Assembly: GCF_017565305.1 (NCBI RefSeq)
Contig: NZ_JAGEKP010000003.1
Location: 558,001-622,000 of the forward strand
Reading direction: 5' to 3'
Source of the DNA: Leifsonia sp. TF02-11
Lineage (GTDB): Bacteria; Actinomycetota; Actinomycetes; Actinomycetales; Microbacteriaceae
Length of the DNA stretch: 64,000 nt
Shown here: piece after piece, positions 1-64,000 of the stretch
Layout: the number at the start of each line of letters is the position of its first letter
Position numbering within the stretch: the first letter of the stretch is position 1
Translations under genes and position numbers: made by a program
The notes under the pieces: generated by a model
Told to the model about the DNA's origin: nothing
Databases searched by the model: none
Seen by the model: only the letters and a program-made list of their open reading frames with translations

Positions 1-1010
1 GGCTGGCCCTCGTCGAAGTCCCCGAGCCGCAGATCGGCCCGGAGGACGTCAAGATCCGGGTGCTCCGCACCGGCATCTGCGGAACCGATCTGCACATTCT
101 GCGCTGGGACGACTGGGCGGCCTCCGCCGTCGCCGCGCCGCTGGTCCCCGGTCACGAGTTCTACGGCGAGGTCGTGGAGGTCGGCGACCTGGTGCACGAC
201 GTGGAGGTCGGCGACAAGGTCTCCGGCGAAGGCCACATCGTCTGCGGCACCTGCCGCAACTGTCGGGCGGGCCGCCGCCAGATGTGCATCCGCACGAAGG
301 GTGTCGGCGTGCAGCGCGACGGCGCCTTCGCCGAGTATCTCGTGCTGCCGGCGACGAACGTGTGGGTGCACCACACCGGAATCGAGCCGGAGGTCGGCGC
401 GCTGTTCGACCCGCTCGGCAACGCCGTGCACACGGCGCTGGCGTTCCCGGTGGTCGGGGAAGACGTGCTCGTCACCGGCTGCGGTCCCATCGGGTTGATG
501 GCGATCGCCGTCGCCCGGCACGTCGGCGCCCGCTTCATCGTCGGCACCGACGTCAGCGCGCAGCGGCTGGAGTTGGCGAAGGGCATGGGCGCGGACTTCA
601 CCGTCGACGTCTCGAAGCACGACATTCGCGAGGCCCAGCGGGCGCTCGGCATGCGCGAGGGCTTCGACGTCGGCTTCGAGATGAGCGGCGCACCGACGGC
701 GCTCCCCTCGATGATCGAGAACATGAACCACGGCGGCCGCATCGCGATGCTCGGGCTGCCCTCCCAGACCATCGCGATCGACTGGGGCATCGTCGTCACG
801 CACATGCTCACCCTCAAGGGCATCTACGGCCGCGAGATGTTCGAGACCTGGAACGCGATGGGCGCGATGCTGCAGACCTCCAAGCCGCTGCACGACTCGA
901 TCGCCTCGATCGTGTCCGACCGTTTCCCTGCGCGCGACTGGGAGAAGGGGTTCGCCGCGGCAGCAGCGGCCGGCGGCGGCAAAGTCATCCTCGACTGGAC
1001 GGAGCTCTGA
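1..1010 (+). CDS. tdh: L-threonine 3-dehydrogenase, 5'-truncated by window edge
   Basis: Zinc- and NAD-dependent oxidation of L-threonine to 2-amino-3-ketobutyrate in the cytoplasm. The reading frame is open from base 3 and the start lies before the window. The 335 visible residues against about 341 in the family suggest only some ten residues are missing. Family landmarks are clear: the catalytic-zinc cysteine in [25 protein letters not shown], the structural-zinc cysteines in [15 protein letters not shown], the Rossmann GCGPIGLMA, and the Tdh-typical [11 protein letters not shown] near the C terminus. The stop shares a base with the kbl start (TGATG), so the two genes are translationally coupled. 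Identification is firm. Confidence 0.95.
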
Positions 1011-2197
1011 TGTACGGGACGTTTCGCGAGCACCTCGCAACGCAGCTGGCAGAGATCGAGGAGGCCGGGCTCACCAAGCGGGAGCGCAGCATCCACGGCC
1101 CGCAGGCGGCGCTGATCACCGCAGACGGCGCGGAGGTGCTGAACTTCTGCGCCAACAACTACCTGGGCCTCGCCGACCATCCCGTCCTCCGCGATGCGGC
1201 GAAGTCGGCGCTCGACGAGTGGGGCTACGGGATGGCGAGCGTGCGCTTCATCTGCGGAACGCAGGAGCAGCACCTCGAGTTGGAGCGCCGGGTCTCCGCG
1301 TTCCTCGGCACCGAGGCGACGATCCTGTTCTCGTCGTGCTTCGACGCCAACGGCGGCGTGTTCGAGACCCTGTTCTCGGCGGAGGACGCGATCGTCTCCG
1401 ACGAGCTCAACCACGCGTCGATCATCGACGGCATCCGGCTGTCGAAGGCGCAGCGCTACCGCTACCGCAACCGCGACCTGGACGATCTGCGCGCCCAGCT
1501 CACCGCGGCACGCGATGCCGGAGCCCGGTACACGGTGATCGTCACCGACGGCGTGTTCTCGATGGACGGCTACATCGCGCCGCTCCGCGAGATCTGCGAC
1601 CTCGCGGACGAGTTCGGCGCGCTGGTCTTCGTGGACGACTCGCACGCCGTCGGCTTCGTCGGCGAGCACGGCAGGGGGACGCCGGAGTTCTGCGGCGTCG
1701 CGGACCGCGTCGACATCTACACGGGCACGTTCGGCAAGGCGCTCGGCGGCGCGTCCGGCGGCTACGTGTCGTCGCGGAAGGAGATCGTCGACCTGCTGCG
1801 CCAGCGCGCCCGCCCGTACCTGTTCTCGAACACGCTCGCTCCGTCGATCGTGGCGGGCACGCTGGCCGCGCTCGACCTGTTGGAGCAGTCCGACGAGCTG
1901 CGCGCGCAGCTGCTGGGCAACGCGGTGCTGTTTCGCGAGCTCATGACGGAGGCCGGATTCGACCTCCTGCCCGGCGAGCACCCGATCGTGCCGGTGATGT
2001 TCGGCGACGCCGCGCTCACCGCCCGCATCGCGGACGAGATGCAGAAGCACGGCGTCTACGTCACCGCGTTCTCGTTCCCGGTGGTGCCGCGCGGCAAGGC
2101 ACGCATCCGGGTGCAGCTGTCGGCGGCGCACACCGACGAGGAGATCCACCGCTGCGTCGACGCCTTCACCGCGGCACGGGAGGCCGTCGGCGCCTGA
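1010..2197 (+). CDS. kbl: 2-amino-3-ketobutyrate CoA ligase (glycine C-acetyltransferase)
   Basis: PLP enzyme of the alpha-oxoamine synthase family. It cleaves 2-amino-3-ketobutyrate with CoA to glycine and acetyl-CoA, completing threonine breakdown begun by Tdh. It has 395 residues, the normal length. [12 protein letters not shown] near residue 48, the [10 protein letters not shown] stretch near 209 and the PLP lysine K243 in GTFGKALGG are all present. The ATG at 1010 was chosen because it overlaps the tdh stop; the frame stays open far upstream but reads antisense-like sequence there. The gene is followed directly by the palindromic box array at 2199. Confidence 0.96.
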
Positions 2198-2198
2198 G

Positions 2199-2368
2199 AT
2201 TCGTCACGAATGTCGCTTTTCGTGCCACGAATGTCGGCATTCGTCACGAATCTCGCTTTTCGTGCCACGAATGTCGGCATTCGTCACGAATGTCTTTCGT
2301 GCCCCGAAGGTCGAGATTCGTCACGAATCTCGCTTTTCGTGCCACGAATGTCGGCATTCGTCACGAAT
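2199..2368. repeat. Array of alternating 13-nt palindromes at 20-bp spacing
   Basis: Box A (ATTCGTCACGAAT, perfect 6-bp arms around one base) occurs at 2199, 2239, 2279, 2316 and 2356. Box B (TTCGTGCCACGAA, also 6-bp arms around one base) sits between them at 2219, 2259 and 2336, with a degenerate copy at 2296. The unit is therefore about 40 bp (one spacing is 37), with palindromes about every 20 bp, close to two helical turns. The array fills the gap between the kbl stop and the convergent esterase stop. A shorter A-B-A copy lies at 47409-47461. Function is unknown; a protein-binding array or a REP-like element are the main options. Confidence 0.9.
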
Positions 2369-2382
2369 GTGGCGTCTCGGGC

Positions 2383-3753
2383 TTACTCGGCGTCGACGGC
2401 GGCGACTGCGCGGCGGCGCGTGAAGAACAGGAGTAGCTGGACCCCGAGGAAGGCCGCGAGCGCGCTGAGGTCGACGATCGTCACCGTGCCGGCGACGGCA
2501 GCCGCCTGAGTCAGCCCGCACGCGCGGGCGGTCTGGTCGGGCGTGCACAGGAAGCGGTCGTTCGACGGGATCGCGCCGGAGGCGAGCCAGCGCGGGATGA
2601 GCTGGTTGTAGGCGGTGGCGAGCCCCGGCTCGAGGGCTTGGGTGTGCGTCGCGTCCGGAACGGCCCAGTAGGTGACCTTCCAGCCGGCCTTCTCTGCGGC
2701 GGTCGCCGTGGCCTCCACCTGGGGCCGGAAGTGCGGGTCCAGTGCCCCGGCGACGAAGATGCCTGTCATCGGCTCGGGATACGTGGACGATGCCAGGATG
2801 TTCTCCGGCCAGGTGGCCTGGTACGCCGCCGCGCTGCCGCCGTAGTAGGTGTTCTGCGTGAACGTCGGCCGGTGCTCGCCCGGCTTGTCAGGCCCGGAGA
2901 TGTCGACGACGTTGCCCCAGGTGCCCGGATGCTTCGCCCCGAGGTAGGCCGCGCACTCGCCGCCGTGCGAGTAGCCGGCGATCACCCAGTCCTCGCGGTC
3001 GCCGCTGGCGGGGAGGTTGGCGTGGATCCAGTCGGGCACGTCCTTCGACAGGTAGGTGTCGAGCTTGCCGCCGACGGTGTCGCTGCACGGCGGGTTCTTG
3101 TCGATCGCGCCGATCTGGTCGACGACGAGGATGAACGGGGCGTCGTCCAGGCGCTCGGCCCCGAGGCTGTGCAGGGCGTCGAGGGTCGCGCCCAGCGTCG
3201 GCCTCCCCGGCTGGCCCATCATCATCTCCACGACCGGGCGGGTTGTCGCGGGGTCGCGCAGCCACCCGGAGGGGACGAACAGGTGGGCGTCGCGCGCCGA
3301 GAAGCCGGAGGCGGTCGGCGGGATGTGCACGGTCAGTTGCGCGCCGTTCGCGAGGTTGTCCGGGGTGAGCGGCACGGCCTTACCCGCGATGGTCGCCGTC
3401 GCCAGCGTCGGTCGCAGCGTGAGGCCGGTGGCCGCGACCCCGGCCAGTCCGGTGACGACCGTGAGCGCGAGCGCGATGTTCCGGGAGCCGCCGCGGGACT
3501 GCAGCACATCGCCGAGGGCGAGGGGCAGGGCCAGCGACGCGAGCGCGATCGCGAACCAGCCGACTCCACCGAGGTCGGGTCGCGGCGCGAGCAGGCACCA
3601 CAGCAGGACGAACACGAGCCCGGCGACCTGGCCGATCAACACCGCCTTGACCGTCAGTCCCGCGCGGAACCGCCACGCGCGCACGCCGAATCGCCAGGCC
3701 GGGTAGGCGGCGAGCAGGCCGAGTGCGAGTGTGAGCCAGGCGAGAGTCCCCAC
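2383..3753 (-). CDS. Membrane-anchored alpha/beta-hydrolase (putative esterase)
   Basis: The 456-residue protein has about four N-terminal membrane helices (within residues 1-120), then a periplasm-facing esterase domain with the nucleophile elbow GYSHGG, and one C-terminal helix before a basic tail. The architecture resembles the antigen-85/esterase-D-like membrane esterases of Actinobacteria; the substrate is unknown. A late histidine in the sequence DATHTQA probably completes the triad. The GTG at 3753 is preferred over the GTG at 3762 because TAGGGT ends exactly 7 nt upstream, a leaderless arrangement. It converges on kbl across the palindrome array. Confidence 0.75.
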   Translation of the reverse strand: MGTLAWLTLALGLLAAYPAWRFGVRAWRFRAGLTVKAVLIGQVAGLVFVLLWCLLAPRPDLGGVGWFAIALASLALPLALGDVLQSRGGSRNIALALTVVTGLAGVAATGLTLRPTLATATIAGKAVPLTPDNLANGAQLTVHIPPTASGFSARDAHLFVPSGWLRDPATTRPVVEMMMGQPGRPTLGATLDALHSLGAERLDDAPFILVVDQIGAIDKNPPCSDTVGGKLDTYLSKDVPDWIHANLPASGDREDWVIAGYSHGGECAAYLGAKHPGTWGNVVDISGPDKPGEHRPTFTQNTYYGGSAAAYQATWPENILASSTYPEPMTGIFVAGALDPHFRPQVEATATAAEKAGWKVTYWAVPDATHTQALEPGLATAYNQLIPRWLASGAIPSNDRFLCTPDQTARACGLTQAAAVAGTVTIVDLSALAAFLGVQLLLFFTRRRAVAAVDAE

Positions 3754-3776
3754 GCCCTCCACCCTAACCGGCCGGG

Positions 3777-4823
3777 CTATCCCCGATCGCCGCTGGGCAC
3801 CCCCGCAACCGGGGGCCCACTCGACTCCCGCGCGATCATCCGCACCGGTGGAGCGTCCAGCCGCTCGACGCGTTCGCCGGCCCGCATCCGTGCGTAGGCC
3901 TCGAGGAGGGTTGTGGCGAGCGTCTCCGCATCGAACGTGACGGTGCTGAGGCGGGGCACGAAGTCGGCGCTCGCCGTGTGGTCGTCGGCGCCGACGACGG
4001 CGAGGTCGGCGGGAACGCGCAGACCCGCGTCTGTGAGCGCCCGGATCGCCGCCATGGCCAGGCCGTCGTCGGCCGCTGCGACCGCCGTCGGTGCTGCGGG
4101 GTCGTAGCGGATGCCGTGCGCCCAGTCACGCAGGGTGCGCGCGGAGGCGGCCGCGTGGGCGATGTCGAGGCGTACGCGCAGGCGGGCGGCGGCTTCCCGT
4201 GCTCCGGCGAGACGCTCTGCAGCGGCGGGGCTCGGCCCGGCCGGCGTCACGTAGACGATGTGCCGGTGGCCGAGTGCGGCGAGGTGTTCGATCGGGAGGC
4301 TGCCGAACGGGCGCTGCGGGATGACGAGCGACGGTGCGTAGTCGACCGCCATCGGGCCGTGCACGATGAGAGCGCGCACGCCGGCGAGGCGGAGCACCTC
4401 CGTGGCCGCCTCGTCGCACCGCTCGGCTTCGGCGAGCACGGCCTCCGGCCGCAGCTTCGCCCAGAGCTGGCCGGCCTCGGCGCCGGTCGACGCGGTGTCG
4501 GCGTGCCGGAGCGCGTCGGTGCCGTCGTCGACCGTGCGGCAGAGCAGGGCGTCGAACGTGCGCTCGACCGTCGCGCCGTGGTCGGACGTGGAGGCCGCGA
4601 GCAGTAGCCCGGCGACGGCCTCGCCGCTCGCGAGCGACCGGGCGGCGGTGTTCGGGGTGTAGCCGAGCAGCCGCGCGGCCTCGAGCACGCGGTGCCGGGT
4701 GTCGTCGGAGACCCGCGAGTTCGGCTTGTCGTTGAGCACGAACGAGACGGTGGCGCGGGAGACGCCGGCCGCGAGGGCGACATCGGCGCTCGTCGGGGCT
4801 TTGACGACCTGCGGCGTGAACAT
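3777..4823 (-). CDS. LacI-family transcriptional regulator
   Basis: 348 residues: an N-terminal LacI helix-turn-helix ([20 protein letters not shown], about residues 11-30), the hinge segment [13 protein letters not shown], then a periplasmic-binding-like sensor domain ending near residue 330. It is transcribed away from the MFS/GH3 operon. The 143-bp divergent region carries two copies of a 15-bp box (4859 and 4918), so it is the likely local repressor. A TAGACT -10-like box lies 9 nt before the ATG, and the first operator copy overlaps the expected -35 position, which suggests autoregulation. The effector is probably the sugar imported or released by the neighbours. Confidence 0.9.
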
Positions 4824-4858
4824 GGTGTCTTCAGTCTAGGTCGAGGCCGCCCAGGTGA

Positions 4859-4932
4859 TTACGCGTGTTAGCAAAAACCGACCAATGGCTTGTATTCGAG
4901 AAGGGCCTGCCGTATGGTTACGCGTGTTAGCA
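4859..4932 (+). promoter_or_regulatory. Promoter with two LacI-type operator boxes
   Basis: TTACGCGTGTTAGCA occurs twice in the same orientation, at 4859-4873 and 4918-4932, 59 bp apart. Between them lies a strong sigma70-like promoter for the MFS gene: TTGTAT (4890-4895), 17 bp, TATGGT (4913-4918). The downstream box begins on the last base of the -10, where bound repressor would block initiation. The upstream box sits at the expected -35 of the divergent lacI-type gene. One repressor could thus control both directions, perhaps with looping. The assignment to the adjacent LacI-type protein is inference. Confidence 0.75.
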
Positions 4933-4966
4933 CGCAACGTCGCCTGCTCTGAAAGGACACCTCCCC

Positions 4967-6364
4967 GTGACAACGCCGTCTGATGACTTCCCCGAACAGC
5001 CCCGCCCGGTGCAGCCCACCCTCCCGCCGAACCTCTCCGGCGCGCCCGACAGCGTGGCGCTCGGTTCGACCCTGACCACCGCCGACTCGGCGTTCTCGGC
5101 AGCCCCCACCTCCGCGCTGTCGGCCCAGGCCCCGCAGAAGGTCAAGGTCCGCGGCAAGCTCCTCAAGCTCATGCTGTCGATGTCGGTCGCGAACCTCGCG
5201 ATCTTCAGCATCTGGGGAGCGGTGCCCGGCATCCTCCTCCCGCTGCAGGTGCAGGGCATCGTCGGGGACGGCGCCAAGGCCGGGACGCTCGCGCTGGTGT
5301 CGACCATCGGCGCCTTCGCGGCCATGGTCGCGCAGCCGATCGCCGGCATGGTGTCCGACCGCACCCGCAGCCGCTTCGGGCGGCGCGCGCCCTGGATGGT
5401 CGGCGGCGCGCTCATCGGCGGGCTCGCGCTCCTCGGCATGGCTGCGGCCAACTCGATCGTTCAGATCGCCATCGCGTGGGTCATCGTCCAGATCGCGTAC
5501 AACTTCGCGCAGGGCCCGCTGAGCGCCATCCTGCCCGACCGCGTCCCGAGCGCCGTCCGTGGCACGTTCGCCGCACTCAGCGGACTCGGCCTGATGCTCG
5601 GCGCCCTCGGCGGCCAGATCGCCGGAGCGGCCTTCGCCTCGTCCATCCCGACCGGTTACCTGGTTTTCGCGGGCGCCGCCCTCATCGTCATCGTGCTCTT
5701 CATCGTGCTCAATCCCGACAAGTCCAACAAGGGGGAGCCGAAGCCGCCGTTCAACTTCGTCGCCTTCCTGCGGACGTTCTGGGTCAGCCCGGTCAAGCAC
5801 CCCGACTTCTTCTGGGGATTCACGGGCCGCCTCCTGCTGTTCGCCGGCTACTTCATGGTGACGGGCTTCCAGCTGTTCATCCTGCAGGACTACATCGGCC
5901 TCAAGGGCGGCGCCGTCGCGATGGTGCCGGTGCTCGGTCTGCTGAGCCTCGCCGGAACCCTCATCTCGACCCTCGTCGGCGGCCCCCTCTCCGACAAGAT
6001 GGGACGTCGCAAGCCGCTCGTGATCATCGCCGGCGTCATCCTCGCCGTCTCGCTCCTGTTCCCGCTGGTGATGCCCACCGTGACCGGCATGATGATCTTC
6101 TCGTTCGTCTCCGGCCTCGGCTTCGGCGCGTACCAGTCGGTCGACACCGCTCTCATGAGCGAGGTGCTGCCGTCGAAGGACGACTTCGCCAAGGACCTCG
6201 GTGTGCTGAACATCGCAGCCACCCTGCCGCAGACGCTCGCCCCCGGAATCGCCGGTGCGATCGTCGTCGCGTTCGGCAACATCTACACCCCGCTGTTCCC
6301 GATCGGCATCGTGATCGCCCTCCTCGGCGCCTTCGCGGTCCTCCCGATCAAGTCCGTCCGCTAG
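4967..6364 (+). CDS. MFS sugar transporter (GPH/SLC45-like)
   Basis: 465-residue inner-membrane transporter with about twelve helices after a 55-residue polar N-terminal extension. The loop SDRTRSRFGRRAPWM between helices 2 and 3 is characteristic of sucrose/glycoside cation symporters. A second MFS signature, GGPLSDKMGRRKP, sits in the C-terminal half. Initiation is at GTG, preceded by AAAGGA. It lies 12 bp before the GH3 gene under a LacI-type controlled promoter, so it probably imports a beta-glycoside hydrolysed by that enzyme. The exact sugar cannot be read from the sequence. Confidence 0.85.
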   Translation: MTTPSDDFPEQPRPVQPTLPPNLSGAPDSVALGSTLTTADSAFSAAPTSALSAQAPQKVKVRGKLLKLMLSMSVANLAIFSIWGAVPGILLPLQVQGIVGDGAKAGTLALVSTIGAFAAMVAQPIAGMVSDRTRSRFGRRAPWMVGGALIGGLALLGMAAANSIVQIAIAWVIVQIAYNFAQGPLSAILPDRVPSAVRGTFAALSGLGLMLGALGGQIAGAAFASSIPTGYLVFAGAALIVIVLFIVLNPDKSNKGEPKPPFNFVAFLRTFWVSPVKHPDFFWGFTGRLLLFAGYFMVTGFQLFILQDYIGLKGGAVAMVPVLGLLSLAGTLISTLVGGPLSDKMGRRKPLVIIAGVILAVSLLFPLVMPTVTGMMIFSFVSGLGFGAYQSVDTALMSEVLPSKDDFAKDLGVLNIAATLPQTLAPGIAGAIVVAFGNIYTPLFPIGIVIALLGAFAVLPIKSVR

Positions 6365-6376
6365 GAGAATCACCCC

Positions 6377-8842
6377 ATGACCGACATCACCACCGCCACC
6401 GACGTCTCCGACGAGTTCCTCGACGGCCTGCTGGGATCGCTCTCCCTCGAGCAGAAGGTGCGCCTGCTCACCGGTGCCTCGTTCTGGACCCTGCACGACG
6501 AGCCGCAGATCGGCCTCGACACGATCGTCGTCTCCGACGGCCCCGCGGGCGTCCGCGGGCAGCTGTGGGACGAGCGCGACTCCTCCGCGAGCCTGCCGTC
6601 GCCGACCTCCCTCGCCGCATCGTGGGACGTGGAGCGGGTGCACAGGCTCGGACAGCTCATCGCGGCGGAGGCGCGCCGTAAGGGCGTCGGCGTCGCCCTC
6701 GGCCCGACCGTCAACATCCAGCGCTCGCCGCGCGGTGGCCGCCACTTCGAGGCGTACAGCGAGGACCCGTGGCTCTCGGGCGTCGTCGGCACCGCGTTCG
6801 TCAAGGGCGTGCAGTCCTGCGGTGTCGGTGCGACGCCCAAGCACTACGTGGCGAACGACAGCGAGACCGACCGCATGACGGTCGACGTCCACGTGGACGA
6901 GCGCACCCTGCGCGAGGTCTACCTCGCTCCTTTCGAGCGCATGGTCATCGAGGGCGGCGCGTGGTTGGTGATGTCGTCGTACAACTCCGTCAACGGCGTG
7001 ACGATGACCGAGAACGACCTGCTGCACTCCCCGCTGAAGGAGGAGTGGGGCTTCGACGGCGTCGTCGTCTCCGACTGGATGGGCGTGCGAGACACCGTCG
7101 CCGCCGGCCGCGCGGCGCAGGACCTCGCGATGCCCGGTCCGGAGGGCGTCTGGGGCGCCGCACTGGTGGAGGCCGTGCGCGCGGGTCAGGTCGACGAGGC
7201 CGCGATCGACGAGAAGGTGCGCCGCATCCTCCGTCTCGCCGGCCGCCTCGGCGCGCTCGAGGGCGTGGAGGCCGCTGCGCCGCTCGCGCAGCCGTGGCCG
7301 CAGGAGAGCATCGACGCGCTGCTGCGGGAGGCCGCTGCCGACGGCATGGTGCTCGTGCGCAACGACGGCGTGCTCCCCCTCGACGCGTCCGCGAATTCGT
7401 CCGTCGCCGTCGTCGGCGAGCACGCCCGCATCGCCCGCACCCAGGGCGGCGGTTCGGCGACGGTGTTCCCTGACCACGTCGTCACGCCGTACGACGGACT
7501 GGTGGAGACGTTCGGCGCCGACCGCGTCCGGTACGCGGCGGGCGTCAAGTCGTCCGAGTCGGTGCTGCCGATCGACGGCCGCGTCGCGACCGACCCGGTC
7601 ACCGGTGAGCCCGGCCTGCACGTGCGCTTCCTGACCGAGGCGGGCGACGTTCTGCTCGACGAGCACCGCACGTCCGGCAAGCTCGCCTGGCTGGGCGACC
7701 CGATCCTCGGCGACACCGCCGTCGTGGAGGCCGTCACGTCGTTCACGGCGCCGGAGGACGGCGAGTACGCGGTCGGCTTCGCCGGTCTCGGCCTGTTCCG
7801 GTTCGAGGTGGACGGCGAGCTGAAGAGCGACGGCCTGTTCTTCCCCGAGGGCACTGATCCGTTCATGGCGTTTCTGAACCCGCCCAAGCAGTCGTTCCCT
7901 GTGCGGCTGAAGGCCGGTGAGAGCGTGGCGTTGCGTCTGGAGCACCGCCCGCAGCAGCAGGCCGGTCTCGCGGCCGTGATGTTCACCTTCGGCTACGAGG
8001 AGCCGTTCGCCGACCCCGAAGCCGAGCTGGAGCGCGCCGTCGAGCTGGCCGCGTCCTCCGACGTCGCCGTCGTGGTCGTCGGCACCACGGAGACCCTCGA
8101 GTCGGAGGGCTTCGACCGCGCGGGCCTGCGCCTGCCCGCCGGACAGGACGAGCTCGTTCGCCGCGTGCTGGCGGCCAACCCGCGCACGGTGGTCGTCGTG
8201 AACTCCGGCGGACCGGTCATCCTCCCGTGGCTGGAGGAGGCGCCCGCCGTGCTCCTCACCTGGTTCCCCGGGCAGGAGACCGGAGGCGCGCTCGCCGATG
8301 TGCTCTCGGGCGCACGCGAGCCGGGCGGCCGCATGCCGACCACGTGGGCGGCGAGCGAGGAGGACGTGCCGGTCTGGCAGGTCGAGCCGATCGACGGTGC
8401 GCTGTTCTACGACGAGAAGCTGAACGTCGGCTACCGCGAGTGGCTGCGTCGCGCGGCACTCGGCGGCCCGGCCGCGGCCATCCCGTTCGGCCACGGCCTC
8501 GGCTACACCGAGTGGGAGCTCGGCGAGGCGACCCTCGACGGGCTCACCGTGAGCGTGCCCGTCACCAACGTCGGCGCGCGTGCGGGCAAGCAGATCGTGC
8601 AGGTTTACCTGTCACGCGTCTCCGAGTCGTCGATCGAGCGACCCGTGCTGTGGCTCGCGGGCTACGCACTCGTCCGCGCGGAGGCCGGCGAGGCCGCTGT
8701 CGCGACCGTCGAGCTCGAGCCGCGATCGCTGCAGTACTGGTCGGTGGACGACCACGCGTGGCGCACCGAGCCCGGCGAGTACGCCGTGCAGGTGGGCACG
8801 TCCGTCGTGACGCTGGGGGAGCAGCTCCGGTTCACCGTGTGA
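6377..8842 (+). CDS. Glycoside hydrolase family 3 (beta-glucosidase-like)
   Basis: 821 residues without a signal peptide, so probably cytoplasmic. The GH3 N-terminal barrel carries the catalytic nucleophile D233 in VVVSDWMG and the sugar-binding KHYVAND motif near 155. A C-terminal alpha/beta sandwich follows, with an inserted PA14-like segment around residues 395-540 (a FTAPEDGEYAVGFAGLG stretch), and a fibronectin-III-like end domain. This order matches bacterial beta-glucosidases/beta-xylosidases of the BglX/Bgl type. AGGAG lies 8 nt before the ATG. It shares an operon with the MFS transporter, which fits hydrolysis of an imported disaccharide. Specificity is not resolvable here. Confidence 0.9.
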   Translation: MTDITTATDVSDEFLDGLLGSLSLEQKVRLLTGASFWTLHDEPQIGLDTIVVSDGPAGVRGQLWDERDSSASLPSPTSLAASWDVERVHRLGQLIAAEARRKGVGVALGPTVNIQRSPRGGRHFEAYSEDPWLSGVVGTAFVKGVQSCGVGATPKHYVANDSETDRMTVDVHVDERTLREVYLAPFERMVIEGGAWLVMSSYNSVNGVTMTENDLLHSPLKEEWGFDGVVVSDWMGVRDTVAAGRAAQDLAMPGPEGVWGAALVEAVRAGQVDEAAIDEKVRRILRLAGRLGALEGVEAAAPLAQPWPQESIDALLREAAADGMVLVRNDGVLPLDASANSSVAVVGEHARIARTQGGGSATVFPDHVVTPYDGLVETFGADRVRYAAGVKSSESVLPIDGRVATDPVTGEPGLHVRFLTEAGDVLLDEHRTSGKLAWLGDPILGDTAVVEAVTSFTAPEDGEYAVGFAGLGLFRFEVDGELKSDGLFFPEGTDPFMAFLNPPKQSFPVRLKAGESVALRLEHRPQQQAGLAAVMFTFGYEEPFADPEAELERAVELAASSDVAVVVVGTTETLESEGFDRAGLRLPAGQDELVRRVLAANPRTVVVVNSGGPVILPWLEEAPAVLLTWFPGQETGGALADVLSGAREPGGRMPTTWAASEEDVPVWQVEPIDGALFYDEKLNVGYREWLRRAALGGPAAAIPFGHGLGYTEWELGEATLDGLTVSVPVTNVGARAGKQIVQVYLSRVSESSIERPVLWLAGYALVRAEAGEAAVATVELEPRSLQYWSVDDHAWRTEPGEYAVQVGTSVVTLGEQLRFTV

Positions 8843-8873
8843 ATGCGGGCCGGGTTTCCGGCCGCCTGAACCC

Positions 8874-8908
8874 GCCCCCTCGACCGTGATCGCTCCGGTC
8901 GAGGGGGC
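8874..8908 (+). terminator. GC-rich hairpin after the GH3 gene
   Basis: Arms GCCCCCTCGACCG (8874-8886) and CGGTCGAGGGGGC (8896-8908) pair over 13 bp around a 9-nt loop, 31 nt beyond the GH3 stop. There is no T-run directly after it. A second hairpin follows at 8919, so the pair probably acts as a tandem terminator between the LacI and ROK sugar systems. Confidence 0.7.
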
Positions 8909-8918
8909 GCACCATTTC

Positions 8919-8958
8919 CGCCGCGGGAGAGTGCCCTCTCCCGCGGCGTTGCTTTGTT
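8919..8958 (+). terminator. Rho-independent-like terminator
   Basis: CGCCGCGGGAGAG (8919-8931) pairs perfectly with CTCTCCCGCGGCG (8936-8948) across a 4-nt loop, and is followed by TTGCTTTGTT, the only T-rich tail among the hairpins noted in this window. It ends immediately before the ROK operator and should insulate the two sugar operons. Confidence 0.8.
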
Positions 8959-8996
8959 CACAACTATGTTCTATGGTTTATTTAGTTCTGAACAAA
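8953..8996. promoter_or_regulatory. Inverted-repeat operator upstream of the ROK gene
   Basis: TTTGTTCA (8953-8960) and TGAACAAA (8989-8996) form perfect 8-bp arms 28 bp apart, in a locally AT-rich stretch. The right arm also contains the short palindrome GTTCTGAAC. The right arm overlaps the ribosome-binding site of the ROK gene at 9005. TTnGTTnnnnAAC-type palindromes are typical of ROK (NagC/XylR-like) repressors, so autoregulation is likely. Inference from position and symmetry. Confidence 0.6.
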
Positions 8997-9004
8997 GGAA
9001 GGCA

Positions 9005-10213
9005 ATGGCGCTCTCATCCCCCTCGCGCACCGACGTCAATCGCACGGCGATCCTCGCTCACCTCGGAGCGCACGGACCGGCGTCGCGCGCGGACCTCGCA
9101 AGGCGGCTCAGCGTCTCGCCCGCCCTGATCACCCAGCTCTCCCGCGATCTGCTGGCCGACGGCCTCATCGAGGAGCTCGACCACGCGAGCTCGGGCGGAG
9201 GACGCCCCGCACGGATGCTGGGGCTCGTCTCGCGCACCGCGTCCTCCATCGGGGTCAAGGTCGCGCCCGACCACATCGCGTTCGTGGAGGTGGGCATCGA
9301 CGGTTCGGTGCTGCGCTCCGCGACGGAGGCGTTCGACGCGGTCTCGCCGTTGGCCATCTCCGGACTGGTCGAGCGCGTCGGCGCGTTCATCGACTCCGGT
9401 GACGACAGCCGCGTCCTCGGCGTTGGAGTCGGACTGCCGGGCACCGTGCTCGAGCAGGGCGTCGGCGTCGTCGACTCCACGCAGCTGCGCTGGAACCAGG
9501 TCCCGCTCGGCGCGACCCTTCGTCGCGCCCTCGACCTCCCGGTGGTCGTCGAGAACAACGTCAACGCCCTGAGCGTCGCCGAGAAGCTCTTCGGCCAGGG
9601 GCGCGACTCCGAGGACTTCCTCGTCGTCACCATCGGCAACGGTGTCGGAGCCGGCGTCGTCGCGGGTGGATCGATCCTCCGCGGCTCGGCGGGGGGCGCA
9701 GGCGACATCGGTCACGTCCCCGTCGTCGAAGACGGCCCGCTCTGCCAGTGCGGCAATCACGGCTGCCTCGAGGCCGTCGTCGGCCAGGGCGCACTGCTCG
9801 CAGCGGGACGCGCCGCCGGGGTCCTCGACGCCGCCGACGGCATCGACCGGCTCCGCGCAGCAGCCGACTCCGGTGACGAGCGGGCGCAGCGGATCTACGC
9901 CGACGCCGGCCGGATCCTCGGCCGGGCGCTCGCCGGGGTCGTGAACGTCCTCGATCCCGCGCTGGTCGTCCTGCTCGGCGAGGGCGTCGAGGCTTGGGCG
10001 CACTGGGCCGCAACGTTCGAGCCCGCCCTCCGCGCGTCGCTCGTGCCGGGCAAACGCGGCGTCGCCGTGGTCGTCGAGAGCTGGCAGGACGACCGCTGGG
10101 CGCAGGGTGCGGCGGCGCTCGTGCTCGCGACGCCGTTCGACTCCGACGGGGTCGCCGGCGAGCAGGGGCGGCTGGTGCGCGAACGGCTCGTCTCGACCGC
10201 GGGGGCGCGCTGA
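9005..10213 (+). CDS. ROK-family transcriptional repressor
   Basis: 402 residues: an N-terminal winged helix-turn-helix (about 8-65, DLARRLSVSPALITQLSRDL) followed by an ROK sugar-kinase-like domain. The ROK zinc signature CQCGNHGCLE and a phosphate-binding GNGVGAGVV segment are present. ATG 9005 is chosen over an in-frame TTG at 8954 because AAAGGAAGG precedes it and the upstream stretch is operator DNA. Its stop overlaps the first permease start (TGATG), so regulator and transporter are made from one transcript. Expected role: repression of the alpha-glucoside operon, relieved by an intracellular sugar. Confidence 0.9.
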   Translation: MALSSPSRTDVNRTAILAHLGAHGPASRADLARRLSVSPALITQLSRDLLADGLIEELDHASSGGGRPARMLGLVSRTASSIGVKVAPDHIAFVEVGIDGSVLRSATEAFDAVSPLAISGLVERVGAFIDSGDDSRVLGVGVGLPGTVLEQGVGVVDSTQLRWNQVPLGATLRRALDLPVVVENNVNALSVAEKLFGQGRDSEDFLVVTIGNGVGAGVVAGGSILRGSAGGAGDIGHVPVVEDGPLCQCGNHGCLEAVVGQGALLAAGRAAGVLDAADGIDRLRAAADSGDERAQRIYADAGRILGRALAGVVNVLDPALVVLLGEGVEAWAHWAATFEPALRASLVPGKRGVAVVVESWQDDRWAQGAAALVLATPFDSDGVAGEQGRLVRERLVSTAGAR

Positions 10214-11166
10214 TGGTCATGTCGGACGTGCGGGCGGACGACGTCGCGGAACGCGGTCTCGGCGGCTCGAGACCCTCGCGCAAGCGCCCGGTCAAGCGGC
10301 GGCTGGCCTACGCTGGCACGGTCGCGGTCTTCCTACTGCCCAGCCTCATCCCGCTCCTGGCCTTCGTGATCGGACCGATGATCTCAGCGGCGTGGACGAG
10401 CCTCCACGAGTGGAACCTCATCGGAGACATGAAGTGGGTCGGGTTCGACAACTACGCCCACCTGATCTCCGACCCGGCCACCCAGCAGGCCTTCCTGCAC
10501 ACCGTCTACTACATCGTCGGCTACCTGCCCCTCGTGTACGTCGGCGGCCTCGCGCTCGCGCTGGCCCTCAACTCCAAGCTGAAGGGCCGCGCCTTCCTGC
10601 GCGGCATCTACTTCCTGCCGGTCGTCACCAGCTGGGTCGTCGTCGCCCTGGTCTGGCGGTGGCTGCTCAACCCGAGCGTCGGCGTCGTGAACTACCTGCT
10701 CAGCCTGGTCGGCATCCACGGTCCCGGCTGGTGGGCCGACCCGGCGTGGTCGATGCCGTCGATCATCCTCGCGTCGGCCTGGAAGGACCTCGGCTTCGTC
10801 ATGGTCATCCTGCTGGCCGGCCTGCAGACCATCAACCCCGACCTCTACGAGGCGGCCGAGATCGACGGCGCGGGCTGGTGGAGACGACTGTTCAGCATCA
10901 CCCTCCCGATGCTCTCCCCCTCGACGTTCTTCGTGATCGTGCTGTCGCTCATCAACGGGTTCCAGGTCTTCGACCAGGTCTACGTGATGACGGGAGGCGG
11001 GCCGAACAACTCCAGCCAGGTAGTGGTCCAGCAGGTCTACGACCTCACGTTCCGCTACGGGCAGGCGGGGATGGCCTCCGCGCTCTCGTGGCTGCTGTTC
11101 CTCGTCATCCTCGTGGTCACCCTCGTGCAGTTCTACGGCCAGAAGAAGTGGGTGAACTATGCGTAG
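10213..11166 (+). CDS. Carbohydrate ABC transporter permease (MalF-like)
   Basis: 317 residues with six predicted membrane helices and the EAA loop EAAEIDGAGWWRRLFSITLPML near residue 215 that contacts the ATPase. It belongs to the CUT1 family. The start is ATG 10213, inside the ROK stop; ATG 10219 is an alternative. It overlaps the second permease by 8 bp. No ATPase gene is present in the operon, so the system probably uses a shared MsiK-type ATPase encoded elsewhere, as is common for actinobacterial sugar importers. Confidence 0.92.
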   Translation: MVMSDVRADDVAERGLGGSRPSRKRPVKRRLAYAGTVAVFLLPSLIPLLAFVIGPMISAAWTSLHEWNLIGDMKWVGFDNYAHLISDPATQQAFLHTVYYIVGYLPLVYVGGLALALALNSKLKGRAFLRGIYFLPVVTSWVVVALVWRWLLNPSVGVVNYLLSLVGIHGPGWWADPAWSMPSIILASAWKDLGFVMVILLAGLQTINPDLYEAAEIDGAGWWRRLFSITLPMLSPSTFFVIVLSLINGFQVFDQVYVMTGGGPNNSSQVVVQQVYDLTFRYGQAGMASALSWLLFLVILVVTLVQFYGQKKWVNYA

Positions 11167-11974
11167 CCCGCTCGCCAAGACGCTTCTCTACATCGCCGTC
11201 GGCGTCGGCGCGTTGGTGATGATCTTCCCCTTCGTCTGGACCGTCGTCACGTCGATCAGCCCGGGGGCGAGCCTCACGACCACCCCGAAGCTCATCCCGG
11301 ACAACCCGTCGCTCGCTCCGTACGCGGAGCTCTTCCAGCGGGTCCCGTTCGCCCAGGTGATCGTCAACTCGGTGGTGATCGCCACGATCAGCACGGTGTT
11401 CCAGCTCGTGACCAGTGCGATGGCCGCCTATGTGTTCGCCCGGCTCCCGTTCCGCGGGCGCGGTGCGATCTTCCTGCTCTACCTCGCGACCATGATGATC
11501 CCGTTCCAGGTGCTCATCGTCCCGCTGTTCGTGGAGATGAAGTCGCTCGGGCTGATCAACACCTACGCCGGCGCCATCCTCCCTACGATCGCGTCCGCGT
11601 TCGGCGTCTTCCTGCTGCGCCAGGCGATCGGGACGGTGCCCTACGAACTCGATCAGGCGGCCACGCTCGACGGCGCCGGCCACTTCCGGGTGTTCTTCCA
11701 GATCGTCCTCCCGCTCGTGCGTCCCGCCCTCGCGACGCTCGCGGTGTTCGGGTTCCTGAACACCTGGAACAGCTTCCTCTGGCCGCTCATCATCCTGCGC
11801 GACCCGCTCATGCAGACGCTGCCCGTCGCGCTGTCGAGTCTCCAGGGCCAGTACTCCACGCAGTGGGACGTGCTGTTGGCCGGCTCGGTCATCAGCATCC
11901 TCCCGATGTTCGCCCTCTACGTCTTCGCCCAGAAGTACATCGTGCAGGGCGTCGCCGGCACCGGTCTCAAATAG
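11159..11974 (+). CDS. Carbohydrate ABC transporter permease (MalG-like)
   Basis: 271 residues, six helices, with the EAA-type loop DQAATLDGAGHFRVFFQIVLP near residue 165 and the C-terminal YIVQGVAGTGLK ending typical of CUT1 MalG-like subunits. It starts 8 bp inside the upstream permease and is followed after 80 bp by the substrate-binding lipoprotein. Together these three form the import unit of the ROK-controlled operon. Confidence 0.92.
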   Translation: MRSPLAKTLLYIAVGVGALVMIFPFVWTVVTSISPGASLTTTPKLIPDNPSLAPYAELFQRVPFAQVIVNSVVIATISTVFQLVTSAMAAYVFARLPFRGRGAIFLLYLATMMIPFQVLIVPLFVEMKSLGLINTYAGAILPTIASAFGVFLLRQAIGTVPYELDQAATLDGAGHFRVFFQIVLPLVRPALATLAVFGFLNTWNSFLWPLIILRDPLMQTLPVALSSLQGQYSTQWDVLLAGSVISILPMFALYVFAQKYIVQGVAGTGLK

Positions 11975-12054
11975 GCCGCCCGCCCCGTCAATCCCATCTG
12001 TCACACAGTCACCACCCCCACCCGAAACACCGCATCGAAGGAGATCGCACTCAC

Positions 12055-13296
12055 ATGAAGAAGTCACTCGTCGCCGGCATCGCCGTCGCAGCGCTCGCCG
12101 CGGTCGGCCTGGCCGGCTGCTCGTCCTCCAGCGGGTCCGACGGCGGCAAGACCACCGTCACCTACTCCGACTTCATCTCGAACGGAGGCAACGAGAAGAA
12201 CCTCCAGGCCATCGTCGCCGCCTTCGAGAAGGCCAACCCCGACATCACGGTCAAGGTCACCACCACCGACTACGCCAACTACTTCACCAAGCTGCAGACC
12301 GACCTCTCGGCCGGCACGCAGTCCGACGTCTTCGACGTCGACGCGGGCAGCTACGCCACCTACCAGGCGGATGGCGTGCTCGCGCCGCTGGACGGCGTCG
12401 ACGCCGCCAAGTACCGCACGTCGGTGCTCGACACCTACCAGACCGACGGCAAGCAGTACGGCCTGCCGACGTCGTTCTCGAACGTGGTGCTGTTCTACAA
12501 CAAGGACCTCTTCGACAAGGCGGGCGTCGCCTACCCGACGAAGGACTGGACGTGGGCCGACGAGAAGGCCGCGGCCCAGAAGCTCACCGACAAGGCCGCG
12601 GGAGTCTGGGGCGACTACCAGCCCGTGAGCTACAACGAGTACTACAAGGCGGTCCAGCAGGCCGGCGGCGAGTTCCTGAGCAGCGACGGCAAGAAGGCCG
12701 CCTTCGACGACGCGGCGGGCAAGAAGGCCGCCGACTGGATCGCGGGCAAGTCGGGAACGGTCATGCCGACCGCTGCCGACGGAGCCGGCACCCCCGACTT
12801 CGACAGCAACCTCTTCAAGTCGGGCAAGCTCGCCATGTGGCACACCGGCATCTGGATGTTCAGCACCCTGGGCACGCTGCCCTTCGGCTGGGACGTGCAG
12901 GTCGAGCCGGGTGACACCCAGAAGGCGAGCGCCACGTTCTCGAACGCGGTCGTCGTCTCGAAGGACGCCAAGAACAAGGCGGCGGCACAGAAGTGGGCCG
13001 ACTACCTCACCAGCTCCAAGGAGATGGTGGACGTGCGCCTGAAGTCCGGATGGGAGATCCCCGCGATCAGTGACGACTCCCTGCTGAAGCCGTACCTCAC
13101 GGCCGGCACACCGGCCAACCGCCAGGCCGTCTTCGACTCCCTCGACCACGTCGCCGCCGCTCCGCAGCTCGGCGCGAACTCGCAGAAGATCCAGGACGAC
13201 GTGACGAACGCCCTCGGCGAGATCGCGGCCGGCAGGCAGACCACCTCGTCGGCCATCCCATCGACGGCCGACCAGGTCACCTCGCTGCTGAAGTGA
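12055..13296 (+). CDS. Extracellular sugar-binding lipoprotein of the ABC importer
   Basis: 413 residues: a lipoprotein signal peptide with lipobox LAGC (lipid-modified C22), then a Ser/Gly linker and a type-1/CUT1 solute-binding fold (SBP family 1). AAGGAG precedes the ATG by about 10 nt. The isolated position, with an 80-bp gap before and a hairpin after, is usual for binding proteins, which are made in excess of permeases. Ligand inferred from the downstream GH15 and GH31 enzymes: an alpha-glucoside such as isomaltose or a short isomalto-oligosaccharide. Confidence 0.92.
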   Translation: MKKSLVAGIAVAALAAVGLAGCSSSSGSDGGKTTVTYSDFISNGGNEKNLQAIVAAFEKANPDITVKVTTTDYANYFTKLQTDLSAGTQSDVFDVDAGSYATYQADGVLAPLDGVDAAKYRTSVLDTYQTDGKQYGLPTSFSNVVLFYNKDLFDKAGVAYPTKDWTWADEKAAAQKLTDKAAGVWGDYQPVSYNEYYKAVQQAGGEFLSSDGKKAAFDDAAGKKAADWIAGKSGTVMPTAADGAGTPDFDSNLFKSGKLAMWHTGIWMFSTLGTLPFGWDVQVEPGDTQKASATFSNAVVVSKDAKNKAAAQKWADYLTSSKEMVDVRLKSGWEIPAISDDSLLKPYLTAGTPANRQAVFDSLDHVAAAPQLGANSQKIQDDVTNALGEIAAGRQTTSSAIPSTADQVTSLLK

Positions 13297-13301
13297 CGAT
13301 C

Positions 13302-13341
13302 GTCCGGCCGCGCCGGGACCCCCACCCGCGCGCGGCCGGAC
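13302..13341 (+). terminator. Intra-operon hairpin after the binding-protein gene
   Basis: Perfect 12-bp arms GTCCGGCCGCGC (13302-13313) and GCGCGGCCGGAC (13330-13341) around a 16-nt loop, five bases past the lipoprotein stop, with no T-run. Such hairpins often protect the 3' end of binding-protein messages or terminate partially, which would lower expression of the downstream hydrolases. Function inferred from position. Confidence 0.65.
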
Positions 13342-13369
13342 CCACCATCCCCACCACGGAAGAACCCAC

Positions 13370-14524
13370 GTGCATCGCTACACCGATTCCCCGCTCGCCG
13401 AGCACAGCAGGGCGTTGATCGCCCGCCTCCAGACCCCGGAGGGCGCCTACCCCGCCAGCCCGACGTTCTCGGCGTACACCGGCTACAGCTGGTTCCGCGA
13501 CGGAGCGTTCATCGCCGACGGGATGTCGTCCGCGGGCGAGGCGGCCAGCGCGGAGCGGTTCTTCGACTGGTGCGCAGGCGTTCTCGACGCGCGGGCGGAG
13601 CAGATCAGCTGGATCGTCGCGGAGACCGCAGCGGGCCGGCCTCCGGCGGGCGCGCGGATGCTCCCCGCGCGCTTCACGTTCTCCGGAGCGGACGGCGACG
13701 ACGAGTGGTGGGACTTCCAGCTCGACGGCTACGGCACCTGGCTCTGGGCCGTCGTCGAGCACGCCGCCCGGCACGGCGCCGACCCCGGCCGCTGGCTTCC
13801 GGCGATCGCCTCGACGGTCGACTACCTCGTCGCCTCGTGGGACCGCCCCTGCTACGACTGGTGGGAGGAGCACAGCGAGCACGTGCATGTCTCCACGCTC
13901 GCCTGCGTGGCCGCCGGGCTCGACGCGGTCGCCCGAGCCGGGCTGGTCGACGCGCGGCGGGCGGAGGAGGCGCTCGCCGCCTGCGCCGCCATCCGCACGC
14001 TGGTCGCCGACCGCGGGACGGGCTCCGGCCACCTCGTGAAGTGGCTCGGCAGCACCGCCGTCGACGGGAGCCTCGCCGCGGCACTGGCCCCGCTGGGCTT
14101 CGTCGCACCGGCCTCGCCCGAGGGTGCCGCCACCATCGACCTCCTCGAACGGCACCTCACCGTCGACGGCGGAACCCACCGCTACCTCGGCGACACGTTC
14201 TTCGGCGGTGGCCGGTGGCCGCTGCTCAGCTGCTTCCTCGGCCTGGCGCAGCTCGCAGCGGGGAATCGCGCCCGCGCCGTCGAGCTCTACGACTGGGCGG
14301 CCTCCACCGCGACGCCGCAGCTCGACCTCCCGGAGCAGGTGGGCGGCCACCTGATCGCCCCGCGCATGCGAGCGGAGTGGGTCGAGCGCTGGGGCAGCGT
14401 GGCGACACCGCTGCTCTGGAGCCACGCCATGCTGCTCCGCCTCGGGGTCGAGCTCGACCGCGACGCCGACTCCTCCCATTCAGCACCGACGACCACCTCC
14501 GTCCTGGAAGGACTCGCACGATGA
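13370..14524 (+). CDS. Glycoside hydrolase family 15, isomaltose glucohydrolase-like
   Basis: 384-residue single (alpha/alpha)6-barrel protein lacking a signal peptide, hence cytoplasmic. YSWFRDGAF near residue 39 and DDEWWDFQLDGYGTWLWA near 110 are GH15 substrate-site motifs. CYDWWEE supplies the candidate acid E166, with D163 three residues before it; E322 in LPEQVG is the candidate base. That spacing matches what I recall for the actinobacterial isomaltose glucohydrolase, which removes glucose from isomaltose by inversion. The start is GTG behind GGAAGAA. Its stop overlaps the GH31 start (ATGA). The exact substrate remains an inference. Confidence 0.82.
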   Translation: MHRYTDSPLAEHSRALIARLQTPEGAYPASPTFSAYTGYSWFRDGAFIADGMSSAGEAASAERFFDWCAGVLDARAEQISWIVAETAAGRPPAGARMLPARFTFSGADGDDEWWDFQLDGYGTWLWAVVEHAARHGADPGRWLPAIASTVDYLVASWDRPCYDWWEEHSEHVHVSTLACVAAGLDAVARAGLVDARRAEEALAACAAIRTLVADRGTGSGHLVKWLGSTAVDGSLAAALAPLGFVAPASPEGAATIDLLERHLTVDGGTHRYLGDTFFGGGRWPLLSCFLGLAQLAAGNRARAVELYDWAASTATPQLDLPEQVGGHLIAPRMRAEWVERWGSVATPLLWSHAMLLRLGVELDRDADSSHSAPTTTSVLEGLAR

Positions 14525-16749
14525 TCCGTCACCGGCCATCCGGCTCCGGTCACCCGTACTCCGTCGACACCGAACAGCGCTGGCCCGTCGTCCCCGAGGC
14601 GGGAGGCTCCGCCACGCTCGGCGTGCGCGCCGACGCCTCCGTCGACGGTGTCACAGTCGAATTCGAGCGGACTGCCGACGGCGGCGGCGCCGCAGAGACC
14701 GTGGAGCTCCCGCTCGAGCGGGTCGCGACGACCTCGCGCGGCCGCGTCACCGACGGGGGCCACCTCGCGTCGGCGCAGGCTCGACTCGCGCGGGCCGTCG
14801 GCGGCTGGCAGGTCACCTCGCCCGAGCTGACCTCCGGGGCCGAGTACCGCTACCGGTTCACCGCCCGGCATGAGGACGGCCGTCTCGAGCGCACGCGCTG
14901 GTTCGAGTTCCGCGCTGCGGTCTGGCGTCCGGCAGCCGACGCGATTGTCACCTCCGGCGACTCGCGCGTGGTCCTCGGCTCGGTCCGGGTCTTCGACGAC
15001 GGCGCCCGGATCCACCGGGTGCGGTTCTCGCTGCGACTCGCGGAGGGCGAGCGCGTCACCGGGTTCGGCGAGCGCTACGACGCCCTCGACCACACCGGCA
15101 CCGAGCTCGACTCGGTGGTGTTCGAGCAGTACAAGAGCCAGGGCGCCGAACGCAAGACCTACCTGCCGATGCCGTTCGCGCACGTCGTCGGCGGCTCCGG
15201 CTGGGGATTCCACGTCGACACCTCCCGCCGCGTCTGGTTCGACCTCGGCGCCGCCGACCCCGCGCTGATCGAGGTGGAGGCGCAGACCGGGCCGGACGGC
15301 GAGCTGACCGTCCGCTTCTTCGACGGCGACCCGACCGCGGTCCTCCGCGGTTTCCTCGACGGCGTCGGCCGCGCAGAGGAGCTTCCCGACTGGGTGTTCC
15401 GACTGTGGGCGAGCGGCAACGAATGGAACACCCAGGCCGAGGTCATGCGGCAGATGGACCTGCACCGCGAGCACGACATCCCCGTCGGCTCGGTGGTGAT
15501 CGAGGCCTGGAGCGATGAGAGCACCTTCACGGCGTTCCGGGACGCCCGGTATGCGGTGAGCGAGGGCGGCGGCCCGCATCGACTGGCCGACTTCGACTTC
15601 CCCGCCGACGGTGCGTGGCCCGACCCGAAGGGGATGACAGACGAGCTGCACGCGCGCGACATCAAGCTGCACCTCTGGCAGATCCCGCTCATCAAGATGC
15701 GGCCGCATCCCGCGGGCCAGGCCGCAGCGGACGCGAGCGGCGCCATCCGCGAGGGCGTGCTGATCGAGGAACCGTCCCCGGGCGGAGGAACGCGGCCCTA
15801 TCGCAACCGGGGCTGGTGGTTCCCGCTCGCCCTCATGCCCGACCTGACCGATGAGCGTGCGGCCGCGTGGTGGACCGAGAAGCGCCGCTACCTCGTCGAG
15901 GAGGTCGGTGTCGACGGGTTCAAGACCGACGGCGGCGAGCACGCCTGGGGCGATGAGCTCGTCTATCTCGACGGCCGCCGCGGCGACGAGAAGAACAACA
16001 CGTTCCCTGTGGCGTACGCAGCCGCGTACGGCGAGCTGCTCCGCTCCTCCGGCAAGGCGCCCGTGACCTTCAGCCGCGCCGGGTTCACGGGATCCCAGGC
16101 CCACGGCGCCTTCTGGGCGGGCGACGAGAACTCGACCTGGGACGCGTTCCGCTGGTCGGTCAACGCCGGCCTCTCCGCCGCTGCGAGCGGCATCGTGTAC
16201 TGGGGCTGGGACATCGCCGGGTTCTCCGGCGACATCCCCGACGCGGAGCTCTATCTGCGAGCCACCGCGGCGAGCGTGTTCATGCCGATCATGCAGTACC
16301 ACTCGGAGTTCAACCACCACCGCACGCCCTCCCGCGACCGCACGCCGTGGAACATCGCAGTGCGCACCGGAGACGGGCAGGTGATCCCGGTCTTCCGCGA
16401 GCTGGTCCGGCTGCGCGAGCGGCTCGTTCCATACCTGGCGGCGTCGGCGGCGGAGACCGTCCGCACCGACCTCCCGCTCATGCGCCCGCTCTTCTTCGAC
16501 CACCCGGCCGACCCCGCGGCCCTGAGCGGCACGAGCTGGATGCTCGGGAGGCACCTGCTCGTCGCCCCCGTGCTCGAGCCCGGCGTCCGCACCTGGCCGG
16601 TCACGCTGCCGGCGGGCGAGTGGATCGACGTCTGGACGGGTGACACGGTCGCGGGCGGCCGGACCGTCGAGGTGGAGGCTCCGCTTGAGCGCATCCCCGT
16701 CTTCGCCACGGCCGATGCGCCCGCCGAACTCCTGGCGCTGTTCCGCTGA
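14521..16749 (+). CDS. Glycoside hydrolase family 31 (alpha-glucosidase-like)
   Basis: 742 residues, no signal peptide. After an N-terminal beta-sandwich (to about 285) comes the GH31 barrel with nucleophile D470 in VDGFKTDGGE and acid/base D535 in FWAGDENSTW. The C-terminal beta domains follow. WGWDIAGFSG is also family-typical. It is translationally coupled to the GH15 gene (ATGA overlap) and to the next gene (TGATG). In this operon it probably hydrolyses alpha-glucosides with linkages or lengths the GH15 enzyme cannot take; alpha-1,3-, 1,4- and 1,6-specificities, or a xylosidase-type activity, cannot be told apart from sequence alone. Confidence 0.9.
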   Translation: MIRHRPSGSGHPYSVDTEQRWPVVPEAGGSATLGVRADASVDGVTVEFERTADGGGAAETVELPLERVATTSRGRVTDGGHLASAQARLARAVGGWQVTSPELTSGAEYRYRFTARHEDGRLERTRWFEFRAAVWRPAADAIVTSGDSRVVLGSVRVFDDGARIHRVRFSLRLAEGERVTGFGERYDALDHTGTELDSVVFEQYKSQGAERKTYLPMPFAHVVGGSGWGFHVDTSRRVWFDLGAADPALIEVEAQTGPDGELTVRFFDGDPTAVLRGFLDGVGRAEELPDWVFRLWASGNEWNTQAEVMRQMDLHREHDIPVGSVVIEAWSDESTFTAFRDARYAVSEGGGPHRLADFDFPADGAWPDPKGMTDELHARDIKLHLWQIPLIKMRPHPAGQAAADASGAIREGVLIEEPSPGGGTRPYRNRGWWFPLALMPDLTDERAAAWWTEKRRYLVEEVGVDGFKTDGGEHAWGDELVYLDGRRGDEKNNTFPVAYAAAYGELLRSSGKAPVTFSRAGFTGSQAHGAFWAGDENSTWDAFRWSVNAGLSAAASGIVYWGWDIAGFSGDIPDAELYLRATAASVFMPIMQYHSEFNHHRTPSRDRTPWNIAVRTGDGQVIPVFRELVRLRERLVPYLAASAAETVRTDLPLMRPLFFDHPADPAALSGTSWMLGRHLLVAPVLEPGVRTWPVTLPAGEWIDVWTGDTVAGGRTVEVEAPLERIPVFATADAPAELLALFR

Positions 16750-17516
16750 TGGGAGCGGCGCTCGACTCCTTCGACGCCTACACGCGGCGAGTGGCGGACT
16801 GGGCCGCGGCGGACGGCCGCGTGCTGGGTGTCGCTCTGCTGGGGTCGGGAGCCGACCGCTCCCGCATCGACGAGTGGTCGGATCACGACCTCCTGGTGCT
16901 GGCCGTCCCGGCCGCCGTCGAAGAATTGCGAGCGGATCTGTCCTGGCTTCCCGATGCGGACCGGCTCGCGGCGGTCGGTCACGAGTGGCACGACGGCGTC
17001 AAGGCCCTGTTCGACGACGGCCGGGTGTTGGAACTCGGGATCGCCGACCCGGCAGGCCTGCGCTCCTTCCCGCTCACCGCAGCGCTCGTGGTCTACGACG
17101 CGGGTCCCCTGGCGGACGGTCTCGCGGCTGCGCGCGCCGGCACGCGGACGCGGGAACGGACTAGGGAGGCCGACGCCGCGGCGGTCCTCCTGGTCGAGTT
17201 GGTCGTCGGCGTGGGACGCGTCCGTCGCGGCGAGCGGCTCAGCGGAGGTCAGGTCATCCGCAGCGAGGCGGCGCTCACCCTCGCCGACCTCATCGTCAGC
17301 AGGAGCGGCCGCGAGCATCCCGATCCGTTCGACGGGTGGCGCCGGTTCGAGAGCGTCCGCCCCGAGGCGGCTGTGCGTTTGGACGCGATCCTGGCGCGAC
17401 CGGCCGAGGAGGCCGCCCGTGGCATCCTCGACCTCGCCGAGGAGCTCCTCGCTCCGGGCTGGGCGGAGTGGCCGGCGGCCGGCGTGAGCGCCGTGCGGCG
17501 CCGACTCTGGCCCTGA
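16749..17516 (+). CDS. Nucleotidyltransferase-fold protein
   Basis: 255 residues resembling the aminoglycoside-adenylyltransferase/MNT branch of the nucleotidyltransferase superfamily. The motif GSGADRSRIDEWSDHDLLVL (residues 32-51) gives the expected GS plus paired aspartates D45 and D47 that bind metal. A helical C-terminal half follows. It starts inside the GH31 stop (TGATG), so it is co-translated with the sugar operon, an odd partner. No function can be assigned: the target could be a small molecule, a protein or a sugar derivative. It is followed by an 81-bp gap and a gene with its own ribosome-binding site. Confidence 0.6.
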   Translation: MGAALDSFDAYTRRVADWAAADGRVLGVALLGSGADRSRIDEWSDHDLLVLAVPAAVEELRADLSWLPDADRLAAVGHEWHDGVKALFDDGRVLELGIADPAGLRSFPLTAALVVYDAGPLADGLAAARAGTRTRERTREADAAAVLLVELVVGVGRVRRGERLSGGQVIRSEAALTLADLIVSRSGREHPDPFDGWRRFESVRPEAAVRLDAILARPAEEAARGILDLAEELLAPGWAEWPAAGVSAVRRRLWP

Positions 17517-17597
17517 GTCGCCCGTGCGGCTTCCCGCTGTCGGACGCCGCGAGTACCGTCGCACCTGACGCGAAAGCGGAAAGCGAAGGGGGAGCAG

Positions 17598-18149
17598 ATG
17601 ACGACACTGCACAACCGCGAGGGGTCTGCGCTGCTCGTGATCGACGTCCAGAACGGGGTGATCGGCGGCGCCTACCGCCGTGACGAGGTCGTGGAGAACA
17701 TCCGCACGCTGGTCGAACGCGCGCGGGGCGAGGGCGTGCCCGTGGTCTGGATCCAGCACTCCGACGAGAACGTCGAGTACGGCAGCGAGGCGTGGGAGTA
17801 CGTCCCCGAGTTGACGCGCGACGACGGCGAGGCGCTCGTGCCGAAGCACTACGCCGATGCGTTCGAGGAGACGGAGCTCGAAGACGTGCTGGCCGCGGCC
17901 GGCGTCGGGCACCTCGTGGTGACGGGCTCGCAGACCGACGAGTGCATCCGCTCGACCATCCACGGCGGGACGGTCCGCGGCTACGATGTCACGCTGGTCG
18001 GCGACGCACACACCACGGAGGATCTCAGCGAGTGGGGAGCGCCGACGCCCGACCTGGTGATCGCCCACACCAACCTGTACTGGAGCAACCACCGGGCACC
18101 CGGGCGCACCGCGGAGGTCGTGGGAGCGAGCGAGGTCGCGTTCCGCTGA
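17598..18149 (+). CDS. Isochorismatase-family cysteine hydrolase
   Basis: 183-residue alpha/beta hydrolase of the isochorismatase/nicotinamidase family. The catalytic triad is visible as D16 (LLVIDVQNG), K83 (VPKHYADAF) and C116 (SQTDECIRSTIHGG), with the cis-peptide region just before the cysteine. A GGGGGAG ribosome-binding site lies 5 nt before the ATG. The family cleaves amide, carbamoyl or enol-ether bonds; the substrate here is unknown. It ends convergently 3 bp before the next gene on the other strand. Confidence 0.85.
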   Translation: MTTLHNREGSALLVIDVQNGVIGGAYRRDEVVENIRTLVERARGEGVPVVWIQHSDENVEYGSEAWEYVPELTRDDGEALVPKHYADAFEETELEDVLAAAGVGHLVVTGSQTDECIRSTIHGGTVRGYDVTLVGDAHTTEDLSEWGAPTPDLVIAHTNLYWSNHRAPGRTAEVVGASEVAFR

Positions 18150-18152
18150 GGG

Positions 18153-18638
18153 TCACCGTCGAGGCGCCGATGGCAGCCCGGAGACGGCGACCACCTGAAG
18201 GGTGACCCGGGTCTCGTCCCCCTGCGTGCGCTCCACGCGGATGGGCATTCCCGGAAGGTCCACCGCGAACCAGAACACCAGCACGGCGTCGCCGCGCTGC
18301 ACCGTGTAGCGCAGGCACGGCAGCGTCCCGAGCGGACCGGCCAGCTCGACCCGCTCGATCGCCGTGCTCTCGGCCGGGAACGCCGCGTGCTCCTGCAGCT
18401 CCAGCCACGTCGACCGCCCGCGCTCGACGGGTCCCGCGGCCGCGCCGCTCTCGTCGAGAGGAGTGTCCTCGATCCACGCCCCCTCCGCGTCGCCTGAGGC
18501 GAAGCGGATGGAGCCGAGCCCGTCGGCCGTCCGGACGATCGAGACGCGCCCGACCGGGCAGCCCACGCGGATCTCGGCGGCGGTGAACGGAGTGGGAGCG
18601 AGTCCGGGGGCGAGGATGTGCGGGTCGGTTCCGTCCAT
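18153..18638 (-). CDS. Hypothetical protein, 161 residues
   Basis: No family recognised. The predicted protein is soluble and acidic (around residues 50-70), without signal peptide or membrane helix. The C-terminal half looks like alternating beta strands (CLRYTVQRGDAVLVFWFAVD, then VTLQVVAVSG), suggesting a small beta-rich fold. ATG start. High GC at third codon positions and close packing with convergent neighbours support real coding. Confidence 0.55.
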   Translation of the reverse strand: MDGTDPHILAPGLAPTPFTAAEIRVGCPVGRVSIVRTADGLGSIRFASGDAEGAWIEDTPLDESGAAAGPVERGRSTWLELQEHAAFPAESTAIERVELAGPLGTLPCLRYTVQRGDAVLVFWFAVDLPGMPIRVERTQGDETRVTLQVVAVSGLPSAPRR

Positions 18639-18669
18639 GGGTCAGGGGTACCACACAGCGCCCGTCTGA

Positions 18670-19797
18670 TTGACTGTCGTGGTGTTCCCCTACGAGCAGC
18701 TGCGTCGCCGGCCCGACGTCGAGGCGCCGAACCTGTTCGCTGCCGACGCGGCCGACCGCCTGCTCGCCGACATCGCGGGTGACGCCGTGCTGCAGCCCGG
18801 TCTCGTCGTCATCGGCGACGCCTACGGGGCTCTCACGCTGGCGGCGGTCGCGCGCGGTGCCCGGGGCGTCCGCGTGCACCAGGATCCCTTGACCGCCGAG
18901 CGGGCCCTCGACGCCAACGCGGAGGTGCTGGGCCTCGGCGGCGGCTTCGAGCATCACGCACTCGACGCCGGTCTCGTCACGGGAGCGCGCGTCGTGCTGC
19001 TGCGGCTGCCGCGGAGCCTGGAAGCGCTCGCCGAGATCGCCGTGCTCGTCGCCGAGCACGCGCATCCCGAGGTCGTCGTCTACGCGGGCGGGATGCTGAA
19101 GCACATGACGCCCGCCATGAACGCGGTCTTCGGTGAGGTGTTCGGCGACGTGCAGGTCTCGTTGGCCCGGCAGAAGGCGCGCGTGCTCACGGTGCGCGAA
19201 CCGCACCCGGGTGCGGCCACGGCGCTCGACCGCTGGCCGGAGCGCGCCTTCGACGACGAGACCGGCCTCCACGTCTGCGCCTTCGGCGCCGCGTTCGCGG
19301 GTGCGTCGGTCGACATCGGGACGCGCCTGCTGCTCTCGGTGCTCGACGAGGCGGTCCCGGAGGCCGTCACCGCGATCGACCTGGGCTGCGGTACCGGCGT
19401 GCTCGCCGGTGCGCTCGCGGTCCGGCGGCCCGGCGTGCGGGTCATCGCGACCGACCAGTCCGCCGCCGCCGTCGCCTCGGCCGCCGCCACCGCCACGGCC
19501 AACGGCGTCGCCGACCGGGTGCAGGTGGTGCGTGACGACGGCCTGTCCTCCCAGCCCGACGCCTCCGCCGATCTCATCATGCTCAACCCGCCGTTCCACA
19601 TCGGCGGAGCGGTTCACACCGGCATCGCGCAGCGGATGTTCGCCGACGCGGCGCGCGTGCTCGCTCCCGGGGGCGAACTGTGGGCGGTGTGGAACTCGCA
19701 CCTCGGGTATCGGCCGGCCCTGGAGCGCGTGGTCGGCCCGACCCGGCAGATCGCGCGCAACCCCAAGTTCACCGTCACGGCCTCCCGCCGTCGCTGA
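18670..19797 (+). CDS. Class I SAM methyltransferase, RlmG/RsmC-like
   Basis: 375 residues in two halves: an N-terminal degenerate methyltransferase-like domain and a C-terminal catalytic domain. The latter has the SAM motif DLGCGTGVLAG near residue 237 and the target-base motif NPPFH near 302, followed by a MFADAARVLAPGGELW segment. This matches the guanine-N2 methyltransferases of rRNA (RlmG for 23S, RsmC for 16S). The ending, with an RNPKF segment, resembles RlmG more. The start is uncertain: TTG 18670, or GTG 18679/18682. Function from family; target base not established. Confidence 0.75.
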   Translation: MTVVVFPYEQLRRRPDVEAPNLFAADAADRLLADIAGDAVLQPGLVVIGDAYGALTLAAVARGARGVRVHQDPLTAERALDANAEVLGLGGGFEHHALDAGLVTGARVVLLRLPRSLEALAEIAVLVAEHAHPEVVVYAGGMLKHMTPAMNAVFGEVFGDVQVSLARQKARVLTVREPHPGAATALDRWPERAFDDETGLHVCAFGAAFAGASVDIGTRLLLSVLDEAVPEAVTAIDLGCGTGVLAGALAVRRPGVRVIATDQSAAAVASAAATATANGVADRVQVVRDDGLSSQPDASADLIMLNPPFHIGGAVHTGIAQRMFADAARVLAPGGELWAVWNSHLGYRPALERVVGPTRQIARNPKFTVTASRRR

Positions 19798-19816
19798 CGC
19801 CGCTTCGGCGCCGAAC

Positions 19817-20668
19817 TCAGCCGCGCGCTCCGGCGAGCACCTCCCGCACGCCGGAGGCGACGATGCCGTCGGCGCCGCGCTGCAACGCAGACGTGGCCGC
19901 CCCGATGTCGGGAACCACGTGCGCGAGCACCGGCCTGCCGTACGCTTTCACCGTCTTCCAGACTGCCGGGGATGCGGTGTAGTCGAGCCCCAGCGTCGTC
20001 CAGTGCGACTGCGTCGTCTCCAGGAGGTGCGGATCGGAGTGCAGATCGGCGGCGTAGTAGTAGCCCCAGGTGCGGTAGCCGCGTCGGGTCGCCTCCTGCG
20101 CCCACCCGGTCGCGGTGCAGTAGCCCTTCGCCACGAAGGTCGTCGCGGGCACGCGAGACATCATCGCGAAGAGTTCGGGATGGTAGTGCGCGGGAACGAT
20201 CTTGGGGTCGACGTAGATGACCTGCGAGCCGGCGAACGCGGCGACGAGCTCCTCGAAGCGGAGGTACGGCTGCGCGGGCTGCGCCGGGTTCGTCGTCTGC
20301 GCCGCCGTGATCCGGTACTGCGAGACCTCCTGCCAGGTGTGATCGGCGGCGACGAACCCGGTCGTTCCCGATGTGCGGTCGAGGGTGGGGTCGTGGAGGC
20401 CGAACCAGACGCCGTCTTTCGTGCGGGCCAGCGAGATCTCCAACGCCTGGGCGCCGAGCTTCGCGGAGTTCGCGTAGCCGAGCATCGACATCTCCGGCCA
20501 GTCCCTGGAGCCTCCGCGATGCGCGACCGTCAGCGTCCCGGACGGGATCGATGAGCTCGTCGGCCATGCGACACCCCAGGCATATCCGCGGCCGGATCTG
20601 AAGTCACCCCGTCGGGGGTGGACGCGCGAGCCTGTGCGTCCCCTCTGGATGACTTCCTCCCTTCTCAC
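19817..20668 (-). CDS. Glycerophosphodiester phosphodiesterase-like protein, divergent
   Basis: The GDPD fold is recognisable from AHRGGSRDWPE (H50) and GLHDPTLDRTSGT. The expected metal-binding E-x-D strand reads EISLARTKDG (serine where aspartate is usual), and the later E-x-K is DPK. Activity may therefore be altered. The only good in-frame start is GTG 20668. The first 40 residues look unlike a signal peptide and the ribosome-binding-like GGGAGG lies downstream of that GTG, so the N terminus is doubtful and may be decayed. It is convergent with the methyltransferase gene, 19 bp apart. Confidence 0.65.
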   Translation of the reverse strand: MRREEVIQRGRTGSRVHPRRGDFRSGRGYAWGVAWPTSSSIPSGTLTVAHRGGSRDWPEMSMLGYANSAKLGAQALEISLARTKDGVWFGLHDPTLDRTSGTTGFVAADHTWQEVSQYRITAAQTTNPAQPAQPYLRFEELVAAFAGSQVIYVDPKIVPAHYHPELFAMMSRVPATTFVAKGYCTATGWAQEATRRGYRTWGYYYAADLHSDPHLLETTQSHWTTLGLDYTASPAVWKTVKAYGRPVLAHVVPDIGAATSALQRGADGIVASGVREVLAGARG

Positions 20669-20738
20669 TGTGGGCGCCGAGGTCGCAGCCCGGGCATAGG
20701 GCCGCGGAGCTAGCGTCGAGTCAGGAGAGGAGGATGCT

Positions 20739-21425
20739 GTGGCCTCTCTCCCGCGCCGCCGTCAACTGCTGCGCCACCGCAGTCCCTTCTCGGGATGGGG
20801 ACTGCTCCGATCGCTGTGGAGCGCGCCGGCCATCGGGAGGCCGGTCGAGGCGCACGAGGTGCGGACGGAGCGCCTTCTCCTGCGCCCCTACCGGCCGTCG
20901 GACGAGGTGGATTGGCGGCTGATCGAAGACGACGAGACCGTGCGACGGGGTCTGGACTGGCCACTGCGCACCGCCCGGCAGGTGCGGCACCACCTGATCG
21001 ACCGCACCGCCCACACCTCGCTCTCGCAGCCGGGCGACCTCCTGGTGCTCGCCGTCGAACTCCAGGGCCACGTGATCGGCGACGTCTCGTTGCACCTCCG
21101 CACGGTGGCGCTGGAGACCCGGGTCGCCGAGATCGGCTGGCTGCAGCTGTCCGCCGCGGGAGGTCACGGCTACGCCACGGAAGCCGCGCGCGCCATGCTC
21201 GACATCGCCTTCGGCGAGCTCGGCGCGTGCCTGGTGACGGCCGTGGTCGACCGCGCCAACCTCCCGTCCGCCCGTCTGGCCCTGCGGCTGGGGTTCCGCC
21301 ACGCGGGTGCAACGCCTCGGTACGCCACCTACGTGATCACGGCGAGTGAGCACCTGTCCGTGCGGCCGGTCCGAGCGGCTTCAGAAGCGCCGGCCACGGG
21401 CCCGGAAACTGTCGAGAATCTCTGA
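20739..21425 (+). CDS. GNAT-family N-acetyltransferase (RimJ/RimL-like)
   Basis: 228 residues: a 40-residue basic N-terminal extension, then a GNAT fold starting VRTERLLLRPYRPSDEVDW. The acetyl-CoA loop lies at AAGGHGYATEAARAML, and the terminal NLPSARLALRLGFRHAG motif is typical of RimJ/RimL-type acetyltransferases acting on protein N termini or small amines. The GTG at 20739 follows GGAGAGGAGG; TAGCGT at 20711 is a plausible -10. Substrate unknown. Confidence 0.85.
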   Translation: MASLPRRRQLLRHRSPFSGWGLLRSLWSAPAIGRPVEAHEVRTERLLLRPYRPSDEVDWRLIEDDETVRRGLDWPLRTARQVRHHLIDRTAHTSLSQPGDLLVLAVELQGHVIGDVSLHLRTVALETRVAEIGWLQLSAAGGHGYATEAARAMLDIAFGELGACLVTAVVDRANLPSARLALRLGFRHAGATPRYATYVITASEHLSVRPVRAASEAPATGPETVENL

Positions 21426-21478
21426 GATCACACAGAAATCTTTCGGTTTCCGTCACATTTCTACCCAGTGACAACCGA

Positions 21479-21524
21479 TTTCGTAGCGAAAAGGCTTGTC
21501 GTCAGGCCGCGGAGTTGCTAACGT
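21479..21524 (+). promoter_or_regulatory. Promoter of the APC permease gene with a small palindrome
   Basis: TTGTCG (21496-21501), 17 bp, TAACGT (21519-21524) form a plausible sigma70-like promoter ending 37 bp before the permease ATG. Just upstream, TTTCG-TAG-CGAAA (21479-21491) is a short palindrome placed where a regulator could bind. The preceding 50 bp are unusually AT-rich for this window. Confidence 0.55.
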
Positions 21525-21561
21525 CCCTCTGTCGCACACGCGACCCTAGCCAGGGAGAGCA

Positions 21562-23094
21562 ATGACGCAGGACAATTCCCGGCCGGATTCCGTAGCACTC
21601 GGCAACGGAGCCGACCCTCACGGGGGCGAAGACAAACACGCGCTGCAGGCGGACGGGGTGAGCGCCGCCGGCTCCATCGTGATGGCTGTCGCGGGCAGTG
21701 CGCCCGCCTATTCGATCGCGGCGACGACCGCGACACTCGTCGGCGCCGCCGCACTCGGCGCACCGGCCGCACTGCTCTGGTGCGGCATCCCGATGCTCGG
21801 CATCGCGTGGGCGTTCCTCTATCTGGGGCGCGCCGATGTCAACGCAGGGGCTTCGTACTCCTGGGTCGCGCGTGCTCTGCACCCGATCCTGGGCTTCCTC
21901 TCGGGCTGGGCGCTCGTCATCTCGGCGACGATCTTCATGGTCGCGGGCGCGCTCCCCGCTGGAGCGATGACCGTCACCCTGTTCGCTCCGGACCAGGCCA
22001 ACAACACGCTGCTCGTCACCGGGGTCGGGTCCATCTGGTTCCTCGTGATGGCGGCGTGTGTGCTCTTCGGCGTGCACGTGACGGCCCGGGCGCAGTGGAT
22101 CATGTCGCTCATCGAGGTCGGCATCCTCGTGCTGTTCGCCGTGCTGATGATCGTCCACGCCTCGAGCGGTGCACACCGCGGCCCCTCCTTCTCGTGGGAT
22201 TGGCTGGGCTTCAGCCACCTCACGGGCGCAGGAGTGTTCGTGTCCGCCGCGCTGGTCGCCGCGTTCTACTACTGGGGCTGGGACGTCTCGTCCAACCTCA
22301 ACGAGGAGACCAAGGACGGCCACAAGAACGCCGGGTCCGCTGGCATCATCGGCGTGGTCATCGTCTTCCTGCTGTTCGAGATCTTCACCATCGCGACGAT
22401 GGTGATCCTCCCGGCCAAGACGATCGAGAACAACAGTGCGAACGTCCTCTCGGTGCTCGGCGAGGCTGTCTGGCCGGGCATCGGCGGCAAGATCCTGGTG
22501 ATCGCCGTCGCCCTGTCGACGATCGCCACGCTGGAGACCACGCTGATCCAGGTGACGCGGACGCTGTTCTCGATGGGCAGGGACAACACGATCCCGAAGA
22601 TCTTCGGGACGCTTCACCCGCGCTGGCGGACGCCCGCCTTCGCCACGCTCATCGTCGTCGGCGTGTCCATCCTGCTGTTCATCGGATCGAACCTCGTCGG
22701 AGGCAGCATCGGCGACATCATGACGAACGCGATCGCCTCCATCGGCATCCAGATCGCCTTCTACTACACGCTGGCCGGCGTGGCGGTCGTGGTGGCCTAC
22801 CGGCGGGTGCTGCTCAAATCGGCGAAGAACTTCATCCTGATCGGGCTCTGGCCGGCTGTCGGCGCCGTCTTCATGGGGTACATCTTCGTCGCGGGCATCT
22901 GGCAGAACTTCGCGTCGGCGGCGTGGGTCGTCAACATCCTCGGCGTCGGTCTGATCGTCGTCGGCATCGTGCCGCTGCTGCTCTTCTACCGCAAGGCGAA
23001 GGGCTACTACACGCGTCGCCCGCTCGAGCTCCCGGACGAGCTCGACGCGAAGGCGCCGGCCAACATCGACGACAGGGATCCCGCCACGCTCTGA
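21562..23094 (+). CDS. APC-superfamily amino acid permease
   Basis: 510-residue integral membrane protein with about twelve helices. The APC family start is visible as AAGSIVMAVAGSAPAYSIA (helix 1 with the substrate-contacting unwound segment), followed by alternating hydrophobic segments and a short polar C-terminal tail. GGGAGAG precedes the ATG. It is monocistronic, flanked by its own promoter and a terminator hairpin. Substrate not deducible; amino acids or polyamines are usual for the family. Confidence 0.88.
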   Translation: MTQDNSRPDSVALGNGADPHGGEDKHALQADGVSAAGSIVMAVAGSAPAYSIAATTATLVGAAALGAPAALLWCGIPMLGIAWAFLYLGRADVNAGASYSWVARALHPILGFLSGWALVISATIFMVAGALPAGAMTVTLFAPDQANNTLLVTGVGSIWFLVMAACVLFGVHVTARAQWIMSLIEVGILVLFAVLMIVHASSGAHRGPSFSWDWLGFSHLTGAGVFVSAALVAAFYYWGWDVSSNLNEETKDGHKNAGSAGIIGVVIVFLLFEIFTIATMVILPAKTIENNSANVLSVLGEAVWPGIGGKILVIAVALSTIATLETTLIQVTRTLFSMGRDNTIPKIFGTLHPRWRTPAFATLIVVGVSILLFIGSNLVGGSIGDIMTNAIASIGIQIAFYYTLAGVAVVVAYRRVLLKSAKNFILIGLWPAVGAVFMGYIFVAGIWQNFASAAWVVNILGVGLIVVGIVPLLLFYRKAKGYYTRRPLELPDELDAKAPANIDDRDPATL

Positions 23095-23110
23095 CGCCTC
23101 ACGACCCGGC

Positions 23111-23154
23111 GCGACCGCCGAGCATCCGCCAACCCCCGGATGCCCGGCGGTCGC
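23111..23154 (+). terminator. Terminator-like hairpin after the permease gene
   Basis: GCGACCGCCG (23111-23120) pairs with CGGCGGTCGC (23145-23154), with an inner GCATCCG/CGGATGC stem (23122-23128, 23137-23143) closing the loop. It starts 17 nt past the stop. There is no clear T-run. Confidence 0.7.
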
Positions 23155-23211
23155 GTCATGTGCGGGCCCGCTGACTTCGACCGTGTGTAGGACGCCGCGT
23201 AGAGTATGGCT

Positions 23212-23847
23212 ATGAGTTCGCGCGGAGCACGGGTCGTCCGCGGCTTCGTCGCCGCGGGGGTCGCCACCCTCGTGGCCGCGCTGTTCCACATGGCGGGCGG
23301 CGGCCAGGCGCCGAGCGCCCTCGCCCTCACGCTCAGTCTCGTGTTCTCCTCGCTGGGCAGCATCGCCCTGGTGGGCGCGCGGGTCGCCGCCTGGCGGCTG
23401 ACCCTCTCGGTGCTGGTCAGCCAGTTCCTGTTCCACGCGCTGTTCACGCTGAGCCCGTCGGCGACCTTCAGTGGGATGCCGGCCGACGGCCACCTCCACG
23501 CGGGGATGCACCTGACCATGGTCGCCGGTTCGTCTTCCGCCACAGGGATGGCGATGCCGGCGATGATCGTGGGCGACAGCCCGTGGATGTGGCTCTCGCA
23601 CGCCGCCGCCGCGATGCTCACCATCGCCGTTCTGCTGCACGGTGAGCGCTCGCTGCTGGCGGTCGCGCGGTTCGCGTTCTTCGTGCTCCGCAGGCTCGTC
23701 GACCGGGTCGCGGCCGTGCAGGCCGAGCCGATCCTCCGCATCGGCACGCCGGTCGCCGACGCGGTGCCGGCCGCGCGCCGGCTCGACACCGTGCTCGACG
23801 GGAGGCGGCGCCGTGGACCGCCTCCGGCGTTCGTCCCGGTCGGCTGA
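23212..23847 (+). CDS. Met/His-rich membrane protein of a copper-related cluster
   Basis: 211 residues with about four membrane helices. A luminal loop near residues 85-130 is rich in His and Met (GHLHAGMHLTMVAG, then MAMPAM), a composition typical of copper-binding proteins. I do not recognise a named family. The gene precedes YcnI- and CopC-like genes, which supports a role in copper handling at the membrane. ATG 23212 is chosen over ATG 23206 because TAGAGT (23200-23205) lies exactly 6 nt upstream, with TTCGAC 18 bp before it, making a leaderless start likely. Confidence 0.6.
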   Translation: MSSRGARVVRGFVAAGVATLVAALFHMAGGGQAPSALALTLSLVFSSLGSIALVGARVAAWRLTLSVLVSQFLFHALFTLSPSATFSGMPADGHLHAGMHLTMVAGSSSATGMAMPAMIVGDSPWMWLSHAAAAMLTIAVLLHGERSLLAVARFAFFVLRRLVDRVAAVQAEPILRIGTPVADAVPAARRLDTVLDGRRRRGPPPAFVPVG

Positions 23848-23989
23848 GCAGGCGCACGCCGCCGCCGTCCGGGGAATGCTCCCTCCCGTCGCCGCGCACC
23901 GCCCTGCGCCCGCAGCCGCGCCCGGCCGGGAGGATTCCGCCATCCCCTCACCCGGCACGCCTACGCGCGGCCGAGAATCGGACGAACCC

Positions 23990-24787
23990 ATGAACAGCAC
24001 CACCACGCGCAGCAGCCTGCGCTTCCGCACCACGGCCATCGCTGGCACGGCATCCCTCGCCGCGATCGCCCTCGCCCTCGCGGCGCCGCTCGCCGCCAGC
24101 GCGCACGTCCATGTCGACCCCGACCAGGCGGCGGTCGGCAGCTACGCCACGCTCACCTTCAAGGTGCCGACCGAGTCCGCCACGGCCGGCACGGTCAAGC
24201 TGGAGGTCGACCTCCCCACCGACACACCGCTCGGGTCGGTGTCGTACCAGCCGCTCGCAGGCTGGGAGACGCAGGTCGTCACCGAGAAGCTCGCCAAGCC
24301 CATCAAGACCGACGACGGAACGGTCACCGAGGCGCCGGTCAAGGTCGTCTGGACCGCCGAGCAGGGCGTGCAGATCGCACCGGGGCAGTTCCAGCAGTTC
24401 GTGATCTCGGCGGGTGCGATGCCCGACACCGGGAGCATCGTCCTGCCCACGCATCAGTACTACTCCGACGGCACGGTCGTGGACTGGGACGAGAAGACCC
24501 CGGCCTCGGGAGCTGAGCCCGAGCACCCGGCCCCCACGGTCTACATCACGGACGCGCCCCCGGCTTCCGGCGGCTCGACTCCCGGGCTGCTCGCGACACC
24601 GACCGCGGCCGCCCCGACGGCGCAGTCGGCCGCGTCGCCCGCTGCGGCCGCGACGGCGATCGGGCTCGGGATCGGCGGCCTTGTGCTCGGTGCCGCCGCG
24701 CTCGTCGTGTCGGTGCTCGCGCTGACGCGGCGCCCGCGGGCCGCCACCGTACCGGCGCCGTCCTCCCCGTCGGAAGGCAACAAGTGA
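23990..24787 (+). CDS. YcnI-like copper-binding protein (DUF1775)
   Basis: 265 residues: a signal peptide cleaved after LAASA so that the mature protein begins with histidine H39 (HVHVDP), then a cupredoxin-like YcnI domain. The conserved tryptophan lies in LAGWETQV, and the HQYYSDGTVVDWDE strand comes near the domain end. A Pro/Ala-rich linker and one C-terminal membrane anchor with a basic tail complete it. YcnI domains bind Cu(II) through the N-terminal His and a Trp. It overlaps the CopC-like gene by 4 bp. The intact anchor implies the domain faces outward. Confidence 0.88.
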   Translation: MNSTTTRSSLRFRTTAIAGTASLAAIALALAAPLAASAHVHVDPDQAAVGSYATLTFKVPTESATAGTVKLEVDLPTDTPLGSVSYQPLAGWETQVVTEKLAKPIKTDDGTVTEAPVKVVWTAEQGVQIAPGQFQQFVISAGAMPDTGSIVLPTHQYYSDGTVVDWDEKTPASGAEPEHPAPTVYITDAPPASGGSTPGLLATPTAAAPTAQSAASPAAAATAIGLGIGGLVLGAAALVVSVLALTRRPRAATVPAPSSPSEGNK

Positions 24788-25491
24788 GAATCCTCGACGA
24801 CAGCGCCGCCCTCCGTCGCGGCATCGCGACCGCCGGCGTCGTTCTCGTGGCCGCCGCACTGGCGCTCGCCCCCACGGCGGCCGCCAGCGCGCACGACTAC
24901 CTGGTCGAGACGTCGCCGGCGAGCGGCGCGACGCAGACGGAGCCGCTGACGCAGGTGAGCCTGACGTTCAACGACCGAGTGCTCGACCTGACCGGCGACG
25001 GCAAGTCGGCGATCCTCCAGGTGACCTCGGGCGGCCGCTACTTCGAGACCGGGTGCCCGACCATCCTCGACCGCAGCGTGACCGTTCCGGTGACGCTCGG
25101 CGCGGCGGGAACGTACACCGTGGACTGGCAGGCCGTCTCGGCCGACGGTCACACGGTCTCGGGGAGTTACGGCTTCGAGTACAAGCCGGCGTCGGGTTCG
25201 GCCCCGGCGTCGACCGGCTCGGCGTCGCCCACCTGCGGAGCGAAGGCGACCCCGGGACCCGCGGAGGCGACCCCGGAGGCCGCGGCCCCGACCCCCGGCG
25301 AGTCCGTGTCGACCTCGGCGCCGGTCTCCGCGCCGTCGTCCGGCGACAGCGGCCTCCCGCTCGTCATCGGGATCGGCATCGCGATCGTGGTCCTCGCCCT
25401 GATCGGCGTGCTCATCGTGATCCTCACCGCGCGCCGCAAGCCCCCGGCGCCGCAGGATCCCACCTCGCAGGCCCCCACCTCGCAGGACTGA
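24784..25491 (+). CDS. CopC-domain copper-binding protein
   Basis: 235 residues: signal peptide, mature N terminus H37 (ASAHDYLVETSPASG), CopC beta-barrel with D121 and H123 in VSADGHTVSG. N-terminal His plus this Asp/His pair form the Cu(II) site of CopC proteins. A Thr/Pro/Ala-rich linker and a C-terminal transmembrane anchor follow, paralleling the YcnI gene it overlaps (GTGA). No CopD channel is fused or adjacent. Role inferred: extracytoplasmic copper binding or delivery. Confidence 0.88.
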   Translation: MRILDDSAALRRGIATAGVVLVAAALALAPTAAASAHDYLVETSPASGATQTEPLTQVSLTFNDRVLDLTGDGKSAILQVTSGGRYFETGCPTILDRSVTVPVTLGAAGTYTVDWQAVSADGHTVSGSYGFEYKPASGSAPASTGSASPTCGAKATPGPAEATPEAAAPTPGESVSTSAPVSAPSSGDSGLPLVIGIGIAIVVLALIGVLIVILTARRKPPAPQDPTSQAPTSQD

Positions 25492-25495
25492 TCCT

Positions 25496-25552
25496 CGAAG
25501 GGCACGTCGTTGTCGCTTTCCTCCGCGAAAAGTGACAACGACGTGCCCTTCG
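25496..25552. repeat. Long hairpin of a dispersed family, between convergent genes
   Basis: CGAAGGGCACGTCGTTGTC (25496-25514) pairs perfectly with its complement at 25534-25552, and the stem can extend inwards via CTTT/AAAG with one G-U pair. It starts 5 bp after the CopC stop and ends 27 bp before the convergent membrane-protein stop. The same 19-nt arm occurs at 36134-36152 in an equivalent convergent position. It has no T-run on either strand; it probably acts as a bidirectional terminator or mRNA end-stabiliser. Confidence 0.85.
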
Positions 25553-25578
25553 GCGTTCAGGCGCGAAGGGGAGGAGGG

Positions 25579-25929
25579 TCACAGACCGTCGTCGCGGCGG
25601 CGCTTTCTGTTGCTCGGCGCCTCCAGCAGGGAGAGCCAGAACAGCAGCGTCAGCAGCCCGAAGATGATCAGCGCCAGCGCGAGGTCGGTCCACTCGAAGG
25701 GGATGAACGTGCCGTCGATCGACATCACCAGCACCGTCTCGACGATGCCGAAGAACAGGAAGAACAGGCCGAGCAGCGTGCGGGTCAGCCGGACGCGTCC
25801 GCGTCGGTGCACCTCCACCCGCCGGAGTTCCACCATGAGGGTCAGGAGGAGCAGCGGGAGCACCTGCGCGAGCGTCGCAGCGGTTGCGCTGTCGAGAAGC
25901 ACCACGCGCGCGTCCATCGGGTCGACCAT
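25579..25929 (-). CDS. Small integral membrane protein
   Basis: 116 residues with about three hydrophobic segments (near 15-35, 48-70, 80-103) and a strongly basic C-terminal tail (NRKRRRDD). No family recognised. ATG 25929 lies 7 nt after TAGCCT (25942-25937 on the minus strand), a leaderless arrangement. It is divergent from the clpB-like gene. Confidence 0.6.
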   Translation of the reverse strand: MVDPMDARVVLLDSATAATLAQVLPLLLLTLMVELRRVEVHRRGRVRLTRTLLGLFFLFFGIVETVLVMSIDGTFIPFEWTDLALALIIFGLLTLLFWLSLLEAPSNRKRRRDDGL

Positions 25930-26011
25930 GGTCTTCAGGCTAGCCGCAGACTAGCTTGGGACGCATGGGCCGCAGGGCGTGCTGCGCCACCCGGAATACC
26001 TCTCGCCAAAC

Positions 26012-26040
26012 CAAAGTTGAGCCTAGTAGACTCAACTTTG
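26012..26040. promoter_or_regulatory. HAIR operator (HspR-type inverted repeat)
   Basis: CAAAGTTGAG (26012-26021) and CTCAACTTTG (26031-26040) form perfect 10-bp arms separated by 9 bp. The core TTGAG-N9-CTCAA equals the HspR-associated inverted repeat (CTTGAGT-N7-ACTCAAG) of Actinobacteria apart from the arm ends. It ends 29 bp before the clpB-like ATG, so HspR repression relieved by heat shock is expected. No hspR gene is in the window. Confidence 0.8.
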
Positions 26041-26069
26041 TCACAGGACTTCGAAAGGAACAGCGGAGA

Positions 26070-28229
26070 ATGGCGAACATGCAAGGCGCCCCCTCCACGC
26101 AGGAGGAGGCCAAGAGCGCCCTCGAACAGTACGGCATCAACCTCACCGAGATCGCGAAGAGCGGCAAGCTCGACCCGGTGATCGGGCGTGACGCCGAGAT
26201 CCGGCGCGTCAGCCAAGTGCTGACCCGGCGCACCAAGAACAACCCCGTGCTCATCGGCGAGCCCGGCGTCGGCAAGACCGCCGTCGTGGAGGGTCTCGCC
26301 CAGCGGATCGTCGCCGGCGACGTCGCCGACTCCCTCAAGGGCAAGCAGCTCGTGTCTCTCGACCTGTCCGCCCTGGTCGCCGGTGCGATGTACCGCGGCC
26401 AGTTCGAGGAGCGGCTGAAGGCCGTCCTCAAGGAGATCAATGACGCGGAGGGCGAGATCATCACCTTCGTCGACGAGCTGCACATTCTCATGGGGGCCGG
26501 CGGCGGGGAGGGGTCCGTCGCGGCCTCCAACATGCTGAAGCCCATGCTGGCCCGCGGCGAGCTGCGCCTGATCGGTGCGACCACGCTCAACGAGTACCGC
26601 GAGTTCATCGAGAAGGACGCCGCGCTCGAGCGCCGGTTCCAGCAGGTCTACGTCGGCGAGCCGAGCGTGGAGGACACGGTCGCGATCCTGCGCGGGCTGA
26701 AGGGCCGGTACGAGGCGCACCACGGCGTCACCATCGAAGACTCCGCTCTGGTGGCCGCGGCCTCCCTGTCCAACCGGTACATCACCGCTCGGCAGCTGCC
26801 CGACAAGGCGATCGACCTCATCGACGAAGCCGCCAGCCGGCTGAAGATGGAGATCGACTCGGCTCCGGTGGAGATCGACACCCTCCAGCGGCAGGTGGAG
26901 CGCATGAAGCTCGAGGAGTTCGCGCTCAAGAAGGAGAAGGACGAGGCCAGCAAGGAACGCCTCGAGCAGCTCCGCCAGCGCCTGCGCGAGCAGGAGGACG
27001 AACTGGAGGCGCTGCAGGAGCGCTGGCGCGCAGAGAAGGCGTCTCTCAACCGGGTCGGCGAGCTGCGCTCGCAGCTCGACGAGGCCAAGACCCGGCGCGA
27101 CCTCGCGCTGCGCGACGGCCGCTACCAGGAGGCCTCCCGCATCGAGTACGAGACGATCCCGGGCATCGAGCGCGAGCTGGCGGAGGCCGAGCAGGCCGAG
27201 CAGAACCCCGACCACCCGCGGATGGTGAACGAGCAGGTCACCGCCGACGACATCGCGGCGGTCGTCGCCGCGTGGACCGGCATCCCGGTGGACCGGCTCA
27301 CCCAGGGCGAGACGGAGAAGCTGCTGCACCTGGAGCACGAGCTCGGGCGACGCATCATCGGCCAGAAGAAGGCCGTGCAGGCGGTCGCCGACGCCGTGCG
27401 CCGCACGCGCGCCGGCATCTCCGACCCCGGCCGCCCGACGGGCTCGTTCCTGTTCCTCGGGCCGACGGGCGTGGGCAAGACCGAGCTCGCGAAGGCGCTC
27501 GCGGCGTTCCTGTTCGACGACGAGAAGGCGATGGTGCGCATCGACATGAGCGAGTACGGGGAGAAGTTCTCCGTCTCGCGGCTCGTCGGCGCCCCTCCCG
27601 GCTATGTCGGTTACGAGCAGGGTGGTCAGCTGACGGAGGCCGTACGCCGGCGTCCATACTCGGTCATCCTCCTCGACGAGGTCGAGAAGGCGCACCCCGA
27701 GGTGTTCGACGTGCTCCTGCAGGTGCTCGACGACGGCCGGCTCACCGACGGCCAGGGCCGCACGGTCGACTTCCGCAACACCATCCTCATCCTGACGTCG
27801 AACCTCGGCAGCAACTTCCTGGTCGACCCGACGCTGAACGAGACGGAGCGCGAGGAGGCCGTGCTGCAGTTGGTGCGGCAGGCGTTCAAGCCGGAGTTCG
27901 TCAACCGCCTCGACGACATCGTCGTGTTCTCCGCCCTCAGCCAGGAGGAGCTCGGCGAGATCGTCGAGTTGAACATCGACCGCCTGATGCGGCGGCTGGA
28001 GGAGCGCCGGCTGGAGTTGGCCGTCACCCCGGACGCCCGACGCTGGCTGGCCGAGCGCGGCTACGACCCGATCTACGGCGCGCGTCCGCTGCGCCGCCTG
28101 ATGCAGCGCGAGATCGAGGACCGGCTGGCCACCGAGCTGCTCGCGGGCGAGATCCGCGACGGCGACCAGGTGCGCGTCGACCTCGACCCCTCCGGAGATC
28201 GCCTCAGCGTCACCCCCGTCCGCGAGTAG
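26070..28229 (+). CDS. clpB: ClpB-type AAA+ disaggregase lacking the N-terminal domain
   Basis: 719 residues against about 860 for full ClpB. The protein starts almost directly at the D1 domain ([25 protein letters not shown]). D1 Walker A GEPGVGKT is at 63-70, the FVDELH Walker B follows, then a full-size coiled M-domain (about 270-390), and D2 with GPTGVGKT and [14 protein letters not shown]. No ClpP-docking loop is evident, so disaggregation with DnaK rather than proteolysis is expected. The ATG at 26070 follows AAAGGA and the HAIR operator; no Clp_N-like sequence precedes it. It ends 7 bp from the convergent collar operon. Confidence 0.9.
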
Positions 28230-28236
28230 CGGCCGG

Positions 28237-28752
28237 CTACTGACGGGACGGGAAGATGCCCTGGGTGGCGATGATGTAGTTCAGCACCAGGTAGGGCTGC
28301 ATGTTGTTGTGGGGGAGGGAACCGCCGGCGGCGGCGATGGCGTCGGGCGCGAGCGCGACGCTCGGCCCGGTGCCGTACGCGTTCTCCGGGGTCCGGCCGA
28401 CCCGCGGCCGGGCGAAGGTCGCGCCCGTGGGGTCGGTCGTCGCTCCCGTGGCGGACGACACCTGAAGCTGGTGGGTGTGCGGTGGCATCTCGCTCTGGGT
28501 CAGAGCGACGGCCTCAACGCCGCCCTGCTGGCCCAGCGGGAACTGAGCGCCGTCCGCGCCGAGCACGGTCATGCCTTGCAGGTTCGGCAGGGCGAACGTC
28601 GTCTTGCCGTTGCCGCCGTAGTTGGCGCCGAGCAGCGAGAACAGCGCGACGTTCTGCGAGATCGGCAGGAGCTGCCCTTGGCAGAACGCCCATCCCTTCG
28701 GTGCGAAGTTGAACGGGACGAGTCGGATCTCGGCAAGGAAGGGATCGGTCAT
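28237..28752 (-). CDS. Phage-tail-collar (Mdp-like) protein 1
   Basis: 171 residues. The N-terminal collar domain (DPFLAEIRLVPFNFAPKGWA, then CQGQLLPISQN, ALFSLLGANYGGNGKTTFALPNL) is followed by a glycine/threonine-rich C-terminal region with the HTHQL motif. This is the architecture of microcystin-dependent-protein (MdpB)-like tail-fibre proteins encoded on bacterial chromosomes. It is the last gene of a six-gene minus-strand operon, 7 bp from the next collar gene. Role unknown; a secreted fibre or an adhesive appendage are possibilities. Confidence 0.85.
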   Translation of the reverse strand: MTDPFLAEIRLVPFNFAPKGWAFCQGQLLPISQNVALFSLLGANYGGNGKTTFALPNLQGMTVLGADGAQFPLGQQGGVEAVALTQSEMPPHTHQLQVSSATGATTDPTGATFARPRVGRTPENAYGTGPSVALAPDAIAAAGGSLPHNNMQPYLVLNYIIATQGIFPSRQ

Positions 28753-28759
28753 GGTGGTC

Positions 28760-29257
28760 TCAGTTCTGCGTCGGGAAGATGCCCTGGAGGGCGATGACGT
28801 ACTGCACGACGAGGTACGGGGCCGTGTTCTGGTGCGCCTGACTTCCGCCGGCCGGTGCCACGCTGCTCGCGGCCATCGCGCCGGCGGCCTTCGTCGAATA
28901 GGCGGCTTTGCCCGGCTGGGCCAGCACGGTCGAGGACGTCGGGGTCCCCACCGTCGCCGCAGACGCGACCGCGGCGGGATGCAGGTGCGCCGGCATCTCG
29001 GGCACCGTCAGGGTGTGTGCGTACTCGCCCCCGATCTCGCCGAGGGTGTGGCCGTTGCCGACGCCGACCGGCACCCGTCCCTGTAGGTTCGGCAGTGCGA
29101 AGGTGACACGGCCGTCGCCGCCGAAGGTGGTTCCCAGCAGCGAGAAGAGCGCCTGGTTCTGGTTGATCGGCAGGAACTGGCCGTTGCACAGCGCCCAGCC
29201 CTTGGGGGCGAAGGCGAAGCTGACGAGTCTGATCTCCGACAGGAAGGGTTCGCTCAC
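28760..29257 (-). CDS. Phage-tail-collar (Mdp-like) protein 2
   Basis: 165 residues with the same plan as its neighbours: SEPFLSEIRLVSFAFAPKGW, CNGQFLPINQN, ALFSLLGTTFGGDGRVTFALPNL, then a variable Ala/Gly/Ser-rich end closing on a VQYVIALQGIFP motif. It is clearly a tandem paralogue of the proteins on either side, with divergence concentrated in the middle. The gap to the preceding collar gene is 14 bp. Confidence 0.85.
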   Translation of the reverse strand: MSEPFLSEIRLVSFAFAPKGWALCNGQFLPINQNQALFSLLGTTFGGDGRVTFALPNLQGRVPVGVGNGHTLGEIGGEYAHTLTVPEMPAHLHPAAVASAATVGTPTSSTVLAQPGKAAYSTKAAGAMAASSVAPAGGSQAHQNTAPYLVVQYVIALQGIFPTQN

Positions 29258-29271
29258 GGGTTGTCCTCGGG

Positions 29272-29781
29272 TCAGGTCGGGCTGGGGAAGACGCCGAACA
29301 GGGAGATGATGAAGTTCATCGCCAGGTAGGGCTGCCGGTTCTCGTGCGGCTGCGCACCGCCCTGCGAAGCGATCTGCTGCGAGGCGAGCGTGGTGTCCGG
29401 TGCGGCCGTGGTGTACGGCGCGTCGGCCCAGGCGCCGGGATACGCGCCGTTCGCGCTCGACGTCGTCGCACCGGAGCCTGCAGTGACGGGGTGCGAGTGC
29501 GTCGGCAGCTGGTTCGTCGAGAGGACGACCGAGTCCACTCCGCCGGTCTCGGCGATCTGGAACGCGGGGCCGGGGCCGGTTCCGGCGTCAACGGGGAAAC
29601 GGGCGTTGAGGTTCGGCAACGCGAAGGTGTCCAGACCATCGCCGCCGTAGGTGGTGCCGATCAGGTTGAACAGGGCGTCGTTCTGCGAGATCGGCAGCAG
29701 CTGGCCGTTGCACAGCGCCCATCCCGCCGGGGCGAAGTCGCCCGCGAACATGCGGATCTCTCCGATGTAGCCGTTGCTCAT
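29272..29781 (-). CDS. Phage-tail-collar (Mdp-like) protein 3
   Basis: 169 residues, third member of the tandem set: GYIGEIRMFAGDFAPAGWA, CNGQLLPISQND, ALFNLIGTTYGGDGLDTFALPNL, and a LPTHSHPV motif. It overlaps the upstream 98-residue gene by 4 bp (ATGA), so translation is coupled. Three non-identical collar proteins made from one transcript could assemble as a hetero-oligomer; this is inference. Confidence 0.85.
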   Translation of the reverse strand: MSNGYIGEIRMFAGDFAPAGWALCNGQLLPISQNDALFNLIGTTYGGDGLDTFALPNLNARFPVDAGTGPGPAFQIAETGGVDSVVLSTNQLPTHSHPVTAGSGATTSSANGAYPGAWADAPYTTAAPDTTLASQQIASQGGAQPHENRQPYLAMNFIISLFGVFPSPT

Positions 29782-30074
29782 CGTTCCTCCTCGTCGACCA
29801 CCATGAACACGGCCTCCAGGGTCAGTGCGTCCGCGGTGCGGCCGGTGGGCACCAGGAACACCGCTTCCGCGATGCCGGCACCGCTGAGTTCGTAGGTCTG
29901 CTGCTGCAGCGTGCTGTCCGGCGCGGCCGTGAACTGCAGGGAGTAGCCGAGCCAGCCGTTGGCGCGCTGCGCGGGGCTCACCGTGGCGAGCCGGAGGCGG
30001 TGCCGTGAGCCGTCCTCGGCTGCCGCCTCGAAAGTCTGCCCGGCGGCGGCCACCCAGCGGTCGTACGCGGTCAT
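29778..30074 (-). CDS. Small protein resembling DUF6916, linked to collar genes
   Basis: 98 residues, no signal peptide or membrane segment. It shares a layout with the C-terminal part of the Tat-signal protein encoded upstream: an Arg-rich LRLATVSPAQRANG segment, LGYSLQF, then AVFLVPTGR. Proteins of this type commonly neighbour Mdp-like collar genes; from memory the family is DUF6916. It overlaps genes on both sides by 4 bp, so it is part of one tightly coupled unit. Molecular role unknown. Confidence 0.6.
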   Translation of the reverse strand: MTAYDRWVAAAGQTFEAAAEDGSRHRLRLATVSPAQRANGWLGYSLQFTAAPDSTLQQQTYELSGAGIAEAVFLVPTGRTADALTLEAVFMVVDEEER

Positions 30075-30538
30075 CCGTCCACCTCCGTCGCCATCAGCAG
30101 ATAGCCGAACTGCTCGGAGACGACGGAGAAGCCGTGCCGCTCGTACAGGCGGCGCGCGCCGACGTTCAGCCCCCAGACCGACAGCGTCACGTGGCCGTCG
30201 GCCGCCACGAGGTCCGCGATCACGCGCGAGGCGATGCCGCGTCCGCGGTACTCCGCCAGGACGGCGATGTCGACGAGGTGCGCGCAGGAGCCGTCACGGT
30301 CGACCGTGAGGGTCCCGGCCGGTTCGCCGTCGTCGAGGATGATCGAGGTCTCGGCGTGCGGGTGACGGTCGCGGCGCTCGGAGGTGTGCGCGCGGTACTG
30401 CAGGGCGAGCAGCGGGTCGAGGTCGGCGGCCGGTATGCCGGGGAACTCCCCGCTGCGGGCGTCGAGGAACACGCGGCGCAGGAAGGCGTCGTCAGCGGGG
30501 ACGGCCGGCCTCAGCTCGACGGTGCGCAGCGCCATCAC
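30071..30538 (-). CDS. GNAT acetyltransferase of the collar operon
   Basis: 155 residues with a standard GNAT fold: LVDIAVLAEYRGRGIASRVI carries the acetyl-CoA pyrophosphate loop, and GARRLYERHGFSVV closes the fold. The start is GTG 30538 (ATG 30535 also possible); GTG gives the 4-bp overlap with the upstream stop. Its tight coupling with collar and DUF6916-like genes suggests it modifies one of those products or a shared substrate. Inference from context only. Confidence 0.8.
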   Translation of the reverse strand: MMALRTVELRPAVPADDAFLRRVFLDARSGEFPGIPAADLDPLLALQYRAHTSERRDRHPHAETSIILDDGEPAGTLTVDRDGSCAHLVDIAVLAEYRGRGIASRVIADLVAADGHVTLSVWGLNVGARRLYERHGFSVVSEQFGYLLMATEVDG

Positions 30539-30990
30539 GCCGTCCGACTCACCACGGCCTGCATCGCGCGAGTCAGCCCGCGCGGGCCGATCGCGCTCAG
30601 GAACAGGGTCACCTGCGGGGCGCCGGACCGGCGCAGCGTGTAGATGCCGTCGGAGGCTGTGAACCCGGAGGTCGTGAACAGCAGCAGGAAACGGTTCTCG
30701 TCACCCGGGGCGCTGTCGGCGATGTCCTCGACCGCGGAGAGGACGAGGTCGATGGTGCGGTCGCTCGCGCCGCCTCCACTCTCGGTGGCGCGGAAGGTGC
30801 GGCCGACGGCGGGCGTGAAGAGCGAGCGCACCGCGTCCACGGTTGCGCTCGCAGCGTTGTCACGGACGGAAGGGGCGATGCCCGCGACCCCACGCGCAAT
30901 CGCGGGAGCGGCGGGCAGGCCGGCAGCGGCGGCGATGCCGAGTCCGCCCAGCGCGGAAGCCATGACGGCGCGGCGCGACACTTCGGGCAA
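30535..30990 (-). CDS. Tat-exported protein resembling DUF6916, first gene of the collar operon
   Basis: 151 residues. The N terminus SRRAVMASALGGLGIAAAAG is a twin-arginine signal followed by an Ala-rich cleavage region. The mature part has an RTFRATESGG segment, then an IDLVLSAVED strand and a LFTTSG segment like those of the 98-residue gene, suggesting the same family. TTG 30990 is preferred because AGGAAGGA lies 7 nt upstream; GTG 30981 is the alternative. The Tat signal implies folding or cofactor loading before export. Confidence 0.6.
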   Translation of the reverse strand: MPEVSRRAVMASALGGLGIAAAAGLPAAPAIARGVAGIAPSVRDNAASATVDAVRSLFTPAVGRTFRATESGGGASDRTIDLVLSAVEDIADSAPGDENRFLLLFTTSGFTASDGIYTLRRSGAPQVTLFLSAIGPRGLTRAMQAVVSRTA

Positions 30991-31207
30991 CGGGGTGTCC
31001 TTCCTGGAGCGGCCGCGCAGCGGGTCGGGTCGCGCGCAGCCTGGTGCGAGCTTAGGGCATCGTCGCGGGCCGGCTCTGGCCCGCAGAGAGGGGACATCGG
31101 GGGTCGTCGGCGCGCCGATACCATCGGAAAGCCGCGTCCCGACACGCGACCACCGTTTCCCGCGCGCGCCCACGCGTGCGGCAGCCCGCGAGGAGCCCGA
31201 TCCCGTG

Positions 31208-34200
31208 ATGCCGACCTCGACCGAGCGCCGCCTCCCACTCATCGCCGCAGGTGCGGTCGTCGCGCTTGTGGCAGCGCTGTTCGGTGGGGCGCTGCCGGCT
31301 CAGGCGGCCGGTACCCTCACCGTCACGTCGTTCTCGGACAGCGACCCCAACGGCGCTTGCTCGCAGCCGAGCGTCGTGGTGCAGGGCTCCCCGGCGACCC
31401 TGCGCAACGCTCTCTGCGTGGCGAACAACCTCGGCGGCGCCCAGACCGTGAGCGTCCAGGCGGGCACGTACACGCTGTCGCCTGGTCTGGGCGCCCTGGT
31501 GGTCGGCACGACCGCCGGCTCGAACATCACCATCGCCGGTCAGGGCAAGCCGACCATCGTCGGGGACGGCCAGCACCAGGTGTTCCTCGTCGACCCCACT
31601 CCGGTCGGCGGAGTGACGGCGACCATCGACGGCCTGAAGATCACCGGCGGCGTCGACAACGTCTTCGGAGGGGGTGCGCTGCTGGGCGGCTCGCCCGATC
31701 CGGCCGCTCCGGACACGCTCGTCGTCACGAACTCCGAGTTCAGCGGCAACAAGGCCAACACGCTCGCGGGCAACGCCAACCCGGGCGGAGCGATCCAGTT
31801 CGTCGGGGGCTCGCTCACCGTGACGAACTCGCTGTTCTCGGGCAACGACGCCGGTGCAGGCTCGGGCGGCGCGATCTTCTATCAGAGCGTCGGCTCCGCT
31901 ACCGGTCAGTCGCTGTCCATCTCCGGGAGCACCTTCTCGGGCAACTCGGCGAAGGCGACGAACGCGACAGGAGGTGCGGCCGTCGCGGTGAGCGACCCGG
32001 GTGGACGGGCAGCGCCCTCCATCACCGGCAGCACCTTCACCGCCAACACCGTCACCGCCGGGTCCGGCCTCTTCCGCGGCGCCGGACTGTGGCTGGACGG
32101 CGGCGCGCTCACGGTCAGCGGGTCCACCTTCACCGGCAACCAGAACAGCACGGGAGGCGGTTCGGCGATCGGCGTGACCGGCGGAACGCTGACCGCGCAG
32201 TACAACCGCATCACCGGCAACTCCGGAACCGCGGTGGCGAACCTCGGCGGCACGGTCACCGCGGCGTCCAACTGGTGGGGATGCGGGGGCGCGCCGGGCG
32301 CGCCGGGGTGCGACACCGTCTCGGGGACGGTCGCGTCTGCGCCGTACCTCACCCTGACCGCGGCTGCGGCACAGTCGCCGATCACGCTGCCGACCTCCAG
32401 CACCGCGGTCACCGCCTCGATCCTGGTCGACTCGTCGGGCACGGCCGTTCCGCTGGCCCAGCTCGGCGCGCTCAGCGGCCTCGCCGTCACCTGGATGGCG
32501 GTCGGCGGCTCCGCGGCCGTGTCGCCGTCGACCTCTCCGCTGTCGACCGGGCAGGTCACCACGACCATGACCGCCGGCCAGCCGGGCTCGGTGACGGTCG
32601 CGGCCAGACTCGACCAGGCGTTGGTCACCGTTCCCGTGCTCGTCTACGCACCGCCGGCGATCAGCGGGCCGACGGCGCTGACGGGCGTCGTCGGACTTCC
32701 GCAGTCGTCCGTCGTGACGACGACGGGCTACCCGAAGCCGAGCCTCAGCCTCACGGGAACCCCGCCCACTGGACTGACCTTCGTCGACAACGGCGACGGC
32801 ACGGCCACCCTCTCGGGAACGCCCACCGGTCCGGCCGGCGACTATTCGTTGACGGTGACGGCCGTCAACGCGGCGGGCACGGCCACGAAGACCATCCCGT
32901 ACACGCTGAACCAGACGCCCGCGTTCTCCAGCGCGTCGTCGGCTCAGTTCGCCGTCGGCTCCGCGGGATCCTTCACCGTGACCACGACCGGCCGGCCGAC
33001 GCCGTCGCCGATCTCGCTCACGGGAACGCTGCCCGCTGGACTGCACTTCACCGACAACGGCGACGGCACGGCGACGATCGCCGGCACCCCGGCGGCCGGC
33101 GCGGGCGGCATCGTGACCGTCGCCCTCGGCGCTTCCAATGGTGTCGGCACCCCGGTGACGCAGTCCTTCACCCTCACCGTGCTCGAAGCGCCGAGGTTCA
33201 CCAGCAGTGCTCAGACGAACGCGCTGGTCGGAACAGCCTTCTCGTTCCCGGTCACCACGGCCCACGCCTATCCCGTTCCGGCCCTGTCGGTGAGCGGCAC
33301 GCTGCCCTCCGGCGTCACCTTCGTCGACAACGGAGACGGGACGGCGACGATCTCCGGCACTCCGACCGGTGGCGGCGGTACGTACCTCCTCACCCTCGCA
33401 GCGGCCTCCAGCGCCGCCACCACCTACATGTCGCTGACCCTCGTGGTGGCCGCCAAGCCCGTGATCACGCTCGCGCCGGCCGACCTCACCGTCGGCGACG
33501 GAGGGACGGCGGCGTTCACCGCCTCGGCGACGGGCTATCCCGCGCCGACCGTGCAGTGGGTCCGTTCGACCGACGGGGGAGCGACCTACACGGCGATCCC
33601 CGGGGCGACCGCGACGACGCTGAGCTTCACGGCCGCCCTGGCGGACAACGGCTACCGCTACGCCGCACAGTTCGACAACGCGTCCGGCACCGTGACGACG
33701 GTGCCGGCGGTGCTCACCGTCACCCTGACACCGACGATCACCAGCGCCGCCGCGGCCGAGTTCACGACCGGTTCCGCCGGAGCGTTCACCGTCACCACGA
33801 GCGGCTCGCCGGCCCCGGCCCTGAGCACGACGACGACGCTTCCCTCGTGGCTGACGTTCACCGACAACGGGAACGGCACCGCGACGATCGCCGGCACCCC
33901 CGCCGCAGGCGCCGGGGGCACATACCCGATCGCGATCACGGCGGCGAACGGCTCGCTCCCGGACGCGACCCAGTCGTTCGTACTGACGGTGCTGCAGCCG
34001 TCGGTGTTCACGAGCGCGGCGGCCACCACGTTCACCGCCGGAGCCTCCGGCTCGTTCACGGTCACGACGACGCCCGGTTTCCCGGCGGCCCGGGCGCTGA
34101 GCGTGTCGGGAGCCCTGCCGAGCGGTGTGCGCTTCATCGACAACGGTGACGGCACAGCGGTCTTCACCGGAACCCCTGCTGCCGGCAGCGGCGGCGTCTA

Positions 34201-35035
34201 CAGCGTCACCGTCTCGGCGGCGAACGCACCGGCGCCGACGGCATCGCAGCCCTTCACGCTGACGGTCGAGGAGGCAGGCGCGATCACCAGCCCGGCCACG
34301 CTCGCCGTCGAGCGCGGCGTCGACGTGGACTTCACGGTCACCACCGCTCACGCCTACCCGGCGGTCGGGGCGATCACGATGACCGGCGCCCTGCCCGGTG
34401 GTCTGACCTTCACCGACCACGGCAACGGAACGGCGACGATCTCGGGCCGCACCGTCGACACGGCGGGCACGAGCACGGTCACCCTGACCGCGGGCGCCGC
34501 CGGTCAGACCCTCAGCATCGTGGTCGCGGACGTCGCACCGCTGTCGCTGCCGCTCGTGCCTCCGGCCCCGGATGGCGCGCTGCCCGGTGTTCCGGCGTCG
34601 CCGCAGGCGGGTCAGACCGTCGTCCTGACGGCGGGCGGCTTCGCACCGGAATCGCCGGTGACCTTCGGCATCTACTCGTCGCCGGTCGTCCTGGCGGTGG
34701 TGAATGCCGACGTCAACGGCACCGCATCGGCGACCATCGTCATCCCGGCCGGCTACACGGGCGCCCACTCGCTGGTCGCGATCGGAACCGCTCCGGACGG
34801 CAGCGACCGCGTGCTGCGCACCGACTTCGTGCTGCCGGGCGGCAGCGCGGGCGGAGGCCAGGGCGGCGGCTCAGGAACCTCGAACGGCTCCGGAGGGTCG
34901 GCCGCGGCCTCCACGGGCTCGGGCGACGGGCTCGCCGACACCGGCAGCGACGTCGGCACCGCGGCGCTGTTCGCGCTCCTGCTGCTCGCGGCCGGTGGGC
35001 TGCTGGTGGTGCGGAGGAGGGCCCGGCGGGCGTAA
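31208..35035 (+). CDS. Large surface protein: beta-helix plus Ig-like repeats, LAxTG anchor
   Basis: 1275 residues. A signal peptide ends near residue 34 (ALPAQAA). Residues 40-390 form a parallel beta-helix-type region with SNWWGCGG near its end. From about 481 to 1111 run seven units of about 91 residues: six putative-Ig repeats sharing DNGDGTAT-SGTP cores, with one ordinary Ig-like domain in fourth place. A final domain, a Gly/Ser linker and LADTG at 1242-1246 with a membrane helix and basic tail follow; LAxTG is the class E sortase motif. GAGGAG precedes the ATG (GTG 31205 possible). It diverges from the collar operon, suggesting a functional link. Probable adhesin. Confidence 0.85.
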   Translation: MPTSTERRLPLIAAGAVVALVAALFGGALPAQAAGTLTVTSFSDSDPNGACSQPSVVVQGSPATLRNALCVANNLGGAQTVSVQAGTYTLSPGLGALVVGTTAGSNITIAGQGKPTIVGDGQHQVFLVDPTPVGGVTATIDGLKITGGVDNVFGGGALLGGSPDPAAPDTLVVTNSEFSGNKANTLAGNANPGGAIQFVGGSLTVTNSLFSGNDAGAGSGGAIFYQSVGSATGQSLSISGSTFSGNSAKATNATGGAAVAVSDPGGRAAPSITGSTFTANTVTAGSGLFRGAGLWLDGGALTVSGSTFTGNQNSTGGGSAIGVTGGTLTAQYNRITGNSGTAVANLGGTVTAASNWWGCGGAPGAPGCDTVSGTVASAPYLTLTAAAAQSPITLPTSSTAVTASILVDSSGTAVPLAQLGALSGLAVTWMAVGGSAAVSPSTSPLSTGQVTTTMTAGQPGSVTVAARLDQALVTVPVLVYAPPAISGPTALTGVVGLPQSSVVTTTGYPKPSLSLTGTPPTGLTFVDNGDGTATLSGTPTGPAGDYSLTVTAVNAAGTATKTIPYTLNQTPAFSSASSAQFAVGSAGSFTVTTTGRPTPSPISLTGTLPAGLHFTDNGDGTATIAGTPAAGAGGIVTVALGASNGVGTPVTQSFTLTVLEAPRFTSSAQTNALVGTAFSFPVTTAHAYPVPALSVSGTLPSGVTFVDNGDGTATISGTPTGGGGTYLLTLAAASSAATTYMSLTLVVAAKPVITLAPADLTVGDGGTAAFTASATGYPAPTVQWVRSTDGGATYTAIPGATATTLSFTAALADNGYRYAAQFDNASGTVTTVPAVLTVTLTPTITSAAAAEFTTGSAGAFTVTTSGSPAPALSTTTTLPSWLTFTDNGNGTATIAGTPAAGAGGTYPIAITAANGSLPDATQSFVLTVLQPSVFTSAAATTFTAGASGSFTVTTTPGFPAARALSVSGALPSGVRFIDNGDGTAVFTGTPAAGSGGVYSVTVSAANAPAPTASQPFTLTVEEAGAITSPATLAVERGVDVDFTVTTAHAYPAVGAITMTGALPGGLTFTDHGNGTATISGRTVDTAGTSTVTLTAGAAGQTLSIVVADVAPLSLPLVPPAPDGALPGVPASPQAGQTVVLTAGGFAPESPVTFGIYSSPVVLAVVNADVNGTASATIVIPAGYTGAHSLVAIGTAPDGSDRVLRTDFVLPGGSAGGGQGGGSGTSNGSGGSAAASTGSGDGLADTGSDVGTAALFALLLLAAGGLLVVRRRARRA

Positions 35036-35074
35036 GGAGCCGGCGCACAACCGGGAAAGCGTAGGCTCGGCCTC

Positions 35075-36124
35075 ATGCTTGCCACCGTGATCCACGGCGA
35101 ACGCGACGTTCGCCTCGAGGAAGTCCCCGATCCCGTCCTGTCCACCGGCGGCGACGCCATCGTGCGGGTTGTCGCGGCCTGCGTGTGCGGCTCCGACCTG
35201 TGGCCGTACCGCGGCGTCACGCCCACCAGGAGCCCGCGCCGAATCGGTCACGAGTTCGTCGGCGTCGTGGAGGAGGTCGGGCCGGACGTGCGCACCATCG
35301 CCGTCGGCGACTTCGTCATCGCACCCTTCTACGACTGCGACATGACCTGCCTCAACTGCCGGAACGGCGTCAGCACTTCGTGCCTCCACGGCGGCGCCTG
35401 GGGCGCGGACGACCAGCTCGGCGGCTTCGCCGACGGTGGCCAGGGGCAGAAGGTGCGCGTGCCGCACGCCGACGGCTCGCTCGTGGCGACGCCCGAGTAT
35501 CCCGCCGACGACCTCATCCCGAGCCTGCTCACCCTCTCCGACGTCATGGGCACCGGCCACCACGCCGCCCTGTCGGCGGGCGTGACGGAGGGCAGCACGG
35601 TCGTCGTGGTCGGCGACGGGGCGGTCGGCCTGTGCGCCGTACTCGCGTCCGCGCGCCTGGGCGCTTCGCGCATCGTGGCGATGTCGCGGCACGAGTCCCG
35701 GCAGGCGCTCGCGCGCGAGTTCGGCGCGACCGAGATCGTGGCCGAGCGCGGCGATGCCGGCGTCGCCGCGGTCAAGGAGCTGTTCGACGGCATCGGCCCG
35801 GACTGCGTCCTGGAGGCGGTCGGCACGAAGGAGTCCATGGACCAGGCGATCCGCTCGGCTCGCCCCGGCGGCATGGTCGGCTACGTCGGCGTGCCGAACG
35901 GCGGCGCCGAGCTGCCGATCCGCACTCTGTTCAACACGAACGTCGGCGTGAACGGCGGCGTCGCGCCGGTGCGCAACTACGTGGAGGAGCTGCTGCAGGA
36001 CGTCTGGTCCGGCGCCATCCAGCCCGGCCGCGTCTTCGACCTCGAGCTGCCGCTCTCCGACATCGCGGAGGCCTACGCCGCCATGGACTCCCGCCGCGCC
36101 ATCAAGACCCTGGTCCGCCCCTAG
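35075..36124 (+). CDS. Zinc-dependent alcohol dehydrogenase (MDR family)
   Basis: 349-residue medium-chain dehydrogenase/reductase. CVCGSDLWPYRG and GHEFVGVVEEVG carry the catalytic zinc ligands. The structural-zinc lobe CDMTCLNCRNGVSTSC has four cysteines. VVVGDGAVGLCAV is the NAD(P)-binding turn. The substrate is unknown; the family includes alcohol, formaldehyde and sugar-alcohol dehydrogenases. TAGGCT (35062-35067) ends 7 nt before the ATG, so initiation is probably leaderless. The long hairpin at 36131 follows its stop. Confidence 0.88.
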   Translation: MLATVIHGERDVRLEEVPDPVLSTGGDAIVRVVAACVCGSDLWPYRGVTPTRSPRRIGHEFVGVVEEVGPDVRTIAVGDFVIAPFYDCDMTCLNCRNGVSTSCLHGGAWGADDQLGGFADGGQGQKVRVPHADGSLVATPEYPADDLIPSLLTLSDVMGTGHHAALSAGVTEGSTVVVVGDGAVGLCAVLASARLGASRIVAMSRHESRQALAREFGATEIVAERGDAGVAAVKELFDGIGPDCVLEAVGTKESMDQAIRSARPGGMVGYVGVPNGGAELPIRTLFNTNVGVNGGVAPVRNYVEELLQDVWSGAIQPGRVFDLELPLSDIAEAYAAMDSRRAIKTLVRP

Positions 36125-36130
36125 CCAGAA

Positions 36131-36193
36131 CGCCGAAGGGCACGTCGTTGTCCCCCTCGCCGAGCGAGGGGGACAACAACGTGCCCTTCGGCG
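36131..36193. repeat. Long near-perfect hairpin, second copy of the dispersed family
   Basis: A 30-nt arm at 36131-36160 pairs with 36164-36193 around a 3-nt loop, with one mismatch. The outer part contains CGAAGGGCACGTCGTTGTC (36134-36152), identical to the arm at 25496. The inner arm differs (CCCCTCGC against a short CTTT stem). It starts 7 bp past the dehydrogenase stop and ends 5 bp before the convergent nitroreductase stop. Bidirectional termination is plausible; a mobile REP-like origin would explain the shared arm. Confidence 0.88.
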
Positions 36194-36197
36194 TATT

Positions 36198-36788
36198 TCA
36201 GGAGTTGACGACGAGGAGGTCGTCGAGGGCGTTGCGGGTGCGCGGAGCGAGCTCGCGCTCACGCAGCGGCGCGGGGAGGGCGTCCACATCGCCGAGCATG
36301 CCGACCGCGGTCACCGAGACCGGGGCGAAGCGCTGGTCGAGGTCGAACGCGGCGCGCAGGCCCTCGGCGTCGAAGCCGCCCATCTGGTGGGTGTGCAGGC
36401 CCTCGTGGTGCGCCTGCACGCTGAAGTGGGCGACCGCCTGGCCGACGTCGTAGGTGGCCCAGCGACGCTCGTTGCCTTCGGTGTCGACGACCTCGGCGAG
36501 GGCGACGACGAGAGCGCCGGCCGCGCCGGCCCACACCTGGTTGAAGCCCATCAGGTTCGCGACGATCGTGTCGAATGCCGCGGTGCCGCGCCGGGCGACG
36601 ATGAACCGCCACGGCTGGGAGTTGTTGGCGGACGGCGACCAGCGCGCGGCTTCGAGGGCGGCGGTGAGCTTGGTCTCGTCGATCACGGCCTCGGTGTCGA
36701 ATGCGCGGGGGCTCCAGCGCTCGGCCAGGACCGGGAGCAAGGGCAGGGAGGTGTCGGCGGTGCGGGTTGTGGTGTCGATCAGCGACAT
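36198..36788 (-). CDS. Nitroreductase-family FMN flavoprotein
   Basis: 196 residues with the nitroreductase signature RWSPRAFDTEAVID (FMN-phosphate binding), ARWSPSANNSQPWRFIV, and HHEGLHTHQMGGFD late in the chain. The family reduces nitro compounds, quinones or enones with NAD(P)H. GAGGAG lies 9 nt before the ATG. A perfect inverted repeat (36842-36865) lies 54 bp upstream and could be an operator. Substrate unknown. Confidence 0.88.
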   Translation of the reverse strand: MSLIDTTTRTADTSLPLLPVLAERWSPRAFDTEAVIDETKLTAALEAARWSPSANNSQPWRFIVARRGTAAFDTIVANLMGFNQVWAGAAGALVVALAEVVDTEGNERRWATYDVGQAVAHFSVQAHHEGLHTHQMGGFDAEGLRAAFDLDQRFAPVSVTAVGMLGDVDALPAPLRERELAPRTRNALDDLLVVNS

Positions 36789-36841
36789 GGGTGGATTCTC
36801 CTCGACGTGGTTAGGGGTGCTCGAGGCTCCATTGCCCGGCT

Positions 36842-36865
36842 ATATCCATGAGAACACATGGATAT
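36842..36865. promoter_or_regulatory. Inverted repeat upstream of the nitroreductase gene
   Basis: ATATCCATG and CATGGATAT are perfect 9-bp arms around a 6-bp spacer, in an AT-rich patch 54 bp upstream of the nitroreductase ATG and 21 bp past the CorA-like stop. The symmetry and spacing fit a dimeric winged-helix regulator (MarR or HxlR type), which often control nitroreductases. As an RNA hairpin it could alternatively end the CorA transcript, but there is no T-run. Confidence 0.5.
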
Positions 36866-36885
36866 GCGCGACTATTCCAGACGGC

Positions 36886-37875
36886 TCACAGCCAGTCTTT
36901 GCGTTTGAACGTGATGTACAACCCCCCGCACCCGACGACCATCAGCAACGTGGAGGTCCAGAGGCCGCCCATCGTGTTGAACCCGGGATACGGAAGGTTC
37001 TGGCCGTAGAAGCCGGTCACCGCCGCCGGGATGGCGATGATCGCCGCCCAGCTGGTCACCTTCTTCATGATCACGTTGAGCCGGTTGCCCTCCATCGCGA
37101 TCTGGGTGTCCGAGAGCGCCGTGACCAGGTCCCGCAGCGAGTCGGCCCATTCGACGTGGTGCACGCCCCGGTCGTAGAGACCTTGGAACAGCGGGAACAG
37201 CGGGGCGCTGACGCAGTCGGCCTCCCGCCGCAGCAGCGCGTCGACCGCGTCGCGCAGCGGCAGCAGGCAGCGGCGCAGTCGCGAGGCCGACTTGCGCAGC
37301 CGGTAGACGCGGTTCTGGATGGCCGCCGGCTTCGCGCCCGACCCCAGCAGCACGTCCTCGATGTCGTCGAGCTCGTCGTCGAGTGCCGACAGCGCCTCTC
37401 CGGACTCCGCCAGCAGCTCGTCGAGCACGATCCAGAGCAGCCAGCCGACGCCCTGGTCGCGGTGCCGCTTCTCGGTGTCGAGCCTGGCGCGCAGCCGTAC
37501 GGTATCGAATCCGCCGTCGTGGTCGAGGATGAGCAGCCGAGGCAGCACGTAGATGTGGAGGTCGGCCACCACCAGCTGGAAGGTCGGCTCCTCCAGTTGC
37601 ACCCGGTGCGCCGAGAGTCGCACATGCTCTCCCGCCACAAGCGGCAGATGGCCGCTCGACGCGGACGCCGGAGGGTGGAGCAGTTCGGGAGCGCCGAGGT
37701 GCTCGGCCAGCTCGGAGAGCTGCAGGCGATCGGGATCGCTGATCTCGAGGTAGCCGAACGCCGTGCTCGTCTGCAGCTTCTCGAGCAGTTCGCCCAGCGT
37801 TCCGAACTCCGCGCGCTCGTCCCCGTCGAAGAGTGCTCCCCGAACGTGGAGCGACTCCTGCACCTGTTGCGACAC
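36886..37875 (-). CDS. CorA-like divalent-cation transporter
   Basis: 329 residues: a long cytoplasmic alpha/beta and helical domain, then two C-terminal membrane helices. The selectivity motif between them reads YGQNLPYPGF, where Mg2+ transporters of the CorA family have YGMN. The helix-rich AIQNRVYRLRKSASRLRR segment matches the CorA stalk. GTG 37875 is chosen because AGGGAGG lies 5 nt upstream; the frame is open about 100 bp further. The methionine-to-glutamine change leaves ion preference open. Confidence 0.8.
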   Translation of the reverse strand: MSQQVQESLHVRGALFDGDERAEFGTLGELLEKLQTSTAFGYLEISDPDRLQLSELAEHLGAPELLHPPASASSGHLPLVAGEHVRLSAHRVQLEEPTFQLVVADLHIYVLPRLLILDHDGGFDTVRLRARLDTEKRHRDQGVGWLLWIVLDELLAESGEALSALDDELDDIEDVLLGSGAKPAAIQNRVYRLRKSASRLRRCLLPLRDAVDALLRREADCVSAPLFPLFQGLYDRGVHHVEWADSLRDLVTALSDTQIAMEGNRLNVIMKKVTSWAAIIAIPAAVTGFYGQNLPYPGFNTMGGLWTSTLLMVVGCGGLYITFKRKDWL

Positions 37876-38024
37876 GCGACCTCCCTTGATGCGACGCTCC
37901 AACCTACGGCCTGCCGTGCTGGGACGCGGCAGAGAGCACATGATGAATCTCTCAGAGTCGCGGTGCGCTTCCATCGGCACGCTGCGATGCCTAGGCTGGC
38001 CTCACCCGACGAGGAGGAGCCCCG

Positions 38025-38387
38025 ATGACCGATGCGATCGACCCCGCAGTCCCGCCCTCGGGCACCGGGTGCGTCGAGTGCGACGCCACCGGTTCCTGGT
38101 GGGTGCACCTGCGGCGGTGCGCCGAGTGCGGTCACGTCGGCTGTTGCGACGACTCGCTCTCGCGGCACGCGCGGGCGCACGCGGCGGAGACCGGTCACCC
38201 TGTCATCCAGAGCTTCGAGCCGGGCGAGGAGTGGTTCTGGGACTACACCCGCGACGCGTACATCGACGGGCCGCGGCTGGCGCCGCCGGAGAGTCACCCG
38301 GAGTCGCAGACGGTTCCCGGACCGCGTGAGCGGGTGCCGGCCGACTGGCAGCAGATCCTGCAGAGCCGCTACGGCACCAGGTCCTGA
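38025..38387 (+). CDS. UBP-type zinc-finger protein
   Basis: 120 residues. CVECDATGSWWVHLRRCAEC, then CCDDSLSRHARAHAAETGHP provides the Cys/His ligands of a ZnF-UBP domain, the fold that binds free ubiquitin C-termini in eukaryotes. Many actinobacteria carry such stand-alone versions of unknown role, perhaps binding a protein C terminus. GAGGAGGAG precedes the ATG; TAGGCT at about 37992 is a candidate -10. The last 19 bp overlap the convergent lipoprotein gene. Confidence 0.85.
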   Translation: MTDAIDPAVPPSGTGCVECDATGSWWVHLRRCAECGHVGCCDDSLSRHARAHAAETGHPVIQSFEPGEEWFWDYTRDAYIDGPRLAPPESHPESQTVPGPRERVPADWQQILQSRYGTRS

Positions 38388-38869
38388 TACTGCGGCAGCG
38401 AGCCGTCGAGCACCGGCACGTTCAGCGTCTCCCTCACGGTGCTCGTCTCGAACGTCACGAACGCCAGGGAGCCCGGCTTCGCGCCGAGCCCCTCGAACGT
38501 GACCGACTGGCCGCCCGACGTGCCGAGCTGCACCGACTCGGCGGGCTTGACGGTCACGGTCTCGGTGCCGGAGTCGGTGCTGATGCGCACGTCTTCCTTC
38601 GACTCGCCCTGGTTGACGAGGGTCGCCACGAGTCCGGTCGTGCCGGAGGGGTCGGAGGTGAGGAGTACGGCGTTGCCGATGAAGATCGCGCCGATGTCGC
38701 CGTTGACGCCGTCGGCCGTCTCCTGGATGTACTTGGTGTCCTGCGGGGCGATGAGATCGCAGCCGGCGAGGAGGCCGAGGATCGCGACTCCCACGATCGC
38801 GGCGGCCGCGCGACGTCGCGCGACGGTGCGGCGGGTCGTTCGACGGGTGGAGCGCTCGAGTGCGGTCAC
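38369..38869 (-). CDS. Hypothetical lipoprotein
   Basis: 166 residues with a long basic N terminus (RRTTRRTVARRR), a hydrophobic helix and lipobox LAGC (C37). The mature part is predicted beta-rich, with GNAVLLTSD and ATLVNQGESKEDVRIST segments like a copper-chaperone or immunoglobulin-type sandwich, but no family is certain. GTG 38869 lies 6 nt after TATGCT (38881-38876), so it is probably leaderless. Its 3' end overlaps the UBP-finger gene by 19 bp. Confidence 0.7.
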   Translation of the reverse strand: MTALERSTRRTTRRTVARRRAAAAIVGVAILGLLAGCDLIAPQDTKYIQETADGVNGDIGAIFIGNAVLLTSDPSGTTGLVATLVNQGESKEDVRISTDSGTETVTVKPAESVQLGTSGGQSVTFEGLGAKPGSLAFVTFETSTVRETLNVPVLDGSLPQYQDLVP

Positions 38870-39184
38870 GGCGTCAGCATAGCCTCCGGGCGCGACGCAC
38901 AGTAGAGGTGTTTCGAGGGGTCCGTGAGGGTACTCCGGGTATGAACGCTGTGTGACGGCCGTGTAAAACTTCGTAACTTTTCAGAGAGCGTTCTCACCCG
39001 TGTTTCGGGGTACACGCGCTCGGTCGATCGCGACGCGCCACTCCCGGGATTCCGATTGCGGATTTAGCGCCTCACCTGGTCTTTGACCGGTTCGGTACCG
39101 AAGGGTATGCCGTGTCGGCGTGTCTGCGGACATGTCCCCCGAATGCAGATGGGGGCCAAACCGTCAAGTGCGTTCCACCCCCAC

Positions 39185-39213
39185 TTGCGGGCCGTGTTGC
39201 GGACCCGTAGAAC
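39185..39213 (+). promoter_or_regulatory. Promoter of the exopolysaccharide operon in a 419-bp gap
   Basis: TTGCGG (39185-39190), 17 bp and TAGAAC (39208-39213) give the best sigma70-like match in the 38870-39288 gap, implying a leader of about 70 nt. The gap also holds a perfect 12-bp palindrome TTCGGTACCGAA (39091-39102) about 85 bp upstream of the -35, and an AT-rich patch (38960-38985). No gene with convincing codon use lies in the gap. A regulator site is likely but unidentified. Confidence 0.5.
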
Positions 39214-39288
39214 TGTGAAAACCCGAACCGACCAGATCCCCGCCGTCGTGGATGCCACCCCCCATTCCCTCAGTGAGAGGTCTGCCTC

Positions 39289-40836
39289 GTGTTCATCTTC
39301 CTGCTGCAACTCCGGCACATGCTCGGCGGCCATCCGGAGTTCTACCTGTTCGCCATCTACTCCGCCCTGATCTGGGTCATCTGGATCGTGAAGGTCCTGA
39401 TGTCCCGCCGGTATCGCCCCTTCACCGAGGAGTTCCACGGCACGACCAGCGTCGTCGTGCCGGTCGTGGACGAGCCGCTCGACCTGTTCCGCGACGTGCT
39501 GGGCCGCATGGTCGAGCAGAAGCCGGGCGAGATCATCGTCGTCATCAACGGCGCCCCCAACCCGGAGCTGGCCGAGGTGTGCGAGGAGTTCGCGCCGCTG
39601 GTGCGCTGGGTGCACACGCCCATCCCCGGCAAGCGGAATGCGGTGATGATCGGGACGAAGATGTCCACGGGCGAGATCACCGTGCTCGTCGATTCGGACA
39701 CCGTGTGGACGCAGGACACGCTCAGCGAGCTCGTCAAGCCGTTCGCCGATCAGCGCGTGGGCGGCGTCACCACCAAGCAGCGGATCCTGGAGCCGGAGCG
39801 CTCGTGGATCACGCGGTGGGCGGACTGGCTGGAGAACTCCCGGGCCCTGTACTCGATGCCGGCGCAGAGCGTCGTGGGTCAGATCGGCTGCCTGCCCGGC
39901 CGCACGATCGCGTTCCGCCGCTCGATCCTGATGCGGGTCATGGACAAGTTCATGACCGAGAAGTTCCTCGGGGTGTTCCTGGAGGTCTCCGACGACCGCA
40001 CCCTCACGAACCTCACGCTCAAGGAGGGCTACCGCACGGTGTACCAGCACACCAGCCTCGTCTACACGGACGCCCCGCTGAAGGTGAAGAAGCTGTTCAA
40101 GCAGCAGTTGCGCTGGGCGCGCGGCAGCCAGTACAACACCCTGCGCATGCTGCCGTGGATGCTCGGCCACGCACCGGTCCTGTCGTTCTTCTTCGTGATG
40201 GACATCCTGCTGCCGTTCATCCTCGCCGGCGTGCTCGGCGGCTGGGTGTACCGCTCGATCACGGGCGAGGGTTACAACTTCTACGAGGGCTTCCTGAAGT
40301 CCTACGGGATCCAGGGCGGCATCGTCACCGTCGTGGCCCTGATGGTCGCCTCCTCGGTCATCAGCATGTCGATCCGTCAGATCCGGCACCTGTCCGAGAA
40401 GCCGACCGACTTCTTCCGCCTTCCGGTGTTCATCATCGTGTCGACGTTCTTCCTCATGCCGATCCGGCTCATCGGCTTCTTCCGCATGGCGCACGCCAGC
40501 GGGTGGGGCACCAGGGCCGGGGCGTACGCGGGAGGCCCTGGCGAGATCAGTTCGGAGGACGAGATCGCGTCCTTCGGTTCGACCACGATGCCGTCCGACA
40601 CCGTACCCATCGCCGGTCTGCCGGACGCGGTGGGCGGTGTGAGCTCGACCACAGCGCTGGCCACGGCCACGCGACCCGCGACCGCCGTCGCCACGCGCGC
40701 CGAAGCCAAGACGCAGGCGAAGACCTCCGCGAAGAAGTCCGGCACGCCGGCGCGCCGCAAGCGCAATCCCCTCGCCGCCATCCCGTACCTGATCGGAATC
40801 GCGATCCTGACCCTGGAGGCCCTGTTCCTTGTCTAG
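39289..40836 (+). CDS. Processive GT2 polysaccharide synthase (hyaluronan synthase-like)
   Basis: 515-residue membrane glycosyltransferase. One helix near 17-37 precedes a GT2 domain with the UDP/metal site DSD (135-137), SDDR (234-237) in a VSDDRTLTNLTLKEGYRTVY stretch, and QQLRWARG (272-279) as the Q/RxxRW motif. At least four C-terminal helices follow, with an Ala/Thr/Lys linker before the last. The DDR-LTN wording is close to hyaluronan synthase and NodC rather than BcsA. GTG start behind GAGAGG; ATG 39319 is an alternative. It heads an operon whose other genes make UDP-glucuronate. Confidence 0.85.
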   Translation: MFIFLLQLRHMLGGHPEFYLFAIYSALIWVIWIVKVLMSRRYRPFTEEFHGTTSVVVPVVDEPLDLFRDVLGRMVEQKPGEIIVVINGAPNPELAEVCEEFAPLVRWVHTPIPGKRNAVMIGTKMSTGEITVLVDSDTVWTQDTLSELVKPFADQRVGGVTTKQRILEPERSWITRWADWLENSRALYSMPAQSVVGQIGCLPGRTIAFRRSILMRVMDKFMTEKFLGVFLEVSDDRTLTNLTLKEGYRTVYQHTSLVYTDAPLKVKKLFKQQLRWARGSQYNTLRMLPWMLGHAPVLSFFFVMDILLPFILAGVLGGWVYRSITGEGYNFYEGFLKSYGIQGGIVTVVALMVASSVISMSIRQIRHLSEKPTDFFRLPVFIIVSTFFLMPIRLIGFFRMAHASGWGTRAGAYAGGPGEISSEDEIASFGSTTMPSDTVPIAGLPDAVGGVSSTTALATATRPATAVATRAEAKTQAKTSAKKSGTPARRKRNPLAAIPYLIGIAILTLEALFLV

Positions 40837-42307
40837 CCCGACCTCTACCCTCAGCAGCCGCGCCCACTCCTGGTGGGCCCAGTCGAAGTCGCGGTCGCAG
40901 GCGACCGCCGCCTCGTTCATCGCCCTCGCGCTGGTCCTCGTCGGCATCTCCACCTATGTCTGGGTGTCGCCGACGGGAGCGCCCCTCCGCGATGCGGTCG
41001 CCGACGCGACGCAGACCATCACCCCGTTCGCCGCCCAGAACGCCGAGCTCAAGCGCAACCTGAACCGCGCCACGCAGACCATCGCCTCGCAGAAGGGCAA
41101 GCTGACCGCGATTCAGTCCCAGGCGCTGGCCGCCCAGGCCGGCTCCGCCAAGCAGCTCGCCGCAGCCCAGCAGAAGGCGCTCGCCGCCCAGAACGAGGTC
41201 GCGAGCCTCAAGGCGCAGCTCGCCGCGGCCCAGGCGAAAGCGGGCAGCTCGTCCCGCGCCGGCGCATCGGGCAAGCCGGCGTCGAACTCCGGGTCGAACG
41301 GCAACGGGGCCACCCCCGTGACCGCGCCCGCCCGTGCCGACCTCGTGAACCCGTCGTCGCGGTACTTCGGCATGTACACCGACCAGGCGCCCTTCAACTG
41401 GGCGACCTTCGACTCCACGAGCTCGAAGATCGGCGTCTCCCCGAACCTGGTCGGGTACTTCCAGGGCTGGGACCAGACGTTCCGCGGCGATGCCGTCACC
41501 CGGGCGTGGAAGCAGGGCCGGATGCCGATGATGACCTGGGAGTCGCGACCGATCACCTCAAGCAACGACTCCAACGTCGCCCCCGACTACTCCTTGCCGA
41601 AGATCATCGGCGGCGACTTCGACGCCTACCTGCACCAGTACGCGAAGGACATCGTGGCCACCGGCCTCCCGCTCGCCCTGCGGCTCGACCACGAGATGAA
41701 CGGCATCTGGTACCCGTGGTCAGAGAACGACGGCGCGGGCAAGTCGATCAACGGGAACAGCCAGGGCGACTACGTGAAGATGTGGCGGCACGTGCACGAC
41801 ATCTTCCAGCAGGAGGGCGCGAACGACCTGGTGGTCTGGGTGTGGGCCCCGAACATCGTGAACAACCTCCCCGCCTCGCACAAGGCTGCGGGCTACCTCG
41901 AGAACCTGTACCCGGGCGACCAGTACGTCGACTGGGTCGGCCTCTCCGGCTACCTGCGGCCCCCGTTCAAGCCGGACAACGATTTCAGCTTCGACTACAC
42001 GTTCAAGCCGAGCCTGGACAAGCTCCGGAGCATCACGAAGAAGCCGATCATCCTCGCCGAGGTCGGGGCGTCGGAGACCGAAGGCCACAAGGCGGCCTGG
42101 ATCACCTCGTTCTTCAACGGCCTCGCCAAACCCGAGAACGCCGACATCATCGGCTTCTCGTGGTTCAACCTCGCCGTGACCAGCTACGTGGAGGGCGTGC
42201 GCGCCACCAACGACTGGCGCATCGACTCCCGGGCGGACACGCTGTCGGCGTTCATCGCCGGCCTCACCAGACCGGAAGACGACTTCACGCTCACTCCGGC
42301 CCCCTAG
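40829..42307 (+). CDS. Membrane-anchored GH26-family glycanase with coiled coil
   Basis: 492 residues. One transmembrane helix (about 27-46) leads to an outward-facing coiled coil (about 67-138, Gln/Ala/Lys heptads), a Ser/Gly linker, then a GH26 barrel. Candidate acid/base is E289 in LRLDHEMNGIWYPW and nucleophile E411 in ILAEVGASE. GH26 enzymes are mostly beta-mannanases or beta-1,3-xylanases. TTG start overlaps the synthase by 8 bp with GGAGG 10 nt upstream. In this operon it probably trims or releases the polymer made by the synthase; the actual linkage is unknown. Confidence 0.85.
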   Translation: MSSPTSTLSSRAHSWWAQSKSRSQATAASFIALALVLVGISTYVWVSPTGAPLRDAVADATQTITPFAAQNAELKRNLNRATQTIASQKGKLTAIQSQALAAQAGSAKQLAAAQQKALAAQNEVASLKAQLAAAQAKAGSSSRAGASGKPASNSGSNGNGATPVTAPARADLVNPSSRYFGMYTDQAPFNWATFDSTSSKIGVSPNLVGYFQGWDQTFRGDAVTRAWKQGRMPMMTWESRPITSSNDSNVAPDYSLPKIIGGDFDAYLHQYAKDIVATGLPLALRLDHEMNGIWYPWSENDGAGKSINGNSQGDYVKMWRHVHDIFQQEGANDLVVWVWAPNIVNNLPASHKAAGYLENLYPGDQYVDWVGLSGYLRPPFKPDNDFSFDYTFKPSLDKLRSITKKPIILAEVGASETEGHKAAWITSFFNGLAKPENADIIGFSWFNLAVTSYVEGVRATNDWRIDSRADTLSAFIAGLTRPEDDFTLTPAP

Positions 42308-42344
42308 ATCCCATCCCCGTCCACTCAGCACGGAAGGAACGCAC

Positions 42345-43751
42345 ATGACCTCCACCCCGTCCACCAAGAAGCCGAAGGAGCAGCCGGCCCCGCGCATCAG
42401 CGTGATCGGCACCGGCTACCTCGGAGCCACGCACGCCGCGGCCATGGCCGAGCTCGGCTTCGACGTCATCGGCGTCGACACCGACCCGCACAAGGTCGCG
42501 GAGCTCACGGAGGGCCGCGCGCCCTTCTTCGAGCCGGGTCTGCCCGAACTCATCCGCAGCAACGTCGCCGCAGGTCGGCTGCGGTTCACGACCGACATCG
42601 CGGAGGCCGTCGCGGTCTCCGACGTGCACTTCATCTGCGTCGGCACCCCGCAGCAGTCCGGTTCGTTCGCCGCGAACCTGAGTTATGTGGAGGCTGCGGC
42701 GCGCGGCATCGCCGCCCACCTCACCCACGACGCCCTGATCGTCGGAAAGTCGACCGTCCCCGTCGGAACCGGCGCCCGCCTGCGCGCGATCGTGGCGGAG
42801 GCCGCGCCGGCCGAGGTGGACGTCGAGCTCGTCTGGAACCCCGAGTTCCTGCGCGAGGGCAAGGCGGTCGACGACACGCTGCGCCCCGACCGGCTCGTCT
42901 TCGGCGGCACGTCGGAGCGGTCGGAGGCCCTCCTCCGCCGCGTCTACGCCCGGCCGATCGCCGACGGCACGCCTGTGCTGGTGGCCGACCTGCCGACCGC
43001 CGAGCTGGTGAAGGTGAGCGCCAACGCCTTCCTCGCCACCAAGATCTCGTTCATCAACGCGATCGCCGAGGTGTGCGATGCCGCCGGCGCTGACGTCTCC
43101 CTCCTGGCGGACGCGCTCGGCCACGACGCGCGCATCGGGCGGCAGTTCCTCAACGCGGGCCTGGGCTTCGGCGGCGGGTGCCTCCCGAAGGACATCCGGG
43201 CGCTCATGCACCGCTCGAACGAGCTCGGCGCGCACGCCGCCGTCGGCCTCCTGCAGCAGGTGGACGAGATCAACATGGGCCGTCGGCAGCGCGTCATCGA
43301 CCTGGCGCTCGAGGCGCTGGGCGGCTCCGTGCTCAACCGCCGGATCGGCGTGCTCGGCGCCGCCTTCAAGCCGCACACCGACGATGTGCGCGACTCGCCG
43401 GCGCTCAACGTGGCCGCGGCGCTGCACCTGCGCGGCGCCCAGGTGGTCGTCTACGACCCGCAGGCGCGCGGCACCGCCCAGCGGCTCTTCCCGACTCTCG
43501 GCTACGCGGAGTCGATGGAGGATGCCGTCGATGGCGCCGACCTGACGGTCGTCCTCACCGAGTGGGACGAGTTCACCGGGGCGGACCCCGCGCGACTGGG
43601 CGCACTGGCGAGCGGCAGCACGGTCATCGACGCGCGCAACTGCCTCGATGCAGCCACCTGGAACGCCGCGGGCTGGACCGTCCTCGGCATGGGCCGGGTG
43701 CCGGAGAGCGCGCGCCTCGTCCCCGACGCCCTCCCCGTCCCCATCCACTGA
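42345..43751 (+). CDS. UDP-glucose 6-dehydrogenase
   Basis: 468 residues: a short polar N-terminal extension, the NAD site VIGTGYLGATHA (20-31), the conserved VGKSTVPVGT segment, the WNPEFLREG segment and catalytic C279 in GFGGGCLPKD. It oxidises UDP-glucose to UDP-glucuronate with two NAD+. Position between the polysaccharide synthase/GH26 pair and galU implies supply of UDP-GlcA to the synthase. GDP-mannose dehydrogenase is a close relative but less likely beside galU. Confidence 0.9.
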   Translation: MTSTPSTKKPKEQPAPRISVIGTGYLGATHAAAMAELGFDVIGVDTDPHKVAELTEGRAPFFEPGLPELIRSNVAAGRLRFTTDIAEAVAVSDVHFICVGTPQQSGSFAANLSYVEAAARGIAAHLTHDALIVGKSTVPVGTGARLRAIVAEAAPAEVDVELVWNPEFLREGKAVDDTLRPDRLVFGGTSERSEALLRRVYARPIADGTPVLVADLPTAELVKVSANAFLATKISFINAIAEVCDAAGADVSLLADALGHDARIGRQFLNAGLGFGGGCLPKDIRALMHRSNELGAHAAVGLLQQVDEINMGRRQRVIDLALEALGGSVLNRRIGVLGAAFKPHTDDVRDSPALNVAAALHLRGAQVVVYDPQARGTAQRLFPTLGYAESMEDAVDGADLTVVLTEWDEFTGADPARLGALASGSTVIDARNCLDAATWNAAGWTVLGMGRVPESARLVPDALPVPIH

Positions 43752-43805
43752 CGCACACCGACCTCCTACCTTCGGGGCGAGGCGAACAGAGAAAGCGAGC
43801 AAGAG

Positions 43806-44780
43806 ATGAGCAGTTACGTTACGAAGGCGGTGATCCCGGCGGCCGGACTGGGCACCCGGTTCCTGCCGGCGACCAAGGCCATGCCCAAGGAGATGCTTCC
43901 GGTCGTCGACAAGCCGGCAATCCAGTACGTCGTCGAGGAGGCTGTCGCCAGCGGTCTCAACGACGTGCTGATGATCACCGGCCGCAACAAGAACGCGCTC
44001 GAGAACCACTTCGACCGCAACGCCGAGCTCGAGGACACCCTCGTGCGCAAGGGCGACACCGACAAGCTGCGCAAGGTGAGCTACTCGACGTCGCTCGCCG
44101 ACCTCCACTACACGCGCCAGGGCGACCCCAAGGGCCTCGGCCACGCGGTGCTCCGAGCCAAAGCGCACATCGGCCACGAGCCGTTCGCCGTTCTGCTCGG
44201 CGACGACATCATCGACGAGCGCGATCCGCTGCTGACCCGCATGCTCGAGGTCCAGCACGCGCTCAACACGACGGTCGTCGCGCTGATGGAGGTGCCGCCG
44301 GAGAGCATCCACCTGTACGGCGCAGCTGCGATCGTCGAGACCGACCAGGAGGACGTGGTGCGCATCACGGGACTGGTCGAGAAGCCCAGCCGCGAGAACG
44401 CGCCGTCGAACTACGCGGTGATCGGCCGCTACGTGCTGCGCCCCGAGATCTTCGACATCCTCGAGAAGACGGCACCGGGCAAGGGTGGCGAGATCCAGCT
44501 GACCGACGCCCTGGAGGGACTCGCCACGGCTCCGGCATGGACGGGCGGCGTGCACGGGGTCGTCTTCCGCGGCCGCCGCTACGACACCGGGGACCGGCTG
44601 GACTACCTCAAGGCGATCGTGCAGCTCGCCGTCGCGCGCGACGACCTCGGCCCCGACCTGCTGCCCTGGCTGCGCGAGTTCGCCGAGAACGCGGGGCCCG
44701 CCGACACCGGAAGCATCCCGGCGCTGCCACTCCCGATCGAACCGGCCGCCCGGCAGCTGCTGCAGATCGCCGGAGCCTGA
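43806..44780 (+). CDS. galU: UTP-glucose-1-phosphate uridylyltransferase
   Basis: 324 residues. The nucleotide-binding motif PAAGLGTRFLPATKAMPKEM at residue 11-30, VVDKPAIQYVVEEA, and later a GLVEKPSRENAPSNYAVIGR stretch are diagnostic of bacterial GalU. It makes UDP-glucose from UTP and glucose-1-phosphate, feeding the UDP-glucose dehydrogenase encoded before it. GAAAGCGAGC-type weak ribosome-binding sequence lies upstream. It is the last gene of the operon; a hairpin follows. Confidence 0.95.
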   Translation: MSSYVTKAVIPAAGLGTRFLPATKAMPKEMLPVVDKPAIQYVVEEAVASGLNDVLMITGRNKNALENHFDRNAELEDTLVRKGDTDKLRKVSYSTSLADLHYTRQGDPKGLGHAVLRAKAHIGHEPFAVLLGDDIIDERDPLLTRMLEVQHALNTTVVALMEVPPESIHLYGAAAIVETDQEDVVRITGLVEKPSRENAPSNYAVIGRYVLRPEIFDILEKTAPGKGGEIQLTDALEGLATAPAWTGGVHGVVFRGRRYDTGDRLDYLKAIVQLAVARDDLGPDLLPWLREFAENAGPADTGSIPALPLPIEPAARQLLQIAGA

Positions 44781-44786
44781 TCCGCG

Positions 44787-44834
44787 CTGGGCGGACCGGC
44801 GGTCTACTCCGGTCGACCGTCCGTGTCCGCCCAG
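44787..44834 (+). terminator. Terminator-like hairpin after galU
   Basis: CTGGGCGGA (44787-44795) pairs with TCCGCCCAG (44826-44834); the 30-nt interior can form further CCGG-type pairing. It begins 7 bp past the galU stop and overlaps the 3' end of a small minus-strand frame, so it may serve both directions. Confidence 0.55.
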
Positions 44835-44947
44835 ATCGGCTCGCACAGCGCCGCGACCGCGTCGCAGGCGGCCTCCAGGGTCGCGGGGTCGGTACCCGCC
44901 TGCGCGATGACGCCGTCGAGTTCGCGGAGCCCGGCCCCATTCCTCAC
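44804..44947 (-). CDS. Possible 47-residue small protein
   Basis: A short frame from GTG 44947 reads as an Ala/Glu-rich helical peptide (GLRELDGVIAQAGTDPATLE, then AACDAVAALCEPIWADTD) with strong GC bias at third codon positions, unlike the other frames here. It lies 27 bp downstream of, and in the same frame as, the 107-residue gene's TGA stop, so it could be a separate small gene or a former C-terminal extension. No ribosome-binding site is evident. Confidence 0.4.
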   Translation of the reverse strand: MRNGAGLRELDGVIAQAGTDPATLEAACDAVAALCEPIWADTDGRPE

Positions 44948-44974
44948 CGGCGGACTCGACCCTATCGTGCCTGC

Positions 44975-45298
44975 TCAGTGCAGCCCGAGCCGCTTGAGCG
45001 CGTGCTTCTCGCTCTCGCCGCGCTCGGTCTCGACCTCGTCGACGGCGATCGGGATGCTGGGTCCGACCGCCAGCCAGACGAAGCCGTCTCTGTGCACCAG
45101 CGGCACCAGGTCGGTCGTCCCGTCGCGCAGCAGCGTGCGGACGCGTTTGAGGAAGGCGTAGCCCTCCGACGGCAGGGTGACGTAGGTCTTCCTGCGGTAG
45201 TGGACGACGTGGGCTACGGTCTTGGCGCTCAGCCCGGCCACCTCCGCGTCGGGAAACGGCTCGGCTGTGGGCACTGCGGCGTCCTTCGTGTCGGTCAT
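44975..45298 (-). CDS. Hypothetical protein, 107 residues
   Basis: No family recognised. Predicted soluble; the centre reads KTYVTLPSEGYAFLKRVRTL followed by FVWLAVGPSIPIAVDEVE, suggesting a small alpha/beta fold, and the C terminus is basic (KHALKRLGLH). ATG 45298 lies 7 nt after TACCGT (45311-45306), a leaderless start, back-to-back with the similarly arranged acetyltransferase gene at 45336. Confidence 0.6.
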   Translation of the reverse strand: MTDTKDAAVPTAEPFPDAEVAGLSAKTVAHVVHYRRKTYVTLPSEGYAFLKRVRTLLRDGTTDLVPLVHRDGFVWLAVGPSIPIAVDEVETERGESEKHALKRLGLH

Positions 45299-45335
45299 GC
45301 CACGAACGGTACGCCGGGTGCGTTAGCGTCGACAG

Positions 45336-46097
45336 ATGCCCGTCGCCGAACCCGCGCTCCTCGATCGGCTCGCAGCCCGCGGCTGGCCGGCCCTCGAGGC
45401 CGAACAGCTGGGAGGCTGGACCCTGCGCGCCTCCCACGGCGTCACCAACCGCGCGAACTCGGTGCTCGCCTCCGCGGAGCCGCCCGACCTCGACGACGCG
45501 ATCGGCCGGGCCGAGGTCTGGTACGCCGAACGCGGCCTCCCCGCCGTGTTCCAGGTCAGCCCGGCTTCGCCGGCCGGGCTCGCGACCGCGCTCGGGAGAC
45601 GCCGGTACCGCGAGCATTCGCAGACGGACATCCTCGTCGCCGACCGCGCGGCGGTCGCGGCGGTCGCGCCTTCGCCGTCCTCGATCGACGTGGCGGAGGC
45701 ACCCCCTCCCGGCTGGCTCGACACCTGGTGGGAGGTCGACGGTCGCGGCGGCGACCGCGAGCGCGAGGTCGTCACGCGCATCCTCTCGGGCGGGCCCGCC
45801 CTGTACGCGTGGTCCGGTGACCCTGCCGCACCCGACGCGGTCGCCCGGCTCGCACTGGTCGGTGAGTGGGGCGGCCTCTACGCGGTCGCCACCCTCCCGC
45901 AGACGCGCAGGCGCGGGCTGGCCCGCAGCCTTGCGGGCGCGCTCGCCGTCGCTGCGTCAGACCACGACGTCGAGAAGCTCTGGCTGCAGGTGCTCGTCGA
46001 CAACACGGCCGCGCACGCGCTGTACGCCGAGCTCGGCTTCGTGCGGGCCTCCGGCTACGCGTACTGGGAGCAGGTACGGCTGGCACGACCCTGTTAA
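45336..46097 (+). CDS. GNAT-family acetyltransferase, two-lobed
   Basis: 253 residues. The C-terminal GNAT core has YAVATLPQTRRRGLARSLAG (acetyl-CoA loop) and an AHALYAELGFVRASGYAYW ending. The N-terminal 120 residues look like a degenerate second GNAT lobe (ANSVLASAEPPDLDDAI). Such two-lobed forms are common in Actinobacteria with unknown substrates. TAGCGT (45324-45329) is 6 nt before the ATG, so leaderless. A strong hairpin follows its stop. Confidence 0.82.
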   Translation: MPVAEPALLDRLAARGWPALEAEQLGGWTLRASHGVTNRANSVLASAEPPDLDDAIGRAEVWYAERGLPAVFQVSPASPAGLATALGRRRYREHSQTDILVADRAAVAAVAPSPSSIDVAEAPPPGWLDTWWEVDGRGGDREREVVTRILSGGPALYAWSGDPAAPDAVARLALVGEWGGLYAVATLPQTRRRGLARSLAGALAVAASDHDVEKLWLQVLVDNTAAHALYAELGFVRASGYAYWEQVRLARPC

Positions 46098-46103
46098 ACC
46101 ACG

Positions 46104-46149
46104 ATGCCGGGCGGTGTGGATACTAGGGTTACTCCACACTGCCCGGCAT
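46104..46149. terminator. Strong 17-bp hairpin between convergent genes
   Basis: Arms 46104-46120 and 46133-46149 (ATGCCGGGC-G-GTGTGGA against its complement with one G-U pair) enclose a 12-nt loop TACTAGGGTTAC, starting 7 bp past the acetyltransferase stop. The following 150 bp up to the threonine aldolase stop are clearly lower in GC than the surroundings and show no coding signal. Termination of the plus-strand gene is the simplest role. Confidence 0.75.
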
Positions 46150-46303
46150 GCGTTTCGGGGTTATCACCGGTGGATTATTCGGGTTCCTCCGACGACTCTT
46201 AGAGACTAGCAAACTTGTCGGCCATATGGAGGACATTTTTGTACCCCGATGTGTCCCCAATCTGAGGGGCTTCCCTGGCGCCCGTGCCGGAGCCGCGTCC
46301 GCG

Positions 46304-47374
46304 TCAGGCCGACAGCTCGCCGATCAGCGCCGCCACGAAGTCGTCGATGTCCTGCTCGGTCGTGTCGAACGAGCACATCCAGCGCACCTCGTTGCGCGAC
46401 GTATCCCAGTCGTAGAAGCGGAAGTGCTCGCGCAGCCGGTCGGCGACGCCGGCGGGGAGGGTCGCGAAGACACCGTTCGCCTCGGTGGCCTGGCTGAAGC
46501 CGACGCCGCGGATGCTGCCGTCGGCGATTCCGGCCTCCAGCGCGCCGCGCAGGCGGGCGGCCATGGCGTTGGCGTGCGAGGCCGAACGCAGATAGAGGTC
46601 GTCGCTGAGCAGTGCGATGAGCTGTGCGGAGATGAACCGCATCTTCGAAGCGAGCTGCATGTTCAGCTTGCGCAGGTAGAGCAGCCCCTCGGAGGAGGCC
46701 GGGTTGAGCACGACGACGGCCTCGCCGTACAGCATGCCGTTCTTGGTCCCGCCGAAGCTCAGCACGTCGACGCCGGCGTCCGTGGTGAACGCGCGCAGGG
46801 GCACCCCGAGGGTCGCGGCCGCGTTCGAGATGCGGGCGCCGTCCATGTGCAGCTTCATGCCGCGCGCGTGCACGTGGTCCGCGATCGCGCGGATCTCCTC
46901 GACGGTGTAGGCGGTGCCGACCTCGGTGGTCTGTGTGATGGACACGACGAGCGGCTGCGCCCGGTGCTCGTCGCCCCAGCCCCACGCCTCCCGGTCGATC
47001 AGCTCGGGGGTCAGCTTGCCGTCGGGGGTCTCGACGGGGAGCAGCTTGAGACCGCCCACCTTCTCGGGCGCGCCCGCCTCGTCCGTGTTGATGTGCGCCG
47101 TCTTCGCGCAGACGACGGCGCCCCAGCGCGGCACCATCGACTGCAGCCCGACCACGTTGGCACCCGTCCCGTTGAACACGGGGAACACCTGGACGCCCTC
47201 GCCGAAGTGCTCGGCGAACACCTCGTGGAGGCGCTCGGTGTAGACGTCCTCCCCGTACGAGATCTGGTGGCCGTCGTTGGCCGCGGCGATCGCGTCGAGG
47301 ATCTCGGGGTGCACGCCTGCGTAGTTGTCGGAGGCGAAGCCGCGCAGGCTCAGGTCATGCAGTTGAAGCGTCAC
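46304..47374 (-). CDS. ltaE: Low-specificity L-threonine aldolase
   Basis: 356-residue fold-type I PLP enzyme cleaving L-threonine/allo-threonine to glycine and acetaldehyde. Landmarks: FASDNYAGVHPEIL at the N terminus, GEDVYTERLHEVF, LHMDGARISNAA with the cofactor-binding aspartate, and the PLP lysine K211 in LSFGGTKNG. GTG 47374 lies 6 nt after TAGGAT (47386-47381), so it is probably leaderless. The palindromic element at 47409-47461 lies directly upstream, and a relative of it follows kbl at the other end of the window. Confidence 0.9.
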   Translation of the reverse strand: MTLQLHDLSLRGFASDNYAGVHPEILDAIAAANDGHQISYGEDVYTERLHEVFAEHFGEGVQVFPVFNGTGANVVGLQSMVPRWGAVVCAKTAHINTDEAGAPEKVGGLKLLPVETPDGKLTPELIDREAWGWGDEHRAQPLVVSITQTTEVGTAYTVEEIRAIADHVHARGMKLHMDGARISNAAATLGVPLRAFTTDAGVDVLSFGGTKNGMLYGEAVVVLNPASSEGLLYLRKLNMQLASKMRFISAQLIALLSDDLYLRSASHANAMAARLRGALEAGIADGSIRGVGFSQATEANGVFATLPAGVADRLREHFRFYDWDTSRNEVRWMCSFDTTEQDIDDFVAALIGELSA

Positions 47375-47408
47375 GTGTCCATCCTAGATTCCGTAGAAGT
47401 GTGCAGAG

Positions 47409-47461
47409 ATTCGTCACGAATGTCGCTTTTCGTGCCACGAATGTCGACATTCGTGACGAAT
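47409..47461. repeat. Second copy of the 20-bp-spaced palindromic boxes
   Basis: Box A ATTCGTCACGAAT at 47409, box B TTCGTGCCACGAA at 47429 and box A with inverted centre (ATTCGTGACGAAT) at 47449, exactly 20 bp apart, as in the array at 2199. The intervening GTCGCTTTT is also shared with 2212-2220, so the two loci are homologous and not merely similar palindromes. It lies between the ltaE start and the stop of the upstream minus-strand SDR gene, where it could affect termination or ltaE initiation. Confidence 0.88.
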
Positions 47462-47462
47462 G

Positions 47463-48188
47463 TCAGAGCGGGATCCGCACGCCGTTGACGTCTGCCGGGT
47501 CGGCGTTCCAGAGGCCCACGACCTCAGCGCCCAGCCGCTCCTCGAGCCCGGCCAGCGTCTTGACGACGAAGACGACCGCGGCCGATTGAGGCGCCTGCTT
47601 GGCGAGCCCCTGTGCCACGGCGCGGGTCCAGGCGTCCGCGGCCGCCTTGGCGGCGGCGTAGTTCGCGCCCCCGGCGTACGGCGCGTCCACAGCGGAGGAC
47701 GACACGATCGCCAGCCGGCCGGCCGGGGATGCGACCAGGTCGTCGTAGAACACCCGGGTCGTGTTGCGCAGCGTGCGGAAGCCGCGCTCCAGGGACTCCC
47801 AGTCCTCGTCGCTCTGGCCGGCGATCCCCCCGCCCCCGCGCCAGCCTCCGACCAAGTGCACCAGCCCGTCGACGCGGCCGAACTTCAGGTGGATGCGCAT
47901 GGCGAGCTCCGCCACCGCGTCCCGGTCGGCCAGATCGCACACGCGGGTGTCCACTCCCGGAACGACGGCGGCGAGCGCATCGAGCGCCTCCTGGCGCGTC
48001 CCGACGGCGAGGACCGTCGCGCCCGCCGTCACGAGCGCCCGTGCGACAGCCTCGCCCGATGCGCTCGTCGCACCGGCGATCAGGACCAGCCGGCCGGCGA
48101 GCCCACCCTCACCGGCCGCCATCGACGGCGTCGGCCCGGTCTCTTCGGGTGAGAACCGGGCCGGCGCCGAACCCTCGTGATCCGTCAC
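47463..48188 (-). CDS. Short-chain dehydrogenase/reductase
   Basis: 241 residues. The nucleotide-binding turn is the unusual GATSASGEAVARAL (the final conserved glycine region is altered). VCDLADRD contacts the adenine. The strand before the active site contains VSSSAV, and YAAAKAAAD gives the YxxxK pair. GTG 48188 overlaps the upstream stop (GTGA), so it is translationally coupled to the DUF6421-like gene. Substrate unknown. Confidence 0.8.
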   Translation of the reverse strand: MTDHEGSAPARFSPEETGPTPSMAAGEGGLAGRLVLIAGATSASGEAVARALVTAGATVLAVGTRQEALDALAAVVPGVDTRVCDLADRDAVAELAMRIHLKFGRVDGLVHLVGGWRGGGGIAGQSDEDWESLERGFRTLRNTTRVFYDDLVASPAGRLAIVSSSAVDAPYAGGANYAAAKAAADAWTRAVAQGLAKQAPQSAAVVFVVKTLAGLEERLGAEVVGLWNADPADVNGVRIPL

Positions 48189-49630
48189 GCGTCGTCCGTG
48201 GTGCCGGTGATCCCCGAGGTCGACTCGATGACGGCGGCCATCTTCTTGTTGAGCGCCTCGTAGAACATCGACAGCGGGAACTCGTCGTCCAGGACCGCGT
48301 CGGTGTAGCCCTTCGGCGCACCGGAGAGGATCTCGTCCGACAGCCCTCGTGCCCAGTTGGAAGCCGGGTGCGGGGTGAGCGTCTCGGTGAGCATCGCGTA
48401 CGCCGCGAGCCAGTGCGCCACCTTCGGGCGGTCGATCGAGCGCCAGTACAGCTCGTTGATCCGGTCGCTGAGCGCGACGACCACATCGGGGACGGCATCC
48501 CAGTCGATCGTCAGCTGCGTGTCGGTCCAGTGCAGCACGTCGTGCTGGTGCATCCACGCGAACAGCAGCTGGCCGCCGAGTCCGTCGTAGTTGCGCACCC
48601 GGCTGCCGGTGATGGCGAAACGGAAGATGCGGTCGAAGATCACCGCGTACTGCACGAGCTTCGCGTGGTCCCGGATCTCGCGCTGTGCAGCAGACAGCTC
48701 GGAGTCGGGGAAGGCCCCGAGCTCGCGCTGCAGCCGCACCGACTCGCGGAACGCGGTCAGGTCGCAGCGGAGCTCCTCGAGCGAATAGAGGAAGAACGGC
48801 ATCCGCTGCTTGATCATGAACGGGTCGAACGGCAGGTCCCCGCGCATGTGGCTGCGGTCGTGGATGATGTCCCACATCACGAAGGTCTCCTCCGTGAGGT
48901 GCTGGTCGTCCAGCATCCGCGCCGCGTCCTCCGGCAGCTCCAGCTTGGTGATCTCGGCGGCGGCGCGCACCACCCGCCGGTAGCGGGCGGCCTCGCGGTC
49001 CTGGAAGATCGCTCCCCACGTGAACTGCGGGATCTCGCGCATCGCGACGGTCTCGGGGAACAGGACAGCGGAGTTGGTGTCGTAGCCCGGGGTGAAGTCC
49101 ACGAACCGCAGGGCGACGAACAGCTTGTTGCCGTAGTCGCCGGCCTCCAGGGCCGCGACGAACTCGGGCCAGATGACTTCGACGAGCACGGCCTCGACGA
49201 GGCGGTTCGTGCTGCCGTTCTGCGTGTACATCGGGAACACCACGAGGTGACCGAGCCCGTCGACACGGTGCTGCTGCGGCTGGAACTCGTTCAGTGCGTC
49301 GAGGAAGTCGGGCACGCCGAAGCCCTCGTCCGCCCACCGGGCGAAGTCGCGGCGCAGCGCCTCGAGGTAGGCGGCGTCATGAGGGAAGAACGGTGCGAGC
49401 TCGGCGACGGACGCCACGATCGTGGCGGTGAACTCGGCGGCGGCCCGCTTGTCGGACTCGTGCTCGACGGAGCCGTCCTTGACCTGGAGCGACTGGAGGC
49501 CGGTGGCCGCGTCCTTGAGCCGCAGCCACGCGGGGTGCGTCGCGACCTCGCGGACCGAGCGGCCGTCCTCGACGACCTCGGGCTCCCCGACAATGGCTCC
49601 TGCAGTGAACTGCGGGACGAATTGAGACAT
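48185..49630 (-). CDS. DUF6421-like protein of unknown function
   Basis: 481-residue soluble protein, no signal peptide or membrane helix, with a high content of aromatic residues and histidines: MWDIIHDRSHMRGDLPFDPF and WMHQHDVLHWTD segments are the most conserved-looking and could bind metal. From memory it matches DUF6421 of Microbacteriaceae and relatives, which is often paired with an SDR as here. ATG 49630 follows GGGAGG. The preceding 183-bp region is divergent with the AlkD-like gene. Confidence 0.65.
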   Translation of the reverse strand: MSQFVPQFTAGAIVGEPEVVEDGRSVREVATHPAWLRLKDAATGLQSLQVKDGSVEHESDKRAAAEFTATIVASVAELAPFFPHDAAYLEALRRDFARWADEGFGVPDFLDALNEFQPQQHRVDGLGHLVVFPMYTQNGSTNRLVEAVLVEVIWPEFVAALEAGDYGNKLFVALRFVDFTPGYDTNSAVLFPETVAMREIPQFTWGAIFQDREAARYRRVVRAAAEITKLELPEDAARMLDDQHLTEETFVMWDIIHDRSHMRGDLPFDPFMIKQRMPFFLYSLEELRCDLTAFRESVRLQRELGAFPDSELSAAQREIRDHAKLVQYAVIFDRIFRFAITGSRVRNYDGLGGQLLFAWMHQHDVLHWTDTQLTIDWDAVPDVVVALSDRINELYWRSIDRPKVAHWLAAYAMLTETLTPHPASNWARGLSDEILSGAPKGYTDAVLDDEFPLSMFYEALNKKMAAVIESTSGITGTTDDA

Positions 49631-49813
49631 GACGAACCTCCCGTCGTGCGATCGGCCGCGGTCGCGGCGGTGCGATGGGCGCGCCCGTGCACGCCCTGCT
49701 TCCGAGCCTAACCGCGCAGACCGGACGATTTCTTGACACTTTCGGCGGAAACGTGCGCGCGACGGCGATCCTGCGCACGAAACCGTCGTGCGGAGCGTCG
49801 CTAGAGTGCTGTC

Positions 49814-50593
49814 GTGACTTCCGCCGCAGACGTCCAGCAGGCCCTCGCCGCCGTCGCTGACCCGGACGACGCCGTCTTCCTGCAGCGCTTCTTCAAGACG
49901 GGCCCTGGCGAGTACGGCGAAGGCGACGTGTTCATCGGCGTGCGTGTGCCGCAGACGAGGACGGTCGCGAAACGGTTCGCGGGCCTTCCGCTGCCCGAGG
50001 TGCGGCTGCTTCTCGACAGCCCCGTGCACGAGCACCGACTGGCCGGTCTTGTCATCTTGAATGCGGCCTTCGCGCGGGCGAGCAGCGCGCGTCATCGCGA
50101 CGATTCGGAGCGTTCCCGGCTGGTCGACTTCTACGTCGAGGCGGTTCGCGACGGGCGGGTGAACAACTGGGACCTCGTCGACTCGTCTGCCGAGTACGTG
50201 CTCGGCGCCTACCTGGTGGACCGTCCGCGCGACCTGCTCGACGAACTCGCCTCCAGTCCGGTGCTCTGGGAACGCAGGGTCGCCGTCCTGTCGACGTTCG
50301 CCTTCCTCAAGGTCGGCGATGCCTCCACGACGCTGGCGCTCGCCGCCCGGTTACTGGACGATCCGGAGGATCTGATGCACAAAGCGGTCGGCTGGATGCT
50401 GCGCGAGACCGGCAAGCGCGTCGACCGGGAACTGCTCCTCGGCTTCCTCGACGACCATGCCGCCCGGATGCCGCGCACCATGCTTGCGTACGCCACCGAG
50501 CACCTCGACGCGGATACCCGCGCCGCGTATCGAGCCGTGCCGAGAGAGCGGCGCGGCGCCGCCCGGTCGGGTTCAGCCGTCGCCGAGTCGTAG
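49814..50593 (+). CDS. AlkD-like DNA alkylation repair protein
   Basis: 259 residues built of HEAT-like helical repeats. Family motifs include FFKTGPGEYGEGDVFIGVRV, NNWDLVDSSAEYVLG (Trp/Asp of the active cleft), LWERRVAVLSTFAFL and MPRTMLAYATEHL. AlkD-type glycosylases excise positively charged alkylated bases such as 3- and 7-methylpurines. GTG 49814 is 6 nt after TAGAGT (49802-49807), a leaderless start. Confidence 0.9.
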   Translation: MTSAADVQQALAAVADPDDAVFLQRFFKTGPGEYGEGDVFIGVRVPQTRTVAKRFAGLPLPEVRLLLDSPVHEHRLAGLVILNAAFARASSARHRDDSERSRLVDFYVEAVRDGRVNNWDLVDSSAEYVLGAYLVDRPRDLLDELASSPVLWERRVAVLSTFAFLKVGDASTTLALAARLLDDPEDLMHKAVGWMLRETGKRVDRELLLGFLDDHAARMPRTMLAYATEHLDADTRAAYRAVPRERRGAARSGSAVAES

Positions 50594-50648
50594 CGTCGGC
50601 GAGCCGGGGAAAGGAGCGAGCCGGGGGACCCAGGCCGGGCGTCCGAGC

Positions 50649-51116
50649 TCATACCTGCCCGCCCGGATCGATGTCGCCCCGCCACGACCCCGTTTCGACG
50701 GGCTGGTCTTCGATGTACTCCTTGAAGTTGCGCAGGTCCTTCTTGACCGCGTGATCATCGACGCCGAGCGCGGCGCCGATCTTCTCGAGCGCGTCGCCCG
50801 GCGTCCAATCGAACTGAACGGTCACGCGCGTGGAGGTGTCGGAGAGCCGGTGGAACGTCACCACCCCGGCGTGCGAGACATCGCCGGCCACGCTCTTCCA
50901 CGCGACACGCTCGTCCGGATGCTGCTCGGTTATGACCGTGTCGAACTCGCGGGTGGCGCCGCCGATCGTGACGCGCCAATGGTTGGTGGTGTCGTCGATC
51001 TGGCGGATCTCGTCGACCTCCTCCAGGAAGTGCGGGAAGCTCTCGAACTGCGTCCACTGGTTGTAGGCGGTCGTCACGGGGACGTCGACGTCGATGCTCT
51101 CGGTCACTGCGGCCAT
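50649..51116 (-). CDS. SRPBCC/polyketide-cyclase-like protein
   Basis: 155 residues with a START/SRPBCC helix-grip fold: TESIDVDVPVTTAYNQWTQF at the N terminus, FPHFLEEVDEIRQ, and WKSVAGDVSHAGVVTFHRL central strands. Such proteins bind hydrophobic ligands or act as cyclases/dehydrases; the FESFPHF subtype is often found as a stand-alone stress-type protein. ATG 51116 is preferred over 51137 because AAGGAG lies 7 nt before it. Confidence 0.8.
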   Translation of the reverse strand: MAAVTESIDVDVPVTTAYNQWTQFESFPHFLEEVDEIRQIDDTTNHWRVTIGGATREFDTVITEQHPDERVAWKSVAGDVSHAGVVTFHRLSDTSTRVTVQFDWTPGDALEKIGAALGVDDHAVKKDLRNFKEYIEDQPVETGSWRGDIDPGGQV

Positions 51117-51223
51117 GATTCGACTCCTTTTCGTCACTGACTACTGATTCGTCGGCGACGCTAGGCGCGCCCCGGCGGCCGATCGAGGGGTCGACAGCGG
51201 CGCAGATTGGTGGGACAGGCCTC

Positions 51224-52162
51224 CTAGAAGCCGGCCCGACCCGAGCGGTAGGCGCGCGGAGTCATCCCGAAGTGGTGGGCGAACTGACGACTGAATCGGG
51301 CGGCGTCGGTGTAGCCCCAACGAGCCGCGATCTCCGCGATCCTGAAGCCGGCGAGGGCGGAGTCGGCGAGGTCGCGCTTGCAGTTCTCCAGGCGCCGCGC
51401 GCGTATCCAGGCCGCGGCCGTCGTCTCGTGGGTTTCGAAGAGGGCGTGGAGTTTGCGCGGCGAGACGAAGTGCTTCGCGGCGATCTCGGTGACCGTCAGG
51501 CCGGGGCGGTGCAGGTGGGCGTCGATGTATTCGAGGATCGACGCGAGCAGCCCATCGCCCGAGTCGGAACCTGCGGCGGTCTCCATGGTGGTCTCGGCCA
51601 GCGCGGCGGAGACCAGGTCGATCATTCCTCGCACCACCCGGGAGCCGACGGCTTCGTCGATGGAGTTGAGCGAGCCGACGAGCTGTCGCGCGAACGGCTG
51701 GACGAGCTGGACGATCGGGCGACCCCGGTCGAGTGCGACGCCCGAGAGGTCCTCGAGCGTGGACGAGGGGAGGCCGAGCTCCTGCGCAGGAGCGAGGAAG
51801 GTGAGCGCTTCGGTGCCGAGGTTCTCCGTGAGGCACGGAGAATCGAGGCTGTACACCGACATGTCGCCCGGCCGCAGAACCGCCGTGTGGTCGTGCTGGG
51901 TGAAGCGGGTCTCGCCGGCGAGCTGGATGTGCACCATCTGGAGACCTCGGCCGGCGCTGGTTCCGGTTCCGTTTCCGCTGGTCTCGAGCGTGTGGGCGGA
52001 GCACACCGCCGTGGCGATCCCGTACCCGCCCAAATTCCGCGACGCGAACGCCGAGGCGAAGGTCACCGGGTTGGTCGTGCGGACGGTGATCGGCCACGGC
52101 TCGTTGCTGAACTGCTCGCGGTACCCGTCGAACCGGGTGTTGTGACGTGGGATGTCCTCCAT
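51224..52162 (-). CDS. AraC-family transcriptional regulator 1
   Basis: 312 residues: an N-terminal cupin-like sensor of the AraC-binding-2 type (FTQHDHTAVLRPGDMSVYSL) and C-terminal double helix-turn-helix (LTVTEIAAKHFVSPRKLHAL and FRIAEIAARWGYTDAARFSR). ATG 52162 follows CGGAGG; ATG 52213 would add a poor, Gly-rich extension. It is divergent from the SDR across an AT-rich 184-bp region (52215-52255) and is paralogous to the regulator at 56233, with the same sensor and DNA-binding layout. The two bracket the SDR and adhesin genes. Confidence 0.9.
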   Translation of the reverse strand: MEDIPRHNTRFDGYREQFSNEPWPITVRTTNPVTFASAFASRNLGGYGIATAVCSAHTLETSGNGTGTSAGRGLQMVHIQLAGETRFTQHDHTAVLRPGDMSVYSLDSPCLTENLGTEALTFLAPAQELGLPSSTLEDLSGVALDRGRPIVQLVQPFARQLVGSLNSIDEAVGSRVVRGMIDLVSAALAETTMETAAGSDSGDGLLASILEYIDAHLHRPGLTVTEIAAKHFVSPRKLHALFETHETTAAAWIRARRLENCKRDLADSALAGFRIAEIAARWGYTDAARFSRQFAHHFGMTPRAYRSGRAGF

Positions 52163-52346
52163 GAAAACCTCCGAGCCCTCGTGACCCCCGCACGCCGCGC
52201 GGCCGGTGATCACACGATTCTACTGAAATATCAAGGTGTAGATTTATATAGCAGAGATCCGCATCGGCCACAAGCATTCCCGGGTGGTCCTCGGGTGGGC
52301 CTCAGGCGGTCGGGCCGGCACGCGAGCGACCTGGGATGATGGAGGA

Positions 52347-53243
52347 ATGGCGAGAACCGTTCGTGGCGCGCGTGTGCTGATCACCGGCGCGGCCTCAGGC
52401 ATGGGGCGGCTCTACGCGGAGCGCGCCGTGCGTGAAGGCGCCAAAGCCGTCGTGCTGTGGGATCGGGACGCCGCCGGACTCACCCGGCTCACCGACCGAC
52501 TCCGGGCGGAGGTGCTGACCGGACGCACCGCGACGGCCTGGGGCGCACCGGCGGGGTCCCCGAGTTCGGCGAACGGGAGATCGGGAACGAGCATCCACCC
52601 CTACGCCCTCGACCTCGGCGAGCTCGGCGGCATCGCGCAGGCCGCCCAGTCGGTGCGCAAGGAGCTCGGCGGCATCGACGTGCTGATCAACAACGCCGGG
52701 ATCGTGCGCGGCAAGTACTTCTGGGAGCACGACAACGGAGACGACACCCGCGCCACGATGCAGGTCAACGCGCTGGCGCCGATGTACACGACCCGTGAGT
52801 TCCTGCCCGCGATGATCGCGAGCTCCCGCGAAGCGCGCATCGTCAACATCGCCTCGGCTGCCGGCACGCTCGCCAACCCGCGGATGAGCGTCTACGCGGC
52901 CAGCAAATGGGCCGTGATCGGGTGGAGCGACAGCCTCCGCATCGAGCTCGAGCAGCAGGGCTTCGGGCATGTGAAGGTCACGACTGTCGCGCCGAGCTAC
53001 ATCGACACCGGGATGTTCGAGGGGGCGCGCGGCCCTCTCCTCACCCCCGTGCTGACCCCGGAGTACGTGGTCGACCGCGTCTGGAAGGCGATGCTCTCGG
53101 GCAAGCCGATGCTGATGCTCCCGTGGTCCGTCGGGTTGGCGAAGACGCTCAAGGGGGTCCTTCCCGTGCGGGTGTGGGACGTGCTGGCAGACCGCGTCTT
53201 CGGTGTCTACACCTCGATGGACGAGTTCACGGGCCGCGGGTAG
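52347..53243 (+). CDS. Short-chain dehydrogenase/reductase
   Basis: 298 residues. Classical SDR signs: VLITGAASGMGRLYAERA, LINNAGIVRG, IVNIASAAG (catalytic Ser region) and YAASKWAVIGW. A low-complexity Gly/Ser insertion sits near residue 65-80 (GAPAGSPSSANG). The C-terminal SGKPMLMLPWSVGLAKTLKG segment suggests lipid- or membrane-related substrates, as in long SDRs. GGAGG precedes the ATG. It is divergent from AraC regulator 1, its likely controller. Confidence 0.85.
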   Translation: MARTVRGARVLITGAASGMGRLYAERAVREGAKAVVLWDRDAAGLTRLTDRLRAEVLTGRTATAWGAPAGSPSSANGRSGTSIHPYALDLGELGGIAQAAQSVRKELGGIDVLINNAGIVRGKYFWEHDNGDDTRATMQVNALAPMYTTREFLPAMIASSREARIVNIASAAGTLANPRMSVYAASKWAVIGWSDSLRIELEQQGFGHVKVTTVAPSYIDTGMFEGARGPLLTPVLTPEYVVDRVWKAMLSGKPMLMLPWSVGLAKTLKGVLPVRVWDVLADRVFGVYTSMDEFTGRG

Positions 53244-53294
53244 CGGCCTGACGCCTCCGGGCAGGCGCGCTCCGGCGTGCCGAAATTGTCGTTT

Positions 53295-53335
53295 CGTGCA
53301 CGCGTGCCGAGGCTGACTTGTATTTGCGTGCACGC
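53295..53335 (+). repeat. Paired CGTGCACGC boxes before the adhesin gene
   Basis: CGTGCACGC occurs at 53295-53303 and 53327-53335, 32 bp apart (about three helical turns), each preceded by a short T-run, in the 179-bp gap before the adhesin ATG. Direct repeats on one helical face fit an AraC-type activator, and two AraC genes flank this locus. The link is inference. Confidence 0.45.
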
Positions 53336-53422
53336 TCCTCGCGAATCGCGCCGCACGGCCTCCGCGGGCCACCAGTCTGTTCGAGCGGGCCGAGACCAGC
53401 CCGCTCTGTCGGAAGGCTGGAA

Positions 53423-56236
53423 ATGAAACGTATCGGTAAGCGGCTCACTGCAGGTCTGGCGTTCGCGGTCGCCAGCGGCTTCACACTCGGCGGGATCATC
53501 GCCATCACCCCGGGAGCGTCGGCGTCGGCGGAGTTGCCAGACCCCTCCGCGATCGAATGGCAGGCCAGGACCGGCCTGTTCAACGGGGCGTACAGCAATG
53601 TCCGTCTCGACGTCGAGCGCCTCGAGCGCGTGCACGAGGGCATGACGACTCCCAAGCTCCGAAACAGCGCCGGTCAGCCGATCGACGGAGTCCCGCACTT
53701 CTTCCTCGGCAAAGACCCGAAGACCGGCGCCTTCCTTCCCGAAAGCATTCTGATGTGCATCGACATGCTGCATGTCATCTACCGGGTCCCCGACGGTTCG
53801 GAGTACTTCGACCTGGCGACTCTGGTCCCTGGGGAGACCGCCGTCGGGATCTCACACACGCTGAACGCGGGACTCCAGCTGGCGAAGGGCGCAGGGCTGC
53901 GGATCGCTACGGACGGAACACAGCCGTTGACGTTCACGACGGACGCGGCGTCGGACATCATGCTCGCCGCGCAACTCAAGGCCTGGCACCTGTTCGCCCG
54001 TGACAACATCGCCCAGCCGCTCCCGCGACTGGAGTTGCGCGACTTCTCCGTCGACAAGCGCATCACGCCGGCGGGAGGCGGCGAGCGGGTGACGATCGAG
54101 AACTTCGATCTCACGGACCGATTCGCAGAGATCGACGAGCTCGTCCGGCGGTACGCCCAAGCTCCGGCCTTCTCGACGACCCCCATCCAGTTGGACGGCA
54201 CCACCACGACAGTGACCGATCCCCTGGCGTTGAGCGGGTTCGAGCTCGAGGTCGACCCCGCGACGTCGTCGTCCGGCTACGACCGCTATGTCACAGTGGC
54301 GACGACATCGGGGAAGATCGAGATCACGCGGGTCAGGCCGCTCGACCGACCGCTCACCATCGGGTTCCGCAAGAAGTTCGCGCACGGGCTCGGAGCGGAC
54401 GGGGTCGCGTCGGGTGTCCGTGCGGCGAACGATCAGATCAAAACCGTGCTCGCCAACGTGTACACCACGGAGTTCTCCCTCCCGATCGAACCGGACGACG
54501 GATCGGTGACGGTGCGCAAGAGCGACGCGTCGGGGAACGCGCTGGACGACGCCGAGTTCACGATGTACGACTCCACGGGGTCGACCGTCGCCCACGACGC
54601 CTGGGGCCGTCCGCTCGTCGGACGCACGGGGGCAGGCGGGCACGGCGTTCTGCGGTTCGCCGACGTCCCGGCGGGCCGTTACATCCTCGTCGAGACGCGC
54701 GCCCCCGACGGATACCAGCTGGACCCGACTCCGCGTGAGATCACGGTCACTCCCGGAGCGCAGGTCGCGGCAGCGGGAGGGAAGCCGATCGTCAACACTC
54801 GGCTGACCAGCGATCTCGAGATCCACAAGTCGAACGGCGTCACGGTGTTGCGACCGGGCGAGGTCACCACCTACGAGATCGTCGTCGCCAATCGGTCGGC
54901 GTACACGCAGCCCGTCGACGCCGTCATCGAAGACGTACTCCCGGACGGCCTGCGCTTCGTCTCGGCAGACCACGGGGGCGTCTACGACGCCGAGAGCCGG
55001 ATGGTCAGCTGGAACGTCGGGCCGGTCGGCGGCACACCGATCGTGGTCTCGGTGACCGCGCGGGTCGAGGAGTCGGTCGCTCCTGGCACGACCATCGCCA
55101 ACCGTGCGACCGTGACGCTCGACGGGGTCTGCCCCGGGTACGACGACCTCGAAGCGTGTCAGGCCGTCGACACCGACGCGGTCCCTGCGCTGGTGCTGAT
55201 GAAGTCCAACGGGACCGACGTCGGACTTCCCGGCGGGACGACCGCGTACGAGCTCACCGTCGTGAACACGTCGTCGGCGGAGGCGCCCGATGTCGTGATC
55301 GTGGACGCGCTTCCCGAGGAGCTTGTCTTCGTGGCCGCCGATTCGAACGGCCACTATGTCGCTGACGACCATGAGATCACGTGGAAGCTGGGCGCGCTGG
55401 CCGCAGGAGAGCAGCGCTCGGTACGCGTGATCGCCTGGGTCGACGACCGGGTGGGGCCAGGAGCCGAAATCGTCAACGTGGCCTCGGTGACGAGCTCGGG
55501 CGCGTGCTCCGACAGTTCGGTGCCCGCGGACGAGCCGTGGACGCCGGGCGAGGCCCCGCGCTCGACGTGCAGTGCGACGGACATCGACCGGGTTCCCGCT
55601 GTCTCGATCACCAAGGACGACGGCAGGACCACGGTGTTCCCCGGTGAGCGACTCGACTACCGCGTCGTCGCCACGAACACGTCCGACAGCCCGGCGCCCG
55701 ACGTCATCGTGATCGATCGGCTGCCCCACTCGGTGTCGTTCGTCGAGTCGAGTCTCCCGCTCGCCGACGTCTCCACAGCCTCCGTGCTGCACTGGGACCT
55801 CGGCGACCTCGCTCCGGGGGAATCGCGGGAGATCATCGTCTCGGTCGTCGTCGACGAGCACAGTCTGCCGGGAACGGCGATCGTCAACACGGCCGTGATC
55901 AGCTCGGCCGGAGTATGCGTCGACGATCCGAAGACCGAGGTGGACGAGTGCACGGCGGTCGACGAGGACGTCATCGTCACGCCGGCGGTTCCGGACGAGG
56001 AGGAGCCGCCGGCCCCGGTGGATGGTGAGCGGCCGGAGCTCCCGGTCGAGGAAGAGACGGCCGACGTCCGTCCGGTGGCGACCGTTGCGCGTGCCTCCAC
56101 CGCGGGGAGGCTGGCCGATACCGGGCAGAATCTTCGCATGGTCCTCGAGTTGGGTGGGCTCGCTGTGGCGCTCCTTGTGACGGCGGGGGCGAACACCCTC
56201 GCTCTGCGCCGACGCCGCCTGCGGCGCTCTGCCTAA
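53423..56236 (+). CDS. Thioester-domain / Cna-B / DUF11 surface adhesin, LAxTG anchor
   Basis: 937 residues. A signal peptide ends near 36. Residues 45-350 resemble a thioester (TQXA) adhesin domain: C112 (LMCIDMLHVIY) and Q184 (AAQLKAWHLFA) are the candidate Cys-Gln bond for covalent attachment to targets. A Cna-B/SpaA domain (360-460) has K366, catalytic-type E425 in YILVETRAPDGY and N458, fitting an isopeptide. Three DUF11-type repeats (about 465-860) form a stalk, then an acidic Pro linker, LADTG (897-901), a helix and a basic tail. ATG 53423 has only a weak GGAAGG. Its stop overlaps that of AraC regulator 2. Confidence 0.85.
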   Translation: MKRIGKRLTAGLAFAVASGFTLGGIIAITPGASASAELPDPSAIEWQARTGLFNGAYSNVRLDVERLERVHEGMTTPKLRNSAGQPIDGVPHFFLGKDPKTGAFLPESILMCIDMLHVIYRVPDGSEYFDLATLVPGETAVGISHTLNAGLQLAKGAGLRIATDGTQPLTFTTDAASDIMLAAQLKAWHLFARDNIAQPLPRLELRDFSVDKRITPAGGGERVTIENFDLTDRFAEIDELVRRYAQAPAFSTTPIQLDGTTTTVTDPLALSGFELEVDPATSSSGYDRYVTVATTSGKIEITRVRPLDRPLTIGFRKKFAHGLGADGVASGVRAANDQIKTVLANVYTTEFSLPIEPDDGSVTVRKSDASGNALDDAEFTMYDSTGSTVAHDAWGRPLVGRTGAGGHGVLRFADVPAGRYILVETRAPDGYQLDPTPREITVTPGAQVAAAGGKPIVNTRLTSDLEIHKSNGVTVLRPGEVTTYEIVVANRSAYTQPVDAVIEDVLPDGLRFVSADHGGVYDAESRMVSWNVGPVGGTPIVVSVTARVEESVAPGTTIANRATVTLDGVCPGYDDLEACQAVDTDAVPALVLMKSNGTDVGLPGGTTAYELTVVNTSSAEAPDVVIVDALPEELVFVAADSNGHYVADDHEITWKLGALAAGEQRSVRVIAWVDDRVGPGAEIVNVASVTSSGACSDSSVPADEPWTPGEAPRSTCSATDIDRVPAVSITKDDGRTTVFPGERLDYRVVATNTSDSPAPDVIVIDRLPHSVSFVESSLPLADVSTASVLHWDLGDLAPGESREIIVSVVVDEHSLPGTAIVNTAVISSAGVCVDDPKTEVDECTAVDEDVIVTPAVPDEEEPPAPVDGERPELPVEEETADVRPVATVARASTAGRLADTGQNLRMVLELGGLAVALLVTAGANTLALRRRRLRRSA

Positions 56237-57249
56237 GCGAACATGTGTGCGGGCGGTGAGGCCGGGTTCGGGCTCACCGCCTTCACGTGTGTCCGATGCG
56301 AGAGGTCGATCAGCGGCGCGCCGGAGTGCGCTGTCCGGAACGCACGGGGGGATGCGCCGAAACGGTCGGTGAACGAGCGGCTGAAGTGTGCCGCATCCTT
56401 GAAGCCCCAGCGCGCGGCGATCTGGGCGATCGTGAGACCGGAGAAGGCCGAGTCGACGAGTTCGCGTCGGCAGTGGTTGAGGCGCCGCGAACGCACCCAG
56501 GCCGCGACCGTGATGTCCAGCATCTCGAAGAGGGAATGCAGTTTGCGCGCCGACATGAAGTTCGCGGCGGCGATCTCACCGACAGAGAGGTCGGGTCGGG
56601 AGAGATTCTCCTCGATGTAGTGCAGAACGGCGTCCAACTCCTCGGTCCGGGCGGTGTACCCGGTCTCCCGACTGGTCTCGAGGACGATGGCGCCGAGCAT
56701 GCGGATCGCGGCATCCACCATCCGAGTCTCGACACCGGAGTCTCCCGTCTCGAGGGTGCGGCCGAGGTGCCGGGCGAGCGGGGTCACTGCTCCGACCATC
56801 GGGCGCTCACGATCCAGTCGGACTGCGAGCAACTCGTCGATCACCGCGTCCTGCACCTGGAGTTCGGTCGTCGGTGCCCGGAGGATCAGGGACTCTCCGC
56901 TGTGGTCGAGCGAGAACGGGCGGGCGGACGAATAGAGGGCGATGTCCCCCGGCCGCAGCACCGCGGTCCGACCGTTCTGCACGAGGGTGCTCGACCCATC
57001 GAGCTGCACGTGGACCATTCGCGTGGAGCTCAGGTCACCGTCATCCGAATCGTCTTCGGCCGAGCCGAGGTGTTCGACCGTGTGGTCGCTCCCGGCGAAA
57101 TGATTGACCGTGATGTCGCCGATGTCTCCGCGATCCATGAGGAGCGAGAACGTCTGCTCGCCCGGCGATGAGCCGATGAGGCCGAGTGGCGCGTCACGAA
57201 CCCTGCGCCGGAACTGATCGAACGAGACTAGGCGGTCTTCGGCGTCCAT
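56233..57249 (-). CDS. AraC-family transcriptional regulator 2
   Basis: 338 residues, paralogue of the regulator at 51224: sensor with LVQNGRTAVLRPGDIALYSS and C-terminal helix-turn-helix pair (LSVGEIAAANFMSARKLHSL and LTIAQIAARWGFKDAAHFSR). It adds about 25 residues at the C terminus. It converges on the adhesin gene, their stops overlapping by 3 bp. Likely role: activation of the adhesin/SDR locus or of the transporter on its far side. No clear ribosome-binding site before ATG 57249. Confidence 0.9.
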   Translation of the reverse strand: MDAEDRLVSFDQFRRRVRDAPLGLIGSSPGEQTFSLLMDRGDIGDITVNHFAGSDHTVEHLGSAEDDSDDGDLSSTRMVHVQLDGSSTLVQNGRTAVLRPGDIALYSSARPFSLDHSGESLILRAPTTELQVQDAVIDELLAVRLDRERPMVGAVTPLARHLGRTLETGDSGVETRMVDAAIRMLGAIVLETSRETGYTARTEELDAVLHYIEENLSRPDLSVGEIAAANFMSARKLHSLFEMLDITVAAWVRSRRLNHCRRELVDSAFSGLTIAQIAARWGFKDAAHFSRSFTDRFGASPRAFRTAHSGAPLIDLSHRTHVKAVSPNPASPPAHMFA

Positions 57250-57371
57250 GACGAATGGTGACTCTCTTGTTACCGAGACCTGCGGGCCGGTAGCGGAACC
57301 CGGCCATATCTCAGATCTCGAATCGAGAATCTAGCAGATCGGATCAAGGGGGCGCGAGAGCTGCGGTCTTG

Positions 57372-58268
57372 TCACGCCCAGCGGCGGTTCGCCCACCGTT
57401 CGAAGAGACCGACGAGTGAGTCGGTGAGCTTGCCGAGGATCGCCAGCAGGATGATCGCGAGGAACAGCCGGTCGGTGCGCCCGTTGTTCTGCGAGTCGCT
57501 GAGCAGGAATCCGAGCCCCATCGACGATGCGATCAGCTCGGCCGCCACCAGGAACAGCCACGCTTGGGCCAGTGCGAGTCGGAGCCCCGAGATGACGGCC
57601 GGGAGCACCGAAGGGAGCTGGACCGTGGTGAAGAGCCGCACGCCGCCGAGTCCGAATGCCCGCCCCGCCTCCACCAGTTGACGGTCGACGTGGCGAAGAG
57701 CCGCGGCCACCGTGGTGTACACGGGGAAGAAGGCGCCGATGGCGATGAGGATGAGCTTGGAGTCCTCCCCGATCTTGAACCAGAGGATCAGCAGGGGCAC
57801 CCAGGCCAGCGACGGAACCGCGCGGATCGCGCCGAGGGTCGGGCTGAAGAGGATGTCGCCCAGACGGGAGAGCCCGACCACGGCACCGAAGACCAGGCCG
57901 AGGGCAGCGCCGATCGCGAACCCGACCAGCACGCGCTGCGTGGAGATCGCGATGTACAGCCCGAGGAGGCCGCGCTGCGCGAGGTCGACGGCCGCCTCCA
58001 CGACCATCGCGGGCGTGGGCAGCTGCGACGAGGTGAACGCTCCCGAAGTCGACGCGAGCTGCCAGGTCGCAAGCAGCGCGACCGGGATGAGCGCGCCCCC
58101 GACGATCCGCACCCAGCGGCGCGACAGGAACGGTGTGCGGCCGGCGGCTGTGGGCGGCGCGGCCTCGCGCGGGGTCTCGCGGGCGACCGCGGTCGCGGCG
58201 AGCCCTTCGCCGGGGCCGCCGACGACGATCAGCGGACCGTCGCCATCAGGAGCGTTCTGGTACGACAA
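57372..58268 (-). CDS. ABC transporter permease, SsuC/TauC type
   Basis: 298 residues: a 45-residue polar N terminus, then about six helices of the BPD_transp_1 family with the ATPase-contact loop LVEAGRAFGLGGVRLFTTVQ. The closing region (FLLSDSQNNGRTDRLF) is typical of nitrate/sulfonate/taurine permeases. It is the last gene of a three-gene minus-strand operon, 6 bp from the binding-protein gene. Confidence 0.9.
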   Translation of the reverse strand: MSYQNAPDGDGPLIVVGGPGEGLAATAVARETPREAAPPTAAGRTPFLSRRWVRIVGGALIPVALLATWQLASTSGAFTSSQLPTPAMVVEAAVDLAQRGLLGLYIAISTQRVLVGFAIGAALGLVFGAVVGLSRLGDILFSPTLGAIRAVPSLAWVPLLILWFKIGEDSKLILIAIGAFFPVYTTVAAALRHVDRQLVEAGRAFGLGGVRLFTTVQLPSVLPAVISGLRLALAQAWLFLVAAELIASSMGLGFLLSDSQNNGRTDRLFLAIILLAILGKLTDSLVGLFERWANRRWA

Positions 58269-58274
58269 GCGCGA

Positions 58275-59312
58275 TCAGCCGCCGATCGCGCTCGGGTCGG
58301 CCTTCTTCGCGAAGGTCGGGTCGAGGAGGGAGTCGAGAGCCGTGTCGATGTCCTTCTGCGAGCGCACATCGCCGGACTCCACGAAGATCGGGCCGACCTT
58401 CTTCAACACCTTCAGCTGCGCGGCTCCCGGGACGTTCGACACCTCGAGGTTGGTGCGCTGGGTGATGACCGTGGTCGCCACGGCCGGGTCGATTCCCGCG
58501 ACCTCGGCGAGAATCTTCGCGGTCTCGTCCTGGTGCTTCAGCGCCCAGGCGCGCGCGTACTCGTAGGTGTTCACGACCGTCTGCGCGACATCGGGCTTCG
58601 ACGAGAGGAACGACTCGGTCGCGTTGAGGAAGCCATACGTGTTGTAGCCGACATTGCGGTAGATGAGCTTGGCGCCCGACTTCTCGGCGTTGGCCATGAT
58701 CGGGTCGAGTCCGCTCCAGGCCTCCACCGAGCCGCCCTGCAGTGCCGCCCAGCCGTCGGCGTGCTGGAGGTTCTGGATCGTGACATCTTTCGCCGACAGG
58801 CCGTTGGCCTCCAGCGCCTGCAGTAGGAAGAAGTAGGGGTCGGTTCCCTTGGTGGCCGCGACCTGCTTGCCCTTGAGTTGCGCGACCGACGTGAGGTCGG
58901 AGTTCGGGCCGACCACGATCGCCGACCACTCCGGCTGCGAGAAGATGTCGATGGTCTTGATCTCGGACCCGTTGGAGCGAGCGAGCAGGGCGGCGGAGCC
59001 GGCCGTCGATCCGACGTCGATCGCGCCGGAGCGGAGCGCTTCGTTGGCCTTGTTCGAGCCCGCCGACTGCACCCAGTTGACCGTGATGTTCTGCTTCTTG
59101 AGCGCCTTCTCGAGCCAGCCCTGCTTCTTGATGACCAGGCTGAGCGGGTTGTACGTGGCGAAGTCGATGTTGAGCGTGCCGCCCTCGGTGACGCCGGCCC
59201 CCTTCGTCGAGCCCGACGCGGCGCCTTCGCCGGCGACGCACCCGGAGAGCAGGAGAGCGGCCGAGGCGGCGAGTGCGGCGACGGCGGTGACGATCGTGGG
59301 TCTGCGATGCAT
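58275..59312 (-). CDS. ABC substrate-binding lipoprotein, SsuA/TauA type
   Basis: 345 residues with lipobox LLSGC (C25) and a periplasmic-binding type-2 fold (NIDFATYNPLSLVIKKQGWL, then VNWVQSAGSNKANEALRSGA). These N-terminal strands are characteristic of aliphatic-sulfonate/taurine/nitrate binding proteins. ATG 59312 follows a GAGG. Ligand not determinable, although organosulfonates are the commonest for this subgroup. Confidence 0.9.
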   Translation of the reverse strand: MHRRPTIVTAVAALAASAALLLSGCVAGEGAASGSTKGAGVTEGGTLNIDFATYNPLSLVIKKQGWLEKALKKQNITVNWVQSAGSNKANEALRSGAIDVGSTAGSAALLARSNGSEIKTIDIFSQPEWSAIVVGPNSDLTSVAQLKGKQVAATKGTDPYFFLLQALEANGLSAKDVTIQNLQHADGWAALQGGSVEAWSGLDPIMANAEKSGAKLIYRNVGYNTYGFLNATESFLSSKPDVAQTVVNTYEYARAWALKHQDETAKILAEVAGIDPAVATTVITQRTNLEVSNVPGAAQLKVLKKVGPIFVESGDVRSQKDIDTALDSLLDPTFAKKADPSAIGG

Positions 59313-59419
59313 GGTCGGAGTGCCTCTCGGTTCTGGTGTCTGTTGTGCGGCTCGCGGTGCTGTGTCTCGAGCCTCGCGGATCCGCCGCCGAGGCGGGCGC
59401 GATCCGCTGGATCTGTGGA

Positions 59420-60268
59420 TCAGTAGGGGAAGACGGGGATGGTGGAGGAATGCAGATCCTCGAGCGCGCGGCCGTGCCGGTCGATGCCGAGGCCGTCGAG
59501 CAGTTCTGCCCGCAGCTCGGCCAGCGCGGCCGACCCCCGGTCGCGCGGGCGCGTGCCGGGGACGGTGACGACGCGACGGATGGTCGCGCCGTCCCGTCCG
59601 TCCTCTCCGCCCAGCAGGATGATGCGGTCGGCGAGCTGGAGGGCCTCGTCGACATCGTGCGTCACGAGGAGGATCGTCGTGGGGGCGGCGGCGTGGATGT
59701 CGAGCAGGAGATCCTGCATCCGCAACCGCGTCAGGGCGTCGAGGGCGCCGAACGGTTCGTCCAGCAGCAGCACGCCGGGATTGCGCGCCAGCGCGCGAGC
59801 GAGCGAAGCCCGCTGGGCCATTCCGCCGGAGACCTCCCGCGGGCGGAGGGCCGCCGACGCTCCGAGACCGACGAGGTCGAGCAGGCGCGCCACCCGCGTG
59901 CTGCCCTCCCTGCGATCCAGGCCGCGGGGAAGCCCGAGCGCGACGTTGTCGGCGAGCGATCGCCACGGCAGCAGTCGCGGCTCCTGGAACCCCACGGCGC
60001 ATCGTGCGTCGATGCCCGCGACCGGCGTGCCGTCGATCAGGGCGGCGCCGGTCGTCGGCGCGTCGAGGCCGCCCGCGATACGCAGCAGCGTCGACTTGCC
60101 GCACCCGCTCGCGCCGAGGATCGCGACGACCTCGCCCGCGTCGACGGTCAGCGAGACGTCGCGGAGCACGGTCCGCGACTCCGGGGCCGCACCCGCGCGC
60201 TTCACCGCAGCGAACGCCCGGCCGATCCCGGAGAATTCGACGGGGTACGCGGACGAGGGGGAGACCAT
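59420..60268 (-). CDS. ABC transporter ATPase, SsuB/TauB type
   Basis: 282 residues: Walker A GASGCGKS (52-59), Q-loop VGFQEPRLLPWRSL, signature VSGGMAQRASLARAL (VSGGM instead of LSGGQ), Walker B VLLLDEPFGALDALTR, and LLVTHDVDEAL. The EPRLLPW wording is diagnostic of the nitrate/sulfonate/taurine subfamily. ATG 60268 follows GAAGG; the frame is open to 60322. First gene of the operon; 107 bp separate it from the binding-protein gene, in which no gene is seen. Confidence 0.92.
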   Translation of the reverse strand: MVSPSSAYPVEFSGIGRAFAAVKRAGAAPESRTVLRDVSLTVDAGEVVAILGASGCGKSTLLRIAGGLDAPTTGAALIDGTPVAGIDARCAVGFQEPRLLPWRSLADNVALGLPRGLDRREGSTRVARLLDLVGLGASAALRPREVSGGMAQRASLARALARNPGVLLLDEPFGALDALTRLRMQDLLLDIHAAAPTTILLVTHDVDEALQLADRIILLGGEDGRDGATIRRVVTVPGTRPRDRGSAALAELRAELLDGLGIDRHGRALEDLHSSTIPVFPY

Positions 60269-60370
60269 GGTGCCTTCGACCGTATCGACAGCGGGCCAGC
60301 GGCTGCTCCCCGTCCGCAACACCGCGTAACGAAAGTGTCGGCGCGCAGCGATCCGGCGGTAGAGGCGGGA

Positions 60371-60760
60371 TCAGAAAGTGAAGCCGGGCACCCCGGAGAC
60401 CACCAGGCCCGCGCCGGCGAGCCACACCAGCACCGCCAGTACGATGCCGGCGATCGAAACCCAGAAGCTCACCCGCCGCCGCACCATCAGGACGATCGCG
60501 ACGACGATCGCCGCCAGCATGACGATCGCAGGGCCCAGCAGCGCGACGAGGAAGCCGGCGCCCATTCGTCCCGTATCGCAGGCGGTGCCTCCGCTGCCGC
60601 AGGAGTCGCTCGCGAACACGAGGAAGAAGGCGAAGAAGGTGAGCGCGGCGGCGATCACCACGCCGACCGCCAGGAGCACGGACGACGTCACGATGTCCCA
60701 GACGATCGGGGCCCGGGCCGCCCGGGCCGCGCGGGGCGGCCGAGCCACGTCGTCGCTCAC
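60371..60760 (-). CDS. Small tetraspan membrane protein
   Basis: 129 residues with about three to four hydrophobic helices (near 25-48, 68-92, 98-122). Two cysteines lie in the first external loop (SDSCGSGGTACD) and could form a disulfide. The N-terminal tail is basic and cytoplasmic. No family recognised. GTG 60760 overlaps the exonuclease III stop (GTGA), so it is translated with that gene. Confidence 0.65.
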   Translation of the reverse strand: MSDDVARPPRAARAARAPIVWDIVTSSVLLAVGVVIAAALTFFAFFLVFASDSCGSGGTACDTGRMGAGFLVALLGPAIVMLAAIVVAIVLMVRRRVSFWVSIAGIVLAVLVWLAGAGLVVSGVPGFTF

Positions 60761-61599
60761 CAGATCATCGGGCGGTCGTCGTCGTCGCTCTCGTCCGCCT
60801 CCGAGAGCTCCACGAGCACCGGGACGTGGTCACTGGGCGCGTCGCCCTTGCGCTCGTTGCGGTGGATGCTGGCGTCGGTGACCCGGTCGGCGAACGCCTC
60901 CGAGCCGAGGATGAAGTCGATCCGTAGGCCCTCGTTGCGCGGGAAGCGCAGCTGCTTGTAGTCCCAGTAGGTGTATCCGTCGGGGACGATCGGGCGCACG
61001 ACGTCGGTCAGCCCCACCTTCTCGAAGGCGGCGAACGCCGTGCGCTCCTGCGGTGAGATGTGGGTGGACTCTCCGGGGACGAGACTCGGGTCTCCCACGT
61101 CGGAGTCGAGCGGCGCGACGTTCCAGTCGCCCATCAGGGCGAGCGGAAGATGGGGGTTCTCACCCAGCCAGCGCTGGGTGTCGGCGGCCAGGGCGGCGAG
61201 CCAGTCGAGCTTGTACACGTAGTGCGGGTCGTCGAGCGCTCGCCCGTTCGGCACGTAGAGGCTCCACAGCCGGACACCGTCGACCGTCGCGCCGATCGCG
61301 CGTGCCTCCTTGGGCAGGTCGGGCCCGTCGTGGTCTTTGAGGAAGCCCGGCATGTCGGGGAAGCCGATCTCGACGTCCTCGATGGGAAGCCGGGCAGCGA
61401 TGGCCACGCCGTTCCACTGGTTGAGGCCGTGCAGCACGACCTCGTAGCCCGCCGCCTCGAAGGCCTCGTAGGGGAACTGCTCCGGCTTGCACTTGATCTC
61501 CTGCATGGCCAGGACATCGACGTCCTCCCGGACCATCCAGTCCACGACTCGGGAGACTCGGGTGCGGATGGAGTTCACATTCCAGGTGGCGACGCGCAT
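60757..61599 (-). CDS. xth: Exodeoxyribonuclease III (AP endonuclease)
   Basis: 280 residues of the exonuclease-endonuclease-phosphatase fold: ATWNVNSIRTR, the metal ligand in LAMQEIKCKPEQFP, YVPNGR, LMGDWNVAP, LRIDFILGS and SDHVPVLVEL. It incises at abasic sites and removes damaged 3' ends in base-excision repair. ATG 61599 is 6 nt after TACGAT (61611-61606), a leaderless start, back-to-back with pyrE 64 bp away. Confidence 0.95.
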   Translation of the reverse strand: MRVATWNVNSIRTRVSRVVDWMVREDVDVLAMQEIKCKPEQFPYEAFEAAGYEVVLHGLNQWNGVAIAARLPIEDVEIGFPDMPGFLKDHDGPDLPKEARAIGATVDGVRLWSLYVPNGRALDDPHYVYKLDWLAALAADTQRWLGENPHLPLALMGDWNVAPLDSDVGDPSLVPGESTHISPQERTAFAAFEKVGLTDVVRPIVPDGYTYWDYKQLRFPRNEGLRIDFILGSEAFADRVTDASIHRNERKGDAPSDHVPVLVELSEADESDDDDRPMIW

Positions 61600-61663
61600 G
61601 CCCCGATCGTATCGGCCGCCACCGACCCGCTGCCGAGGGCACGGTGCCCGTAGAATGTCAGAC

Positions 61664-62212
61664 GTGACCGACGCACGACAGCAGCTTATCGACTTCATCT
61701 CCGCCGAGGCCGTCTTCCACGGCGACTTCACGCTGACCAGCGGCAAGAAGGCCAGCTATTACGTCGACCTGCGCAAGGTCAGCCTCGACCACCGGGTCGC
61801 CCCGCTCATCGGTCAGGTGATGCTCGACCTGATCGCAGGCGTCCCCGACGTGGTCGCCGTCGGCGGAATGACGATGGGGGCCGACCCCGTCGCTGCTGCG
61901 ATCCTGCACCAGGGTGCCGCTCGCGGTCTCGCTTACGATGCGTTCGTCGTCCGCAAGGAGCCGAAGGACCACGGCCGCGGCAAGCAGGTCGAAGGACCCG
62001 ATCTCGAGGGCAAGCGCGTGATCGTGCTCGAAGACACCTCCACCACCGGCGGCTCGCCGCTCAAAGCGATCGAGGCGCTGAAGAAGGTCGGAGCCGAGAT
62101 CGCGGGAGTCGCGGTCGTCGTCGACCGCAACACGGGCGCGCGCGAGGTCATCGAGTCTGCCGGATACCCCTACTTCGCCGCGATCGGCCTCGAGGATCTG
62201 GGGCTGGAGTAG
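61664..62212 (+). CDS. pyrE: Orotate phosphoribosyltransferase
   Basis: 182 residues. GDFTLTSGKKASYYVDLRKV is the orotate/OMP site and VIVLEDTSTTGGSPLKAIEA the PRPP-binding motif. It converts orotate and PRPP to OMP in pyrimidine synthesis. GTG 61664 is 7 nt after TAGAAT (61651-61656), so initiation is leaderless; the frame is open further upstream but that is antisense to xth. Its stop overlaps the next start (TAGTG). Confidence 0.95.
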   Translation: MTDARQQLIDFISAEAVFHGDFTLTSGKKASYYVDLRKVSLDHRVAPLIGQVMLDLIAGVPDVVAVGGMTMGADPVAAAILHQGAARGLAYDAFVVRKEPKDHGRGKQVEGPDLEGKRVIVLEDTSTTGGSPLKAIEALKKVGAEIAGVAVVVDRNTGAREVIESAGYPYFAAIGLEDLGLE

Positions 62213-64000
62213 TGGCGGAACACCGCGACCCCGGCACGGGGGGCGAACCGGACCAGCCGGAGCGCGACCCGCAGCAGCACGACGACTCCGAGCCGGAGTT
62301 CGGCAGCTCGGAGTGGCTGCTCGCACAGCTCACCGGCGGCCGGCGCGTCGAGCGGGCGGACGAGACGGTCGGTGCGACGACCGGCGTTGCGCCCGAGGGG
62401 GAGCGGGAAGAAGACGGCGCGGGCGTCGGCGGCGCGGATGGCGGCGAGGTCGCCCCGGAGACGTCCGAGTCGACCGTGTCGAGTGGGGACGAGCCCGCAT
62501 TCGGAGCCTTCGACGATCTGCTTCGGGAGCCCACGGCGTCGGGAGAGGACGTCGGTGCCCCCGCAGCGCAGCCGGTCCCTCTCGATTTCGCGGATCTGCT
62601 TCGAGACGTTCCCGCCCCGACGCCGGACGAATCGGCCGACGACGACGTCGCCACCACCCCGATTGCCACGGTGCCGCAGGGTTTCGTCTGGAACCTGACG
62701 TCCCGACAGGACGGGGAGCGAGACGACACGGTCGCATCGGCGCCGAGCGCGGAGCCGGACCGGACGAGCGCATTCGGGGCCGAGAGGCCGACCGAGGAGG
62801 CGGGTGCTCCCGAGGCGGATGCTCCCGAGGCGGATGCCGAGGACGCGACCCCACCCGTACGTCGCACGAACTTCGTCGAACCGCAGAGCCGCCCTGCACG
62901 GGAGACCCCCGCGGCTGAGAGTGCCGCTGCGTCCGGTTTAGCTGCCGGATCCGCGCCTGCGGCCCAGCCCGAGGTGCCGGCTGCCCAGACGCCACCTGCC
63001 CAGACGCCACCTGCCCAGACGCCACCTGCCCAGACGCCGGCCGCTCCGGCGCAGGGCTTCGAGCCGCCGAGTTTCGTGGCTGCTCTGCGGATGCCGCGTC
63101 CGCCGGAGTGGGGCGACGCTCCCTCGTCTCCCGCGGAGCCGCCGGCCGGGAGTGACAGCGTCGCGCCCGCCGGCGAGGGGCTCGGAGAAAGCCGACCGAA
63201 CGTCGACGAGCCGGAAGCCGAACCGAAGCCGCCGACGAACGACACGGAGCCACTGCACGGTCATGGGCTCGCTGCGCTGCTCGGCGCATACCAGGACGAG
63301 CGTCCGGCACCGCGTCCTCTCCTCGGTGACACGACCGGGATCATCCCCCTTCCACCCACGTACATTCCGCCCGCCCCGACCGCACCGCCCACCCAGACCC
63401 CGCCGCCAACGACCCCCGCTGTGGCGACTCCCGAGACGGTGACCCCCGAGACGGTGAGCCCGGGAGCCGGAACGTCGGGCTCCGACGCGAATCCGGCACC
63501 GGTGACTCGGCGGGAGGCCTTGCGTGCCGAGGGGGAGACGGCCCCGGGGGCGTTCGTCCCGCCGGCGCTGAGCGAGCCGGCACCGCCGGCGCCCGTCGTG
63601 CCGCCCGACGAGGGGCCGTTCGACGAGGCCGCCCAGACCGAGGCCATCCTCGGTGCGCCGCCGTCGCCGGCAACGAGTCCCTTCGATGCCGCAGCGCTCG
63701 CCGCTGCGTCGGCCGAGCTGTCGACCGCGGCGATCCCCGTCGGCGATGTTCCCGCGGCTCCGGAACCGGCGCAGCCGGTCGGGCGGGCCGCTGGCGAGCT
63801 GAACGATGCCGGCGAGGCCGATGGCCACGACGAGCCGGACGGCATCGCGGCTCTCTTCGGCGACTTCGCGCTCGCCGACGGCGCAGAGGGCACAGACGAC
63901 GATTCTGATCGCGTCCACGAGGTGGGCTCCCCGGTCGTCGACGAGTCGCAGCCTGCCGCGGAGTCCGCACCTGCCGCGTCCGCCGCGGCAGCCGACGCGG
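62212..64000 (+). CDS. Large Pro/Ala/Glu-rich protein, 3' end outside the window
   Basis: Starting at GTG 62212, inside the pyrE stop codon, a frame stays open without a stop for the remaining 596 codons and leaves the window. The visible part is acidic, rich in Pro, Ala, Glu, Asp and almost certainly disordered. Short amphipathic motifs recur: FGAFDDLLRE and LDFADLLRDV, then HGLAALLGAY and DGIAALFGDF. A 15-bp tandem repeat encodes AQTPP near residue 258. No membrane helix or catalytic domain appears yet; a folded domain may follow downstream. Function unknown. Confidence 0.75.
   Translation, partial: MAEHRDPGTGGEPDQPERDPQQHDDSEPEFGSSEWLLAQLTGGRRVERADETVGATTGVAPEGEREEDGAGVGGADGGEVAPETSESTVSSGDEPAFGAFDDLLREPTASGEDVGAPAAQPVPLDFADLLRDVPAPTPDESADDDVATTPIATVPQGFVWNLTSRQDGERDDTVASAPSAEPDRTSAFGAERPTEEAGAPEADAPEADAEDATPPVRRTNFVEPQSRPARETPAAESAAASGLAAGSAPAAQPEVPAAQTPPAQTPPAQTPPAQTPAAPAQGFEPPSFVAALRMPRPPEWGDAPSSPAEPPAGSDSVAPAGEGLGESRPNVDEPEAEPKPPTNDTEPLHGHGLAALLGAYQDERPAPRPLLGDTTGIIPLPPTYIPPAPTAPPTQTPPPTTPAVATPETVTPETVSPGAGTSGSDANPAPVTRREALRAEGETAPGAFVPPALSEPAPPAPVVPPDEGPFDEAAQTEAILGAPPSPATSPFDAAALAAASAELSTAAIPVGDVPAAPEPAQPVGRAAGELNDAGEADGHDEPDGIAALFGDFALADGAEGTDDDSDRVHEVGSPVVDESQPAAESAPAASAAAADA
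62983..63042 (+). repeat. 15-bp coding tandem repeat (AQTPP)
   Basis: GCCCAGACGCCACCT is repeated exactly three times from 62983 to 63027, with a fourth partial unit to 63042, in frame. Identical units suggest recent slippage, so copy number may vary between strains. Confidence 0.85.

Follow-up and report, generated by a model that had tools for sequence, protein, structure and literature searches.

What does an array of two alternating palindromic boxes do, lying between two convergent genes and recurring in a shorter version 45 kb away? The question arose in a 64,000-nucleotide stretch of Leifsonia sp. TF02-11 DNA (hereafter the window), for which the initial annotation described five A boxes and four B boxes alternating at about 20-bp spacing, and proposed either cooperative protein binding on one face of the helix or a REP/BIME-like repeat. 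The alternation was borne out over 2199-2368, as was the three-box copy at 47409-47461. The spacing held with one exception, since box starts advance in 20-bp steps throughout, bar a single step of 17 bp (2279 to 2296). The features are as follows, the boxes and the second copy being given without a strand.

1010..2197, plus strand, upstream gene; its stop lies 1 bp ahead of the array
2199..2211, no strand, A box 1, ATTCGTCACGAAT
2219..2231, no strand, B box 1, TTCGTGCCACGAA
2239..2251, no strand, A box 2, closing the first complete A-B-A unit (2199-2251)
2259..2271, no strand, B box 2
2279..2291, no strand, A box 3
2296..2308, no strand, B box 3, with one mismatch; it starts 17 bp after the start of A box 3, the sole irregular step
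2316..2328, no strand, A box 4
2336..2348, no strand, B box 4
2356..2368, no strand, A box 5, the array terminus
2383..3762, minus strand, convergent gene on the far side, with 14 bp between its stop and the array
47409..47461, no strand, second copy, a single A-B-A unit (A 47409-47421, B 47429-47441, A 47449-47461)

The upstream gene presumably encodes a glycine C-acetyltransferase (kbl), judging from its sequence, and is called kbl-like below. As the initial annotation had it, both loci adjoin gene ends: the second copy, too, is separated from the adjacent stop codon by only 1 bp. Boxes of this kind are far more frequent in the window than chance would give, with nine A-like matches (at most one mismatch) vs. 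0.93 expected and seven B-like matches (at most two mismatches) vs. 1.48 expected; none of 100 shuffled windows reached the A-like or the B-like count.

A dispersed 53-bp element at gene 3′ ends

The repeating unit is a 53-bp A-B-A in which A is ATTCGTSACGAAT, B is TTCGTGSCACGAA and starts lie 20 bp apart. The window array is a run of such units overlapping through A boxes held in common, which corrects its earlier reading as an open-ended array; elsewhere the unit occurs singly or in tandem with spacers. The boxes are not confined to this region, as exact ATTCGTCACGAAT sites number 226 (112 + 114) in the 5.09-Mb assembly of the genome (G000), where the reversed-pattern control gave 0. The same assembly holds 255 A-N7-B half-matches (both strands, at most three mismatches) and at least 107 units, this being the number with both outer boxes of type ATTCGNNNCGAAT at the exact spacing. 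Nor is the spacing random: of 754 forward matches found in nine Leifsonia genomes at spacers of 24-32 bp, 704 have a spacer of exactly 27 bp. In several G000 contigs (C1, C5, C6, and C12), the first 500 bases include an array within about 150 bases of the contig start, suggesting that the repeats break the assembly.

The element is widespread in Leifsonia. A scan of named contigs found at least 73 stretches, which among the matches listed all belong to three Leifsonia genomes, and a search of 398 Microbacteriaceae genomes at the exact spacing matched 9 of the 10 Leifsonia and none of the 388 from other genera. A looser pattern, with the three central bases of the outer boxes left free, matched 22 of 28 Leifsonia genomes, with a maximum of 338 matches (G014). 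Plasmid records gave no match.

Copies sit characteristically just beyond stop codons. With a codon-score gene caller, 93 of 102 clusters could be placed, the other nine being at locus edges; 57 were convergent, 33 tandem, and 3 divergent, vs. 119, 285, and 114, respectively, among all 518 gaps longer than 5 bp in the same loci. The median distance to a stop-side neighbour was 18 bp (n = 147), with 87 distances of at most 20 bp and 117 of at most 40 bp. Occupancy of a single site differs between relatives, as seen just downstream of the kbl-like gene, where 25 of the 27 junction loci pulled were aligned (G013 and G016 could not be anchored). This junction holds the array in G000, one unit in G024, a TGC-type unit in G027, mixed boxes in G019, a 53-bp element with ATTTGCCGCAAAT boxes in G026, ATTTGCGCCAAAT boxes in G018 and G009, and nothing in G008. 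The family present at one site, if any, therefore varies among related species.

The boxes of the unit are strongly conserved. We collected 161 distinct A-B-A copies from the window and loci L061-L153, at up to six mismatches over the 39 box positions; 112 had no mismatch, 38 one, four two, two three, three four, and two five, although these low numbers partly reflect selection, because most loci were fetched by exact pattern. In G008, 44 half-elements at up to three mismatches had none in 29 cases, one in 13, two in none, and three in two. The consensus of the 158 fully flanked copies is GAS-ATTCGTSACGAAT-STCGAS-ATTCGTGSCACGAAT-STCGAS-ATTCGTSACGAAT-STC, in which the boxes are more conserved than the linkers and outer ends, a pattern that would be expected if the boxes were under selection while the linkers drifted. 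Nine positions (0, 7, 14, 19, 27, 35, 40, 47, and 54) are almost always C or G, the commoner letter accounting for 51-61% and the other for 35-46%. The ends are symmetric (GAS-...-STC), and the 158-copy profile contains no GTAG or CGTC tag there. A/T tracts centred near positions 2, 12, 21, 33, 42, and 52 recur about once per helical turn (~10 bp), in agreement with the helical phasing that had been suggested for the array.

Recognition as duplex DNA or as a hairpin

Palindromes placed after stop codons might act in RNA, as bidirectional terminators or as stabilisers of mRNA 3′ ends, with the nuclease described below either acting on the RNA hairpin or being unrelated. Such a role would agree with the location of the copies, with their enrichment in convergent gaps (57/93 vs. 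119/518), and with their strong predicted folds: a single strand of the first unit is predicted to form one long hairpin of −24.0 or −22.3 kcal/mol, depending on the strand, and the second unit reaches −31.0 and −31.2 kcal/mol. However, the copies do not vary as a maintained hairpin should. Across the 158 copies, the C/G positions at the edges of each box are complementary less often than expected (58 vs. 76.6, 46 vs. 70.3, and 59 vs. 73.0), and the C/G pairs of the long hairpin behave similarly (53 vs. 75.7 and 57 vs. 73.4). In a second repeat family, introduced below and sampled here in G019, an A/G position is independent between the arms, being the same in 16 of 32 copies vs. 15.9 expected. 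G021, whose middle box is different, has several columns restricted to A/T or to G/C, and some of its positions show a weak excess of pairing (e.g., 32 vs. 20.4) while others show none. Hairpin covariation is thus unsupported in the main family and at the A/G position of the second, and weakly present in G021. A terminator would, moreover, need no fixed spacing with free spacer sequence, and this explanation leaves the flanking of one nuclease gene on both sides unaccounted for. We consider an RNA function improbable as the primary explanation, although the good folds and the weak signal in G021 leave room for a hairpin role. A search for known RNA families over window positions 1900-2700 yielded two matches, both far under the gathering scores.

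Recognition of duplex DNA through a pattern of strong and weak base pairs would fit these sequences better than hairpin pairing does. The part of the initial annotation that had a protein reading phased boxes is supported by the fixed spacing, the variable spacer sequence, and the lack of hairpin covariation at the positions restricted to C/G or to A/G, with binding itself putative.

A Vsr-like nuclease gene flanked by the element

A candidate reader of the element emerged from its arrangement in other genomes. Paired elements lie 929-1021 bp apart in G026, G024, G008, G021, and G002, and the three of these intervals whose sequence was inspected each contain a single gene. The encoded protein matches Pfam MTES_1575 at 31.9, 34.5, and 23.4 bits, below the curated 38.2, and DUF559 in two of the three; MTES_1575 is entered as a novel Vsr-type REase in a list within PMC3710099. 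The C-terminus of the nuclease is encoded within the 3′ element (RFVTNVDIRGTKVDIRDE). G000 has an uninterrupted ortholog outside the window (G000:C34:491994-492878), whose 3′ end bears an element and whose 5′ side bears an array. Among 25 orthologs from 25 species (49-100% identity), the 53-bp element is found on both sides of 19, on one side of four (G014, G001, G020, and G006), and on neither side of two (G011 and G007); a different 55-bp palindrome lies near the nuclease of G007. The arrangement is specific to this gene. The window and the loci fetched with the element contain 490 predicted genes. Exact elements adjoin 118 of these genes on one side or both, and a single gene, the nuclease, has them on both; this count overlooked two further nucleases (L114, called too short, and L079, with inexact boxes).

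Read by eye, the box alphabets (ATTCGTSACGAAT, ATTCGTGCCGAAT, and ATTTG-type) group broadly by nuclease subclade. There are exceptions: the G023 nuclease has both TSA and TGC boxes, and those of G012, G018, and G025 have ATTTG-type flanks, yet these genomes hold 26, 25, and 42 ATTCG-type elements, respectively. Two further features were seen beside these genes. In G014, the genome with the most matches, a segment that we take from its sequence to be insertion-sequence-like adjoins the 3′ element of the nuclease gene (L035 and L041), and TCCACAG, shorter than the DnaA-box-like 9-mer described below, occurs beside 20 of the 25 main orthologs (a raw count).

At the protein level, 13 of 15 aligned members match the MTES_1575 profile and 11 of 15 the DUF559 profile at E ≤ 0.01. 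In the C-terminal nuclease-like core, 63 of 67 proteins retain the full set of catalytic-type residues (E182, D215, E226, D230, and H232); this count and the nuclease tree cover 67 of the 70 Leifsonia nucleases, L242, L252, and the 181-aa L263 being left out. One departure is the main nuclease of G008 (Leaf336; L079:2026-2967), which reads FQYEGDGH in place of FEYEGDGH, so that Q replaces E226; the protein may be inactive, although G008 keeps its elements. In the C-terminal half of a structure model examined for a PD-(D/E)XK fold, secondary structure runs in the order helix-strand-strand-strand-helix-strand, at a pLDDT (40.9) that makes the model unreliable. The nearest solved sequences are both weak matches, to an endonuclease-like protein (3hrl, E 0.052) and to 3r3p, labelled “Mobile intron protein” (E 0.92), which we take to be I-Bth0305I. 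In PADLOC, as many as 9 of the 15 members, though not the main nuclease, are hit by AbiEi models, and this similarity suggests a DNA-binding part in the family. No homolog was confirmed in viral contigs.

These observations support the reading that we favour, with a probability of roughly 0.6: the array and its copy are a dispersed non-coding palindromic element whose partner is an MTES_1575/DUF559 (Vsr-like), PD-(D/E)XK-like nuclease encoded elsewhere in the genome. The AbiEi resemblance also admits a second explanation, that the protein is mainly an AbiEi-like DNA-binding regulator with a relic nuclease fold, the elements being its sites for chromosome organisation or regulation and having spread by ordinary recombination. 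Conserved boxes with variable linkers are what working sites would look like, an element lies near the 5′ end of the nuclease gene, and the loss of E226 in G008 fits a relic. Against this stand the retention of catalytic-type residues in nearly all of the proteins, the position of the sites at gene ends and away from promoters (divergent gaps hold 3 of 93 clusters vs. 114 of 518 gaps), and the turnover of families at the kbl-like junction, unexpected for a fixed regulon. We regard a mainly regulatory system as unlikely, if the most serious of the competitors.

The REP/BIME comparison was the other proposal of the initial annotation, and part of it stands: the copies are dispersed, lie at gene 3′ ends, and have a partner gene beside which the same element occurs. 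REP sequences and REPINs, which are associated with RAYTs, are short intergenic palindromes present in many copies, and the RAYT is single-copy, does not spread itself, and has its own repeats adjoining; if one genome has several such partners, they are distinct from each other (according to passages of PMC3116915 and PMC3733652). What does not stand is the enzyme. The Y1 transposase profile PF01797 found nothing at E ≤ 1 (0 of 1) or, at E ≤ 0.01, in any of the 28 Leifsonia genomes, while controls matched (10 and 6 of 14), which contradicts a RAYT partner. It is therefore very improbable, and the least credible of the explanations weighed here, that the element is a classical REP/BIME or REPIN family moved by a RAYT, or that it is a MITE belonging to a DDE transposon, even though it is palindromic, dispersed, at 3′ ends, and beside a partner gene: the flanked gene matches MTES_1575/DUF559 and not a transposase, and the short target duplications of constant length that a MITE would leave were not found in the site comparisons described below.

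The favoured Vsr-like partnership is best read as resembling that of REPINs and RAYTs, built on an unrelated nuclease that would read double-stranded palindromes. The likeness lies in a single-copy enzyme gene, adjoining repeats, and dispersed non-autonomous copies (compare the account in sections of PMC3116915); the differences are that the Leifsonia partner is a PD-(D/E)XK-like, Vsr-like nuclease whereas a RAYT is an HUH tyrosine transposase, and that the Leifsonia copies look as though they are read as duplex DNA with fixed spacing. As for mechanism, the nuclease may bind the element as double-stranded DNA with one dimer per palindrome, and the bound dimers would all lie on one face of the helix, perhaps wrapping the DNA, in which A/T tracts recur about every 10 bp. 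Cutting followed by copying repair could then seed new elements in the gaps after stop codons, the element beside the nuclease 5′ end would let the nuclease regulate itself, and, as with RAYTs, the enzyme gene would stay single-copy while its repeats multiply.

Mobilisation is plausible. Of seven comparisons of filled and empty sites, one displays an 18-bp target duplication and six have no clean one, although one of the six “empty” sites may hold an element remnant. The positive case concerns the second family: in L048 (265-374), an 18-bp sequence spanning the stop codon of a gene occurs on both sides of the element, with filler of 7 and 10 bp, and the empty site in L049 has it once, with one mismatch.

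Paralogous nucleases, further repeat families, and wider significance

Most of the ortholog-bearing genomes encode further nucleases of ~35-45% identity, and comparable repeats flank these paralogs. A repeat common to the left and right flanks (score ≥ 16) was found for 59 of 78 paralogs (33/40, 22/33, and 4/5), vs. 20 of 1500 random 780-bp intervals. Many of these repeats are palindromic, the strong ones most often 57 bp and mostly 51-73 bp long, 73 being where the method stops; only palindrome lengths and examples are used from that analysis, because its score null was contaminated by source loci chosen for holding elements. Within one genome, the paralogs’ repeats are almost never alike, with one pair at ≥30 bits in each identity class (<40%, 60 pairs; 40-45%, 12 pairs; counts worked back from rounded fractions). 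This within-genome part alone was kept from a comparison of nuclease distance with flank similarity; the rest was set aside, as the flanks consist mainly of syntenic neighbour genes. One clade of seven nucleases (L274, L285, L368, L370, L374, L376, and L378) has no repeat common to both flanks; such repeats may have been lost from this clade, or it may have lacked them from the start.

A second family, GARGGGCACSNAAACGCCCC, has a distribution that follows that of its own nuclease clade. Among the 28 genomes, it has 145 matches in G026, 112 in G019, 107 in G024, 93 in G027, 27 in G008, 24 in G000, 7 in G023, and 0-1 in the other 21, the reversed-pattern control also giving 0-1. A nuclease clade with support of 97/95 comprises members from exactly the six genomes with 24-145 matches, that is L249 (G026), L280 (G019), L254 (G024), L276 (G027), L259 (G008), and a frameshifted remnant, L252 (G000); these counts are not independent, because the six genomes represent related species. 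The nearest nucleases outside the clade (in G002, G010, and G005) have other repeats. G023 has its seven copies and no such nuclease among those found, and the flanks of the second nuclease of G027 differ from the family counted in that genome.

Two short motifs accompany the paralogs. Among 70 Leifsonia nucleases, 25 have a DnaA-box-like 9-mer (TTATCCACA/TGTGGATAA) in the 450 bp upstream, and all 25 are paralogs (25/45, vs. 0/25 main orthologs and 0/3000 random 480-nt windows; e.g., L249, L251, L265, L267, L268, L272, L276, L278, L280, and L283). The 9-mer also occurs within 500 bp in 3 of 28 loci from other genera, and could belong to a promoter or reflect a connection with replication. The 8-mer ACACGCCG is present in 29 of 78 paralog loci (e.g., L248, L251, L277, and L282) vs. 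8.3% of background windows, often within palindromes otherwise unlike each other, and is possibly a common core of these palindromes.

The association extends beyond the genus. Counting Leifsonia, 49 of 69 Microbacteriaceae genera matched the nuclease profile (50 of 70 genomes). A shared flanking repeat was present in 20 of the 28 loci returned from the 48 other-genus genomes with a match, whereas swapping the flanks as a control gave one in 2 of 756 cases. In a sample from the whole phylum, the profile matched 40 of 149 genomes, belonging to 36 of 119 genera, and 15 of the 29 loci returned from the 39 other matched genomes scored ≥ 16 (14 of 26 after removal of three cut by contig ends), vs. 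3 of 812 controls. This breadth bears on a further explanation, in which the elements are old functional sites of an unknown nucleoid protein and merely happen to lie next to the nuclease gene. Phased, strongly conserved boxes would suit such sites; however, incidental flanking leaves unexplained the elements around 19 of 25 orthologs, the separate repeats around 59 of 78 paralogs, and the loci in other genera, and we give this explanation very little weight.

Comparison with described systems places the partnership of palindrome and Vsr-like nuclease outside them. It does not belong with REPIN-RAYT systems because the enzyme differs, no Y1 transposase being found in the 28 genomes. CGTC-tagged REPs are presented without a known transposase in the relevant part of PMC3733652; for the Leifsonia element, in contrast, a candidate enzyme is identified, and the ends lack a GTAG or CGTC tag. 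The nucleases share with EDxHD/Vsr-like homing endonucleases (e.g., PDB 3r3p) a weak profile match over the EYxGDxHR...D...R core (E 0.92) and a tie to a mobile DNA segment. Such homing endonucleases sit in introns or as free-standing genes, and we know of no dispersed, non-autonomous palindrome family for them. Resemblance to AbiEi antitoxins and DUF559 proteins is seen in the PADLOC and Pfam matches, but the Leifsonia members are flanked by cognate repeats. Among the matches listed from open-licence PMC articles, none linked MTES_1575 or DUF559 to palindromic repeats. Since REPIN-RAYT systems differ in their enzyme and no such literature link was found, we rate the pairing of an MTES_1575/DUF559 nuclease with palindromic repeats as categorically new, with a putative function.

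A wider proposal, to which we give even odds, is that MTES_1575/DUF559 nucleases drive a large, unrecognised class of dispersed palindromic elements across Actinomycetota, each nuclease reading its own phased duplex palindrome (~50-70 bp) and seeding copies after stop codons by cutting and repair, with several independent pairs per genome. If so, REP-like repeats would have arisen by a route independent both of RAYTs and of DDE transposases. The Leifsonia case links a dispersed palindrome with one identified gene from an unrelated nuclease group, and such pairs exist many times in parallel, which makes the origin and maintenance of transposase-less REP-like palindromes directly testable. The finding suggests a role for a common protein family of unknown function, whose nucleases may each recognise a long and distinct DNA palindrome, and it points to a mechanism, not yet described, for the spread or maintenance of repeats.
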